Shown: positions 1 to 64,000 of the stretch, piece by piece
Layout: every line of letters begins with the position of its first letter
How positions within the stretch are numbered: the first letter of the stretch is position 1
Source of the DNA: Brachionus plicatilis
Lineage: Eukaryota > Rotifera > Eurotatoria > Ploima > Brachionidae
Assembly: GCA_010279815.1 (NCBI GenBank)
Contig: QEOQ01000238.1
Span: 355,062-419,061 of the forward strand
Direction: 5' to 3'
Length of the DNA: 64,000 bases
Program-made: the position numbers and the translations under genes
Notes under the pieces: model-generated
What the model saw: only the letters and a program-made list of their open reading frames with translations
What the model was told of the DNA's origin: nothing
The model's database searches: none

Positions 1-172
1 AAAAAACAACTTTTTTAAATAATAAATATATTTTAAATTATATTAATTTTTTTATTTTTTTCCCGGTTTTTTGACTTTGACTTTGAAATTATTTTAAACT
101 CAAGTCAAAGTCATACTTTGACTTTGACTTTTAACGATTCTGACTTTAAAGTTAGACTTTTGACCAACACTG
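1..172. repeat. Word-repeat element, copy A (GACTTTG core), cut by window edge
   Basis: An AT-rich arm (1-60) leads into a core built from GACTTTG/CAAAGTC words in both orientations, and the element ends in CCAACACTG at 164-172. The same AT arm occurs at 17923-17990, and in reverse complement at about 9605-9670. There the core is instead built from GGCCGCC words. The CAGTGTTGG end (read outward) resembles hAT-type termini, but no transposase or target duplication is visible here because the element starts before the window. Confidence 0.6.
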
Positions 173-921
173 ATACACCAGTCTTAGCCCTATACATATT
201 AGATATTTGTGATAATCAGTGACTTTCAGTGATGATTCCCAGGTTTAAATTTTGTTCTGTAAATTTTTTAAATGTTTTACGATCGGGATACGGATTTTAG
301 GGATAACATTGGATTCGTATTGAATAGATCTCATGTTCAAATGTGACGTCTATGTAACTGATTTGATTCTAATTAGTCCTGTTAATTATTATTTCAGTAA
401 ACACCATATAGGCGCCACATTTTTTAAAATTTCAAAAATAAAAAAAAGAAGAAAAAGTGAACAATAGAAATTTAAGAGGAAAATAATTTTTCAATTTTCT
501 TTCTAATTTTAGACACTAGATTTTATTTCTTGTTTAAAATTTTAATTATGAATTTGTTTATTTTTATTTTTGTCCAATCGAGGTTTATAATATGAACCTT
601 AAAATTTAGCTTCAAAATTAATGAAAAATTTTACGATTTTACGAAAAAAAGAATGTAATAAAATTGGACACAAGTTAATGAATTTTTATAAAACCTAATT
701 GTTAATCATCTTACAAAATTTTATTTTAATTAAATTGTTGATGAGTAAATTAGTCACCTATAGCAAGGACAATAATGTGATTATTAATCATGAAAGTATT
801 TTTTTTGAGAGTATTCAATAATTAAATTAAATAAATTTATTAAAATATTTTTTGAATATTTATTTATTTGTTTGAACTTTCAGCTAGTCTCCAAAATCTG
901 ATTATAAATAATCTATTATTT
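173..921. other. Gene-free AT-rich stretch
   Basis: I see no coding region and no structured repeat here. It lies 3' of the receptor gene on the minus strand and would contain that gene's 3' UTR. Confidence 0.6.
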
Positions 922-2931
922 TTAAATCCGTTTTCTAAATAAAATTTTACCCAAGAAGCAAACTAAACTATTTTTAAAATTTTTGTTTAAATAAATGTTA
1001 ATAAAAATAATCAAACTAGATGAAATTAAATAAACAAAATTGCCGGTTAAATAATAATTAGTACAAATTTTGTTAATAAGATCACAATTCTTTTTCGACA
1101 CTTTTTCAGAGAAAACCTTCATGTTCAAAAAAAGTTCAATACTTCTTAAAATAAGCAAAAAACTATTATAAAATAAGATTATCATTGTCATTCTCAATGT
1201 TGATTGATTATTCTTTTTTAGCTTTTGACTATCATTCATAAAACAATTTATGATTTTTTTTTTTTTCTTAGCTAGATCCGATCTGAACTTGGACATTAGC
1301 AACAAGTCAAAAATTTTTAGCAAAAAAACCAAAACAAAATCGTTCATCAAAATATTTAAACAAAACACCACATAATATATTAGATTTTTTTGTTTTGGAA
1401 TTAAAGCTCGATATTGATGAATTAATTCCGAATCGAATATTCCTTTAAATGTGTTCCTTTCGGGAAATTCAGGGTAATAATTGTAATTTGTCGCATAAGG
1501 GTCAAAATTTATTTGACTAGTCAAAACTTTATCTATATTAAACAAAATTCCAAAGCAAATAATTAAACATAATGGCATCAGAATAATTTTTTTTTGACTT
1601 AATAAAATAGTTGATTTCGAATTTATATTTTTGTACCTTTCAAATGAAATAAATAGAGACAAAATATTTGAAAAAGTTTTGATAATTCCACCTATGAAAT
1701 CAACTACAAATACTTCATAATATTGAATGAAAACGGACCGACTTATTTTTGGACAAAAAACGCTACTGATAAAAGCGCAAATATTTAAAGTATGGAATAA
1801 ATAGATAAAAGCAAAAATAAAATTTAAAACACTGTGTAAATACATGCATTGGTAGACTCTGAGGGATGTGGCATTTTTTGATTTAATCAGCTTAGAGAGA
1901 ATGACAATGCTTAAAAAATTGGTTGTCAGACCGAGTAGACTGAAAAAAGGGGTGAAAAAAAGTAACATTACTGACAACAATTCTGTTTGATAAAACAAAT
2001 CAACATAATTGTATTTTATTTTGTAAAATTTCTTTGAACTACATTTGTTCATCATTGAATTAAATTCACATGTTTTATTTAAAAAATAAAAACAATAAAT
2101 TTTGAATTTAAATTTGACAAAATCCAAGTCGTTGTAGGACTGAATAATCAGCCACTGATATAAACAGGAACAGTTGAATTGTTCAGCTTGAGGAATGGGT
2201 AAAATAAGGCGATTTTTAGGAAATTCTTTAAATAGACAAAAATCTTGATCAGGATATTTATAATTAAATATAATTAAATTGGTAGTAAAGTTTTTTATAT
2301 AATTGGCGACATTTGAACTAATACTGGTCAAAAATTTGAGACCATTTTTGACATTATAAATATCAAAATTTTTTTCCAAATAAATTTCTTTTAAATAGTT
2401 CAAATTTTGAAAAATATTTTTGCTAATCATTTTCAGTCGTCCATCAATTGTAATAAAATTGACTCTATTAAAAATTTTCTTATTTAATAATTGTTCATCA
2501 AATGATACCTGATAAAAGTTGAGACTCAGATATTCTATCTCTGAACCAATGTCTTTTGACACATTGCTGAATCCAAGTAGATTTTTTTTCAAGATTGTAT
2601 CAACTAGTCCATTGATAATTAGATTGTTGATTTTACTTTTAGAAAATATCCATGGACTTGTGTTTAAATTAAATGCGCAATCATTTAGGAAATAAATTTT
2701 TTCAATATTTTTGAATATAGATATTGAATCTTTCGATTGCTTGTGAACATTAGAAAATTTTAATTTTATATCAGATATACTGAATGCTATTTGAATAGAA
2801 TCACTTTTGTTGATCAAAATATCGAAAATGTTCAAGTCGCTTGCGAAACCCTTTAATCTGGAAAATTGGATGTTTAATTGACCATGTTTGGGAGAAACTG
2901 AGCTAAAATTGAGGGAATTGTCCAAGAGCAA
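922..2931 (-). CDS. Rhodopsin-like 7TM receptor with LRR-like ectodomain (main exon)
   Basis: The frame gives 669 residues. The first 300 or so are leucine/isoleucine/asparagine-rich segments of LRR character with cysteines near 253-255, 280, 288 and 297. Seven hydrophobic segments follow at about 318-348, 362-386, 402-430, 449-466, 517-543, 580-604 and 629-648. TM3 ends in ERY (431-433), matching the class A D/E-R-Y motif, and TM1 carries the expected Asn in GLTTNFLS. The NPxxY of TM7 is not recognisable, only FINIYLN. There is a short basic tail. The first codon of this frame is TTG, not ATG, so the true start is upstream in the 2903-3136 segment. It is likely a plasma-membrane receptor; ligand unknown. 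The family of LRR-bearing class A receptors is known in invertebrates, but I cannot assign an orthologue. Confidence 0.8.
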   Translation of the reverse strand: MLLDNSLNFSSVSPKHGQLNIQFSRLKGFASDLNIFDILINKSDSIQIAFSISDIKLKFSNVHKQSKDSISIFKNIEKIYFLNDCAFNLNTSPWIFSKSKINNLIINGLVDTILKKNLLGFSNVSKDIGSEIEYLSLNFYQVSFDEQLLNKKIFNRVNFITIDGRLKMISKNIFQNLNYLKEIYLEKNFDIYNVKNGLKFLTSISSNVANYIKNFTTNLIIFNYKYPDQDFCLFKEFPKNRLILPIPQAEQFNCSCLYQWLIIQSYNDLDFVKFKFKIYCFYFLNKTCEFNSMMNKCSSKKFYKIKYNYVDLFYQTELLSVMLLFFTPFFSLLGLTTNFLSIVILSKLIKSKNATSLRVYQCMYLHSVLNFIFAFIYLFHTLNICAFISSVFCPKISRSVFIQYYEVFVVDFIGGIIKTFSNILSLFISFERYKNINSKSTILLSQKKIILMPLCLIICFGILFNIDKVLTSQINFDPYATNYNYYPEFPERNTFKGIFDSELIHQYRALIPKQKNLIYYVVFCLNILMNDFVLVFLLKIFDLLLMSKFRSDLAKKKKKIINCFMNDSQKLKKNNQSTLRMTMIILFYNSFLLILRSIELFLNMKVFSEKVSKKNCDLINKICTNYYLTGNFVYLISSSLIIFINIYLNKNFKNSLVCFLGKILFRKRI

Positions 2932-3136
2932 AGAAAATTTTTTTTTTGCAAAAAAATTTTATTTGTGAATAGGTGATGAAATTTTTCAATTCTATTTCAA
3001 TAAAAACATATTTTAATTTGTAGCTGAATATTTTGTTGAAAAATTCACATTCATTTTTATTACTTGTTCCAAAGGTTTGAGCCGAATAATGACCATAATT
3101 AAACAAAAAAACTATTAAAAATAATTTATTCTTCAT
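2903..3136 (-). CDS. Signal-peptide 5' part of the 7TM receptor, out of frame by one base
   Basis: It starts at ATG (3136) with MKNKLFLIVFLFNYGHYSAQ, a plausible cleavable signal peptide, followed by a Cys-containing stretch (NECEFF, KFFCKKK). The frame then ends in a stop about 30 bp inside the receptor exon. The two frames meet at a run of ten A residues (minus strand, about 2938-2947). Changing that run to nine would fuse signal peptide and receptor in one frame. I therefore read this as the receptor's N-terminus, separated by a homopolymer error, a real frameshift allele, or a very small unrecognised intron. No GT-AG intron is evident at the join. Confidence 0.65.
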   Translation of the reverse strand: MKNKLFLIVFLFNYGHYSAQTFGTSNKNECEFFNKIFSYKLKYVFIEIELKNFITYSQIKFFCKKKIFFALGQFPQF

Positions 3137-3837
3137 TATATAATTTGGTGAAAATATTGGTATCTATTAAATAATGTACGCTAAATTTGAAAATTAATAT
3201 TTTAGTGTAAAATCATTTTTAAATTTGATTTTAATAACATTTTTAAAAAATCACTTAAATCATTATTTTTTCATATTTTTGAATCTTTAAGATATGTTGT
3301 TAGTAACTTAATACTAAAAGAAACCAATACCATGATTTAACGATTAAATATGAAACTAGTATAAATTCTCAATTTTTTGCGAGTTAAAACCATTTGCTAA
3401 TTTGGCAAAATTAATGCCTTACAGAAAAAACAGAAACTGAACCCAAAATATTTGCTACTAAATTCGCTAATATTTGATGGTGTTAATTAGCGAAAAATTC
3501 GAACGGTTTTAAATTTAAATACTTAAAATTTTTTCCAGAAAATAGTAAACAAATGGTTTGATTTGCTTTAAAATTGATTTTTTTTCAAAAATTAAAACCT
3601 GACACTTTTAATTTTAATATTTGACTCTTTTAAAAATATCCTTAAAATTTTTCGATTTTTTTTCTGTTTTATTTAAATGACAATTATTTTTTTAGTCGTA
3701 AGTTATTCTATAATTATGCGATTCAGAAAGAGCGAAAATTGTATGTAAGAAATACCATAAAAAAAGTAAATTATGCCACTAATTTAATGTGCGATTGAAA
3801 ATTTAATTTGTGGTTGTTTTTTTATATAAGTGGTATA

Positions 3838-3905
3838 TTTATTTTTATTTATTTATTTCAATGAACGCCTTAAAGGCGATGTTAATAAAAATTTAAAAAA
3901 TAAAA
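3838..3905 (-). repeat. Retroposon-like 3' tail with short hairpin
   Basis: A TTTATTTATTTATTT run abuts a small hairpin (CGCCTT/AAGGCG at about 3866-3877). Read on the minus strand it is a stem followed by an AAATA-type tail, as at 3' ends of LINEs or SINEs. No body of the element is recognisable. Confidence 0.3.
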
Positions 3906-4759
3906 TGTAATAAATAAGACAAAGTTTAAGTGTTTTCTAAAAAATTTATATAAAAATTGAATTAAAAATTAAAATAAAAATTGAATAAGATATTTAATAT
4001 AAATGTTAATTTTGTTTTTTTTTCCTTTTTTAATTTCAATAATTATTATTCATTTTGTACTCTCTTTTATATTCATTTTTTGCCTTCTTCTTCAATTTTG
4101 CAAGGATAATTTACTATTTTTGTGGTTTTAGTTTACTATGGTCCATTCAGAAATAAAATTAACACTCAAATCATTTTTTGTCTTTTCATTTTTCAAAATT
4201 ATTGTAGCCCATTTAATTTACGGTCAGAAAGTCCAAAAAAATCTCAATGAAAAAAAAAACTTGTAATGCTGATTTTTTTATTCGAATTTTGTCTAAGAAG
4301 ATAATCTGGCTAATTTTAAAGGTAGATATTAAAAAAAGTTCAGTTTTAAATTAAAGTCTAAAGTTTAGTAAAAAAAATATTAAAAAAGTAAAGAAATTTG
4401 AATATTTACAAAATAATTATTCAAAGAACACTGCTGCCATTACCATAGAAAATTATAAAACTTATTAAATTATACTGATTTATTTAAAAATTTTTTGCAT
4501 CATTTTTACCTTTTTTTACGCTAAAAAAGGTGTAATTTTACGAAAATTTAGATTAATTTTTTTAGTGGAAAAATTTTAAAAAATAATAAATCTACAGAAT
4601 TCAAGAAAAGCGATAAAAATAGACCGATAAAATTTATGAAAACAGAAGTAAAATTACCGCCAAATCAAAACTGTAAGAACAAAAATTAATTAAATCAAAA
4701 TAGAAATAAATCATTACTTTTTTTAGCACAAGAACCATTTTTAAAGTGTTTAAAGCTTT

Positions 4760-4811
4760 GAGTGTAGTAGTGCGCTAGCTTTTTTGAAATGAAGCCCGCG
4801 CTACTACACTC
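4760..4811. other. Imperfect hairpin, GTGTAGTAG arms
   Basis: GAGTGTAGTAGTGCGC (4760-4775) pairs with GCGCTACTACACTC (4798-4811) around a 22-nt loop. There is one 2-nt bulge and an 11-bp perfect outer stem. Its local GC content is well above the surroundings. Function unknown; it could be a small MITE or a structured RNA. Confidence 0.5.
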
Positions 4812-5827
4812 ACATGATACATTAAATTCTTTTTTATCAAGTGATCTTTATTTTGTGAACATAGCAGTTTTTATCAGAGTTTTGTTAGGTTCTTAATATT
4901 TTTGATTTCAAAATTTAGTTAAAACTAAAGATTATTCTTCGTTAATAAGCACATCTATCAAAGCTAAGTATTATTTTTAGATTAATAAAAAATTCTAAAA
5001 TTAAGAAAAATTAAAAAATAGAGAAAAACATCTTTTTTGAAAAACAATTTTTTTTCAATGATTCTTTTTTCATAAATCATATTTTTAAAATATTAAAAAA
5101 TAAATTAATGCATCTAAACACTTAAAAATTGTATCTCAAATAATTCAATTTTTTTGAAATAACTTATGACTCTGCCATAAAAAATTGAATTCTTTTTTTA
5201 CTTTTATGTAAATGTGCAAAAAAAATACTATATCCTTCTATAAATGAAAATATAATTTTAATGTTTGTATCATTTAGTTACTTTCTATTGAGGAAAAAAT
5301 TAGAAAGATCATTATAAAAAGAAATTGAATTGTATTCATTATTTTATATAACATCCTCAAAAGAATTTTTTGTAGAAAAGCTATTAAAAATCATCTTATC
5401 TGATTCTTATTAAAAAAAATTTTAGATATTTTTTCGTACAAACATCTTTATTTATCCATTGATTATCTATTTATATACAACTGCAAAAATGATGGGAAAT
5501 ACATTGTTACACAAAGAATCAAAATGGATCTTCTTTATTTTGGTAGAAGAAACATAAAAGATCACTATGGATAAAAAATTCATCTAGATTAATTTAAAAA
5601 ATTTGTTTAACCGTAAGTCTTGGATAAAAATTGTTAAAATTTTCCAGCTTAGCCAATTTCTTTAATTTTTTAAATATCTCAAAATTTCTATTTCGCAGGA
5701 TCTTAAAAATTCTATCTCTTAAAAAAAAGGAAACGGTATAAAATTTTTATTAGCAAATATTGTGAAAATCCCTTAAACACCAGCAAAAATAAAATTACTA
5801 ATTTTTTTTTTTAAAAATGAAAATTAT

Positions 5828-6571
5828 CTAAAGGCCATGAATGTTATTTCTCATTTGATGAACAAAAATAGGCACCAAAATAATGTTCAAAATAACCATC
5901 AAAAAAATAGCACCCATCGGTACCAAAATCAAGCCTATCGAATATTCCTTTGTATTTTTGATCAAAAGGCTTAAACATCCTAGTTTTGGAGTTGGAACTT
6001 TGCAGCAATTTAGCCTGATTAACAAATTAAAATCACTTGGAGACATAATACCACAGCATTCGTTTTGTTTGGAAACTTGAAGCGATGAATTGCACTGCTT
6101 TTCTAAACTAAGCAACTCGGAAAAATTGAAAAAATCAACTTTGTTATTTGCATCTTCCAATGTTTTGTTTAATTCCTTTTGAAATTGGGACTCGATGGTG
6201 GGCCATGCTACCAAAATGGCTACTATTGCGCCTATATGAATCAAAAAAATTGAAATCACAATTATTTCCTGAATAATAAGCAAAATTCTATTTCTAGTCC
6301 AAACTGCATATAAGCCAAGAATTCCAACCAAAAAAACCACTAAGCCATAGACAATTAGAGAGATGGGGATGCCGTTTAGAACTATATTAAAATATTGTAT
6401 ATCTTTTATCTCATCTAGTGAGGATATGCTGATAATGTTGGCCCATCTGAGCACACATGTGGTCGTTATAAGGCCTAGTCCTAGGAGTATAAAAATAACA
6501 TTATTTATTAATAAAAAAATGCGTAGAATCTTATGGATTGTCTTGGAGGTAATCATATATATTTTTATCAT
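5828..6571 (-). CDS. Tetraspanin
   Basis: A single uninterrupted 247-residue frame starting at ATG (6571), with a second Met at residue 6. Four hydrophobic segments lie at about 14-40, 66-90, 97-122 and 211-236, with short cytosolic ends. The large extracellular loop (about 123-210) carries the family signature CCG (172-174), a second CC pair (189-190) and a further Cys (199), so two to three disulfides are expected. N-x-S/T sites occur in the loop (NKT at 135, NSS at 161). Tetraspanins organise membrane microdomains with integrins and other receptors. The length is normal for the family and the gene looks intact; the subfamily cannot be named from sequence alone. Confidence 0.92.
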   Translation of the reverse strand: MIKIYMITSKTIHKILRIFLLINNVIFILLGLGLITTTCVLRWANIISISSLDEIKDIQYFNIVLNGIPISLIVYGLVVFLVGILGLYAVWTRNRILLIIQEIIVISIFLIHIGAIVAILVAWPTIESQFQKELNKTLEDANNKVDFFNFSELLSLEKQCNSSLQVSKQNECCGIMSPSDFNLLIRLNCCKVPTPKLGCLSLLIKNTKEYSIGLILVPMGAIFLMVILNIILVPIFVHQMRNNIHGL

Positions 6572-6904
6572 TTTTAGAAATAATTAAAAATTTTAAATTT
6601 AAATAATTCGAGTAATAGAAAAAAAAAGTGATTATCGGCCCAAGTATTTTTTTAATTCTAACATTTTTTTAATTGATTAAATGTAAATTTTCTTGCAAAT
6701 AAAATAATATTTACTAAAAAGGTATCTTTGTCTCATTATAGAATTTTTTAATTTAAATTTTTATTCAAAATCAAAATGTAATCATACTAACAATGACATC
6801 ATACTATGAGATGAAAGAAAGCTATCGTTAACTCAGAACATTTGGTTAAGAGGTCATTTCTAAAATAACTTAGATTTCAAGACTAAAGAATATTAAAAAA
6901 ATTA

Positions 6905-7267
6905 AAAAAAGTGGAATTGTGAATTCTGATACAAAAAACAAAAAAAATTAAAAATATTAAAGCTTAAGTTATAAAGAACTAATACATGTTCTGTAAATTT
7001 TAGCAACTACCACCAATATTCTGATTCTGTTTATACTGACAGAACATGCTTTAGTCGGTCCAGATTAACGATTTGATAATTTGTTTTTGTTTTTTGTACT
7101 AAAAGTCAAAAAGAATTTTGCAGAAATTTTCAGAATCAGTATATAGGTGATATAAAGGATGTAAAAATTGCTACAATTTATAGAACCTGTTCTGTTACTT
7201 CAGAACTTAAGCTTTGGAATTTTAGTATTTTTTTTTATTGTTCCAAAATTCACAATGCCAAAAAAGT
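6905..7267. mobile_element. Palindromic MITE with 8-bp target duplication
   Basis: Arms beginning GGAATTGTGAATT (6913) and, on the other strand, GGCATTGTGAATT (ending 7259) run inward as one long imperfect inverted repeat. It includes AAGCTTAAG and TGTTCTGTAAATTTTAG-like segments in both arms, and the centre is near 7100. AAAAAAGT flanks both ends (6905-6912, 7260-7267). There is no coding capacity. The 8-bp duplication suits hAT- or MULE-driven mobilisation, but the flank is low-complexity, so the duplication alone is weak evidence. Confidence 0.65.
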
Positions 7268-7432
7268 TTCTTTCCTTTTTTAAATTTATTTTGTGATTCC
7301 ATTCCAAAAATTTCTTTAATCAGTTAAGATTAATACAGGAATTCTGATTTTTAAAAATTTGAATAAAAAAAATAATATTCACTTTAAAAACTTTTATAAA
7401 GTTTTTTTTTTCCTAGACTGACCAAATAAATT

Positions 7433-7660
7433 TTGCAAAAAAGCTTTCAAAATTTTAATGTCCAAATTGGCTCAGATTTTTTTCATACCAAAACTAATCA
7501 AAGTCTAGTAAATCAATATACTTTTCGAAATCAACTTCATGATCAAGACTTAATAAAAACACATTTTCATCCTTTACATCCAATATTTTTGGCTTCAGGT
7601 TCAAAAAGTCAATTGTTTCTTGCAAAAACCATCGAATTTAGGCTCATTTTGGGATAATCG
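7433..7660 (+). pseudogene. Unassigned coding-like fragment, faint WD-repeat flavour
   Basis: A 74-residue frame without an ATG contains HFHPLHPIFLASGSKSQLFLA, which loosely resembles the H-P-x-x-P-x-L-x-S-G-S strand pattern of WD40 repeats. It opens from a TTG codon, no neighbouring repeats continue it, and the frame ends at a TAA. I cannot decide between a relic exon and chance. Confidence 0.2.
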
Positions 7661-8095
7661 AATGTAATATCTGTTGACCATCTGAATAAAATAATCTTTA
7701 CTCTCTCTAAAAATGGAGAAAATGAAACTCCTTCTTTTAAAGTACAATGCTTGTGTGAAGACCAGAGTTTTTACATCTCTCACTCTTTCTGTTAAGTCCT
7801 CATTTAAGAATAATTTAGTCTTAACTGCAGGGAACGCACGCTAACAACTACTATTTAAACCATTTCTTTATTAATCATAAACAATATATCAAATCACAAA
7901 CAAAAAAAAAAAAACTACCAACCATTTAACAAGACAACACGGTATGCGTTGAACAAACTACAAGCGAACACCTAGACAAGAATGTTCAACCAATAAACTC
8001 AAAAGTCGAAACGCCAGAAGAAAATCGTCAAGAAGATAAGATTTTTAATTTGTCGATAAATCAATTGAAGGTACGTGTTTAAATTAATGAATTAA

Positions 8096-9270
8096 CTCGA
8101 TCTGTATTACATTTACATAGCTGATACTGGTGGGCAAATAAGTGTAATAAGCACAAAGTGTAAAATAAACTCAAGAATCCGTCGCCTTTGGAAAAAGGAC
8201 CGAATGTGATAGCTGGTGCTTGTGATACCGACCTGCAACTTTTGGTAGAACATACGCGGAATTTAGAATCGGTAAAACTGCAATTTTTACATTAGTTGTT
8301 AGACTGTCTTTTAGGCATCGATCTACTTGAAAAAATTCCATATTTTTCTAAACCAATCGAACAATTCGATAAACTGTAAAGCGATTAAGTAAATACTTCA
8401 TCAGCGAAGCAAAACGCTGTCTAAAAAATTCACCTTATAAATCATGCTTGATCAACACTCTTTTTCTGACATCAACTTCAAACCATGAGAAAATCAACAA
8501 ATAATTCACCTCAGCTTCAAAATCATCAATTAAAGAGACATCACCTTGCATCAGCATAATCACCAAGATTAGATGATTAAATGTATATCCTCCATTAAAA
8601 TGGAGAATTCAATTCTCGACGAAATATTAGAAGCGAAAATGATTCGGCCAAGTCTCCATGTGCTCAAAAATGAATGCAAAGACTCTTACTTGGCTCGATC
8701 GAGAGTGAAAACAAAATGGATCTCTTTATTGGTTATTTTCAGATTTCAATTAAGCAAGAGTGTAGGAAACAAACAGTCTTCAAATGTGAATGGGGTCTGT
8801 TTGAGTACTTCGTAATGCAAATGGGACTCACGAATGCTCCAGCCACATTTCAAATAGCTATGAATAAAGAGTTGAGAAGGTTAATAATTTCTGGATTTGT
8901 AGTGGTTTTCTTAGAAAAAATTCTGATTCACTCAGAAGTCCTTATCGAGCACTTTAAACACATCTAACTTGTTGTTATCGAATTAAAGAAATTCCAATTT
9001 TCAGTAGAGATGAAAAGTGTGTAGTTGCGAAGAAAGAGATATTATTTTTAAGACACGTAATTTAAAGTGGTTTAATAAAAACAAGTTAAGTCGAAATATA
9101 AAGCTCTTTTCCAATATATACGACCAAAAACACTTACTAAACTTCAGAGCTTTCAGAATACAATCAATAATTCATTGAGAATTTTGCCAAGATTGCTGCT
9201 CTATTAAACAAGCTAGCAATAAAAGCAGAAGTCTCAATGAACAAAGAAGAAATGAACTATTTGTATTCAA
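8096..9270 (+). pseudogene. Degenerate Ty3/gypsy pol (protease and reverse transcriptase)
   Basis: At 8120-8167 a reading frame gives A-D-T-G-G-Q-I-S-V-I-S, the retropepsin active-site DTG with the usual following residues. From 8573 two overlapping frames carry reverse transcriptase: the LIRPS region as EAKMIRPS, then GYFQI, KTVFK-like QTVFKCEWGLFEY, and the signature GLTNAPATFQ at about 8827-8856. The catalytic Y/F-L-D-D is changed to F-L-E-K, so both aspartates are lost. Downstream, broken frames still show the connection segment (FLRHVI, ENFAKIAALLNKL). Multiple stops and shifts show it is dead. No LTRs were recognised. The right end is cut off at the word repeat starting at 9274. Confidence 0.8.
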
Positions 9271-9273
9271 TTT

Positions 9274-9670
9274 AGTGTTGGGAACCGTACAAACGGCCAA
9301 AAATTTTTTGACCGCGAACAAGACCGCTTTGACGGACGTTTATAATGGCCGACGGCCACTTTGGCGGATAGACTGGCGGCCAAAAATTTGGACCGCGGAG
9401 TTGGCCGGCCAAATCATTGACAGGCCGCCCTTTTGGCGGCCAGACCGGCGGTCAAATTTTTGGACCGTATAAAGAATCGGTCAAAAAAAAAGGGGCGGTC
9501 AAATAACCGGCCAACTTTTTGGCAGGCAGACATTTTGCCGGTCAGCTTGGCGGCCTAATTTATAGACCGCCAAAATAAACGGTCTAAAATAAACGGTAGG
9601 CCAAAAAACCGGTAATAAAATAAAAAAATTAATATAATTTAAAATATGTTTTTTATTAATAATTTAATAA
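9274..9670 (-). repeat. Word-repeat element, copy B (GGCCGCC core)
   Basis: Starts with AGTGTTGG (9274-9281), the complement of the CCAACACT end of copies A and C. The 330-bp core is packed with GGCC, CCGG, GGCGG and CCGCC words in both orientations, giving a GC island in AT-rich DNA. It then enters the AT arm shared with 1-60 and 17923-17990 in reverse complement. It is inserted at the end of the Ty3/gypsy relic. Frames inside it are by-products of the word repeats, not genes. Confidence 0.75.
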
Positions 9671-10446
9671 AAATGACAATACAATTGAGAATTTAATATG
9701 CATTTTAAAATATGAAACAAAAATAATATATGTACGAAAATTTAGAAAAATAATTTTTGATAGCAGTAATCTAGTGGTGCAATCAGATATTTAGACGAAA
9801 AAAAATAAAAATCCTTTTAAAATGAAGAAATACATTTAAATTAAATTATTTTTTTAATAATTATTAAATTATTTAATTATTTGTTGCCTTTAAATTATTT
9901 TTTTAAATAAAAATAATAATAATTTATATTTTTAATTGTAAATTATTTTATAATCCTAAAAAGGAAAATTTCTTTATTGAATATTAATCACATAGAAAAA
10001 ACTTTTACTTTGGCTCTGAATTGGAGCAAAAAGAAATTAATTCAACACCAAAGTTTTGTTCTACAAAAACAAAATCTTAGATTTTGTGCTCTATTGCGAG
10101 AAGTAGCGGATAACGACTTATTCAAGAATCCCATTTTTGTAATGATTAGGGTTGGAAAAACTAAATTTGGTCAAAACCTTATTTTGTTATTGAAGATAAA
10201 AATTATTAATTTTACTAGTATTTAAAATATTTTTTTTAATAAAAAAGGGGAAACAATTGATCCAGTTGATAAATATAGAGAATCCTCTTATTTGTAAAAC
10301 GAGACAAAAATAATTACGTGGTTCAAAAAAATGGCTTCTGCAACAAAATGAAGCTAATGTTAAGTCGAAATATTCAAAGGCTCCTACTATAATAAAAAAT
10401 TAAATTCAAAATAGATTTAAACTTGATCAAATGGTCATAGATATGG
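9671..10446. other. AT-rich stretch with one unassigned frame
   Basis: The only frame of note, 9977-10225 (+), opens at TTG and encodes an 82-residue lysine/leucine-rich peptide that I do not recognise. It may be a transposon relic. Nothing else is visible. Confidence 0.4.
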
Positions 10447-10875
10447 TCAATCGACCTTAATCTCAAAAAATGCAAAGTTATGCACCTAGGCAAACATAAC
10501 AAATTATTCAGTTATTCGATGATTGACAAAGATGAAAAATGGCATGAGTTATCAAAATCAGACAACGAACGTGATTTGGGCGTTATTATTTCAAATGATT
10601 TGAAATGGTCTCATCAAGTAAACTCAGTCGTAAATAAAGCAAACAGATTTTTTGGTATGATTAGGAACTCTTTTAGAAAAATTGGTCTCGAGTCGCTCAG
10701 GATTTTATATTCATCCCTTGTTAGACCTCATTTGGATTACGGTATAAGCGCGTGGTGCCCGCATCTGAAAAAGGATATCAAATTATTAGAAAGCGTTCAA
10801 AGCAGAGCAACTAGACTGGTCAAAAGCATCAAACGTTTAGAATATTCAGAACGTCTAAAAACCTAGACCTCACTT
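10447..10875 (+). pseudogene. LINE reverse transcriptase, C-terminal thumb region, left part
   Basis: The frame reads W-S-I-D-L-N then KKCKVMHLG, DLGVIIS, and LYSSLVRPHLDYG, the conserved end of CR1/jockey-type LINE ORF2 (EKDLGV and LVRPHLEY motifs). It is 5' truncated at about 10447. The frame runs to an in-frame TAG at 10864 and then meets a transposon at 10876. The coding sequence resumes at 13139 after one copy of the 9-bp repeat ACCTCACTT, so this and 13139-13477 are the two halves of one LINE. Confidence 0.85.
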
Positions 10876-12244
10876 GGTATCCATGAATTTCGACAAACAA
10901 TTTTCGATAAATTAAAATTTGACAGAATAAATTCGACCAATAAAATTCGGCCAAAAAAAAATTAGACATGTTTAATTTAGACATTAAATTATTTGGCACA
11001 AATATTCGACAAAAAAATCAATTAATCAATTTTAAATAAATTTTCTTTTAAGAAAAAAATATCTATAATTTAATTATCAGAGTATTTATATTCAATTAAA
11101 AAAGACAGAAATTTAAGATAAGACATGATATCACTTTGATTATATCCTAAAATGGCTTGATTCAATTTTTCTTTCAATACAATATACCCAATTTTTCGCC
11201 TGTCAACTAGACGAGTTGACAATTGTATGTACAAATTTTCTGTATTTGATTGTTCAAGTTTTAAACTATTGACCAAATAAAACAAATGAGGATGAGTTTT
11301 GATAGTGGACTGCAAAGCGTAGTACCACCCTTCAAGGTTATTATTAGTACGCGGTAAACCTTGAAGGGTCCTATTGAGACAATTCCATTGTTCAATCTCG
11401 AATTGTGGCGTTTTACGTTTTGCATAGCGGCCTTTAGACATTGTTCCAATGTAATATTGTTCAAAATATTTATACAATTTTTGTAGGTCATTATTTGGTA
11501 AATTTTTTTTAAAGTTTCAAACGCACTAATCACGTCATCGACTGGTACAAAGGTTAAGCAAGCAAGCATTTTACAATACAAAAGGGTTTGGTTTTATTCA
11601 TTTGTTGCATCCATGTACGAGATTACAAGACCATATTCTAAAATATGACGCCATTTACACTTTTTTAAATGAAAAAAACAACCATGGATCTAACAGTCCG
11701 GAAAAATCTCTTCAATAGAATTTATCAAGCCAAGCTCAAAGTCGCATGATACAGACAATGGATCACTTTTCCTTTTAATATTTCAAAAAATTTCGTGTAC
11801 GTTTCTTGCTGCTTATTAACAAACAAAGCGTAAACAAAGGGCAAATTTTTCACATTTTTGATTATATGTAATGTAAAAAGTTGCTTGAATAGGATCTGTT
11901 TTCACTTAACAATTGAAGATTTTTTTCGGTAGCAAATATCAACATTCGATTGCTATTGTCAATATCAGGTGCATAATTATCGTACAAAATGAAACTGTCA
12001 TTTTTGAATGAAATTTTAAAATCGTCATATAGTTTGAAATTCAAGTCATTTGGAATTTCATAGTTTTCATATGGGTCAATCCCCGCATTTCTACATAGCT
12101 GTCTATCGGCGTTGTATTTTGGCAAGTTAGCTGCAACTTCCTCGCTTACATTTTTTTGGCACTCAAGTATAATTTTTCTTGCACTGGAATCAGGTTGTTT
12201 ACTAGCCATTAAAAATAATATAATAATAATAAGCTACAGCAGGA

Positions 12245-12293
12245 NNNNNNNNNNNNNNNNNNNNNNNNNNNNNNNNNNNNNNNNNNNNNNNNN
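12245..12293. other. Assembly gap (49 N)
   Basis: A run of N inside the MULE transposon, between the FLYWCH part and the transposase core. Some transposase N-terminal sequence and the left boundary of the nested LINE scrap may be hidden here. Confidence 0.99.
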
Positions 12294-12542
12294 AAAAAAA
12301 AATTAAAATTTTTCATTAAATATGCAATCCAGTCAAGTTCGTTCATATACTAAACAAGATTATTTATAATTCATTCATTTTTGATTTGCGACTTATTTAT
12401 TTGTTTTTTGTTTGTTCTTTTCATTTTATTTTATTTTTCGTCGGACGAACCTCCATCCAACACTTCAAAATTTCAACATCTTCAAGACAATCAGGACTCA
12501 AAGGTAACCCAGTTATTTTAGTATTTCTTTATTTCTTTTTCT

Positions 12543-12625
12543 CTCCAGGTGTCTGTCTAATTGGGATTTAAAGCAGTTTAAGGACTCCGCGTTAATAATT
12601 TCAGGGGATAACTCATTCCAATTGT
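12543..12625 (-). pseudogene. LINE ORF2 3' scrap nested in the MULE
   Basis: On the minus strand the frame reads WNELSPEIINAESLNCFK followed by S-Q-L-D-R-H. This is the conserved W-N-x-L-P...A-x-x-x-N-x-F-K...L-D end of CR1/jockey-like ORF2. Its 3' UTR probably continues to about 12300. It interrupts the transposase between the FLYWCH finger and the core. Confidence 0.7.
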
Positions 12626-13138
12626 TTTAATTTTTGACTTCACCGCCTTAACATCTGTTTTAATAGTTGCCTGATGCTCGTGGTCTTTAGTATAATAAAT
12701 AGGCAAATTATGGCCAAAAGTATACACACTACCAGGACAATTTGGTAAATCAGTGTTGTTGCATCTCCAATTTATTTTTCCACTTGTTGATTTGTAACTA
12801 GACTAATATTCATATATTTTTTCATCGACTAAAAGCCAACTAGGTGTACCATCTTTTTTATTACGAGAAGACTTAATTAAATTTAGACCACCGTTCAAAT
12901 TCAAATTCAAGTCACCAAACAAACATGACAAGTCGTCCATTATTTATCTAATTTAGATAATTGTTTATGAAAATAAAAAAAAGCGAAAAAAAAAAATGAC
13001 TAATCAAATTTAGTCGAAATATATTTGTCGAATTTAAAAAAAGTTTGTCGAATTAACACATGTCGAACTTTTTTATGTCTAATTTAGTTAGTCGAATTTT
13101 GAGTTGTCGAAATAAACTTGTCGAAAACTAGCATAACC

Positions 13139-13477
13139 ACCTCACTTCCTTGGGGTTTAGAAGAAAAAGAAGTGATTTGATCGAAATTTATAAAATTATA
13201 AAAGTAATGGATTCAGTTGATTTGGAAAATGGATTAAATTATGCCTCTTCGTCGACAAATCATAATCTTAAGTTAAGGAGAAACAAGAGTAAATTAAGAC
13301 GTGAAAAAAATAAGGCGATGTAACGCTAGACACGAGTTTTTGATCAATCGTATTGTGACTTTCAGGAACAGTCTGCCTAATAGCGTGATTGAAGCCGAAA
13401 CATTGAACAAGTTCAAGGCGAGATTGGATGAGTGGTTTCAAAATGAATGGCAGCTGCTACCAGGGCTAAGTGCATAG
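13139..13477 (+). pseudogene. LINE ORF2 C-terminus, right part, with 3' end
   Basis: Continues the LINE from 10447-10875: SLGFRRKRSDLIEIYK, then an internal TAA at about 13321, then FRNSLPNSVIEAETLNKFK and A-R-L-D-E-W, with a stop TAG at 13475. This R-R-x-R-x-D-L-I...L-P...F-K...L-D order is the usual ORF2 terminus. The 3' UTR is short and ends in an ACT microsatellite (13511-13528), as in LINEs with microsatellite tails. Confidence 0.85.
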
Positions 13478-13510
13478 CACTCGTATAGAGAATCTGTACA
13501 GCAGTTGATT

Positions 13511-13528
13511 TTACTACTACTACTACTA
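13511..13528 (+). repeat. (ACT)n microsatellite at LINE 3' end
   Basis: Six consecutive ACT/TAC triplets follow the LINE stop codon by about 35 bp and mark the 3' tail of the retroposon. Confidence 0.8.
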
Positions 13529-15085
13529 ATTAAAACAGTATCAGGGGTAAGCCCTATTTAGGAAAAACGATTCAATGTATTAGTTTAGAAAATTAATTTA
13601 TTTTAATTTTAAGTAGGGTCTTATTTTTTTTTATTTCTTTACTTTAAAAAAAAATAATTAAACTTTAAAATTTCTATTTAATAAAATTAATTTGGAAAAA
13701 CATTTGCTTTATAAATCCTACTTAAAAAAAGAATGTATGTAGTCTAAGAACTAATTAAAATTAAAATCATAAATTATAAAAAATATTTATTAGTAAAAAT
13801 TTTGAATTTTACATCAGTTGGATTCCAGTGATATTTTAAATGTATTATTCAAACAATTTATTTATTTATTCACTTTCTCTAAAATTATACATTGAATACA
13901 AATTTTGACCATTTTTGAATAAATTAAAATTTATTTTTAAAATGTTTATTTTAAACTAAAAATGCTAAAACTAAATCATAAAATGTGTAAAAAATAAAAT
14001 CCAAAATTTAAATATTTTAAGTAATGCTCTTAATATGTAAAATATTATGAATATTATAATAAGATTTATTATATTAATATAATTTCATTATTTATGATTA
14101 TTTTTCCTTAAATAATGACTTTGATTAATTTAAATAGATGTCAAGGATCAAAAATTAATAGATTTGATTTAAAAATTATAAAACAAAAAAATCTATTGAA
14201 GGACTCGAAAAAAAAGAAAAGCATATGCAAATAGAAAGTCTAAATACCAATTTTACTCTCAAGACTGCACTTCATGCACTTCTGTTGCCTTTAAAATAGT
14301 CATTTCGGCTTAATCATTTTAGCAAAGATTTTTTATTAATAAATTATGTTTTTTTTTAAATAAAGTCCAGAAAGATTTTGTTTTTATGACGGAAATTTAA
14401 GGAATTCAATTTTGAATAACCATAATTTATTAATAGAAAAACTCAGCAAAAATAATTTAGCCTAGATGCCAATTTTACTCTCAATTTTAAAAATGAATGC
14501 AACGGAGTGCAATGAAGTTTAATCTGAAGAGGAAATTATAATAAAATATTTTTTAAGGGCCAAGGGAAAATAATTCTTCTATTGCGAACAAAAAAACAAA
14601 AAAAACTGAATTAGAAAATGCCTTAGAATTTAATTGTTTTAATTCAGAAAGTAAAATCAAATTTTTTCAAAGTTATAAACGCTTCCTTCTTTAGATGTGA
14701 CTCGAATTTAGATAAAATTTTTTAATAAGATTTTTGTAATTTTTTATCAAAACTTGCATTAAAAATAGAAATGTTTAGACTTTTTCCTAAGCTTAGAAAA
14801 AATCATAAGCTTAGTATTTAAATTCGCAATAGGTAAAGTAGATCAAAAAGTCTATTCAGAAAAACGTGTATTTAATGATTATGTAAAATTTTTCTTTTAC
14901 AAAAAGAGAAAGCTTTTAGAAAAATATAATCTAAAAAGCAATATAAAAAGCCATAAAATAAATTATGTTTTTTAAAAAGCGCAAATTTTATAAAAGAAGA
15001 AAGCTGTTTTTTATTAAAAAATTTTAAATATTCATTTTATTTTTTAAATTAAAAAAAAAATTTAATTCTAGATAAATTTACAATA

Positions 15086-16747
15086 ATGAGTAAATGCCCA
15101 TTAGGCTACTCTGCAGCTGACGCTGAAGCTTTTATTGCTAAGCATAAGGCATCGTCGAGCGGTGAAAGCAAGTGTCCACTCGGCTACACTTTGGCCGACT
15201 TGAGAAAATTCATTGATCAAGCAAAATCATCTGGTACGGGTAAATGCCCATTTGGATTTTCAGCAGAATCAGTGAAATCTGGCGAGTGTCCCCTCGGATA
15301 CAACAAGCAGTCACCTGAGTCTGGAAAGTGTCCTCTTGGATACGCCAAAGATTCTACTGGTTCGAGCAAATGTCCCCTAGGCTATGTCAAAGAGGCTACT
15401 CCTGCCGGCCAATGCCCACTCGGCTACACAAAGCCAACCGCAACCAGCTCTGATAAATGCCCGTTTGGATATGCAAAAAAATCTGGATGTCCTCTTGGTT
15501 TCTCTGATTCGGATGCTGATCAATTCATGTCCGAGAACAAGCCATCGGATGGATCGAGCAAATGTCCGCACAAATTTACAGTCGAGGACGTGCAGAAGTT
15601 TGTCACTGAGAAAAACACGTCCACCAAATGTCCTGAGGGATTTACCATGGCTGACTTTTACAGATTCATTTCCAGAAAGAAAGCCACCACTGGACTGAAG
15701 TGTTCATCTGACAAAGAGACCAAATGCCCACTTGGATATACCCATGCTGATCTAGAGGAGCTCAAAAATGAAAAAAAAAATTCAAGCACTAAATGTCCGC
15801 TTGGTTTTTGTCAAGCGGATGTCGAGGTTTTTGCAGCCACGCACAAACCGTCAGGCGGCCAAACCAAATGTCCAAAGGGATACACTGTGGAGGATTTTTT
15901 CAAATTTGTCCAAGATTTAAATGAAGCCAACAAATGTCCACTGGGATATTCCATAGCTGACTTGTTCAGATTTGTGGCAAAACAAAAGGAAGCGTCGGGC
16001 ACAGGCAAATGTCCACTTGGGTACATCAAAGTTGCCAATGAGTCCAAAGATTGTCCGCTTGGATTTAGCAAAGAGGCATCTGGAAGCAAGTGCCCGCTTG
16101 GCTACAGTCAAACTGAAGCCGACAAATTCATGGCTGACAATAAGCCATCAGGTGGCCACACAAAATGTCCTAAAGAGTACAATCAGAGAGATTTTAGCAA
16201 GTTTGTTTCAGGCAAAAAATCAAAATGTCCTCTTGGGTACACAGAAGTGGAAGCGGAAAAATTTATGTCGCATCACAAGCCATCTGGTGGCAACACAAAA
16301 TGTCCCAAAGAGTACAACTTGACTGATTTTGGAGAATATGCAAAGGAGAATAAGAATTTACATGCTCCTGCCAAGTGTCCGTTTGGCTATGCTAAAGAGG
16401 GATCTGATTCGAGCAAATGTCCTCTGGGATATACTGAAGCTCAAGCTGAAAAGTTTATGAATGATAATAAACCATCTGGTGGAGAAACTAAGTGTCCCAA
16501 GCAGTACAATTTGGCTGATTACAGAAAGTTTGTTGACAATGGAAGCAAATGTCCGCTTGGCTATTTCAAAAATGCACCGAGCATATGTCCACTAGGGTAT
16601 ACGGAAAAAGATGCGCTAGGGTTTATGTATGAATTTATAGCTGGGAATGCGGGAACCAAATGTCCGAAAGGATATAATTTCGATGAGTTCAGAAAATTTA
16701 TTGAAAGATCTGGAGGAGCAAAAAAATGTCCATTTGGATTTGGATAG
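15086..16747 (+). CDS. CPLGY-repeat protein, copy 1 (553 aa, family not recognised)
   Basis: An intact single-exon frame starts at ATG 15086 (MSKCPLGY). It is built of 28 Cys-Pro units, nearly all Lys-Cys-Pro, the fourth residue being L, F, K, E or H. Cysteines lie at 4, 30, 54, 68, 82, 96, 110, 125, 135, 160, 182, 214, 237, 262 and onward to 548, plus one degenerate unit KCSSD (206) and a lone Cys at about 242. Two unit sizes alternate. Long units (22-25 aa) continue as x-A-D-x-x-x-F-x plus a KPSGG linker. Short units (12-15 aa) lack that helix-like part. A recurring doublet is CPLGYTEAQAEKFM...KPSGG then KCPK-x-Y-N-x-x-D-F-x-K-F. There is no signal peptide or membrane segment, so it is probably cytosolic. 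AATAAA lies at 16835-16840. Function unknown; heme or metal binding is only a hypothesis. Confidence 0.9.
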   Translation: MSKCPLGYSAADAEAFIAKHKASSSGESKCPLGYTLADLRKFIDQAKSSGTGKCPFGFSAESVKSGECPLGYNKQSPESGKCPLGYAKDSTGSSKCPLGYVKEATPAGQCPLGYTKPTATSSDKCPFGYAKKSGCPLGFSDSDADQFMSENKPSDGSSKCPHKFTVEDVQKFVTEKNTSTKCPEGFTMADFYRFISRKKATTGLKCSSDKETKCPLGYTHADLEELKNEKKNSSTKCPLGFCQADVEVFAATHKPSGGQTKCPKGYTVEDFFKFVQDLNEANKCPLGYSIADLFRFVAKQKEASGTGKCPLGYIKVANESKDCPLGFSKEASGSKCPLGYSQTEADKFMADNKPSGGHTKCPKEYNQRDFSKFVSGKKSKCPLGYTEVEAEKFMSHHKPSGGNTKCPKEYNLTDFGEYAKENKNLHAPAKCPFGYAKEGSDSSKCPLGYTEAQAEKFMNDNKPSGGETKCPKQYNLADYRKFVDNGSKCPLGYFKNAPSICPLGYTEKDALGFMYEFIAGNAGTKCPKGYNFDEFRKFIERSGGAKKCPFGFG

Positions 16748-17059
16748 ACCAATTTCAGCAACAAGATCAATCTTTTTTGTTCTTAATTAATTCATTTAGC
16801 CATCAATCATAAACAACTAGCTCTTAATTTTACAAATAAATAGTTATTCGTTGTGTTTAATTTATTTTTTTTATTTTTTAAGAGTCTAGCTAAACAAAAT
16901 AATTTTAAAAAATATATTCCACTCTGGATAAGTGACCTAGTGAGCTAACTTTTGAATTTTGAATTTTGAATCTTTATTTCTGTTTAAAAAAAAAACATTA
17001 ATAACTTTTTGTTTTTGAAAGAGGTAAAATTTTGCTTAAAAGGAAATTTTTTTTTAGGA

Positions 17060-17385
17060 TAAAATTGTACCTAGAACTGGCCTCTGTTGTTTAAATTCAA
17101 ATGAGTCGATATTTCTATATAGAGACATACACAACTCCCTCAACGTCCCCCACTTCTGTCCTTACTGTACAAATTGTATCTTTTAACTTTTCTTATTGAG
17201 ATGCTATTGAACCAAGTCTCACTAACTGCTACAATTTGTGGACTTAATGTTACAAAAACAACACTGAATTCCTCTTATCTACTATCCAATGAACAAGGAA
17301 TTAAATGCATAATTTTAACGATTCAAGACTATCTAGGCGTAATGACGCTTCAGATGAACGATTATTTGATTTTTTAATTTATTAG
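17060..17385 (-). pseudogene. LINE endonuclease fossil 3' of CPLGY copy 1
   Basis: The minus strand reads SPQIVAVSETWFNSIS, then NLYSKDRSGGR, a stop (TGA), then GSCVCLYIEIST. This is the N-terminal APE-type endonuclease of a LINE ORF2 (I-V-A-V-S-E-T-W and R-G-G-x-V-x-I-Y-V motifs). The TGA sits where CGA (Arg) is expected. The same stop is present in the fossils beside the other two CPLGY copies. Confidence 0.8.
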
Positions 17386-17529
17386 TGACTTTCGACTTGG
17401 CAGGTCTATGTCCTAAGTCTCGATCAGATTAAAAGACAAGTGCAGATATTTGATTGTATTTGAATTGTTTAGATTTTTTTGGGATGAAAAAGAAGAAAAT
17501 TTGTTATTGTTAAGATTCAGGTATTCCAA

Positions 17530-17796
17530 TTAAAAATTTAATTCAACTGACTCATTTAGTAGGTTACCAACGAGATACAGTTCATTAAGTTGGTACAAAT
17601 AGTCAAAACTTCCGGGCTCAATAAAATCTAAATTATTCCAGCTCAATGACAACACTTCTAATCCATTTAATGAATTGAAATTATTTTTAGACAATTTTAT
17701 CAACTGGTTGTTGTCGAAATTGAATTTTTTTAAATTGGAAAGATTGGGTAAATTAATTGAATCTAAATTACTTTTCAAGATGTTCAAAATTTTCAA
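17530..17796 (-). pseudogene. Leucine-rich-repeat fragment
   Basis: 88 residues with three clear 24-aa LRRs: LPNLSNLKKFNFDNNQL, LNGLEVLSLSWNNLDFI and LYQLNELYLVGNLL (L-x-x-L-x-L-x-x-N-x-L pattern). The frame opens at TTG without ATG and is followed upstream by homopolymeric AT and the word repeat at 17923. It looks like a truncated exon of an LRR receptor gene, possibly related to the receptor at 922-3136. No transmembrane part is present nearby. Confidence 0.65.
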
Positions 17797-17922
17797 AATA
17801 TAAATTTTTTTCTTTCTTTTTTTTTATTTTTTAAATAAAATTTTTATATTTTTAAATAAATTTTATTTTTTAAATAAAATTTTTTTTTTTTCTAAAAATT
17901 TTTGAATTCATTTTTTTTAATT

Positions 17923-18192
17923 AAAAAACAACTTTTTTAAATAATAAATATATTTTAAATTATATTAATTTTTTATTTTATTCCCGGTTTTTTGGCCGCC
18001 CGTATATTTTTGGCCGTTTAATTTGGCGGTCTAAAAATTAGGCCGCCAAGCTGACCGGCCAAATGGCCGCCCGTATATTTTTGGCCGTTTAATTTGGCGG
18101 TCTAAAAATTAGGCCGCCAAGCTGACCGGCAAAATGGCTGCAAAAAACCGTCCGTGTAATGGACCGGTTTGTCTTAGGCCGCATCCAACACT
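17923..18192 (+). repeat. Word-repeat element, copy C, with 71-bp tandem core
   Basis: The AT arm (17923-17990) is followed by two tandem 71-bp units starting GGCCGCCCGTATATTTTTGG (17994 and 18065), then CCGTCC/GGACCGG words, and it ends in CCAACACT (18185-18192). The same arm and terminus flank a GACTTTG core in copy A. It lies beside the LRR fragment and may have truncated that gene. Confidence 0.75.
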
Positions 18193-18868
18193 ACTTCTAA
18201 TATTATTAACTGCAAGGAGCAAAACAAACGCTGCTTTTAAAGTAAAATTTTAGTAAACTTAATGCAAAAGAATTTTAGAAGTTTTTTTTATTTTGAAATT
18301 TGCAAAAAAATCTGACTAAAATTGAATAAAAGTGGATGAAAGGTGGCAAAAAAGATGCTTTTTATTTTTTTTTACTTCTGCATATTACCTCTTTACTACA
18401 ACAGTAAAATATTTTGTTAAATTTTGACAACTTAAGGCTTTTTTAGACCTTTAGAACCATATTTATTCAAATAAAGTTTTATTTTTTTTTAAATGTTTGG
18501 ATAAAATTTGCCATTTTTTACGTAAGAAAAAAATCAATTTATAAAAATCTCTATGATAATAATTTTATATTGTTAAATGCTGAATTAAAGAGTAAATAAT
18601 TTATATTCAAAATTGAAAAATTTATCGAAAGTTTCTCTAGCAAAATTCTTCACTAAGAAATTTTTTTATTTTTTAAACTAAAAAAATACTAAAATAATAA
18701 ATTAAAATTATTGAAGTTGTTTGGCAAATTTGCAAGACACGCTTTTTTGATAAATATTAGCTTTAAATAAAGTAAAACTATTGATTTTTTAGTTAATTAG
18801 ATTTTAACTAAAGAAAGGAAAAAATTTTATTTTTCGAACTGACTATCTAAATTTAAAAAAGATTTAAA
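18193..18868. other. AT-rich 5' region of the SET-domain gene
   Basis: No coding region or repeat was recognised. It would contain the promoter of the gene starting at 18869, but no motif stands out. Confidence 0.5.
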
Positions 18869-19587
18869 ATGAAAGATAAATTTTGCATAAAGCTTTTGTT
18901 AATTTTGTTTTTTGCTCATTGCCTTAAGCTCGAAGAAGTTTGTGACCAGAAATTTGAAGTATTGGAAGCTAAAAAAATGCTACCAAATTTGTTCAATATA
19001 TCATACATTATAGAAAACACTCAAAACTATAATTTTTTCAAAGTAGAATTAAAAGAGACTCTCCAGAAAGGCATTGGGATCTTTTCAACTAGAAGAATAG
19101 CTTCAAACAGGACCATTTTGTATTACAAGCTTAAAATTTTTGATGGAAAAAATTACACAGCCTTTGATAAATTTAAATACAGTTTTATTGTAATCGACAA
19201 TGAAACTGGACAACATGATAGAACAAGGGTTGCAGATATTTTCATCGATTCCAATCAAAAACCGAGAGGAAGAAAACCTTTTTGGGTATTGGAAAAAATT
19301 TTGAGTAAAAATTTTTAAATAAATTTTTAAAAAGGGTTATTTGATAAATGAGCCAGACGAAAATCAGAATGAGAATGTAAAGGTTTACTTGGACCAAACA
19401 AAATATGATACAGAAATAGGAAACATTCTGGTTTACAAAATGGTTACCAAAGCTATAATAGAACCAGGAGAAGAAATAACATGGTATTTTTTTTAAAGTC
19501 AAAATTATTATTAAATATTGGTAAAACTTAATAAGGTGTTATGGAGACAGCTATGAAAGAAATTACAAAACCAATTGTATTTTTTAA
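18869..19587 (+). CDS. SET-domain protein with signal-peptide-like N-terminus, three exons
   Basis: Exon 1 is 18869-19285, exon 2 is 19335-19483 and exon 3 is 19536-19587, giving 205 residues. Introns of 49 and 52 bp have GT...AG ends; splicing joins K-P-F-W to GYLINEPDENQNENV and then EEITW to CYGDSYERNY. The SET elements are KGIGIFSTRRI (cofactor loop), the INEPDENQN segment where R-x-x-N-H-S usually lies, and the terminal G-E-E-I-T-W-C-Y-G. SET domains methylate lysines using S-adenosylmethionine. The NHS-to-NEPDE change is seen in some divergent SET proteins and leaves activity uncertain. The first 20 residues (FCIKLLLILFFAHC) look like a secretory signal, which is odd for this fold. A weaker reading ends at 19318 without splicing, but it would delete the motif. 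Confidence 0.75.
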
Positions 19588-19927
19588 TTTAATTTAAAAA
19601 AAGAGGGTTTGCAAAGTTATCAATTTTTGTAAAAAGATCACAACATTTGCTTCAAATAAAAAAAATTTTGATTCATTTTTATACTTTGATAATTTTGATT
19701 CAATAAATACGATTGAAATTTTATTATCGGAGTGAAAAATGTTGTAGCGAGTTGATTATTGAAATAAAAGTTAATTAATAAAAATACTATTATTTTTTTT
19801 TAATTTAATTTATCTAATAATAAACAAAAATAAAGAATCATATAGAAAATAATAAAAAGTTGAATTTATACATTCTAATTTTTTGATAATTTAAAAAAAA
19901 CTAATTGTAACTAAACTGTAATTAATA

Positions 19928-20185
19928 CCGTAAACTGGCAACTTGAAGTTCATGATCATGATCAAATGATCAAAACTTAATTGATTAAAATCATAATAAA
20001 AAAGATTAAATTAGCTTTTTTTTAATTTTAATATATTTTTGTATCTAATTAAAGATTAAAAAAATTATGATTAATAATGTTTAGTCATTATTATTAAAAA
20101 ATTGAATAAAAAATACCTTTTTTTTCAATCAAAAACCAAAAATGAAATTTACATTTGATCATGAACTTCAATTTGCCCGTAAACT
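19928..20185. mobile_element. MITE with 9-bp target duplication
   Basis: CCGTAAACT occurs at 19928-19936 and 20177-20185. Between them, arms beginning GGCAACTTGAAGTTCATGAT and (complement of the right end) GCAAATTGAAGTTCATGATC form a TIR. TGATCATGATCAAA words run inward. The element is 240 bp and non-coding. The 9-bp duplication is Mutator-like. A lone left arm of the same family lies at 21249. Confidence 0.85.
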
Positions 20186-21248
20186 CGTATTGTAGACTCT
20201 AAGAGAAAAGCCCAAATCTAAACTTTTCTTAAAGAGTTAAATACATGGTTTATATGTAATAAAAATTGGGAACTAAGCTTCCAATAAAAAAAATATTTTT
20301 TCCACTTTTCAATTTTTCAATAATATACTCTGCATGAAGTTATAATTCAATATTTCTGTTGTTGTAATTAAAATTGGGACAAAGTCACAGATTTTTCAGA
20401 CTTCCGCACTAAAGGAAACAAAAGCTATTTCACTTTGGTTCATCTGCATAACAAGTTTTTGACCATTAGAACAAAAGTTTTTTTTCTATTAGTATGGAAA
20501 GTTTTGTTAAATTTGACAATGCCTTTCAATATTTTAATCTTGACTCTACCAAATGGAGATGATTTGGCAGTCAGTTTGAAAAAGGTGAGTGCACCTGTCC
20601 AATATTCAAAATCAGGTTGAAATATATCAAATCGGCAAAATGAAAATTATTGGACATTTTTATTTTTTTACATTTTTACATTTTTGAGAGAAAAAAAAAT
20701 CTCAAAATCAAAAAATCTAAAAAAATTTTCATTCAAGAAAAGTAATAATAAATTCGCAATTACTTAAAAAGGAGTTTTAGAAAAATTTAAATGTAAAAAC
20801 CAAGGATAATTTTTTCTTAAATATTACATATTCTTATTTTTCGAACAACTTTATTTTTAATTTAATAAAAACAGCTGACCCGTGGTTCGCCCACCGGCAG
20901 CCACCATTTTTAATAAAACCAGCTGACTTGAGTGGTCATCCACCGGTTTGGTTCAATTTTTGAACCAAACATATACAATATACAATAAATATACAATAAA
21001 TTACATTTTGCCATCAAATCACCGTTTGGTGAAAAACATAAAAGATCAACAATAAAGCAACAAAAGCTTTATTGTAAAATTCAATTTTGTTCTTTTAAAA
21101 ATATATTTTTTTAAATATACATTAAAAATTAAAAGAATTTACTTTTAATATTTAAATTAAAAATTTTAATGATCATTATAAATTAAATACTGATCGAAAT
21201 ACTATAATAATGATCAATTAATTCATACCCCTTAATTGATTAAATGTA
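20186..21248. other. Intergenic stretch, no gene supported
   Basis: A 61-residue frame at 20435-20620 has no recognisable similarity. A short GC-richer patch at 20878-20960 repeats an ACCAGCTGAC / CACCGG pattern. I see no gene. Confidence 0.4.
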
Positions 21249-21345
21249 GGCAACTTGAATTTCATGATCAAAACTTAATTAATCAAAATCTCAATAAAAA
21301 TGATCAAATAAGCTTTTTTTATTTCTTTTTTTATTAAATACTAAA
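21249..21345 (+). repeat. Solo arm of the 19928 MITE family
   Basis: GGCAACTTGAATTTCATGAT followed by ATTAATCAAAATC and AATAAGC closely matches the left arm of the MITE at 19937. No right arm is found before the MULE transposon begins at 21402. It is truncated or interrupted. Confidence 0.65.
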
Positions 21346-21401
21346 TATTTAATATCTTAAATTAAAATATTAAGTTTTTTTTTCTAATGGCTTAGTTTTT
21401 C

Positions 21402-24003
21402 GTTAGGAGATAAATATTTTTTTTAGTGTATAATTTTATTTATAAAAAGGAGATAAAAAAATAAGTGGATAAATTATTTTTGTAGGAGATAAATATAAAC
21501 TAAAATTGATAATTATTTTCAAAGGTAGATAATTAATTTGTGAAGTAGATATTTATCATATAAGTGTTTATTTTTTGATTTTTGACAATTTGACTTAAAT
21601 GTATCAATTTCAATTAAATTAATTTCTTAATTGAGTAAATAATCAGCTTGTTACATAATTTATATAAAAATGAATTCCTTGAAACTGCTTGAAAATTAAA
21701 CTTTGAAATAAATAAAATTTTAACTTTAAATCTGATTAAAAAAAATGTCTGAAGCCTCTTCAACTTCTGTTCTTTTATCGGTCAATAATCAAGAAAATCA
21801 ACTTGATAATACTGATAATGATGTTGAAGAGATAGAGCAAGTGCAATCGAAACGTGGTTCAAACACAGTCTACGACGAATACGCAACTTATTCCAACTTT
21901 GCCGAATTTGTTGAATCACTTGAAGGTGGTCAGATCGACGGAAATAGATGGGCAAAAAAGGCAAAAAGAGTCACAAAAGAAGGTGAAAAGCAATTTTACA
22001 AATGTTCGTCGTGTTCCAAAAAAATGTTTTCGCTTAAGCTTCGCACAAGTCAAGACGTTAAAGTCTGTATTGAAGATTGTCTTCACTTGCATACCGACGG
22101 ACCATCAAAAGAATTTTGGGAAAAAAGCAAAAACCGAGTCGTAGAAATGTACCAAAAAGAGGGCAAAAAACCGAAAGAAATCTCGCGATGGTTACGTCTT
22201 CATTTATCGGAAGGCTTTGTAGAGATTTCACAAACTCAAATTACAAATCTCATCCAAAGAGTAAAAAAACATGATGAACCGACGATGACAGTTGAGATGC
22301 TGAAAAACTGGTGTGATTCACACAATGCGATCCCGGACGATCTTGACGAAGTTTTTGCGGTCTCGGAGTTCAAGATTACACCTGACGAGCTTACTTTCAA
22401 AATTTTTTTAACCACCAAACGCTTAATTTCTTTTACAACTAAGTGTAAACACATTGCAACAGACGCTACTTATAAGTTGCTGTGGTTGAATTTTCCGGTG
22501 TTATTGTGTGGGACAAATGACAGTGACAATACATTTCATCCGTTCGGCGTTTTATTGTCACGATACGAAACCGAGTCAGAATTCGCTTATATGTTTAGAA
22601 CTTGTAAGAACTTATCGTTCGAACTCTATGGACACGATTTGGATCCAAGTGTTTTATTAGCAGATGCAGCAGGCGCAATAACGAACGGTTTTAAATCAGT
22701 CTTTCGTCTCGAAAAACGAATTGTATGTTGGGCTCACGTTGAGAGAAAAATTGATGAAAACCTTAAAGGAGTCGACAAAGATTCAAAAGTTCAAATTAAG
22801 ACCGATTTCAAGTCGATTCAAGGCGGTGTTCAACAGCGGCTTTTTAGTACAGCGTTCGATCTTTTAGAGCAAAAGTGGTGCACGAGAAATGACGAAAACA
22901 TCAAGAAGTTTTTCGACTATTTCAAAACACAATGGATGAGCGAGTACACATTGGGCTGGTATGAAACTTACGCACATGGTTATCCAAGCACGAACAACGG
23001 TCTTGAGTCTACAAACAATACAATCAAAGATGAGGGTACCAATCGAGACAGATTAAGTTTGAACGACTTTATGAAAGCAATGAAAGATTTGCTGCAAAAA
23101 TGGTCACTTGATCGAGACACCGAGTTTGCGACAACGAAAAAATTCGAGTTAAGGCCGAAAATTTCAACACGTGAATGGACGTTTGGTTACAATTGGATCA
23201 AATTGAGAAAGCGAATAGTCAAGTATTCGCACGAAGATAAACAATTATACATGTGTACAACTTCCCAATCAACATCCGATATTACAAAGGCACAGTGCAA
23301 AGAGTTTTGGACAAAAGAAGACGGTTGGCAAGATTTTGACGAGTTGGTGGAATGGAGTAGTAAATTCATTGCAGTTAAAATCGATTCTGAGAATTGGGAA
23401 TCTAGCGCTTGCTCATGTCATTATTGGCAAAAAAATTTCAAATGTAAGCACACAATCGGAATTTCGCACTTTTTAAACCTGAACAAATTTCCGGGTTTAG
23501 ACTTAGCAATCGAAGGTAATGCAAAACGAGGTCGAAAAAAAAAGGCAAGAGCAGCATTAGAAAGAAATTCAATTGTTCCGATTAACAGGCAGATAGACAA
23601 TCTAAATCAACACGAAGTTCTACAAGAGGTTGCAAGTACGATTCAAATTGTAAATTATTCAATCGTTAATGTTTCTAATCAAAATCAACTTGTTTTGGCT
23701 TCAAGTTCAGTAGCAGTTCACGATCAAGTCGAAAATAATATTCAAGTTTCTGAGAAACGTAAACGCGGAAGACCAAAAAAATCAAGCAATGAAAACGAGC
23801 AATTGTCAAAAAGAGTAAGAAAATAAGTGTTAATTACTTTGTTTGTATTTTTTTTTTGTATTTTATTTTTGTAATTTTTTTTATTAATTGTCTCTTCTTA
23901 AAAAATAAATATATTCTGCAAAAAATGTTTATACACTTTTATTTTTTTTTTATCTACTTTTTATGAATTAAATTATACACTAAAAAAAATATTTACTCCT
24001 AAC
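21402..24003 (+). mobile_element. MULE transposon A, apparently complete
   Basis: Left TIR (21402-21470) and right TIR (23940-24003, complement) share GTTAGGAG, then TAAATATTTTTTTTAGTGTA and TTTATAAAAAG in the same order, with few mismatches over about 65 bp. Subterminal DNA on the left repeats GGAGATAAAT/GTAGATAA words down to 21580. One long transposase gene lies inside. I could not see a target duplication at these ends, so the outer limits may be a few bases off. It is the best candidate in the window for a recently active transposon. Confidence 0.85.
21745..23826 (+). CDS. MULE-type DDE transposase with SWIM finger (intact, 693 aa)
   Basis: One uninterrupted frame from ATG 21745. An N-terminal zinc-binding region has C87/C90 (YKCSSCSKK) and C112, H114, H116 (EDCLHLHTD). 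The DDE core shows D240 in ATDATYKL, D307 in LLADAAGAI and E421 in STNNGLESTNN, with the CWAH motif at 328-331. A SWIM zinc finger follows at 556-569 (C-S-C...C-K-H). Basic AT-hook-like tracts KRGRKKK (594-600) and KRKRGRPKK near the C-terminus suggest DNA binding and nuclear entry. The protein would cut and join the ends of its own element. All catalytic positions are present and no stop is seen. Relatives in the window (38065-41058, 60089-61215) are decayed. Codon use is somewhat less AT-extreme than the surroundings. Confidence 0.93.
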   Translation: MSEASSTSVLLSVNNQENQLDNTDNDVEEIEQVQSKRGSNTVYDEYATYSNFAEFVESLEGGQIDGNRWAKKAKRVTKEGEKQFYKCSSCSKKMFSLKLRTSQDVKVCIEDCLHLHTDGPSKEFWEKSKNRVVEMYQKEGKKPKEISRWLRLHLSEGFVEISQTQITNLIQRVKKHDEPTMTVEMLKNWCDSHNAIPDDLDEVFAVSEFKITPDELTFKIFLTTKRLISFTTKCKHIATDATYKLLWLNFPVLLCGTNDSDNTFHPFGVLLSRYETESEFAYMFRTCKNLSFELYGHDLDPSVLLADAAGAITNGFKSVFRLEKRIVCWAHVERKIDENLKGVDKDSKVQIKTDFKSIQGGVQQRLFSTAFDLLEQKWCTRNDENIKKFFDYFKTQWMSEYTLGWYETYAHGYPSTNNGLESTNNTIKDEGTNRDRLSLNDFMKAMKDLLQKWSLDRDTEFATTKKFELRPKISTREWTFGYNWIKLRKRIVKYSHEDKQLYMCTTSQSTSDITKAQCKEFWTKEDGWQDFDELVEWSSKFIAVKIDSENWESSACSCHYWQKNFKCKHTIGISHFLNLNKFPGLDLAIEGNAKRGRKKKARAALERNSIVPINRQIDNLNQHEVLQEVASTIQIVNYSIVNVSNQNQLVLASSSVAVHDQVENNIQVSEKRKRGRPKKSSNENEQLSKRVRK

Positions 24004-25149
24004 AAAAAATATACTCTTTTTCTAATTGATCTTTAATTGACTCCTCCAAAATCTTTATTTGAAATTTTTAAAGACAATATTAAAATCCACATTGAGTTAT
24101 CCAAATTGTGGCTCAAATAAACGCTTTAAATGATATTTTAATTTCAATGAAAATTTATTACAGTGAAACAAAGTTAAATTTTGAATTGCAAAAGTTCAAA
24201 ATATTGATTAATTTTTAATTTTTACTTCACATAAAATTCTGAAAATTTTATTTAACTAAAGTTTAAACATTAATTATTAAAAAATTGGTAAAAAGGATCT
24301 TTATTTTTTAACTGGATTGTTGATTTTCTATCAAAAAAAGATTAACAAATAAGGCTGTAACTTGATGGCTTAAGGTAACGAGTTGAATTCCACAAGGATC
24401 GATTTTGGCTCCAAACATGTTTGTAATTTTTACAAATGGTCCTAATGATATCATGACATTTCAAATAGACATTTACAGTTGATGCCGAAGTCTGTTTTGA
24501 GTTAAGATTTGGGTATTCATGTTTAAAATGAATTAAAATGGAAAAATAAAGTCTTGTGAAATTTTTGTGATTTTATACAAAACTTACAATACAAAAAAGA
24601 AATAATGTTTTAACTTTTGTTCTAATGGTCTAAAACTTATTCTGTAAAAGTAAAAATTTTTGTAACACCTTCTGCAAAATTCTAGAAAAACTCTGCAAAT
24701 TAATTGTGTTTGCAGTCTAAAATAACTTGTTAGCATAGTTTTTTATTGCAACACAGAATGCGTAAATCTGATTAAAGATTATGTGCAAATAAAAATTATT
24801 TGAATAGAAAAAGTAATAAAATAAATAAATAAACATTTTATAATTTTATATGTCAATCAATCGTAAATCTATCAATTGATGGGATTTCGACTGGTGTGCT
24901 TTAAGTTATTATATTTTGTAATTTTACATTTTTTTTTGTTTTTTTACAATTACGCCCTTTAAAACGTACTAGTGTACGTTCCATCAAACTCTGATCTTAA
25001 CGAAAAAATAAAAAAAAACTTAAAGTTTTAATACTTAAAAAAAGAAAATAAAAGCATGTAGTTTTTCAAAAATAAAGTATCTGTAAGATTGACCCAAATT
25101 TTTTGCTTGAAGAAAACTGACCAACGTTTGGACGCGTTGTCGCATCTGA
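24004..25149. other. Gene-free stretch with TGCAAA words
   Basis: No coding region. At about 24660-24720 TTCTGCAAAATTC and CTCTGCAAATT recur, the same words seen at 53160-53340, 61880-62030 and 63430-63560. They may mark relics of one inverted-repeat family. Confidence 0.4.
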
Positions 25150-25630
25150 GCACTCAAAAACATTACATGAATGTTGATTTAATTTTTCGAATTTTTTCCT
25201 ATAACTTTCAGATCGTTTGAAACATGATTTGAATGAGTTCAAGTTGTTAAACAAGGATCAAAAAATGCTATATAACCAGCTGATCAGATAGCTCTAGCAA
25301 ATGCGAATATCATACAACCGACAAGATAGCTGAAGATAAAGAAAAAATCAATGAAATTCTGACCACTATTGGAAAAAGTGATGTCAAACCAGCGTATTCA
25401 AAACGTTTGAGATCTAAAGACCAAAGTAAACCAAAGTTGGAATTAAAATTCTGAAATCATCTTCTAATAACAGCGAGTTAAAATACTTCCAAAACTGTCT
25501 ATATTCGTATATAGTCCAAATTTGACTAAAACCGAAAGAGCGCTAGACAATGAATTGAGAAAACAAAGAAACGAAGCAAATAAAAGTCTTTCACAAGACT
25601 CACCCATTTGATATGGCATCCGTAGAAATC
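25150..25630 (+). pseudogene. LINE ORF1 fragment (copy 2 flank)
   Basis: Broken frames read KEKINEILTTIGKSD, AYSKRLRSKDQ and, further on, ERALDNELRKQRNEANKSL. These match the C-terminal region of CR1/jockey-type ORF1 nucleic-acid-binding proteins (lysine-rich, then L-R-x-E...R). The same segment is at 42050-42680, better preserved. It is interrupted at 25631 by a MITE. Confidence 0.65.
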
Positions 25631-26342
25631 GGTATTTTATGAATTTTCCCCCCGTAAAAATTCCCCCGTAAAGTTTTCCCCTTTTTTTTTCTCCCCCTTT
25701 TTTTTTCCCCCGTAAATTTTTCCCCTTTACTGAAATTCCCCTTTTTAAAAATTTAATTCTATGAACAATATTATTTTTTTAAATCTTCTTTAGAAAAAAT
25801 TTTACTGGTCACAATATTTAATTTGATTTTTGAAAAAACAGACAATAAAATATATTATTTGATTATATTCTTAAATTTTTAAAATGTTAAAAGTTAAATT
25901 TGTAAACAAAAAATTTCAAATTTCAAATTTGAATTTTAAAATAAATATAAATTTTAAAAAATGAAATTATCGAATTTACTTAAATTTTTACGAGTTTTTA
26001 AAATTTTTACGAGTAAATATTAATTACTTGAATTAGCACAAAGGTGTTTATCAGGAATTATTGAAGATAAATATTTCGCTTTTTTAAACTTTTTTTAGCG
26101 TAATCGTAAAACTATAAAGTGTTTTTCAATTAGATCATTTTATTATTTTTCGCTTTTTTTCTAATTACTCAAAATGTTTAAAAATGATAAATTATTTGAT
26201 TAATTATAAAAGGAGAATTTTTTTGTAGGGGAAATCAATTAAGAGGGAAAATTAATAAGGGGGAAATGGGGAAATTTTAAAAAGGGAAAATTTGGAGGGG
26301 GAAAATTTAAAGGGGGAATATCCATGTAGAATCGTAGAAATC
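25621..26342. mobile_element. MITE with C-run words and 10-bp target duplication
   Basis: CGTAGAAATC flanks both ends (25621-25630, 26333-26342). The homologous place in copy 3 (about 42630) has the site once (CATAGAAATC), an empty site. Ends are imperfect TIRs (TATTTTATG and, complement, ATTCTACATGG). Both then carry repeated TTCCCCCGTAAA / TTTTCCCC words (25650-25740) and their complements (26225-26320). Total 702 bp, no coding capacity. Confidence 0.9.
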
Positions 26343-26660
26343 AGATCATAAAATTCAAAAATCAAATAATCGTTCATCTGAAGCGTCATTACGCCTAGAT
26401 AGTCTTGAATCGTTAAATTTATGCATTTAAATCCTTGTTTAAAGAGGAATTCAGTGTTGTTTTTGTAACATTAAGTCCACAAATTGTGGCAGTTAGTGAG
26501 ACTTGGTTCAAGAGCATCTCAATAAGAAAAGTTAAAAGATAAAATTTGTACAGTAAGGACAAGAGTGGGGGACGCTGAGGGAGTTGTGTATGTCTCTATA
26601 TTGAAATATCGACTCGTTTGAATTTAATCAACAGGGGCCAGTTCTAGGTACAATTTTATC
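26343..26660 (+). pseudogene. LINE endonuclease fossil 3' of CPLGY copy 2
   Basis: Plus-strand frame reads SSEASLRLDSLESLN, then SPQIVAVSETWFKSIS, then SGGR, a TGA and GSCVCLYIEIST. It carries a further TAA (KVKR-stop) that copy 1 lacks. It is the continuation of the ORF1-bearing LINE at 25150-25630 once the MITE is removed. Confidence 0.8.
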
Positions 26661-26965
26661 CTAAAATAAAAACTTCCTCTTAAACAAAATTGTACCTCTC
26701 TCAAAAACAAAAAATTATTAATGTTTTTTTTAAGCAAAAATAAATATTCAAAATTTTTTTGAGTTAGCTCACTAGGTCACTTATCCAGAGTGGAATATAT
26801 TTTTTAAAATTATTTTGTTTAGGTACACTCTTAAAAAAAAAAAAAAAAAATTAAACACAACGAATAACTATTTATTTGTCAAATTAAGAGCTAGTTGTTT
26901 ATGATTGATAGCTAAATTAATGAGTTATAAGAACAAAAATGATTAATCTTGTAGCTGATATTGGT

Positions 26966-28627
26966 CTATCCAAATCCAAATGGACATTTTTTTGCTCCTC
27001 CAGATCTTTCAATAAATTTTCTGAACTCATCGAAATTATATCCTTTCGGACATTTGGTTCCCGCATTCCCAGCTTTAAATTCATACATAAACCCTAGCGC
27101 ATCTTTTTCCGTATACCCTAGTGGACATATGCTCGGTGCATTTTTGAAATAGCCAAGCGGACATTTGCTTCCCTTGTCAACAAACTTTCTGTAATCAGCC
27201 AAATTGTACTGCTTGGGACACTTAGTTTCTCCACCAGATGGTTTATTATCATTCATAAACTTTTCAGCTTGAGCTTCAGTATATCCCAGAGGACATTTGC
27301 TCGAATCAGATCCCTCTTTAGCATAGCCAAACGGACACTTGGCAGGAGCATGTAAATTCTTATTCTCCTTTGCATATTCTCCAAAATCAGTCAAGTTGTA
27401 CTCTTTGGGACATTTTGTGTTGCCACCAGATGGCTTGTGATGCGACATAAATTTTTCCGCTTCCACTTCTGTGTACCCAAGAGGACATTTTGATTTTTTG
27501 CCTGAAACAAACTTGCTAAAATCTCTCTGATTGTACTCTTTAGGACATTTTGTGTGGCCACCTGATGGCTTATTGTCAGCCATGAATTTGTCGGCTTCAG
27601 TTTGACTGTAGCCAAGCGGGCACTTGCTTCCAGATGCCTCTTTGCTAAATCCAAGCGGACAATCTTTGGACTCATTGGCAACTTTGATGTACCCAAGTGG
27701 ACATTTGCCTGTGCCCGACGCTTCCTTTTGTTTTGCCACAAATCTGAACAAGTCAGCTATGGAATATCCCAGTGGACATTTGTTGGCTTCATTTAAATCT
27801 TGGACAAATTTGAAAAAATCCTCCACAGTGTATCCCTTTGGACATTTGGTTTGGCCGCCTGACGGTTTGTGCGTGGCTGCAAAAACCTCGACATCCGCTT
27901 GACAAAAACCAAGCGGACATTTAGTGCTTGAATTTTTTTTTTCATTTTTGAGCTCCTCTAGATCAGCATGGGTATATCCAAGTGGGCATTTGGTCTCTTT
28001 GTCAGATGAACACTTCAGTCCAGTGGTGGCTTTCTTTCTGGAAATGAATCTGTAAAAGTCAGCCATGGTAAATCCCTCAGGACATTTGGTGGACGTGTTT
28101 TTCTCAGTGACAAACTTCTGCACGTCCTCGACTGTAAATTTGTGCGGACATTTGCTCGATCCATCCGATGGCTTGTTCTCGGACATGAATTGATCAGCAT
28201 CCGAATCAGAGAAACCAAGAGGACATCCAGATTTTTTTGCATATCCAAACGGGCATTTATCAGAGCTGGTTGCGGTTGGCTTTGTGTAGCCGAGTGGGCA
28301 TTGGCCGGCAGGAGTAGCCTCTTTGACATAGCCTAGGGGACATTTGCTCGAACCAGTAGAATCTTTGGCGTATCCAAGAGGACACTTTCCAGACTCAGGT
28401 GACTGCTTGTTGTATCCGAGGGGACACTCGCCAGATTTCACTGATTCTGCTGAAAATCCAAATGGGCATTTACCCGTACCAGATGATTTTGCTTGATCAA
28501 TGAATTTTCTCAAGTCGGCCAAAGTGTAGCCGAGTGGACACTTGCTTTCACCGCTCGACGACCCCTTATGCTTAGCAATAAAAGCTTCAGCGTCAGCTGC
28601 AGAGTAGCCTAATGGGCATTTAGTCAT
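26966..28627 (-). CDS. CPLGY-repeat protein, copy 2 (553 aa)
   Basis: Intact frame from ATG 28627 (MTKCPLGY), chosen because the other two copies start at this position. An in-frame ATG at 28681 would add 18 residues (MFIYFNLKKN...), but that extension is absent from the other copies. Against copy 1 it has T for S at 2, G for A at 22, K for N at 485 and K for I at 517. All 28 Cys-Pro units, the KCSSD unit and the terminal KCPFGFG are retained. The gene is convergent with the LINE fossil at 26343-26660. The 3' flank has the same AATAAA as copy 1. Confidence 0.9.
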   Translation of the reverse strand: MTKCPLGYSAADAEAFIAKHKGSSSGESKCPLGYTLADLRKFIDQAKSSGTGKCPFGFSAESVKSGECPLGYNKQSPESGKCPLGYAKDSTGSSKCPLGYVKEATPAGQCPLGYTKPTATSSDKCPFGYAKKSGCPLGFSDSDADQFMSENKPSDGSSKCPHKFTVEDVQKFVTEKNTSTKCPEGFTMADFYRFISRKKATTGLKCSSDKETKCPLGYTHADLEELKNEKKNSSTKCPLGFCQADVEVFAATHKPSGGQTKCPKGYTVEDFFKFVQDLNEANKCPLGYSIADLFRFVAKQKEASGTGKCPLGYIKVANESKDCPLGFSKEASGSKCPLGYSQTEADKFMADNKPSGGHTKCPKEYNQRDFSKFVSGKKSKCPLGYTEVEAEKFMSHHKPSGGNTKCPKEYNLTDFGEYAKENKNLHAPAKCPFGYAKEGSDSSKCPLGYTEAQAEKFMNDNKPSGGETKCPKQYNLADYRKFVDKGSKCPLGYFKNAPSICPLGYTEKDALGFMYEFKAGNAGTKCPKGYNFDEFRKFIERSGGAKKCPFGFG

Positions 28628-29080
28628 TATTGTAAATTTATCTAGAATTAAATTTTTTTTTAAATTAAAATAAATGAACATTTAAAAATTTATTTATAAA
28701 AAACAGCTTTCTTCTTTTATAAAATTTTCGCTTTTTAAAAAACATAATTTATTTTATGGCTTTTTATATTGCTTTTTAGATTATATTTTTCCAAAAGCTT
28801 TCTCTTTATTTAAAACAAAAATTTTACATAAGCATCGATTTCACGTGTTTTTGAATAGACTTTTTGGACTACTTTACCTATTGCGAATTTAAATTCTTTA
28901 AGCTCAGTAACTTATTTCTAAGCTCAGGAAAAAGTCTTTACATTTCTATTTTTAATGCACGTTTTGATAAAAAATTACAAAAATCTTAGTTAAAATCTTA
29001 TCTAAATTCGAGTCACATCTAAAGAAGAAAGCGTTTAGAACTTTGAAAAAATTTGTTTTTACTCTCTGAATTAAAACAAT

Positions 29081-30290
29081 TATTTTCTAAGGCATTTTCT
29101 AATTCAAAATTTTTTTGTTTTTTTTTGTTTGCAATAGAAGAATTATTTTCCCTTAGCCCTTAAAAAATATTTTATTATAATTTCCTCTTCAGATTAAACT
29201 TCATTGCACTCCGTTGCATTCATTTTTAAAATTGAGAGTAAAATTGGCATCTAGGCTAAATTATTTTTGCAGAGTTTTTCTATTAATAAATTATGGTTAT
29301 TAAAAATTTAATTCCTTAAAAATCCGTCATAAAAAGAAAATCTCTTTGGACTTAATTTTTAAAAAAAACATAATTTATTAATAGAAAATCTTTGCTAAAA
29401 TAATTAAGTCGAAATGACAATATCAAAGGCAACAGAAGTGCAAAGAAGTGTAGTCTTGAGATTAAAATTGGTATTTAGACTTTCTTTATTAAAATATGCT
29501 TTTCTATTTTTTTGAGTCCTTCAATAGATTATTTTGTTTAATATTTTTTAATTCAAATCTATTAATTTTTGATCCTTGACTTCTATTTAAATTAATCCAA
29601 GTCATTATTTAAGAAAAAAAAATTTTATAAATTTTCGATATTGTATTAATATAAAAAATCTTATGATAATATTTTTGAAAAATTTGTTTTTTCTTTTACT
29701 TTAAAAAAATTATTTTCTAAGGCATTTTCTAATTCAAATTTTTTTTGCTCGCAATAGAAGAATTATTTTCACTTATCTTTTTGGAATATTTTATTATAAT
29801 TTACTCTCAATATTAAACTTCATTTCACTACGTTGCCTCTATTGTTATTTTGGTATTTTGGCTTAATTAAAATTCTCCTAAGATATTAAGTCATTAAAAA
29901 CCCTTTTCAAAAATTTCTTTTTTATGAATAAATTATGGCTTTTTAAATTAAATTGTGCTTTAAAAAAATGAAATTCACCAAATTTTCTTCATAAAAATAA
30001 ATGATTTTTAAGGCCTTTTTTGATGACTTAATATTTAAGAAGAATTTTTTTATTAAATTAAAGTTCTTCAACAGATTAATTTGTTTTTGAATTTTTAAAT
30101 CAATTTATTTTTATTTGATCAGTGAAATCTATTTAAATTAATCAAAGTCATTTAAGAAAAAAAAATTTAAGTATTGGAATTAAATTAATTAAATAATGTT
30201 TTGATAATTATTGTAATTTTTTACTTATTTTGAGCATTAATTAAAATATTCTAATTTCTGGATTTTATTTTTTAAATATATTTTAAGATT
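29081..30290 (-). repeat. Tandem pair of ~630-bp units upstream of CPLGY copy 2
   Basis: TATTTTCTAAGGCATTTTCT occurs at 29081 and 29711, and downstream landmarks follow in the same order: CAATAGAAGAATTATTTTC, TATTTTATTATAATTT, CTTCATT-CAC, and TTTAAATTAAT...GTCAT. The units have diverged, so the duplication is not recent. Copy 3 has the same doubling (47951 and 48573); copy 1 has one unit only. Confidence 0.8.
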
Positions 30291-30306
30291 CAGAATAATG
30301 TGATAA

Positions 30307-30344
30307 AGAGAGACTGTGAAGCATTCCAGCTTCACAGTCTCTCT
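30307..30344. other. Perfect 16-bp hairpin with 6-nt loop
   Basis: AGAGAGACTGTGAAGC (30307-30322), loop ATTCCA, then the exact complement GCTTCACAGTCTCTCT (30329-30344). The arms are about half G+C in a nearly pure AT context. It lies between the upstream repeats of CPLGY copy 2 and a LINE, and has no counterpart beside copies 1 or 3. Function unknown. Confidence 0.8.
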
Positions 30345-30639
30345 GGAGAAAATAATAATTAAAAGTCCTTAGTTTAAGTGTTAGTAACTTAATTGTTGCT
30401 TGTAGTTGTTACTTCATTAATAAAATAAAATAGAATAAAATACAAAATGTTGCTAAGCCTAATTTATAAATGATAAGAAATACTCTTCGTATAATTAGAC
30501 CAAGACTTTTAGATAAATGGATGTGTATTCTTAAACTTAAATTTCGCATAAGACATATTAATAAATTGTTCAAACAACAATCTTCTCTCTTTTATTATGA
30601 GGACCAACAAGTCGTTGACCGCACGTCAACAATATAATA

Positions 30640-33060
30640 TTAGAGAAAGTGCTTAAAAAAATAAACTGTTTGAATTTTATTGATTATAAAAAATTATAAA
30701 ATAATAATAAAAAAAAAATAATTATATATATAAATTACAACCAGACAAGTTGGTGGAGGTGGCCTACTTGGAGGTCACCTATGCTAGAAATACTGACAGA
30801 AGAAATACAGTTTAATCTTTAGGTCAAAATAAGAGTTAGAATGTTCACGATCTTGTCACCATCAGTGTGAAAGGCGCAATAATTCAAGATCGAAATACAA
30901 AGAGCTTAAGTGTTGGTATACGAATGCCATTTCACTCAGGAACAAATTGGACGAGCTAAAAGTTTTAAGCCATACTTACGAATATGATATTTTATTTGTG
31001 ACCGAGACGTAGTTTGATGAAGCGTCAGTAACTTATATAGAGGGCTATGAATGCTATCATAAGAACAGGCGAGCCAACAAGAGAGGTGGAGGGGTGTGTA
31101 TTTACGTAAAGAAAGATTTAAAAGTGGTTGAAGTTGATTTGGTATTAGATACTCATTTTTCGGTAGAGGAAGTTTGGTGTATATCAGAATGTGGAAGAGA
31201 ACGCCTTCTTATTGGTTGCATTTATTGTCCTTATATCAGTGGTTTGATTGATGAAGTAAGAGAAAGTTTGTTTTGTGCGAGGAAACTATTTGAATCAAAA
31301 AAGGTAAGTGGGCTTTTAATTTGTGGGGATTTTAATAGTCCAAATATTTGTTGGTATGAAAATGGAGAATGGAGTGTTGGTCAAAGTGCTAGGAAGGAAG
31401 AACTTGAGTTGGTTAATGCAATCGAAGATTGTTTTCTAATGCAAAATGTAGCCTGTCCAACTTTTCAGACAAACGAGTTTGGCAATAAGTCTATTTTGGA
31501 CTTGATTTTAACCGAGAGTGATGCGAGAGTAGCAAATTTGAGTACTGGCCCAGGTTTAAGTAATCTGGAGCGTTGCCATTTAAGCATAGCATGGAGTTAT
31601 TATTATTTAAATGAAGATGATGATGGAGAAGTTTTGTTTCACAGTGTTTTGTTTAATTACCGAAGAGGAAATTATTTTTTAATTTCTAAGTTTTTCAAAA
31701 GTATTGACTGGATTAGAAGTTTTAAGAACTTGAGTTTTAATGAAATGTACGAAGTTTTTCTCAGATTATATCAGTGTGCTTGTAAGATGTACATACCGAA
31801 ACGAATTGCTGGTCAAAATCGTAAAAAACAGCCGCCATGGATGAATAATGGAATCAAGAAGTTAATTAAAGAAAAGTATTATGAAGAAGCTAGTTGGCGG
31901 AAAAAGAAGTTTGAGGTGTAGTATTTTGGAAAATTTTCGGCGTGTTCGAAATCAAATTAAGCGTAAAATCAAATCGGCAGTTAGTGACTTTGAGGCACGA
32001 CTAGCAAAACATGCCAAACAGCCAAAAATGATTTTTAAGTATTTTTATGAAAAGCTAAATGTAAAGCCAGCAATTCACTCAATTAAACGGTCCGATGGTT
32101 CAATCACCAGCAATCTTGATGAGATAGTCAGAATTTTCAATGAGTTTTTTCATTCGGTTTTCAATAACAACGTTGATGAACCACCGAATTTTTTACATAG
32201 AAGTGAAAAAGTATGCGAGTTCAACATAAACACGGACATCTCGGACGCTGATTGTTTTGAGACACTTGAAAGGCTTAAATGTATCCAAAAGCACAGGTTT
32301 CGATGGTGTTAATCCTTACTTCTTGAAGATGACTGCGGATGCTATATGTGTTCCTTTATCACTATTAATGAAGAGTTCGTTGACAACAGGACAGGTCCCA
32401 GAGGTTTGGAAAAGAGCGTATGTGACTCCTATTTTTAAGAAAGGTGAAAGATGCAATGTTAACAACTACAAACCCGTGTCCATAACCTCAATAGTTTGTC
32501 GGATCACGGAAAGAATCATTCGGAAAGTCATAATTGATCATTTGACTCATAATAGATTGATCAGTACGTTTCAACACGGTTTTATGCCTAAGAGATCTTG
32601 TACCACAAATCTCTTGGAGAGTTTTGACTTGATAACAACGGAGCTTTCTAAGGGCAATAACATCGACATTGTGTATACTGACTTTTCGAAGGCGTTTGAT
32701 CGAGTAAATCATCATAAACTCCTCCACAAGTTGAAACATTATGGTATCAATGGTATTTTACACAGGTGGATTGAATCCTTTTTGATTGGTAGGAAGCAGC
32801 GTGTTGTTCTTGGTCATTCAGCATCTGAGTGGCTAGAAGTTACGAGTGGAGTTCCACAGGGTTCAGTCCTCGGTCCATTACTTATTGTGATTTTTATTAA
32901 TGACCTTCCCGAAAGATTCAAGAGCATATGCTCACTTTACGCAGACGATTGTAAGATCTATTGCGTCTTCAATAAAACCAATGAGTCCCAAAAAACTTCA
33001 GGCTGGATGGAGTCCTTTGTTGACACAGAAACTCCAATCTTGGGAACAGCTGATATCTTT
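30640..33060 (+). pseudogene. LINE B: 5' region, endonuclease and reverse transcriptase
   Basis: A 5' region (30640-30840, also at 49240-49470) precedes an APE endonuclease from about 30902. ILFVTET is followed by TAG at 31010 where Trp is expected, then RRANKRGGGVCIYV, LLICGDFNSPNICW and KSILDLILTES. Linker sequence runs to 31921. Two frameshifts (between 31881-31921 and 32257-32312) lead to the reverse transcriptase: STGFDGVNPYFLK, VYTDFSKAFDRVNHHKLL, GVPQGSVLGPLL and SLYADDCKIY, so both catalytic motifs survive. The frame stops making sense at about 33000, where a reverse-oriented endonuclease fossil begins. It is CR1/jockey-like, truncated in 3' and inactive. Confidence 0.88.
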
Positions 33061-33420
33061 GAAGTTGAAGTCTCAGGCTACTTGAATGCTTTTTGACGAC
33101 AATGAGCTGCATAGGAAGCTCGCATGGCCAAAGTCCCTGTTGATCTCAAAGTTGAGCTCACCAGCGGCGTTTGGCGGCCTATAGTTGCACCCATCAAGAA
33201 TATTTTCGTCGTTGATCTTGAAGTTACACCATATCTGCTCGCTCCCAGTGTTTCACAGGAATTCGTGGCTGATCTAGAACTCTTTACGTCACAGCGCATA
33301 TAAATAGCTTCACCGCTTTTCATGCAGTAGAGCTTATAGTTGTCCAGTTTGCAATATCTCAAGACGTTGAACCATGTCTTGGTGATGAGGATTGCTCGAG
33401 AGAAATTGTAAAAGCAGATA
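33000..33420 (-). pseudogene. LINE endonuclease fragment, opposite strand, abutting LINE B
   Basis: The minus strand contains, in shifting frames, YCKLDNYKLYC, GEAIYMRCDVKSS and then SEQIWCNFKI, LDGCNYRPPNAAGELNFEI. This corresponds to the G-Y-x-x-Y...G-G-V-x-I-Y-V and G-x-x-Y-R-P-P-N motifs of LINE endonucleases. Its G+C is visibly higher than LINE B. The head-to-head join with LINE B suggests a recombination or an inverted insertion. Confidence 0.65.
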
Positions 33421-33774
33421 ATAGTTCGTTGGTGAGATAAGGTCAGTACTCAATCAAACTAGTATTGATAAGGATAGGAGTCGCCTTTTCAAGCAATCTT
33501 AAGTTATCCAGACATATCAAAGCCCAATCTAATAAGGCCATCTCCACCCTTTAAAAGATAAGACGAATGTTTAAACTCTGGGCCAACGCTACCTTCAAAA
33601 CGTCGAAACATTTCGATTTGCATCAGATGCATATTATGTTTTTCTTCACCTCATTTTGGTTCCATTTTTTCTTTCCGATTTTAATCATATTTCTGACCTG
33701 TAAATTTTGATACGTATTCTTTTCTAATTATCGAGGGTTTCATAAGAATCCTCATTATCAAAATTCGTTTGTCT
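33421..33774 (+). other. Possible LINE thumb relic
   Basis: A plus-strand frame at about 33505-33610 reads RHIKAQSNKAISTL, stop, KIRRMFKLWANATFK, weakly like the helix after the LINE reverse transcriptase palm. Otherwise nothing was recognised. Confidence 0.25.
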
Positions 33775-34647
33775 TCAATAGTTGACAACCGTGGGCTTGC
33801 TAAAATTGCTCAATTCTTTTGTAAAAACTCCTGCATGCCGGATTGAATCATCTAGCGTTTCTTCATTTTTACTTTCTAACTCGGCCCTAACTCTTGGGTC
33901 AAAGGCTTCAAGAAAGAACCAGACTAATTCGAACTCATCTATCTTATCTATTTTGGTTGAAATTGTCTGGAATTTCATGATGTTGTCCTCAAAATTTGAC
34001 TTTAATTTATAACATTTTAGTTTGAATCTTAGTTCTCTTTTAATATCAGCTGGTTTCACGGTTGCTAATAAGTGATTTTTATATTTAACTCACGTAACTG
34101 TTTCACCTCTTTTTGGATGTTTCTTAGCTTTTGTAAGGCGTTTCCTCTTAAGAGTTCTGTAACGCAATTTATTAGCCTAATTCTAATAATTTCTTGGTTC
34201 CTAGCCCCAGTTTCTACTGGGTTTATCTATTTATCTTTTTTATCTCTATCGATTCCATAAAATTTTAGTATATCATCGAATTTTAAATTTATGATTTGTG
34301 TTTTATGAAGTCAAAATCTTACGTTTCCTTGAAATAAATCCTCATGTATTTAAATTTTCAATTAAGTGTCTATTTCATGAAGGGTGCTATTTCTCCTTTT
34401 TCTCTTTTGATACATTTATATTTCCTAAATTATCTTCAGCGATTTTCATATTTTTGATATTGGCCAATAGTTCAGCTCTTTTGAAAACGAGCTTTATAAA
34501 CTTCTTAGGTTTTCCTGAATTTTGAACATTTTGAAGCCATTTCATGTAATTGGCTTTTGTACAACTTACCAAATCGCTGTCGACTTCTAATTTCTGGAAT
34601 TCATTCGCAATAGACCCATTTTCTGTCTTTTTGAGATATAATTTCAT
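33775..34647 (-). pseudogene. Retrotransposon gag-like remnant
   Basis: Three minus-strand pieces: 34647-34387 from an ATG (MKLYLKKTENGS...), a middle coiled-coil-like piece around 34230-34090 (LQKLRNIQKEVKQLREL), and 34093-33775 with FEDNIMKFQTISTKI, LVWFFLEAFDPRVRAELESK and TLDDSIRHAGVF. The last piece fits the retrotransposon gag core (F-L-x-G-L-x-P-x-V-R-x-x-L and the following A-x-x-x-A helix). Frames are broken twice. No protease, LTR or zinc knuckle is adjacent. It is a gag relic of an LTR element, family unresolved. Confidence 0.55.
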
Positions 34648-34659
34648 TCATTTCGAAAA

Positions 34660-34800
34660 GAGTAATTTAAGTGTTGTCGACGTTAGTGTTGACGAAAATA
34701 AGCACGTCGAAATATATTAATACAAAATTGAGTTTTATGTCAAAATAGTTTTTTCTGAAATATAATTTGTCGAAACATGTTTGTCGAAATAAGATAAACA
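34660..34800. repeat. Terminal-word cluster like MULE B (GTCGAAATA / TGTCGAAA)
   Basis: At least five GTCGAAA/GTCGACG/GTCAAAA words occur within 130 bp, the same vocabulary as the ends of the MULE at 10876-13138. It is probably a solo end of a related element; the opposite end was not found. Confidence 0.45.
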
Positions 34801-36054
34801 CAGAATTCTTAATGAAAACTATGTGACAAAATTGCTTCTCCATTGAAACTTGAGGGTATATAATTGATGATTGTATCCCTAATTGGATAGGGAATACAAA
34901 TGAGGGTTTATTATTTTTTATTTTTTTTAATGTAATTTTGTTGTGAGGTTCTCTAATTGTATATCGAGTATGATGTTTATATTCCATGATTCTAAAGCAT
35001 TATTTTAGATCAAACACCATGAACATAGCCTTAAAAACAGCCTTAAAATAAATAAATTATTTAAAATCGAATAAAATTATAGGTGCAAAAAGACTCGTTA
35101 TCAATACTACCTTAAGGTAAAAATAATCGATGAAATTATCGATGTCAAATGAAGCTCAAATTTATGCGCGCGCCACTTTCCAATAAGTTTTAATGTTGTA
35201 ACTATAACTTGTTCAGAATTGTATTATTGAAAGAGCAGAAAGTCACGTCTAAATGACTTCTTAATGAATTTGAGAGCATTTACTGCGAAATGACTTAGTT
35301 AAATGTTGACCTTGAATTTTCTGCCAGCAAAAAACATGTCACCCAGGTCTCAAAATGTCTTCTTCAAAGCCTATTTGGGATTGCTTAGGAACCATCAGCG
35401 AAAACGATCTTGGACTTCTTGCATTACATCAAAAACAATTTTTTTTAGTGACTTGAATAGAAACATGAAATCTTTTCCTGATTTGTTTGATGAAATGCAG
35501 ATTCCAAACGGATTAATTTGCTTATGGCGAACACTAGTTTCTATCATTAAAATTAGAAATCCTTGCCATATTATGTTTAACGTAGTATCCATTGCTAAAA
35601 GCTATGACTTTTAAGCGATACTGAAAAGTATATTATTTGAAGCCGTTTCTAACAGAATTTTTATTCGCCTTAAAGGTCGACCTGCAAAAGATTAGAGTGG
35701 AATCAGCCCAAAATTCAAATACAACTTTCAAAACAAAGAACTTATTAATCGTCTAAATTTCGAAGCAATCAATTATCTTTGGTAAGATAATTTGATCAAA
35801 ATTTAAGAGAATTATTTTCAAATAAACCGGCTTTAAAGATATCTGTTACGTTTATGGATTCAAGCCTTGTAAAGCAAAAAATAAAAGGCTATTGTTTCCT
35901 AGAATATTTTGTTAAATCAATTTAATGTTACATTTTCGAAAACACTTAAAATTTTTATAAATTTCATCCTTCGTAAGTCTTAAAAGATTTTAAAAAGAAT
36001 TCGGGCAAATCTTTTTTTTTTTAAAAAAACGAAATTTTAATTCGGCATTTTATT
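34801..36054. other. No gene assigned; one orphan frame
   Basis: The frame 35303-35614 (+, 103 aa, opening at an ATG) is not recognised. Broken frames after it (to about 35780) include a KGRPAKD-like basic tract and may belong to a decayed transposase. No other structure was seen. Confidence 0.35.
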
Positions 36055-36517
36055 TACAGTGGTGATTTCATAACAGTATTTAACGAAAAATTACGTAAAA
36101 TACCGAAAATTAACCAAATTTTCCCACACTTTACGTAAATTAACGTAAAATCCGAAAAGTAAAAAAGAAGTATTTTACGAAAAATTACGTAAATTTTCAG
36201 GATTTTGAGATAATTTTGATAAAATTTGGTAAAATTCAAAACAGCCAATCAAAAATTCAAATTTTTGAAAAAATGTCTTTTTTTTCCAAAAATCGAAAAT
36301 TTGAGAAAGCTTTTTTATAACAATTTAAAAATAACTATTTTTTTGACCAATTTATGAAAAAAAAACTGTATTAATTACCAAATATAGAAGTATTACCAAA
36401 TACTTCTTTTTAACTTTTCGGATTTTACGTTAATTTACGTAAAATGTGGTAAAATTTGATTTATTTACGGTATTTTACGTAATTTTTCGTAAAATAATGT
36501 TTCAAATCACCACTGTA
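36055..36517. mobile_element. TA-flanked MITE with ~130-bp TIRs (Tc1/mariner or pogo type)
   Basis: CAGTGGTGATTT starts at 36057 and its complement ends at 36515, each flanked by TA. The TIRs extend about 130 bp and are almost palindromic. They are packed with TTACGTAAA and GAAAAATTACGTAAAATACC words. Total 459 bp. TA target duplication and the CAGT start suit a pogo/mariner-type non-autonomous element. Confidence 0.9.
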
Positions 36518-37244
36518 AACTTGAATAAGCAAAAATCAAAATAAAATAATTTTTAAAAGAAAAAATATTTTCAAATTATTTTATTTAAAAAAAAATTTAT
36601 GTGATTCCTTAAATTATTTATTCCATTTGTTAGATTCATAAAAATTTAAAAAAAGAAATGTTCAATTTAAATATTAAAAAGATATTTTTAATTCAAATAT
36701 TTCAATCAAGTTATTTACTATTGATAATGAAATAAATAAAATAATTGACTTAAAATAATTTGTTTGATCGAAGTCTTCGAATAAAATAAACTTATAATGA
36801 TTTTCTGCTGTTAATTTCAATTGATTTTTATCTATGGACCGATAAAGTGACTTCTTTTTAAGACATATTGTCTCTAATGAATTAGATAAAGAAGATTATT
36901 ATGTAAATCTCGTAGAGCAATTACAGTTGTCAAACAATACAATTCCTAAATGAACTCGACGAACTAAACATTACGAACCAGTTGTATCTTCAATCAATAA
37001 AGGAAAAAATTTTCAAACATACGTCAAAGCCTAGAGGCCGCCCAAAATAGTTATAAAATAAATGATGTTTTTTGCTTTGGTGTGAATTTTTTTTGTTTTA
37101 ATTTTTTCTATAAGAATATTTTTTAGGGCCATTAAAAACGATACTACAAAACTTAAATAGAATACCACAAAATTAAAATTTTTCCAAATATTAAATAAAA
37201 TTTCATTATCATTAAGATAATACATAAAAAAATTAATTAACCCC
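36518..37244. other. AT-rich stretch with a transposase C-terminal relic
   Basis: At about 37018-37050 a plus-strand frame ends K-H-T-S-K-P-R-G-R-P-K-stop, an AT-hook like those ending the MULE A transposases. Upstream frames are broken. Nothing else was recognised. Confidence 0.35.
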
Positions 37245-37426
37245 NNNNNNNNNNNNNNNNNNNNNNNNNNNNNNNNNNNNNNNNNNNNNNNNNNNNNNNN
37301 NNNNNNNNNNNNNNNNNNNNNNNNNNNNNNNNNNNNNNNNNNNNNNNNNNNNNNNNNNNNNNNNNNNNNNNNNNNNNNNNNNNNNNNNNNNNNNNNNNNN
37401 NNNNNNNNNNNNNNNNNNNNNNNNNN
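37245..37426. other. Assembly gap (182 N)
   Basis: A run of N. The 55 bp immediately after it duplicate 39234-39288, so the gap may hide part of a MULE or reflect a collapsed or misjoined repeat. Confidence 0.99.
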
Positions 37427-37481
37427 TTAAACATTATGCCAAAATCAATAACGACCGACTTTGAGAGAGCTTTTATCAATA
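37427..37481 (+). repeat. 55-bp duplicate of MULE transposase core
   Basis: TTAAACATTATGCCAAAATC and the following bases to TTTTATCAAT match 39234-39288 without a visible difference, including the codons for ITTDFERAFIN (the second catalytic Asp region). It then diverges abruptly. Confidence 0.8.
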
Positions 37482-37569
37482 AATTTTAATCTATTGACAT
37501 TTATTTGATTAAAACTTCAATTTTTATTAAAAATTTTTAACTAACATATTCACATGATGTTTTTTTTTT

Positions 37570-37999
37570 TTAATATGAATATATACTACTAAAAACACCA
37601 AAATGGGTCAAATGACCATTCTACCCATTCTGCACCCCGGACACCTAAAAGTGTACGTAAAAGTGACCAAAGTTTAGATGATTAAGAAAACAGTTCTTCA
37701 AAGCGTGTTAAGTGTCAAATTCACCTTTGCAACATTAATAAAACTAATTTAATCTGTACAAACTGTAATAAATCAGTATGCGGACAATGTACAACGGAAC
37801 CGGTGATTATTTGTAAAAAATTTGATAAATAATTTTTATAGGAATCTTTTTTTTATTACATGATTTAAAATTGATATATGATTAATTTAATACATTTTTT
37901 TATTTCGAATAAAGCTATAAAAAATCATTAATCTTAAAAAAAAGTCATTTTACCCGTTCTGTGCTTATAGCATTTTTTTTTTGATGCTTCTAGTGTTAA
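37570..37999 (+). mobile_element. piggyBac-like remnant: C-terminal Cys-rich domain between TTAA sites
   Basis: A frame at 37701-37832 reads KRVKCQIHLC, LICTNCNKSVCGQC and a stop, a C-x-x-C...C-x-x-C ring-like tail as at the end of piggyBac transposases. AAATGGGTCAAATGACC at about 37601 and the complement of TCATTTTACCCGTTCTG at 37946 look like inverted ends. TTAA, the piggyBac target, lies at 37570-37573 and 37996-37999. The catalytic domain is absent. In this AT-rich DNA the TTAA match alone means little. Confidence 0.5.
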
Positions 38000-38207
38000 T
38001 TAATGTATTTTTAGATCTATAAAAAGCAACTTTTTATTAATAAAACAATGGATAATAAAATAAAATGTCTAGTTCAGTCAGCATTTTAGAAAACCAAGTA
38101 ATGATACACCCGAAGACGCTAAAGCGCTACCAAAAAACAAGAGAAGTGTTGGAAAAGTATATGAATTTCCCCAAGAATGTGAGTCATTGGATAAATTTAA
38201 AAGATGT

Positions 38208-40141
38208 ATAAGATACGGCTCTGTATTAAAATAGCAAGACAAAAAATAGCATAGTTAATTGAGCAAAAAAATATAGCAAGTTTAAAATTAATAACAAGAA
38301 TAGACTAATTATGTGTCAAAAATCGCATAAAAATGAAGCAAAAAAAAATTAAGTAGAATAGCATAGTTAATTGAGCAGACTAATTTAGGTGTCAGAAATC
38401 GCAAAAAATAAAATAAAAAAAAAATCCAAAAAAAAAAGCAAATCAAATTAGCACTGAAAAATTGCATTGAAAATAGCATTAATCATCAAAATTTGAAATA
38501 ATTTTAAAATAATCAAAACTTTTTTTCATGGCTGAAAAAGGCTTAAATGAAGTAAAAAATGAATTTGGTCGATTGTAAGTCAATCAAAGTAAAGATATTA
38601 AAGGAAAAATTACTATTTCACAGAAAAATAAACCACTTTTATCCTTTAATGGTTATTTTTTTCGTAATTATGATAAGAATGGTACCAAGTGGTGATGTTT
38701 AGAAACTCGACAGTACTGCCATGCAAAATGTGAAACGGACGGTAACATTATTGGCCAAGAATATATTATTAAAACTAAAAATGACACGGATTTAATCCAT
38801 AATCATGCACCCGATATTGTAGTATTTGAACATAAAGAAAAAAGAAGAATTATTAAAGAAGCAACTTTAGCTTGTTCAAAAGTAGTAAATAATGTAAGAC
38901 CACGTCAAATTTTAACAAGTTGTGTTGGAACTATAAATTCCAAAGAAGCAATAGCAACAATGCCTTCATATGACGCAGATAGACAGGCAATTAATCGCTG
39001 CAAGAATTAAATTTGCCTAGTTATCCTCAAGAACCTAAAGCCTTAAGTGAAATTAATTTTCCGGAATTTTTAACAAAATGTTTATGTGATGATATTATAG
39101 ATAAGTTGTTTTACCAAGTTTACACGATTCACGCGTTGATCGATGGTCGTTGTGTGCCTATTATATATTGTGTATTGCGAAGAAAAACTGAACAAATGTA
39201 TACAAAAGTTCTTCAAGTTCTAGTTGAGAAATTAAACATTATGCCAAAATCAATAACGACCGACTTTGAGAGAGCTTTTATCAATAGTATTTTAAATATT
39301 CTACCTCAAACTACTGTATATGGTTGTTTTTTTTCATTTCAAACAAGCCGTTTGGCGTAGAATTCAAAATGTATGTTTAAATGTTGTTTATGTTGAGTCA
39401 AAAATTTACAGTTAAATGTTAAAATGACCACAAGTACTCGCTTTTGTACCACCAGATCATGTTCGAATTTTATTTAACAAAATTTATTCTAGTATTGATA
39501 AGTCTTTAGAGCATTTTAACAAGTTAGATGAATTTTTTAAATACTTGCAAGAAACTTGGTTAGGGAAAGAAGAGACTGTAAAAACAGGAAAAGGTCGTGG
39601 CGTAAAAACACACCATATTTATACTAGACCCTTGTTTGATATTGAGTTATGGAGTATACATAGCCGAATTAATGATTGCCTTCCTCGTACTAATAATAAT
39701 GTGGAGGCATGGCATAATGTGTTTAGCAATCTGCTAAATAAGCACCCCTCCATATACCATTTAGTTGATAGGTTCAGAGAAGAACAGAAGCGTTCTATGG
39801 ATCTTTTAGTTCAATTAAGGTCTGGTGTTAAATATATACGAAAGCCAAATTATATTGTATTGGATGAGCGTATTCGAGAAATAGTAAAAAATTATTTTTT
39901 GGATAATTTTGATGAATTTTATGAGAGCTTATCTCTAATTTTAAAATATTGAGACTATTCAATTATTAAAAAATTTCAAGTAAATATTGCTCAATTAATT
40001 GATTTTATTTTTTTAATTTGCTAATTAAATAAAAATTTTTGCTATCTTTAATGATTTTTTTGAACTCGCTAATTATAAATTAGTGCTAATTTAATCGATT
40101 TTTTTTAAATTAATCTATTTTAATCTACCCCCATTAGAAAC
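38208..40141 (+). mobile_element. FLYWCH-MULE inserted into a MULE A-like element
   Basis: Element 38217-40132. Ends GGCTCTGTATTAAAATAGCA and (complement) GGGGGTAGATTAAAATAGAT form a TIR. Near the left end the words AAATAGCA and TAATTGAGCA recur (38225-38480), and near the right end GCTAATTAAA/GCTAATTATA (40010-40110). Flanking 9-mers ATAAGATAC and ATTAGAAAC agree at 7 of 9 positions, a decayed target duplication. The interrupted host is the transposase of another MULE, which reads on across the gap. Confidence 0.75.
38580..39952 (+). pseudogene. FLYWCH-MULE transposase (decayed, nearly full length)
   Basis: The FLYWCH finger comes first: KPLLSFNGYFFRNYD, then W, a TGA stop, CLETRQYCHAK and LIHNHAPD. 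The middle has AIATMPSYDADRQAINRCKN. The core frame 39013-39360 shows YQVYTIHALIDGRCVPIIYC and TTDFERAFINSILNILP. The first Asp region (usually D-G-T-F) is damaged, reading C-D-D-I-I-D. After a shift come LAFVPPDHV-like sequence and the frame 39545-39952 with CLPRTNNNVEAWHNVF, carrying the Glu. It is the same family as 11070-12940 but on the other strand and better preserved. Stops and shifts show it is dead. Confidence 0.9.
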
Positions 40142-41058
40142 CATCAATTTGAAAACATTTCTTATAGTTTTCATGCAACAAATAGACTTGCAAACAGCGA
40201 TAGAAATGTCTAGAATTGCAAACATAGAAAAAAAGGTTGCAAAAAAACTATTTTTTTGAATAAAAAAACGGTGAGACAATTGGCCAAATTTATGCATCTG
40301 AAAACGAACATTCAAGTCATCAAGTCGAACAATAGACAACGACTTTGCCTCTAGATGTTAAAGAAAAAATTATTTATCTTAGGTCATTAGGTCAAAAAAG
40401 GCGAAATATCAAGAAAAACTTGATAAAAGAAGGCATTCAACCATCGACCGATAATCAAATTCTTTATATTATCAACACTGTTTGGCTCGAAAACAGCAAT
40501 AATTGTTCAATGAACGAATTGAAGAAATGGTGCGAAGAACCTTTGAGTATTCCCGAAGCCGAAGATCAATTTTTCTTGGAAAATTTACTATTCCAACAAA
40601 AACAAAGAGATTGATTAAATTCGCCGAAAAAACATCTATTGAGGGATGCCACGTACAAATTAACCAGAAATTTCCCGATTATTCCTGGCGGTACAGCTGA
40701 TAGAAGCAAGCAACTCCATCTAGTTGAAATCGCAGTCACTTCCCACGAAACAGAGGACTTTTTTTTTCTTCTATCGAAAGAAACGGACAAAAAAGTATAC
40801 GAAAAGCCAACCGAATTCACAAATTTGATCACAAATAATGCACCAACAATTACGAACGGTTTCAAGCGAGTTTTAGACCTCAAATTACGTGTGAATTGTT
40901 GGGCTCATGTTTATCGTAATATTCAAACTCACATGAAATCGATCAGCAAAATTCAAAAGGATAGAATTATCGACGATATTAAGCAAATTCAAAAAATTTG
41001 CGATACAAATTTTTTGCGACAGCTGTCTAATTATTCAAAGAAAAGTGAGAAAAAGTAA

Positions 41059-41439
41059 AAAGTACAGCGATTAAGACGTTTTTAGACTTCTACTAACAAT
41101 TTCGAATCGATTTTTTGAGTTGAGTGAGAGATATGTCAGAGCAGAATTGGGTCATTCTGTTCCACTGGTCGCCAGACTGGTGGAAGAATATAGAGAAGGT
41201 TTCGAATCAAGATATATCGAATATCCAACTCCATTGTGCAATTTTGTCTTTTTTTTCTGAACTATCTAATATTCAAACATGTCTTAACTCTAGTAATTTT
41301 AACATATCGTTCTTAATTTACTTTTGACTTAATTATTCTTTTTTTTTTTTTAATATTCTGAAGGAGTATTAGCTCGGTACAGATAAACAAATAAATAAAA
41401 ACATTTTAATCATAAAAAAATCAAGAAAATATTTACGTC
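41059..41439. other. Unassigned segment ending in a retroposon-like tail
   Basis: Frames around 41124-41327 are not recognised. At about 41358-41400 CTGAAGGAGTATTAGCTCGG followed by TACAG and AAACAAATAAATAAAA matches tails at 53700-53745, 57735-57780 and 63560-63612. Confidence 0.4.
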
Positions 41440-41850
41440 CTACTCATCTTGATTTTTCCTAATGGAATGTCGCAAGTTTCAGCTGGAAAGGACTCGATAA
41501 TCTTTGACTTTATGCAACATCAATTATATACTTGCAAATATAATGTTTTTGCAAGACGGGCACGTGCATTTGCTTAATTTCCAATCATTTTCATTTAGAC
41601 TTATAATAACTCCTGGAATGATTTTACAAATTCAGAATATGTTTTCCATTGGCATTGCTTTAGTGATTTAAGAAAATCAACGCATAGTTGTATGTCGATT
41701 GTTCTAACAACTGGAATATTTGGCAATTGAATTTCAGTTTGATTGAGTTCCTTTAATCATTAATCTTCGGAAAGACTCTGATTTTTGTTGTTTAAAAGGT
41801 AGCTTTGGATGTTTGCCGGTAAAAAACTCTGTTGTTAACAAATGACAATT
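41440..41850 (-). pseudogene. MULE transposase C-terminal relic with broken SWIM finger
   Basis: Minus strand reads KSFQEL, W-K-L-S-K-C-T-C-P, then after a one-base shift QKHYICKYIIDVA and a stop. This is the C-x-C...C-x-H/Y SWIM pattern of MULE transposases, with His replaced by Tyr. Further 5' pieces (VVRTIDIQLCVDFLKSL) fit the linker before SWIM. It lies tail to tail with the MULE A-like pseudogene and may be a separate insertion. Confidence 0.55.
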
Positions 41851-41965
41851 GATACATTTAATTGACATTTAAGTTTTTAAATGACGATTCGTACATTTAA
41901 ATAACACTTAATTTTTTAAATGAAAATTAATATATTTAAATGAAACTTAATTTTTTAAATGACAT
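41846..41965. repeat. Short tandem words (ACATTTAAATGACACTTAA-like)
   Basis: Three to four imperfect repeats of a 30-36 bp unit combining ACATTTAA, ACACTTAATTTTTTAAATGA. They resemble the subterminal words of the other DNA elements here; no TIR partner was found. Confidence 0.55.
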
Positions 41966-42049
41966 TATTTTAATTGAGGTTTAATTAAAATAAATGATGC
42001 TTTAATATGCGGCCTAAAAAAATAAATAAACATTTGATAATTGAATGTC

Positions 42050-42680
42050 AATCGTGGACGCGTTTTGGGATCTGAGCACTCAAAAATATTTTATGAATGC
42101 TGTTTTAATTTTTCGAATTTTTTCCTAAAACTTACAGATCGTTTGAAACATAATTTGAATGAGTTCTGATTGTAAAACACGGATCAAAAAATGCTAAAAA
42201 ACCAGCTGATCAGATAGCACTAACAAATGCGAATACCAGCAAAATGATTGAAAAAATGAGAGAAAGAAAAAATCTGATTAAACATAGTGTGTCAGAATCA
42301 AAGAAAGAGATTTTAACCGACAAGATAGTAGAAGATAAAGAAAAAATCAATGAAATTCTGACCACTATAGGAAAAAGTGATGCCAAACCAGCGTATTTGA
42401 AACGTTTGAGATCTAAAGACCAGATAAACCAAAGTTGTAATTAAAATTATTAAATCAACTTCAAATAGAAGCGAAAAAATTGGGAGTTAAAATACTTCCA
42501 AATCTGTTTATACTCGTTTATAGTCCAAATTTGACTTAAACCGAAAGAGCGCTATAAAATGAATTGAGAAAACAAATAAATGAAGCAAATAAAAGTCTTT
42601 CACAAGACCCATCCATTTGATATGGCATCCATAGAAATCAGATCATAAAATTCAGAAATCAAATAATCGTTCTTCAGTCA
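42050..42680 (+). pseudogene. LINE ORF1 fragment (copy 3 flank)
   Basis: The frame 42244-42444 reads MIEKMRERKNLIKHSVSESK, then DKIVEDKEKINEILTTIGKS, then AKPAYLKRLRSKDQ. Broken frames follow with ERAL, NELRKQINEANKSL. It is the ORF1 C-terminal region of a CR1/jockey-like LINE, homologous to 25150-25630 but with an extra 70 bp or so of coding sequence that copy 2 lost. It holds the empty site for the MITE found at 25631-26332. Confidence 0.7.
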
Positions 42681-43212
42681 CAAAAAAAGCGATGATTAAT
42701 CGATGAAAATTGATAAATTAATCACTAATGAGTAAAGAACAATTATATCGAAATTATTCGATGAAAATTAGAATATTTAATCGGTAATAATCGATGAAAA
42801 AAAACTCTAATACATCATAATTTTTTCAAATTTCATTTAAAATATCAATTCACTTTTTCTCAAAAGGAAAAATTTAGTATTCTACTTTTGAGTAAATTAT
42901 TAGCTTTAGAATTGTATTATAGAATTGTGCTTTATTGTCTTTTAACTAGACTAATGGCAGCTTGAGTAAATTTTTGAATCAAAGAACATAGCAACCCAAT
43001 TAGACATATAGTCCTTTGTAAAGAGGAGATCCACTAGAAACACAATTAATTAAGAATATACACTAATTATCGGCTTTTTATGTAGCTAAATTTCCAGTAG
43101 TATTCGATATTTCAGCTTCATATCTTTCGTCTAGGAGAATGTGAAATTCTTCTTAAATGTCTGAATTTTTAATTTTCTTAATGTTTTCGGCAAGATGTAA
43201 ATAATTTTTTTT

Positions 43213-44510
43213 TTGTTTTTGAAGGAGTCAGAATAAATTATAAAAAGTAATACACACAATTTAATTATTTTTAATAAAATCGTTCTTTGTTTCTTTATTT
43301 TAATGCATTTTTAAGCAAAAATATTAGTTTAACTTTCTATTTCACGAAATGTGCTACGGATCGCTAAGTTTAACTACATACTGTATACTGAATAGGAGGT
43401 ATCCGATTCGATCAAGCAACTTGAATCACTTGGTCTTCAGGGTCACTAAAATTTGATCGAGAGCTTTAAATCCGGCTCAACGAATGTCCAAGCAAAGCTT
43501 ATAAACCCGTCCTATGAGCCGGCCAATAGCCATGGTCAATATCCTAATTTCGCCCTCATATCTACTCTTTCTTTTAGAGGTAACCAGGATTCAGTAAAGT
43601 TTATTTTATCAAACAAACGTTGGTTGAAAAATTTTTCGGATCTAGTCAATTGTTTTGAATCTGAAAGCATGATTATAGAAAAATTGATATTTCATGCTAT
43701 CAGTTAATGGCCAATCAACGAGAAATAACAAAATTTATTTTAATCGACCTGAAGATGGATGAAAAAATGCTCAAAAATCAAAATACTGGCTTAAAACCAC
43801 ATTCAGTGCTAGTTCATGCTGTTAATGCAGAACTCTTGGTATTGGATAAAAGATTGGTCTGAAAGAAAGAATGGTCCGAGGTGAGCAATAAGTCAAAATA
43901 TTCATTCCAATTTTGATACAATTTGGAATTCTATTGTTTGGTCCATCTCCGAGAAAATACATTTTTTTATTATATTTTTTATTTTATTTATCTTGTAAAT
44001 TTCTCTAAAAAACACTTTTGTATATTGCTCCATGTAATTCTTAAAATTCTTAAAAAGCTGATCAATTATTTGATCTTATTGTAAATGTGGCAAGAACAAG
44101 CTCTTTAAAACTCAAATTAATTTTTAAAAGATAAGAAAAAAAAATTGTCTTAATTTTTACTACACTTTTATTAAAAAAAATTTCAAAAATATTATTTTGA
44201 ATAACGTTATACTTTATGTGTTTAGAGTCTACAGGTGAAATAAGACAAATATAAAAAGCATATCTTTTTTAAAAAAATCCAAAATTTAAAAAAAAATTCA
44301 GATTATATTTTCGAAATTTTTTTTATGTATTCGTTTTGAATCATTTTTAAGAATAATCTTTTCTTCGAAGTATTCAAAATAAATAAAATTAAATTAAAAT
44401 AGAATACAAAAATTTAACTAAATTATTTTTGCTTGTACATGCATGAAAATAACAAATTATTTAACCGTGGTTATTATTTTTTAAATTTTTTCTGACTCCT
44501 TCAAAAACAG
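43213..44510. mobile_element. TIR element of unknown family within copy 3
   Basis: TTTTTGAAGGAGTCAGAA (about 43216-43233) recurs in complement at 44490-44507, and the next 20 bp are AT-rich but alike, giving a TIR of about 40 bp. The element is about 1.3 kb. It includes an unassigned frame at 43453-43707. No target duplication is identifiable. Confidence 0.5.
43453..43707 (+). pseudogene. Unassigned coding relic inside the 43213 TIR element
   Basis: 84 residues, from TTG: NSHGQYPNFALISTLSFRGN and WLKNFSDLVNCFESESMII are the most protein-like parts. After the stop, another frame continues (MANQREITKFILIDLKMDEK). Codon use is less AT-biased than the flank, suggesting former coding. I do not recognise the family. 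Confidence 0.35.
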
Positions 44511-44947
44511 AAAAAATTAAAACTTATTTAATTATGAAAAATTAAAATTAAAATTTTCTGAAATATTGCACAAAAAATATTAGAAAAAATAAAAATATGA
44601 AAATGTAAAAATGTTAAATTATTTACATTTTGCCATGTTTTCCTCATCTTTACAGTATTTTACGATTCATTCCCTTAAATATCAAAATTTAAAAATTTGA
44701 TTTAATTTTTTTATGGTTAATCTAAAAAAAATTTATCTTTTGATTTTGAAACTTAAAAAGAAATAAAAAATTATTGAATTTTAGAATAAAATTAAAAAAT
44801 AAGCATAAATTTTTTTTATATTTTGATTTTTTTGTTTGGCTCAAATTAGACCCGTCTTGGTCGTTAACGTAGTTTTCTAAATTTTGGACTGACAAGGGTT
44901 AATAGCTGTTAGATAAAATTTAAATAAGAAGAGAAGAAGAATTTAAA

Positions 44948-45310
44948 ATAACAAGTCCACAAATTGTGGCATTTAGTGAGACTTGGTTTAAGAATATCTC
45001 AATTACAAACGTTAAAAAATGCACTTTGTACAGTAAGGACAGAAGTGGGGGATGCTGAGGCAGCTGCGTATGTATCTTTATTGAACTGTCGACTCATTTG
45101 AATTTTATGATCGAGGTTTTAAGTTAAGGAAAATTGAAATAATTTGGGTAGCAGTTAACTTTAGCTCTGAAAAGCGTTTTGTATACCAACATTTTAAAAT
45201 CCCACTTTTCAAATGGCAAACAAAAAAGCTGCCAACTTTTTAGATTTGATCTTCTTGACACAGCCTGGAGATTTGCATGCAATCAATACAAATTTTGTGC
45301 TTGGTAACAT
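44948..45310 (+). pseudogene. LINE endonuclease fossil 3' of CPLGY copy 3
   Basis: Reads SPQIVAFSETWFKNIS-like sequence, then the shared TGA within SGGC-stop-GSCV, and after a deletion KAANFLDLIFLTQPGDLHAI, the L-D-L-I-L-T motif of the endonuclease domain. This piece extends further than those of copies 1 and 2. Confidence 0.75.
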
Positions 45311-45843
45311 TTATAAAGGAAATCTGATTATTTTTTTTCAATTTTTTTCTCAAATATAAGGTAAGTAAACAATCATAAACATGTAAAAATTTTATCATAA
45401 ACAATTTTAAAAATAAAAAATCCTATCAATAATGCTTTAAAATTAAAAATATACTCTTGATTAAAAGATTGGAAAAAATGTAACTAAAATAACAGGAAGC
45501 TTTAAACTTCAAAGATTAAATAACATATCCTAAAATAAAAAATTTCCTTGTGAGCAAAATTTTACCTCTTTCAAAAACAAAAAATTATAAATGTTCTTTT
45601 TTAAACAAAAATAAAGATTCAAAATTCAAAATTTTTTTGAATTAGCTCTCTTAGATCACTGGTCCAGAGTGGAATATATTTTTGAAAATTATTTTGTTTA
45701 GCTAGACTCTTAAAAAATAAAAAAAATAAATTAAACACAACGAATAACTATTTATTTGTAAAATTAAGAGCTAGTTGTTTATGATTGATGGCTAAATGAA
45801 TTAATTAAGAACAAAAAAGATTGATCTTGTTGCTGAAATTGGT

Positions 45844-47505
45844 CTATCCAAATCCAAATGGACATTTTTTTGCTCCTCCAGATCTTTCAATAAATTTTCT
45901 GAACTCATCGAAATTATATCCTTTCGGACATTTGGTTCCCGCATTCCCAGCTTTAAATTCATACATAAACCCTAGCGCATCTTTTTCCGTATACCCTAGT
46001 GGACACATGCTCGGTGCATTTTTGAAATAGCCAAGCGGACATTTGCTTCCATTGTCAACAAACTTTCTGTAATCAGCCAAATTGTACTGCTTGGGACACT
46101 TAGTTTCTCCACCAGATGGTTTATTATCATTCATAAACTTTTCAGCTTGAGCTTCAGTATATCCCAGAGGACATTTGCTCGAATCAGATCCCTCTTTAGC
46201 ATAGCCAAACGGACACTTGGCAGGAGCATGTAAATTCTTATTCTCCTTTGCATATTCTCCAAAATCAGTCAAGTTGTACTCTTTGGGACATTTTGTGTTG
46301 CCACCAGATGGCTTGTGATGCGACATAAATTTTTCCGCTTCCACTTCTGTGTACCCAAGAGGACATTTTGATTTTTTGCCTGAAACAAACTTGCTAAAAT
46401 CTCTCTGATTGTACTCTTTAGGACATTTTGTGTGGCCACCTGATGGCTTATTGTCAGCCATGAATTTGTCGGCTTCAGTTTGACTGTAGCCAAGCGGGCA
46501 CTTGCTTCCAGATGCCTCTTTGCTAAATCCAAGCGGACAATCTTTGGACTCATTGGCAACTTTGATGTACCCAAGTGGACATTTGCCTGTGCCCGACGCT
46601 TCCTTTTGTTTTGCCACAAATCTGAACAAGTCAGCTATGGAATATCCCAGTGGACATTTGTTGGCTTCATTTAAATCTTGGACAAATTTGAAAAAATCCT
46701 CCACAGTGTATCCCTTTGGACATTTGGTTTGGCCGCCTGACGGTTTGTGCGTGGCTGCAAAAACCTCGACATCCGCTTGACAAAAACCAAGCGGACATTT
46801 AGTGCTTGAATTTTTTTTTTCATTTTTGAGCTCCTCTAGATCAGCATGGGTATATCCAAGTGGGCATTTGGTCTCTTTGTCAGATGAACACTTCAGTCCA
46901 GTGGTGGCTTTCTTTCTGGCAATGAATCTGTAAAAGTCAGCCATGGTAAATCCCTCAGGACATTTGGTGGACGTGTTTTTCTCAGTGACAAACTTTTGCA
47001 CGTCCTCGACTGTAAATTTGTGCGGACATTTGCTCGATCCATCCGATGGCTTGTTCTCAGACATGAATTGATCAGCATCCGAATCAGAGAAACCAAGAGG
47101 ACATCCAGATTTTTTTGCATATCCAAACGGGCATTTATCAGAGCTGGTTGCAGTTGGCTTTGTGTAGCCGAGTGGGCATTGGCCGGCAGGAGTAGCCTCT
47201 TTGACATAGCCTAGGGGACATTTGCTCGAACCAGTAGAATCTTTGGCGTATCCAAGAGGACACTTTCCAGATTCAGGTGACTGCTTGTTGTATCCGAGGG
47301 GACACTCGCCAGATTTCACTGATTCTGCTGAAAATCCAAATGGGCATTTACCTGTACCAGATGATTTTGCTTGGTCAATGAATTTTCTCAAGTCGGCCAA
47401 AGTGTAGCCGAGTGGACACTTGCTTTCACCGCTCGACGATGCCTTATGCTTAGCAATAAAAGCTTCAGCGTCAGCTGCAGAGTAGCCTAATGGGCATTTA
47501 GTCAT
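45844..47505 (-). CDS. CPLGY-repeat protein, copy 3 (553 aa)
   Basis: Intact frame from ATG 47505 (MTKCPLGY). Differences from copy 2: A at 22 (copy 2 has G), A for S at 195, N for K at 485 and M for I at 500. At DNA level I count about a dozen substitutions over 1662 bp against copy 2, more than half synonymous, with no indel. All 28 Cys-Pro units and the KCSSD unit are kept. The frame is free of stops like the other two copies, so all three could be translated. Confidence 0.9.
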   Translation of the reverse strand: MTKCPLGYSAADAEAFIAKHKASSSGESKCPLGYTLADLRKFIDQAKSSGTGKCPFGFSAESVKSGECPLGYNKQSPESGKCPLGYAKDSTGSSKCPLGYVKEATPAGQCPLGYTKPTATSSDKCPFGYAKKSGCPLGFSDSDADQFMSENKPSDGSSKCPHKFTVEDVQKFVTEKNTSTKCPEGFTMADFYRFIARKKATTGLKCSSDKETKCPLGYTHADLEELKNEKKNSSTKCPLGFCQADVEVFAATHKPSGGQTKCPKGYTVEDFFKFVQDLNEANKCPLGYSIADLFRFVAKQKEASGTGKCPLGYIKVANESKDCPLGFSKEASGSKCPLGYSQTEADKFMADNKPSGGHTKCPKEYNQRDFSKFVSGKKSKCPLGYTEVEAEKFMSHHKPSGGNTKCPKEYNLTDFGEYAKENKNLHAPAKCPFGYAKEGSDSSKCPLGYTEAQAEKFMNDNKPSGGETKCPKQYNLADYRKFVDNGSKCPLGYFKNAPSMCPLGYTEKDALGFMYEFKAGNAGTKCPKGYNFDEFRKFIERSGGAKKCPFGFG

Positions 47506-47950
47506 TATTGTAAATTTATCTAGAATTAATTTTTTTTTAATTTAAAAAATAAAATGAATATTTAAAAATTTATTTATAAAAAATAGCTTTCTTCTTTTAT
47601 AAAATTTGCGCTCTTTAAAAAACATAATTTATTTTATTGCTTTTTAGATTATATTTTTTCTCAAAACTTTCTCTTTATGTACATCAAAAATTTTACATAA
47701 GCATCGATTTCACGTGTTTTTGAATAGACTTTTTAGTCTACTTTACCTTTTGCGAATTTAAATTCTTTGAGCTTAGTAACTTATTTCTAAGCTCAGGAAA
47801 AAGTCTTAACATTTCTATTTTTAATGCAAGTTTTGATAAAAAATCACAAAAATCTTATTAAAAAATTTTATCTAAATTCGAGTCACATCTAAAGAAGGAA
47901 GCGTTTATAACTTTGAAAAAATTTGATTTTACTTTCTGAATTAAAACAAT

Positions 47951-49100
47951 TATATTCTAAGGCATTTTCTAATTCAGTTTTTTTTGTTTTTTTGTTCGCA
48001 ATAGAAGAATTATTTTCCCTTGGCCCTTAAAAAATATTTTATTATAATTTCCTCTTCAGATTAAATTTCATTGCACTCCGTTGCATTCATTTTTAAAATT
48101 GAGAGTAAAATTGGCATCTAGGCTAAATTATTTTTGCTGAGTTTTTCTATTAATAAATTATGGTTATTCAAAATTGAATTCCTTAAAAATCCGTCATAAA
48201 AAGAAAATCTCTCTAGACTTTATTTAAAAAAAAAAAATAATTTATTAATAAAAAATCTTTGCTAAAATGATTAAGCCGAAATGACTATTTTAAAGGCAAC
48301 AGAAGTGCATGAAGTGTAGTCTTGAGAGTAAAATTGGTATTTAGACTTTCTATTTGCATATGCTTTTCTTTTTTTTCGAGTCCTTCAATAGATTTTTTTG
48401 TTTTATAATTTTTAAATCAAATCTATTAATTTTTGATCCTTGACATCTATTTAAATTAATCAAAGTCATTATTTAAGAAAAAAAAATTTTATAAATTTTC
48501 GATATCATATTAATATAAAAATCTTATGATAATATTTTTGAAAAATTTGTTTTTTCTTTTACTTTAAAAAAATTATTTTCTAAGGCATTTTCTAATTCAA
48601 ATTTTTTTTGCTCGCAATAGAAGAATTATTTTCACTTATCTTTTTGAAATATTTTATTATAATTTACTCTCAATATTAAACTTCATTTCACTACGTTGCC
48701 TCTATTGTTATTTTGGTATTTTGGCTTAATTAAAATTCTCTTAAGATATTAAGTCATTAAAAACCGTCTTCAAAAATTCCTTTTTTATGAATAAATTATG
48801 GCTTTTTAAATTAAATTTTGCTTTAAAAAAATGAAATTCACCAAATTTTCTTCATAAAAATAAATGATTTTTTAAGGCCTTTTTTGATGACTTAATATTT
48901 AATGAGAATTTTTTTATTAATTTAAGTTCTTCAACAGATTAATTTGTTTTTGAATTTTTAAATCTATTTATTTTTATTTGATCAGTGAAATCTATTTAAA
49001 TTAATCAAAGTCATTATTTAAGAAAAAAAAATTTAAGTATTGAAATTAAATTAATATAAAAAACCTAATGATAATTTTCATAATTTTTTACTCATTTTGA
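47951..49100 (-). repeat. Tandem pair of ~620-bp units upstream of CPLGY copy 3
   Basis: TAAGGCATTTTCTAATTCA recurs at about 47959 and 48581 with the same downstream landmarks as in copy 2. The unit nearer the gene is closer to the single unit of copy 1 than to its own tandem neighbour. Confidence 0.8.
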
Positions 49101-49239
49101 TTATTAATTAAGATTTTTAAATATTGTGATTTAATTTTTTACATCTTTCAGGATTTAGTTATAGCATTTTTATATTAAAATAAATATTTTAAAAATAAAT
49201 TTAATTTTATTATTAAAAATTTTCAAAAATTGAATTCAA

Positions 49240-49470
49240 TGTTTAATATTAGAGAAAGTGATTAAATAAACAAACTGCTTGAATTTCATTAAAAATTAAA
49301 AATTATAATTATATAAGCTACAGCCAGACTAGCTTGCGGAGATGGCCTCCTAGGAAGGTACCTTTAGTTTCTTGCGCATAACACATAGAGAAATACTGAG
49401 AGAAGAAATATAGTTTAATTTTTAGGTCAAATTAAGATAACAGATGGAAAAAGCTGGAGTATATGCAATT
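49240..49470 (+). repeat. LINE 5' region shared with 30640-30840
   Basis: ATTAGAGAAAGTG, TAAACTG, ACAGCCAGAC, GGAGATGGCCTCC and GAAATACTGA...AGAAGAAATA occur in the same order as at 30640-30830. In copy 3 no endonuclease follows; a minus-strand LINE begins instead. Confidence 0.75.
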
Positions 49471-49504
49471 AATATGAATATTTTATAAATAAATGTTTAT
49501 GTTA

Positions 49505-50520
49505 AAGATTGTTGACTAGACCAGAGGGCGTCGTATCGGTTCTTGAACTTGTTGACCGAGTCGTCGTCTGTGACTGTAGCTGGTAGGGCGTTCCAATCGT
49601 TGACTATCCTGTTGGTGAATTTGTTGGCCCTTTGTAGACTTTTGATGGATGCCTGGCCGGACAGTCTTCTTACATGACCTCTGATATTTCTGGCGGGTCC
49701 GGTTGGGAAAGCGAATTGCGGGAACCGGAGGGTTCACCCAGCACACTTCGTTGACGCCTTTGGTGAGTTTGAACATTTGGATCAGGTCTACACGTACACG
49801 GCTCTCATGGAGGGAAGTTAGTCTAAAGATGGCAAGACGGTCTTCGTGGCGCATTGGGGTCTTACGTATGCATTGTAGATTGTCCTGCAGGTATCTATGG
49901 TCCAATACCTAAAGGATCTTTTCAACTGGCCGAGAATTCCTGTAGCTCTGTTCACTTTATTTTTTAATCTATATAAAAAATTTCAATTTATGTGAAAACG
50001 TGACTCCCAGATCCTTTTCTGTGTCGATAAAAGCTGGACTTCTGGACTCGTCTTCCCTCAACAGTAGGATTGGGCGTAGATGTATAGCCGGACCTGCTGA
50101 ACTCCATCGCCTTGCATTTGCTTTCGTTGAAGAGCATACGCCACGTGTTTGACCACTCAGATAGTGTGTCGATGTCATTTTTTAGTGTGGATAGGTCACT
50201 GATCCTGCGTATTGTTGCAATTAGTGGAAAATAGTTTGACTAGATAGCTGACCGCCGCGGACATGTCATTGATGAAGATGACGAACAGAAGCGGAGCTAC
50301 GACGCTACCTTGAGGTATCCTGCTCGACACATGAATACTGTCTGCAATGTGCTATCGCTGCTTCCTCTTTGACAGGAAGTCGCTGATCAAATCGACAATG
50401 CTAGGACAGAACCTATAGGCAATCAGTTTGGCTCTTAATGACGCGTGACAGACTCTGTCTAAGGCCTTTGAAAAGTCTTGGAAGACCACTAGGACGTGGA
50501 TTTCCCTATCGATTCCGTCG
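49505..50520 (-). pseudogene. LINE C: 5'-truncated reverse transcriptase, high G+C
   Basis: Minus-strand frames carry VVFQDFSKALDRVCHASLRA, IPQGSVVAPLLFVIFINDMS, then a damaged region where Y-A-D-D should be. EKDLGVTFSHKLK, HEDRLAIFRLTSLHESR and FTNRIVNDWNALPATV with V-N-K-F-K-N-R-Y-D follow, ending near 49510. The first catalytic Asp is kept; the second motif is deleted. Frameshifts are frequent. G+C is close to half, far above the surroundings, so this is a different or more recently arrived LINE lineage than LINE B. Confidence 0.85.
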
Positions 50521-51137
50521 CTAATATAGTAGTTATTTTTTCTAAATTTTGAAAAATAAAAATGACACACTTTTTTAATCAAATATTTACGCATTTGTTA
50601 TAATATTATTCCATTTCAAAAATATGTGATTTTATAAAAATTGTAGTTTTATCATTGAATAAATGGACCTGAAAGAATTAAAACTTTTAGAAAAGGATAA
50701 TTTTTTTAGACTCCTTGGATTAGGAAAATATATACCTTCTTTTTTATTCTGAAATCTTTGTAATCTTGATCACTTAAAAAAAAGTAATGTCAAGCCAGCG
50801 TATTTCGAGATGATTGAGACTCAAAAACAAAAGTAAACCAGGCCTAATTCTAGTATAACTCAAAGAAAAAGCAAACAGAATCTTCTTCCATTCAGCAAAC
50901 AAGAGAGAATTAAATACTTTCAGATTTGTTTTTTTCTTAGTCTAGATTCGAATGAAACAAAAAGAGCTTCACACAAGGAATTGGGAAAACAGAAAATCGG
51001 AGTAAAAAATAGCCTCTGACAAGGGTCACCCGTTTAAAACAGATCGTCAAATTCAAAAAGCAAATACAGTCATCTCTAATTTGTGTAATTACACGATCGT
51101 CTCCCCTTTCGTTTAGATCAACAAGTATTTAGAGAAT
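50521..51137. other. Gene-free stretch with LINE ORF1-like scraps
   Basis: At about 50780-51060 broken text resembles the ORF1 fragments at 25300-25620 (GCCAGCGTATTT, GAATTGGGAAAACAGAAAAT, ACAAGGGTCACCCG). It is a more decayed relative. Nothing else was seen. Confidence 0.4.
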
Positions 51138-51138
51138 A

Positions 51139-51990
51139 CTAGTAGATACCCGTTGCTTCGCTCCCGGGGGAATTTAAATAAAATTAAGAAAAAAAAATTG
51201 CAGAACACACTAAAAAATTTAATGAAAAACCTCAGTATAAACTATGTTTTTTGTTAAGTTATTTGGATGATTCATGCAAATCTTGAGATTTTTTTTATTT
51301 GTCACTCTTGAAAAGGCTACATATAATTGCCCATGAGTAAAAACAGGTTCGTTTAACCCCTACGTGTTCTACAGTTTGTCCTTGAGATTTATTTATACTC
51401 ATTGCAAACGCTGGTCGTATAGGAAATTGAAGCCTTTTTTATTCGAAAGGTTAACTTGCATCAGTTGGAATCAATGGCATTCTCGGTATGTAAACTATTT
51501 TTTTAGCATTAGATCCAACAGCTATTTGACATTCAATTATTTTACTGTAAAAATTTCTACAAATAAGCCTGGTACCGTTACACAATCCATCCGAAGCTGT
51601 GACATTTCTAAGTAAAATAATAGTTTGGCCTTTTTTAAGAACTAATTTATGAGGTGGCATTCCTGATAAATTTAAGCTATTTAAAAATTCTGTCGGGTAT
51701 AAAGCTGTATGTGCGTCATTCAAAACAGCATCAGCTGATAAATATTTGTTCTCTTCACCTTTAATTCAATTAAAAGGTAATTTATATATTGAATTTTTTG
51801 AAGATTTATAGAAGATTATTTTTACCTGGAAAAAGTGAAGTAGCTATTGAGTTGAATTTATCGACGTCTACATTTTTTGCTGTTAAAATAGCTCTTGATG
51901 CAATTGATTCGTTCGCATCTACATTATCACTTATATTGAAATATATTTATATTAATCAAGATTAAATTAAACTGTATTATTAAAAGACAT
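51139..51990 (-). mobile_element. Helitron 3' end with helicase C-terminus and an intron
   Basis: Minus-strand frames: ESIASRAILTAKNVDVDKFN, then a 67-bp GT-AG intron (51825-51759), then YLSADAV, YPTEFLNSLNLSGMPPHKLV, KKGQTIILLRNV, GLCNGTRLI and IPRMPLIPTD. After shifts, RPAFAMSINKSQGQTVEHVG and VFTHGQLYVAFSRVTNKK complete the PIF1-like helicase motifs. The element ends with a GC-rich hairpin (CCCGGGAGCGAAGCAACGGG) and CTAG at 51142-51139 followed by T, as Helitrons end in CTRR before T. The Rep domain and the rest of the helicase are missing, so it is 5' truncated. Confidence 0.9.
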
Positions 51991-52184
51991 ACTAATTGGC
52001 GATATTAGGATAGGATAAATTTTAAATAATTAGAAAATACTTAATTGATAATTGGTAATCAATCAATTATCTATTCTCTCTCGCTATTCAACCTTGACAT
52101 CAATAACTCGCTAACTCGCTAACTTCGTGAAATTTTAAATAATTAGATATTTCGCTATTTGAATTATTGTTAAGTTAATTTTGT

Positions 52185-52222
52185 CAAATCCCATTGAAAA
52201 GTCCCCAAATCCCATTGAAAAA
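52185..52222. repeat. Two direct repeats CAAATCCCATTGAAAA
   Basis: The 16-mer occurs at 52185-52200 and 52206-52221, 21 bp apart, beside the Helitron remnant. No function apparent. Confidence 0.7.
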
Positions 52223-52254
52223 TGTAGCATTATTTGAATCGTTTGTATTAGATT

Positions 52255-52330
52255 CTATTATTTATTTTTTTTATTTATTTATTTAATTAAAGTTTAAGTC
52301 CAATGGACAAATTGAAATAAAAATTTAAAG
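52255..52330 (-). repeat. Retroposon-like tail with hairpin
   Basis: TTTATTTATTTATTTAATTA abuts GTCCAATGGAC, a short palindrome. On the minus strand this is a stem followed by an AAATA tail, like the structure at 3838-3905. Confidence 0.3.
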
Positions 52331-53072
52331 GAAATTAAATATCCATTTTACAATTATGCAGAAAATTCAGTCTGTTATATATAAATCACAAATAAAATTA
52401 CAAATAAAAATGATTAAGATTATTCAACAAACAATATTCTATTAAATAAAAATAGTATTTTATTGAGTCGGTTGTTGTTACATTAAAGGCACCATTCAAT
52501 CAAAATAACACTTAATGCTAAATCATATTCAGTGCAATTTAAATCTTCTCCAGATCAGATCTTCTACTTTTGATAACTGTTTAATAAAAGCAGTCTTCTC
52601 TTTATCAAATATCTTGTTATCTTTCCTTAAGAATTCAAATACGTTTTTACATAATTGGTTAATGAGAATTTATTTGGCAAAGAATATTTTATGCTAATAA
52701 TAAATCTGTCTGATAGACTCCCATTTTAGTGCTTTGTTCAGAGGTTTTGTTTTTGTAAATTAAGTGAGTTCTAAAAATCCCTTTATTAAATTGTTTTGCT
52801 GTATATCAAATTCCTCTTAACTAGTTTCATTTATAAAAATATTATCTAAATGATATCTAATGACTGATTGAGAGAACTGTTTGTATAGAAAGCTATTGTT
52901 TCTGGCTTCATTAGCTATGGTTTGCATCCAACACAATTAAGAGAGTAAAAACTCTTTCAACTTTATCTATCTTATTTGCCATGAAATCATTTATTGATTT
53001 CTGATTTCCAATTGGTAGGCCAAGATAAATCAAACTTGTGCTTTTGAAATTGTAGAACCATTTAATTTAAAA

Positions 53073-54176
53073 GGGGTTGTGAAGTTCATTTCAATTCGAT
53101 CGTCTCAATTCAGAAAAATTTGAATAATTTACTAAGAGAGATAATTAAGTTCGATAAAATGCTTAATTATAGGCAAATTTGCTTAATTCAGTAAAATAGG
53201 TCTGCAAAATACTGTGCAATTTTCTGCATTTTTCACGCCATTAAAAAGTATTCTAATCCAATTTTCAATTATATTGCAGAGTTTTTGCAGACATATATTT
53301 TCGGATTAAGCAAAGCTGATTAAACATTAAGCATTTTACAGAACTAAATTATTACTTATACAGTCTGGATAATACGATGTGTTTAGCCTGAAAAAATGGA
53401 CATCATATTAACCAATATCGTTTTAATCAAATTTGCATGTTGAAGGATGGGACGAAATAAATTTTTTTTAAAGGAATTGTTGTTTATTCAAAAAAAATAA
53501 CAGATTTAAAAAAAAGAATATTTATCTATTTTACTTTGAAAAGACTAATCGATCCTACAAAATTGATCGTTTTTTTTTATTTTTGAGATTATTTTTATTA
53601 AAATCATTCGAAATTTCAAGTTTATCGTCAAAAGACAAAGGCTTTCTTTTAATTTGATTGGACATTTTTCGCTTACATATATATGTATTATTTATTTTAT
53701 TTTTATTTATTTGTTAAATCTGTAACCTAATACTCCTTCAGAATAAAATAAAATGAATAAAAATTAAAGTTAAAAACGGTATGTTGAAAAAGAAAGACAA
53801 AAAAAGATACAGTACTTGAGACAGTCTAATTTAAAGTTTAAAATTATGGTAATTATTATTCTTTTATTGTTAATTGGTCTTCAATTTTTTTGCTTAAAAG
53901 AACAACATCTTAATAAAAACGATCAATCAACACTGAATTATTTGTTTTTTTCTGAATAAGTCTATCGTATTAATTAGATATCGTATTAAAGAAACATCGT
54001 ATTAACGAAGAATTTTAACATGTTATTATATTGGGGAATGTAAATTATAAAAAAAAATATTGTTATAAAGCGAATATAGTATTAATCAGCATCGTTAAAA
54101 CAAGACTCGACTGTAGTAAAAAAGTTATTAAAATTCTGAATTGAAACGATCGAATTGAAATGAATTTCACAACCCC
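53073..54176. mobile_element. TIR element inserted in LINE D
   Basis: GGGGTTGTGAAGTTCATTTC begins at 53073 and its near-exact complement ends at 54176. The TIR is about 50 bp and continues AATTCGATCGT-TCAATTCAG. It is 1104 bp, with no transposase of its own. The same TIR makes up the 95-bp MITE at 62892-62986. A second, TA-flanked element lies inside. No clean target duplication is seen in this copy. Confidence 0.85.
53359..54115 (-). mobile_element. pogo/Tigger-like element nested in the 53073 element
   Basis: TA-CAGTCTGGATAATACGATG at the left and (complement) TA-CAGTCGAGTCTTG at the right. ATCGTATTAA words recur near both ends. On the minus strand near 53670 a frame reads MSNQIKRKPLSFDDKLEIS, like the start of the psq/CENP-B-type HTH of Tigger transposases. 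It is cut short after about 35 residues. Non-autonomous. Confidence 0.7.
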
Positions 54177-55440
54177 AATTAAGATCTGTTTTAAAACCTG
54201 TCCTTATTTTTTATATTAATATTGCCGATTTAGAGGCATAAAATTCGAATTTCCAATCATTTGCATATTCTTCAAAGATTCTTAGCATAATTTTGATGTG
54301 TTTTTCCGATGGTGATAGTAAGATTATATCATCGCATTGGGCAAGAATGGAAGTTTGTCTCGCCAATTTTTGCATCAACTTTCAAATCAGTACTTACAGA
54401 TAACATTTGATCAATGAAAAAATTAAATAAGTATGGAGATAATATTCCTCCTTGTTTGACTCCTTCTGTTATTAGAAAAGAATTAATTTTTTCATCAAGA
54501 ACTCTGATGATCACTTTAGAAATTTCATAATATTTGTATAATATTCTCCGCAAATAATAATTCATTTTTCCGATTAGTTTGAAGAAAAGCCCAGCACGCG
54601 AAAGTTTATCAAATGCTTTATTGGCATCAAGACTTATTACATTTAAACGAGATCTTCCTTAACCAAAATAACTGACTACTTCGCTTGCTTAAAAGAGCTA
54701 TGCTTTCATGACCTTTTTTTTTTTTTGTATCCAAATTGATGGCTATGAATGCTATCAGAAACATTCGCCTTGGCCAAAATAAGTGACTCAAGAATGTTTG
54801 CTTAACATGTAGACACCGTGAAAAGTCACCAATCTAAAGGATCATTTGAAAATCTTTTTTTTGGAATAGGTTTTAATAAGGAAATAATAAAACTCTTTGG
54901 TAGATAACCAATTTTAATAAAATAATTAAAGAACCATTCAAGCAGAATAAGCGGATTTGTTGATGGTCTATGTAAGAAATTCATTGCAAATTAGGTCGTG
55001 ACCTGAACTTTTCTTACGACGAAGTTCTTTAAGTACATCCTTTGATTCATCAATTGTGAAATAAATAGGTGATTCATCCAGATTATCTTAACTATTGTTA
55101 TTATTTTTTACAACCAATTTTACATTGTCTTGTTCTCAGTTATTGGGCCTATCATAATTAAAAAATAATCTTTTATAATAGTCTTTAAATTGACTAATGT
55201 ATGTCATTTCATTGTTTATTTGTGACGTGTTCTTATGCTTAAGTTTTTTTATTAGGACCAAAATTTCTTTTTGTCTTGTTTTCGATAGTTCTCAAGTATT
55301 AGGCTTTTTCTCTTATCATTGATAAAGAATTCCTGTCTTGCCAAATGTTTAAGCCTCTTTTTGTTATGTCTAATTTCTTTCTTTATACTATCATTTAATG
55401 TTCCTTTGACAACTTAAGATTCATAAAGTAAAAATTTGTT

Positions 55441-56203
55441 ACAATATTGAAAAATATTTTGTATACACACTACAAAAAAGAAACTTTTATATTTGCAAAT
55501 TAGAAATGTCAGAACAAGCTAAGATTTTAAACTTTTTTAAATTAAAAATAATGGTTTTTAACACGTTCGTTATTTTTTTATTTCATAATATATAATTTAT
55601 AAGTTAAAGCATATGATGAATTTTACATAAATTAAAAAATTCTTTTGTAGAATAAATTTATTTTATTATTACCATCCATTTGTTTAATCATTTTAAAGCA
55701 ATTTATAATTTAAATGATATTTTTTTTTTTAATTGATGACTTAGAGACGAGAAATATTGATATAACAACAACATTAAAATTGGCAACTGCTTATATTTTT
55801 TGATTTAAAATAGAAATTTTCGCTTTTTATTTTTTTTTCAATTTAGAATTTGAATTTGTGACAGAAAAAATAAAATCTTGTGTTCAAAAAAGTTTTTTAA
55901 ATTTATTTTTGCATGCCGGAAATTAAAACTGGAATCAACAATTAAATTTGGCCTTCCTCCAATTTTAGGCTTATTTTCAGTCAAGACTGCTTTGTTCAGT
56001 TTTTTTATTTCTTACTTTTGAATATTCTTGAATATAAATAAATTAATTGAGAAGTTCAAACTAGAACATAAAAACACTGAAGAAGAAAGCGTTCAATTAA
56101 TAAATGGCGAAGAGTATAAAAGGAAGCTAAAAAAGTCGGAAAATCATGAAAAATTGAAATTTTAATAAATTCCAACAAAATTTTGTTAAATTATATAACA
56201 TAT
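55441..56203. other. AT-rich stretch, no gene supported
   Basis: Short frames such as MSEQAKILNFFKLK (55507, +) and a minus-strand KPKIGGRPNLIVDSS (about 55960) look faintly coding, but neither can be assigned. Confidence 0.35.
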
Positions 56204-56629
56204 TTGCTCGGTTTTAGTGACATTCATTGACTTGACTTAAGACTTGTGACTTATAAACAACTCTGCAAAATTTAGTGTCCAAGTTAGAGACATGTCACTA
56301 TAGTCAAAAAAAAAGGCTTAAAAATGATTTTTTAAGTAATTTAGCTAATTTTTATTAGTTGTTGTCTGGATAACGAGAAAGTTTTTAACAATTAAGAAAC
56401 TTTTTATTTTATTTAACAAATTTTTCGCAAAATTATTAAGAAATAGAAATTGACCTATAAAATTAATGGAGAGCTTAATGGGAGCTTATTATCCAAAACG
56501 AGTTAATCATTTTGAAATCTTAAGAAAAATATTGCCCGACTAGAAAATTCTCAGGTAAACATTTTTTCAATTTATGATAAATAATAAGTATCTTAATAAA
56601 ATTGTATTAAATATTGAACGCCTAGGTCG

Positions 56630-56835
56630 TCCGGCAATATCTGAAGATGTGGACGGCTTAGCCAGCCGTGTAAGCGGGTTAGGTCGGATGAATCGGCTGG
56701 GTTGGCCAGATGGATCGGCTAGGTCGGTCGTGTAAGCCGGTTTGGACGGACTGGTTGGTTGGACGGGTCGGTCGGATGGGACGGACGAGTCAGAGCCGCA
56801 AACAGGCTTGGACGGACGGCCGCGACGGCTGTTGT
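56630..56835. repeat. GC island of GGTCGG / GGACGG words
   Basis: About 200 bp dominated by overlapping GGTCGG, GGACGG, GGCTGG and their complements, far richer in G+C than the surroundings. Analogous in style to the GGCCGCC cores at 9274 and 17994. Frames here are artefacts of the repeat. Confidence 0.7.
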
Positions 56836-57164
56836 TAAAATCAAAAATGAGTTGTATAACCGATTATGTCGTGCATATTCAATGGAATTCAAAAGAGCCA
56901 TTACGAAACATACAAAAATTTAACTTATAGTTTTATCCTTAAATTTTATGTTTTGATTGATGTTATTAAAAGGGATTAATTGTTTTAATTGGGAACTAAA
57001 CACGCCTTTACATGAGAAATTTAAATCAATTAATCAATTTATTTTTTTACTTATATTTTTTCAAGGATTATCTTGGGAATTTTTTTTTAATTATGTGTAT
57101 CTAATTTCCTGTTCATGGAAAACTCTGAATATCCTGAACATAATTTAAATAAATTTAAATTTTT

Positions 57165-57395
57165 TTGCCAGAATTAACATGTAGAAATTTCCAGGTCGAA
57201 TTTATTTTCAAGATCACCAGCTCGATTTTAGTCGCATATTTTTTAAAAAAGTACTGGACTCAAACATTTTTTAAAGAAAAATCTCTTTTTAAATCTAGTT
57301 CCGAAAAAGATGCTTGTTTTTCATGTGAAAGATGTAAAAACTGGATTTGTGGAAATTGTTTTCCAAAGAGTTTCAAACAAAATTATTCATTTTAG
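57165..57395 (+). pseudogene. Cys-rich C-terminal relic (piggyBac-like tail?)
   Basis: 76 residues ending KDACFSCERCKNWICGNC, F-P-K and a stop after QNYSF. The C-x-x-C-x-x-C...C-x-x-C cluster resembles the ring-like tail of the 37701-37832 remnant. The upstream frame (56957-57148) is a separate, hydrophobic piece. No catalytic domain is present. Confidence 0.45.
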
Positions 57396-57734
57396 TTTCC
57401 AAATGTAAATAACATTAAAATATTTTAGGATTTTCAGACAATAGCTTTTAACTATTTTTAATTTTATAGGTCAATTCCTGATTTTATATTTTTGCGTAAA
57501 ATTTGTTAAATAAAGTAAAAAATTTCTTAATTGTTAAAACCTTCTCGTTATCCAGACAAAAACTAATAAAAAATAGCTAAATTACTTAAAAAATCATTTT
57601 TAGGCCTTTTTCGACTATAGTGACATGTCGCATTAGTCGAAAAAGGTCAAAATGAAAACCAGTGTTCAATAAATAGTGACATGTCACTAAAATCGAGCAA
57701 GTTCATTATAATTAAATTTACTTAATATTTTCCG

Positions 57735-57780
57735 ATTCTTAAGGAGCTCAAACTCGATACAGAAAAATAAATAAATAATC
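57735..57780 (+). repeat. Conserved tail motif (AAGGAG...GATACAG...AATAAATAAAT)
   Basis: TTCTTAAGGAGCTCAAACTC then GATACAGAAAAATAAATAAAT. The same layout is at 41358-41400 (+), 53700-53745 (-) and 63560-63612 (-). It probably marks the 3' end of one retroposon family. Confidence 0.6.
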
Positions 57781-58503
57781 TTATAAGTATTATTGAAAAA
57801 CTTTGTGTTATATATAAAGTTTGTCAACATCGAATTTTCAGCATCTTTATTTTGCTAATGATGAAACAGATAACGAAATTGACCATGAAGAAAGACCAGC
57901 CAAAAAATCATGCAATGCGAAAATGTTAATCCAATGTAAAGTATAAATCCATTATAAAGTTTTATTACTTATATTAAGAAAAGGTTGGATTTAACGAAAA
58001 TATTCATAAATTATAATAAATTATGGACCGGAATGTCTCAACGCTGGACCCGATTGATCCATCTCCGACTATGCCCCCACCAAAGTCATCTCTGATACCT
58101 GATGATTCAAAGGTTCAAAGAAATCAGAGAGGAATTAGTTTGAAAAGGAAAAAAACGGACCAGGAAGAGGAAAGCCCAAAACAAATTAAAGAGCTAATAA
58201 AGCAAAACAAAAAGCTGATCGCAGCCAAATTGATGAAAAAGTGGACACCTTCTGTAATTAGGTAGAATCATAAAACGCCCTAATTGAGAAGGTTTCGGAA
58301 AACATTAATATCTCTAAATCCAAGCTGATAGCTCGTTTTGCTGAACTGAAGACCAAAATTGCTGCTTTAACAACGGGATTAGACGACATTCAGACCAAAA
58401 GCATTGAATTGATCCAAACTGCTAAAGATAATCTAGAATCAAGAATTGGATTACTGGAAAAAAAGAAGAAGGAAACATTTCTCTTAAGCGATCTATTTAG
58501 CAG

Positions 58504-59566
58504 TACAGTCGATCCTCCGTATAACGAACCCCCATATAACGAACTCCTCTATATTACGAATATGAATCCAGGAACCGATTTTTTATAAAGGAAAAATATT
58601 GCTAATTTTCTTTGATACAACGAACCTCTTTTTAACGAAATCCCGATATAACGAACTAAGAAAAAAAAACGAGTAATACTTTTCTTAAGAAAAAAACCTT
58701 TATATAACGAATTTTAAAAAAATGACATTCGTTATTTAACACATCTTGAGTGAATTCAATGTAAATTGAGCAGAATTTTATTTTCATTTTACTTTTTTTT
58801 TAATTGGATATAAATAAAATTATAACAGATTATTCAATCTTTCACTCCAAAATTGCAATATTTTTTCATATTTTTAACCAATAAAATTTTATATTGATTT
58901 CAAAAATTTCGCTCGATTCACTCACTATGACCTTGATAATAAAAAATAGTAAATAAATACTTGACAATTACTAATTATTGTTTATCTAAAATTTCTAATT
59001 GATAAAAATGAATGAAAAACAAGTTTGCAAAAAGAGAAAATGTATATCTCTTGAAGTGAAGATAGATATTATAAAAAAGCATACTGAGCAAAAAATAACC
59101 ACTTCAAAGTTGGCCAAAGAATACAACGTTAATGCTTCTACAATTTCTACTATTTTGTCGTCGAAAGCAAAAATTTTAGAACATTACGAAAAGAACTTGA
59201 AAGCCGGGCCTGAAAAAAAGCGTATAAATAAACAAGTGATTAACTCAAAAGAAGCGATTGATAGAATAAATGAACTGAAACAATTTTTTTTAACCAAAAA
59301 AGATGATAATTCTAATGTAATTAATTTTTTATTTAATATTGAAAATTTAATAATTGAAAGTAGCTTTACCAAGCAACCATCTGTTACCGATTTTTTTAAA
59401 AAAAAATTAACTATTTGTATTATTTCGCATTTTTTATCTTAGATTTTTTTATCAATAAAATTTGGTTTAAAAATCATTTGGTCCCTATCATTTTATATGG
59501 GAATTTCGATATAACGAATACCGAATTTTCCGCCCAAGTAGTTCGTTATACCGAGGATTGACTGTA
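58504..59566 (+). mobile_element. Tigger/pogo element with TA target duplication
   Basis: Element 58506-59564, flanked by TA. Ends CAGTCGATCCTCCGTATAAC and (complement) CAGTCAATCCTCGGTATAAC are matching TIRs. ATAACGAAC words repeat near both ends (58525-58740 and 59500-59550). One short intact frame lies inside (59008-59442). Excising it restores continuity of the LINE ORF1. Confidence 0.93.
59008..59442 (+). CDS. Internally deleted Tigger transposase: psq-type HTH only (144 aa)
   Basis: Starts at ATG 59008 (the frame opens three codons earlier at a TTG). Residues 8-60 are a psq/CENP-B N-terminal HTH: KRKCISLEVKIDIIKKH, SKLAKEYNVNASTISTIL and ILEHYEKNLK. The rest (ELKQFFLTKKDD, KQPSVTDFFKKK) matches the extreme C-terminus of Tigger transposases. 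The second HTH and the whole DDE core (some 300 or more residues) are missing, yet the frame stays open across the junction. It could bind the element's ends but not cut. Whether it is expressed is unknown. Confidence 0.8.
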   Translation: MNEKQVCKKRKCISLEVKIDIIKKHTEQKITTSKLAKEYNVNASTISTILSSKAKILEHYEKNLKAGPEKKRINKQVINSKEAIDRINELKQFFLTKKDDNSNVINFLFNIENLIIESSFTKQPSVTDFFKKKLTICIISHFLS

Positions 59567-60088
59567 AAGGAATAAAATATACCAATCATGAAATTGTTAT
59601 GAATGAAAAAGTTTCAAGAGAAGCAAAGGCGAAGAAAAATAAAACAAACAATGTTGCTATTTGTGGGATTCTGGAATCAAGCAAAAAGAACAAGGAGGGT
59701 GCCGATGAAGATGATAACCTTTCAGTAATCAATCTGTTCAAGGAGATTGGAATTGCTTCATCAAAATTTATTAATAAAAGAACTAACAGAATAAAACGAA
59801 TCAATAATACTAACAAACCTGAACATCTAGTTGTCGAGCTTGAAAGGAAAGAAGAAACAAACTTAGTCAAAGGCAATGCCATAAAGTTGTAGAACAGTGA
59901 TAATTACAAATATGTCTATATTAAACGTGATCTTAAGCCAAATGAAATAAAAGTGGTAAGAACGGCAAGAATAGAAGCTATGAGAGAAACGACAAATTGC
60001 CTCACTGTGACGGGACGAATAGATACGGAATTCCAATCCAGCAAAGATTCAAACTGAGAAATTGAATTCTTTTAGGGTCTCAGATCCG

Positions 60089-61215
60089 TCAAAATCCGAC
60101 CACGGCTTTTCGACCACGTTTAGCCTTCGGTTCGATTGAACATTTTTTGTATTTATTTGGAATTTCAACTAACTTTTCCACTACGGCTACTACTATTAAA
60201 TGATAACAAAAATAGTTTTTTAGATAATAGCTGCAGGTACAACTTGAACATACCCAGGAGTCTCTATTAAATTTTATAATCCTAACATTTTTAAGTAAAG
60301 CAACATGCTGGTCAAAATCGTTATTAAGCTTACTATATAAGCCTTTTGCATAATCCATATTTAGCTCATCTTTAAATTCTTTTTCTGTTAAAAGAAAGGT
60401 TGTAGAATTTGGTACTTTTTTAATTACTCGATCATTAACTGTTAAGAAACTATACGCTAATGACCAACCTTCACCACTAAAATCGTACTCATCGCAAAAT
60501 ATTTTTTCTTTTACTGTGTCCATTGACCAGTTACTGACAGTAGAATAAGCATTGGTTAAAAATACACTAAAAGCCATTCTTTTTCTAAACGTATTCAGTT
60601 TTAGTTTGCCATTAATACTTTCCAGAGCATTATTAGTCGATGGACAATTTAAGGCTTTACCTTCAAACCAACCGCAATTAGTTGATTCTATCCATTCTTT
60701 TTTGAAATAATCTAGGAATTTATCCGTTCCTTCCATTTTCTTCCACTTTAACATGAACAATTTTACACAAATAAAAAAATATATTTGAATCAAAAGCATA
60801 GTGCATTTTATAAACATCAGCTTCAATTTTTTTAATTAAACTTTCATCGCCAAAATTTCTTTTTAATTCTTGCTCCACCTTTTTTTTCATATGAAACCAG
60901 CACATGTCCCTATTAAACTCATTTACCGAACTGTAACCATAACACTCCATGAATCCATTTGTTATTGCCTCAGCTCCATCAGCAATAAGTGTATCAAAAT
61001 TAAATATAGCCAATAAGCCTTTTTTTAGCAAAGAAAATATAAAACAAAACTCTTCATGTGTTTCATTCGAACATAAACTTAACAATAAAGGAAAAAAACG
61101 TTTTTCTGTGTCAGTCGTATCTTAATTGATTAATTATATAAAAAAAAAGTATAAATGATAACAAAATAATTACCTACTAGATAACCCCCTTTATGGTAAA
61201 CTTTTTTCTTTTAAA
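60089..61215 (-). pseudogene. MULE transposase remnant with SWIM finger and a 53-bp intron
   Basis: Minus strand: KVYHKGGYLV, a GT-AG intron (61173-61121), DTTDTEKRFFPLLLSLCS, NFDTLIADGAEAITNGFMEC (Asp), then MCWFHMKKKVEQEL. A shift near 60770 leads to KFLDYFKKEWIESTNCGWFE, CPSTNNALESINGKLK (Glu), CSSCTCSYYLKNYFCYHLI (SWIM) and PKAKRGRKAVVGF. It is related to the MULE A protein but quite divergent. The N-terminal third is missing beyond an in-frame stop at about 61205. The first Asp lies in the lost part. Confidence 0.88.
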
Positions 61216-61741
61216 AGTTTATATCATTAGATGTGTAAGATTGAAATATAGTATTTCAAAATTATTAAGTTGATTATGAAAACTTTAATTCCAAAAAATT
61301 TTTTTTTAATTATTCTTTTGAAAATAATGAAAAATTGAAAAATGAAATTTGAGGATATAAAATTCTATAACCTTTAAAAATTTTTAAGAACAATTCGGCT
61401 TTTTTAGTTCTTAAGATCTAAAAAAAATTTAGAATCATTTTTAATTGATACAGTATGATGGAAAACAATTTAAATGAAAAATCGAGAAGCAAGTCCATTT
61501 TCTCAAATATTCCAAGATGAAAATGAACGATTTTTTGCATTTTTTTTTTAATTCAATTTTTCATTTTTTTTTTCTTTATTTTCTTTTTTTTTGAAAGAAA
61601 TGTTTATTGTTTGTTTTGTTCAATGTTTATTTGAATTTTGTAAACTTGTCAGAATTTTACTTTATTTTAATCCGATTAAAATTCATAATAATAAAAATTA
61701 AACTGGGTCTCGGCCGAACACTTGCACAGAGTTTCAGGCTT
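61216..61741. other. AT-rich stretch without recognisable features
   Basis: Only a small GC-richer patch around 61705-61740 (CTCGGCCGAACACTTGCACA) stands out, next to the MITE that follows. Confidence 0.4.
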
Positions 61742-62110
61742 GTTGACAGTTAGGTTTTGTGAAATTCAGTACAAAATGATTAAAAGAACATAAAAAAAGG
61801 TAAAAAAATTGAATAACTTTTTTTCTAAATGTTTAAACTTAATTCTGTAAATGCAACTTCAATCAAGGTCATATCAAGGTCTGCTAAATTTGCAGAGTTT
61901 AGCAGAAATTAAATTTCTATCTAATCGAGGGTAGGGCATTTTGCAGAAATTTTGCACATCATTAGCAGCCTTTTACAGTTGATGCAACTTTGAAAGTTGC
62001 ACCATTCTGCATTCACAGAATTGATTTTAAACTTTTTGAAAAAAAGTTATTTAATTTTTTTAAACTTTGTTCTGTTGTTTTGTTCTGAACTTCACAAAAC
62101 CTGTCAGTTG
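61742..62110. mobile_element. MITE with long imperfect inverted repeats
   Basis: GTTGACAGTTAGGTTTTGTG at the left and (complement) CAACTGACAGGTTTTGTGAA at the right. The arms continue through AAAAAATTGAATAACTTTTT and GTTTAAA-CTTAATTCTGT in order, over about 150 bp each. TTTGCAGA / TCTGCAAA words fill the centre. Non-coding; target duplication not clear. Confidence 0.75.
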
Positions 62111-62240
62111 GAGAAATATTATTTAAAATGAAAATTTAATTTAGGATAAAATTTTCTGATTATTTTTTTTAAAAATAATTTAAAAAAGAAATTTTTATTT
62201 CTTTTTTTATTTTAAAGAGCCCTTGAAAAGTGTTTCAAAG

Positions 62241-62768
62241 ACGATGTGTAATGTTTACATTAGTACCCTTGGGCCCGTCTATCCGATCTCCCTCGTTAGA
62301 CGTATTGGAACATGTATTTATGCTCCTTCTTAACTTAAACCCTCATTGTTAAGTTAATTAACTTTCCAGTGATATCGACAAAGATGTCGCTATATCACAT
62401 CTTCCCCCGGTTTTATAAAGCGTAAGCTAGGGAACTGACGACCATTGTGACCACTTCCGGATCACCAATGACCGGGACCAGCCATAGACTATTATTTTTC
62501 CCAGGTACTAACTGACACTCGTCAGGTAGCCGTTGCACGCACTATAAACATTACTGCCTCCAAGAAGCACTTTTATTAGTCTTCTGGGGCTTTTATCCTC
62601 GTCGCCAGATGTAATATTTACATTAGTACCCTTGGGCCCGTCTATCCGATCTCCCTCGTTAGACGTATTGGAACATGTATTTACGCTCCTTCTTAACTTA
62701 AACCCTCATGGTTAAGTTAATTAACTTTCCAGTGATATCGACAAAGATGTCGCTATATCACAACGATG
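62241..62768. mobile_element. TRIM-like miniature LTR retrotransposon
   Basis: Two 153-bp direct repeats, 62247-62399 and 62610-62762, start TGTAAT and end ATCACA. They differ at only three positions. They enclose 210 bp of non-coding DNA (starts TCTTCCCCCGG). ACGATG occurs on both outer sides (62241-62246, 62763-62768), a 6-bp target duplication. TG...CA ends, paired LTRs and the tiny interior fit a terminal-repeat retrotransposon in miniature. No primer-binding site matching a tRNA was verified. It depends on another element's proteins. Confidence 0.92.
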
Positions 62769-62882
62769 GTTAAAATTTTACCGTTTTTACATAAATATGC
62801 TTCTTTAAGCGATTTAAAAAAAAAAGATAAAAATAAAAATAAGAATAAAACAAAAATTTAAGAAAAAAATCTTAAATTAGCT

Positions 62883-62994
62883 AGAAAATACGGGGCTGTG
62901 AAGTTCATTTCAATTCGATCGTTTAAAAAAGTTATTCAAAGTTTTCTGAATTGAAATGATCGAATTGAAATCAACTTCACAACCCCAGAAAATA
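62883..62994. mobile_element. 95-bp MITE sharing TIRs with the 53073 element
   Basis: 62892-62986 is nearly all inverted repeat: GGGGCTGTGAAGTTCATTTC... and its complement ending CTTCACAACCCC. AGAAAATA flanks it (62883-62890, 62987-62994), an 8-bp duplication (9 bp with one mismatch). The centre is only about 30 bp. Confidence 0.9.
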
Positions 62995-63559
62995 ATCTGA
63001 ATTTAGAAAATTTTCCAAAAATAAAGCTCAAATTTATATCTTACTCTAAAAAAAATTTTCCTATTATAAATTGACCTATTATGAAGAAAAATTTTAAGAT
63101 AAATATTTTTTATATGAAGAAATATTTTTAAAAATGTCAAATTCTATTTTTTCGATTTGGTTTAAGTTTATTTTTTAATCAAAATATGCTCTCCGTTTTT
63201 TTTTTTATTATTTAATATTACTTTTATTTATTTTTTATTTTTCTATTTATTTAATATTTTTCTATTTATTTGTTTTAAAAGTGCCGAAAAATGAAAATAA
63301 TTATCTCCTTTTATAAGAAATATTATATAAAAAACACTAATGCACTGGCATCTTGTAGTTTAGGATCAAAAAAATCAGATCAAAAAGTAATTTTTTTATA
63401 ACTTTTTAATGGTATTTGATTAAATCTCTCTGCAAAATGCTAAATAATGCAAGAAACATGCTGAATATTAGAATAGGCTCTGCAAAAACTCTGCAATTAA
63501 ATTGCGAAGTTGAATTAAATACTTTTTAATTACATGCATTTTCCTGCAAAATTGCAGAG

Positions 63560-63612
63560 GTTTGTTTATCTGCCCGAGCTTAATCTCCTTCAGAACAAAA
63601 AATTAAATAAAA
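63560..63612 (-). repeat. Conserved tail motif, minus orientation
   Basis: Complement reads TTCTGAAGGAGATTAAGCTC, then GGGCAGATAAACAAA. Same family as 41358 and 57735. TGCAAAA words precede it on the plus strand (63430-63560). Confidence 0.55.
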
Positions 63613-63639
63613 AAATTCAATAAAATTAAATTTAAAAAA

Positions 63640-64000
63640 AAATAGGAAAAATTAAGAATTTAAAGTTTAAGGAAAAACAGAATAGATAGAAAAGCTAAAT
63701 TTTATCCTTTTATTTTTTTCCCAATTGATTATCTGACTCATCTTCAACATCAATTTTGTTTAAATCATTGTCTAAGACAAAACCAAATTTCACTTTTGCT
63801 AAATTTTGAATAAATTTTAGTTTTTTGTCAAGAGACAGTTGCTTTCGTTAAATCCGCAATTTGAGGTTTTTGAGTTCTTGTTGCTCTGTGTTATACTTGG
63901 CTATTATCAGGGCTAGATTCTTGAAATCAGTTTTCTTTGTTTTTTTTTTGTTTTTTTGGATTCATTTTTGCTTTGGTAAAATTAAAAAAAATTTGGTTTA
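63640..64000 (-). other. Possible coding relic at the right edge
   Basis: Minus-strand frames read LIIAKYNTEQQELKNLKLRI, a stop, then LSLDKKLKFIQNLAKVKFGF and LNKIDVEDESDNQLGKK with a stop at about 63716. The charged tail looks like the C-terminus of a protein, possibly transposon-derived. It runs toward the window end and cannot be assigned. Confidence 0.3.

Follow-up and report, generated by a model that had tools for sequence, protein, structure and literature searches.

Three copies of a Cys-Pro repeat gene

The window, that is, the whole 64-kb stretch of DNA analysed here, contains three copies of a gene for a protein composed almost entirely of Cys-Pro (CP) modules (Table 1). The open reading frame (ORF) of copy 1 runs from ATG to TAG. 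Its extent and its 28 modules were exactly as an earlier note on this DNA had described them. Among 20,000 shuffles of the copy 1 protein, the mean number of CP was 2.1 and the maximum was nine. At the DNA level, the pattern coding for CP[L/F]GY occurred 48 times in the window, compared with 0.01 times expected from shuffles. The listed ORF of copy 2 runs to 28681, with its ATG 18 codons further upstream. All 553 codons are open in each copy. The earlier note had counted three copies. Three full-length copies were found in the window, and a whole-protein search of the genome (102.9 Mb, 173 contigs) returned the same three places only.

Table 1. Positions of the CP genes, of their duplicated blocks, of signal-like sequences near copy 1 and of the heme lyase gene (positions are those of the window except in the last line)
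Feature	Position	Strand	Description
Copy 1	15086..16747	+	553-aa protein, 28 Cys-Pro modules
Copy 2	26966..28627	-	Same protein, 553 aa counted from the ATG of MTKCPLGY
Copy 3	45844..47505	-	Same protein, 553 aa
Duplicated block with copy 1	14050..17380	+	95.0% to 29673-26351
Duplicated block with copy 2	26351..30277	-	26657-30277 matches the copy-3 block, 95.1%
Duplicated block with copy 3	45526..49144	-	
TATA-box-like TATAAAAG	14989..14996	+	97 bases upstream of the copy 1 ATG
Splice-acceptor-like TTCTAG	15066..15071	+	After a T/A-rich run, just before the ATG; identical in the three copies
Polyadenylation-signal-like AATAAA	16835..16840	+	Conserved in all three copies
Cytochrome c heme lyase (HCCS) gene, same genome	L030:1483-2259		Single-frame, 258 aa; PF01265, E 1.2e-63

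The TATA-like box is also present 94 bases before the ATG of copy 2 and 96 bases before that of copy 3. Apart from this box, no clear regulatory motif was seen upstream of the CP genes. The bdelloid spliced leader gave no match, from which nothing firm follows. A stretch of about 180 bases is repeated upstream of the CP genes (14488-14671, 29042-29228, 29674-29847, 47912-48095 and 48537-48710), occurring twice in the blocks of copies 2 and 3 (79-80% between the repeats).

Other ORFs of the window include a single-frame tetraspanin (PF00335) at 5828-6571 on the minus strand and a 502-aa protein at 922-2430, also on the minus strand, which looks like a seven-helix receptor by eye and had no Pfam match. 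A 693-aa ORF with a MULE transposase domain (PF10551) lies at 21745-23826 on the plus strand. LINE-like-looking ORFs occupy 31439-33096 on the same strand, with a reverse transcriptase (PF00078) at 32329-33096. Tandem repeats of 102-base and 71-base periods with GGCCG-type units were found at 9405-9612 and 17993-18138; they are richer in GC in an AT-rich genome, and 9525-9657 matches 18071-17940 at 89%. A direct repeat of 153 bases is present at 62247-62399 and 62610-62762 (98% identical).

Near-identity of the coding regions

The match between the copy-1 block and the copy-3 block spans 14050-17061 (96.6%). The coding regions of copies 1 and 2 differ at 5 of 1662 bases, those of copies 1 and 3 at 10 and those of copies 2 and 3 at 11 (0.3-0.7%). 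Comparatively, the 5′ flanks differ among the copies at 82/1031, 53/1022 and 68/1026 positions (5-8%), and this contrast suggests gene conversion. We compared silent changes with flank changes for two pairs of copies. Silent changes were rarer between copies 1 and 2 (1/373 sites vs 122/1643, P = 2e-10) and between copies 1 and 3 (6/373 vs 113/1524, P = 4e-6), although the gap is overstated for the latter pair because its 3′ flank was counted beyond the end of the duplicate (17061). Judging from these patterns, gene conversion over the coding region would be the simplest cause of the near-identical copies. Selection on silent sites is an alternative that may also account for the scarcity of silent changes.

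Between copies, dS was 0.003-0.019 and dN 0.003. The dN/dS ratios were 1.16, 0.19 and 0.16, all on very few changes. Twelve residues vary between the copies and the B. plicatilis proteins described below, none of them at CP, which is compatible with chance; this count leaves out the divergent tail of one of these proteins (P0002), which is without the last CP.

Make-up of the modules

Cysteine accounts for 5.4% of the copy 1 protein (30 residues), and 28 of the 30 are in Cys-Pro. The single Cys per module stated in the earlier note holds for these 28; Cys206 and Cys242 lie outside CP. Its cysteine content was right, and the even spacing it had reported can be refined: the modules are bimodal in length, with 11 short ones (10-15 aa) and 17 long ones (19-32 aa) in which a helix segment follows the head. 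The commonest CP-CP spacings are 25 (8/27) and 14 (6/27).

The residue before the module Cys is Lys in 23/28. At +2 we found L in 17 modules, K in five, F in four, and H and E in one each, i.e. L or F in 21/28. Gly is at +3 in 24/28 modules, and +4 is always aromatic (21 Y and 7 F). The long modules share the consensus CP-x-x-[YF]-[TSN]-x-x-[DE]-x-x-x-F, with Phe at +12 in 15/17, and a strict N-cap box, [STN]-x-x-[DE], comes right after CPxx[YF] in 15 of the 28 modules. The protein is repetitive and rich in K, G and S. Around CP, 27 of 28 nine-residue windows have a charge that is not negative; positive local charge is weakly enriched there (18/28 vs 250/545 windows), and the significance is marginal (P = 0.05).

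The 28 modules had been counted by cutting at CP, so we also sought modules by using neither C nor P. CP was in place at 17/17 helix boxes and at 24/25 G[YF]. The Pro codons of the modules are not uniform: all four are in use, and 75% of the 378 module pairs have different third bases there, so the modules are no recent copies of one another. In the rotifer array, Cys-Pro and the remainder of the module thus go together.

Neither CxxC nor CxC occurs in copy 1, where the smallest gap between Cys is 5 residues. This supports the view, already put forward in the earlier note, that one Cys per module speaks against classic disulfide or zinc-knuckle domains. Zinc knuckles and metallothioneins were rejected on the same grounds. 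The protein also has no hydrophobic N-terminal stretch (the best 19-residue Kyte-Doolittle mean is 0.25 in the first 40 aa of copy 1), in agreement with the lack of a signal peptide noticed before. A secreted peptide was rejected accordingly.

Family and structure searches

No credible family match for the CP protein was found in Pfam, and a PDB sequence search gave no match. The only Pfam row above its cut-off was RuvA_C (PF07499; 35.9 bits vs a cut-off of 24), which we rejected. Its score adds up over the repeats: no single stretch passes, and its best piece covers 14 residues. The remaining Pfam rows, AdoMetDC_leader, DUF188 and UBX among them, were short or repeat-summed matches, and neither PF01265 nor EGF gave a row. 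Hence no strong match to a named family emerged from these searches, in line with the first impression that the protein belongs to no known family.

An AlphaFold2 model of a module doublet (45 aa), built on an alignment of seven natural doublets, has helices at 8-17 and 33-43 and places both CPs in loops (mean pLDDT 65). It agrees with the helix-like segment that had been suspected in the long form, and the long module is predicted to be a loop followed by an N-capped helix. A fold search of the PDB with this model returned six matches, none significant (best E 3.9), and a single-sequence model of the full-length protein was unusable (pLDDT 36).

In the open literature, the string CPLGY turned up in three papers, whose titles and abstracts concern neither rotifers nor heme. 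Among the papers listed on Cys-Pro heme motifs, titles and the starts of abstracts likewise mentioned no such array. The family of CP modules is unnamed, while the kind of motif is already known.

Relatives of the array

We searched for relatives with a 154-aa query at E up to 10, and three proteins, all with the same modules, were found among 65 candidates. P0002 is the B. plicatilis hypothetical protein BpHYR1_017154, 96% over 91% of the query. It is partial, and from aa 548 onwards, at the last module, its tail departs from the array. P0003 is the B. plicatilis hypothetical protein BpHYR1_043538, also partial, and differs from copy 3 at 2/77 aa. Judging from these matches, the genome probably belongs to B. 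plicatilis or a close relative. P0004, an unnamed ENA protein of 245 aa, is a distant relative (31% identity, E 5.6e-7) and also a CP array. It has 11 CP, a tail rich in E and N, and five Cys outside CP, but no helix box. CP is present at 7/11 of its G[YF], and three of its modules lost the Pro and kept LG[YF] (CTLGY, YALGF and CVLGF), one of them having lost the Cys too. The sequence of P0004 suggests that the tie between Cys-Pro and module is looser there than in the rotifer array. P0004 carries the clusters CPFGKCPKAAQC and CPLGKCPKAAQC, with Cys gaps of 4, 5 and 6.

A search with the full-length protein gave nothing at E 0.001, P0002-P0004 being shorter than the length limit of that search. 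No relative was confirmed in viral and prokaryote contigs. With a 95-aa query and E up to 10, the genome yielded 23 rows, 22 of them in the three CP genes. The stray one (E 0.38, contig C34) was dropped, as no ORF of at least 200 aa with a start codon was found there.

The three genes account for 48 of the 79 genome-wide occurrences of the CP[L/F]GY-coding pattern, which leaves 31 in other places; the reversed control gave 15. Among eight translated stretches around stray occurrences, four hold the string in an open frame of at least 40 aa; three of these are Cys-rich and look EGF-like by eye, and one, of 50 aa, is of no clear kind. The C-P-x-G-Y/F string is common in EGF-like domains, and CPLGY/CPFGY is what they share with the array. 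EGF-like domains have several Cys per domain, unlike the array. An EGF-like origin was rejected because of the one Cys per module and the absence of CxC, and the EGF-like-looking CPLGY genes sit elsewhere in the genome.

Heme-related genes in the same genome and a further CP protein

The N-terminus of HCCS contains CPIQH, CPMHQ and CPIKH, spaced 25 and 15, which resembles the commonest spacings of the array. It differs from the array in that three motifs stand ahead of a PF01265 domain, two of the three are CP-I-x-H with His at +4, and the residue before Cys is E or G rather than K.

A further protein, P0005, is an unnamed metagenome protein that came up as a weak match of P0004 (E 1.3). It contains KCPFAH, KCPVDH, KCPVDH and RCPFGY with spacings of 20, 44 and 25. 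Thus, CPFGY stands among CPVDH motifs within one natural array. P0005 presumably resembles the N-terminus of heme lyase. It had no match to PF01265 and none to this genome, and that it is a heme protein is a guess.

ALAD and ferrochelatase are present in the genome, and heme auxotrophy is therefore not supported as a context. The ALAS search gave an ambiguous outcome, with none of its 10 matches passing the cut-off. A six-frame search of the genome, whose controls were prokaryotic only, turned up no heme oxygenase. The presence of ALAD and ferrochelatase and the missing match to heme oxygenase make a weak context for a reading that involves heme.

Possible heme binding by the CP protein

The head of the modules resembles the heme-regulatory motif (HRM), [K/R]-C-P-hydrophobic. 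Like the known HRM proteins (Hap1 with HRM1-7, ALAS, HO-2 and Bach1), the array has a K/R-C-P-hydrophobic head, several motifs per chain and one Cys per site. It differs from them in that 28 motifs make up nearly the whole protein, with Gly at +3 and Tyr or Phe at +4; a helix segment follows 17 of the 28 motifs and no other domain was found. The full Hap1 motif carries a His at +4, a position that is Tyr or Phe in the array. The heme motif of HAP1 is given as K/R-C-P-V/I in an excerpt of PMC9491583. Seven modules with K, H or E at +2 and the absence of His at +4 count against heme.

From this resemblance we infer that the CP protein may be a soluble, Lys-rich, probably cytoplasmic, stand-alone buffer with many heme-thiolate sites, and we give this interpretation, the leading one, a probability of roughly one in three. 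The CP motifs of the animal's own HCCS, the mixed array of P0005 and the mostly non-negative charge around CP also speak for it. In each module a surface loop kinked by proline, K-C-P-[L/F]-G-[Y/F], would expose a single Cys thiolate. Packing against the porphyrin would fall to the Leu or Phe at +2 and the Tyr or Phe at +4, and in the long modules the N-capped helix would hold the loop. Many weak (micromolar) and independent sites on one chain would then act in heme buffering or storage, or in delivery to apo-proteins, and not in heme sensing.

Passages from work on CP peptides are consistent with several of these steps. Cys-Pro motifs are described as lying mostly in loops that join two helices (PMC10377097), and the doublet model, at its mean pLDDT of 65, would likewise place each CP in a loop ahead of a helix. 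According to parts of three papers (PMC5758875, PMC10377097, PMC6356037), the affinity of CP peptides for heme is in the micromolar range; positive charge favours the binding and negative charge inhibits it. One Cys per module would suffice, because the heme complexes of such peptides are reported in the same parts to be mostly penta-coordinated, with or without His/Tyr. Among Cys-Pro heme motifs, which the earlier note did not consider, sites with a single Cys are the norm, and the clustering of thiolates across modules that it had envisaged would not be needed. In Hap1, as stated in a passage of PMC5758875, six clustered CP motifs bind heme strongly and have no role in regulation, which is therefore a precedent for heme binding without sensing.

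A CP motif by itself is no proof of heme binding. In Hap1 and Bach1 some CP motifs matter and not all (PMC5758875, in part), and in Hhy1 one CP motif is dispensable, while a CPC motif is needed for full heme binding (PMC13135908, in part). The passages found in PMC11727520 contain nothing on CP motifs.

Alternative interpretations

The protein could also be a multivalent docking scaffold, in which the C-P-x-G-Y/F head, together with the helix in the long modules, binds many copies of one partner and the Cys is kept for packing. Conservation reaches +3, +4, the N-cap box and Phe +12, which is beyond what a ligand alone would need, and in six places a K- or H-type module comes after an L-type one. 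The three P0004 modules in which LG[YF] outlasts CP weaken the heme interpretation and favour docking. However, CP is kept at nearly every module of the rotifer array that was sought without C or P, and the doublet model is without a match among solved folds. We regard a docking scaffold as possible, though rather unlikely.

A structural role, likewise on the unlikely side, would be that of a cytoplasmic protein cross-linked by disulfide or isopeptide bonds, e.g. in the intracytoplasmic lamina or lorica of rotifers. Spread-out reactive Cys and many Lys would form a network, as in cornified envelopes. The repetitive, K/G/S-rich and Cys-rich composition without a signal-peptide-like stretch fits this role, and three near-identical copies would suit a product needed at high dosage. 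In Brachionus the lamina is a disulfide-linked, keratin-like material. An electron-dense intracytoplasmic lamina was seen in the epidermis of one rotifer, Asplanchnopus, as a passage of PMC13403294 describes, and a limited search of the open literature offered nothing on the proteins of the rotifer lamina. By itself, a structural role requires neither the Pro after Cys nor the G-Y/F next to it, and the genome has ordinary intermediate-filament genes (6/7 matches over the cut-off). Metallothioneins and cornified-envelope proteins such as loricrin are Cys-rich, cytoplasmic and repetitive like the array; the array differs from them in having no CxC or CxxC, in not being dominated by Gly or Gln, and in the Pro after the module Cys.

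Binding of soft metals such as Cu(I), Zn or Cd by thiolates, in the manner of a metallothionein, is improbable. Each chain offers 30 thiols and Cys is denser in P0004, but the array lacks closely paired Cys altogether, and metal-response cores (TGCRCNC) number 1, 1 and 2, as raw counts, in the 1.1 kb upstream of the three copies. That the array is no working gene but a drifting repeat or a passenger of mobile elements, as the transposase and reverse transcriptase nearby and the dN/dS ratios on so few changes might suggest, is very improbable in view of the open frames in three copies, the Cys-Pro that stays tied to modules with differing Pro codons, and the homologues among B. plicatilis proteins and in a more distant relative.

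Implications

The storage and movement of labile heme in animal cells are poorly understood. We consider it doubtful, though conceivable from the sequence, that the CP protein is a 28-site heme sponge, i.e. an animal protein made solely of heme-binding motifs that evolved by repeating Cys-Pro. A soluble protein consisting solely of candidate heme motifs would lend itself readily to titration, mutagenesis and use as a scaffold for heme sensors. If the heme sponge is real, it would give metazoa a dedicated multi-site intracellular store or carrier of heme. If heme is not the ligand, the CP genes are still an unnamed, constrained and triplicated repeat family of rotifers.
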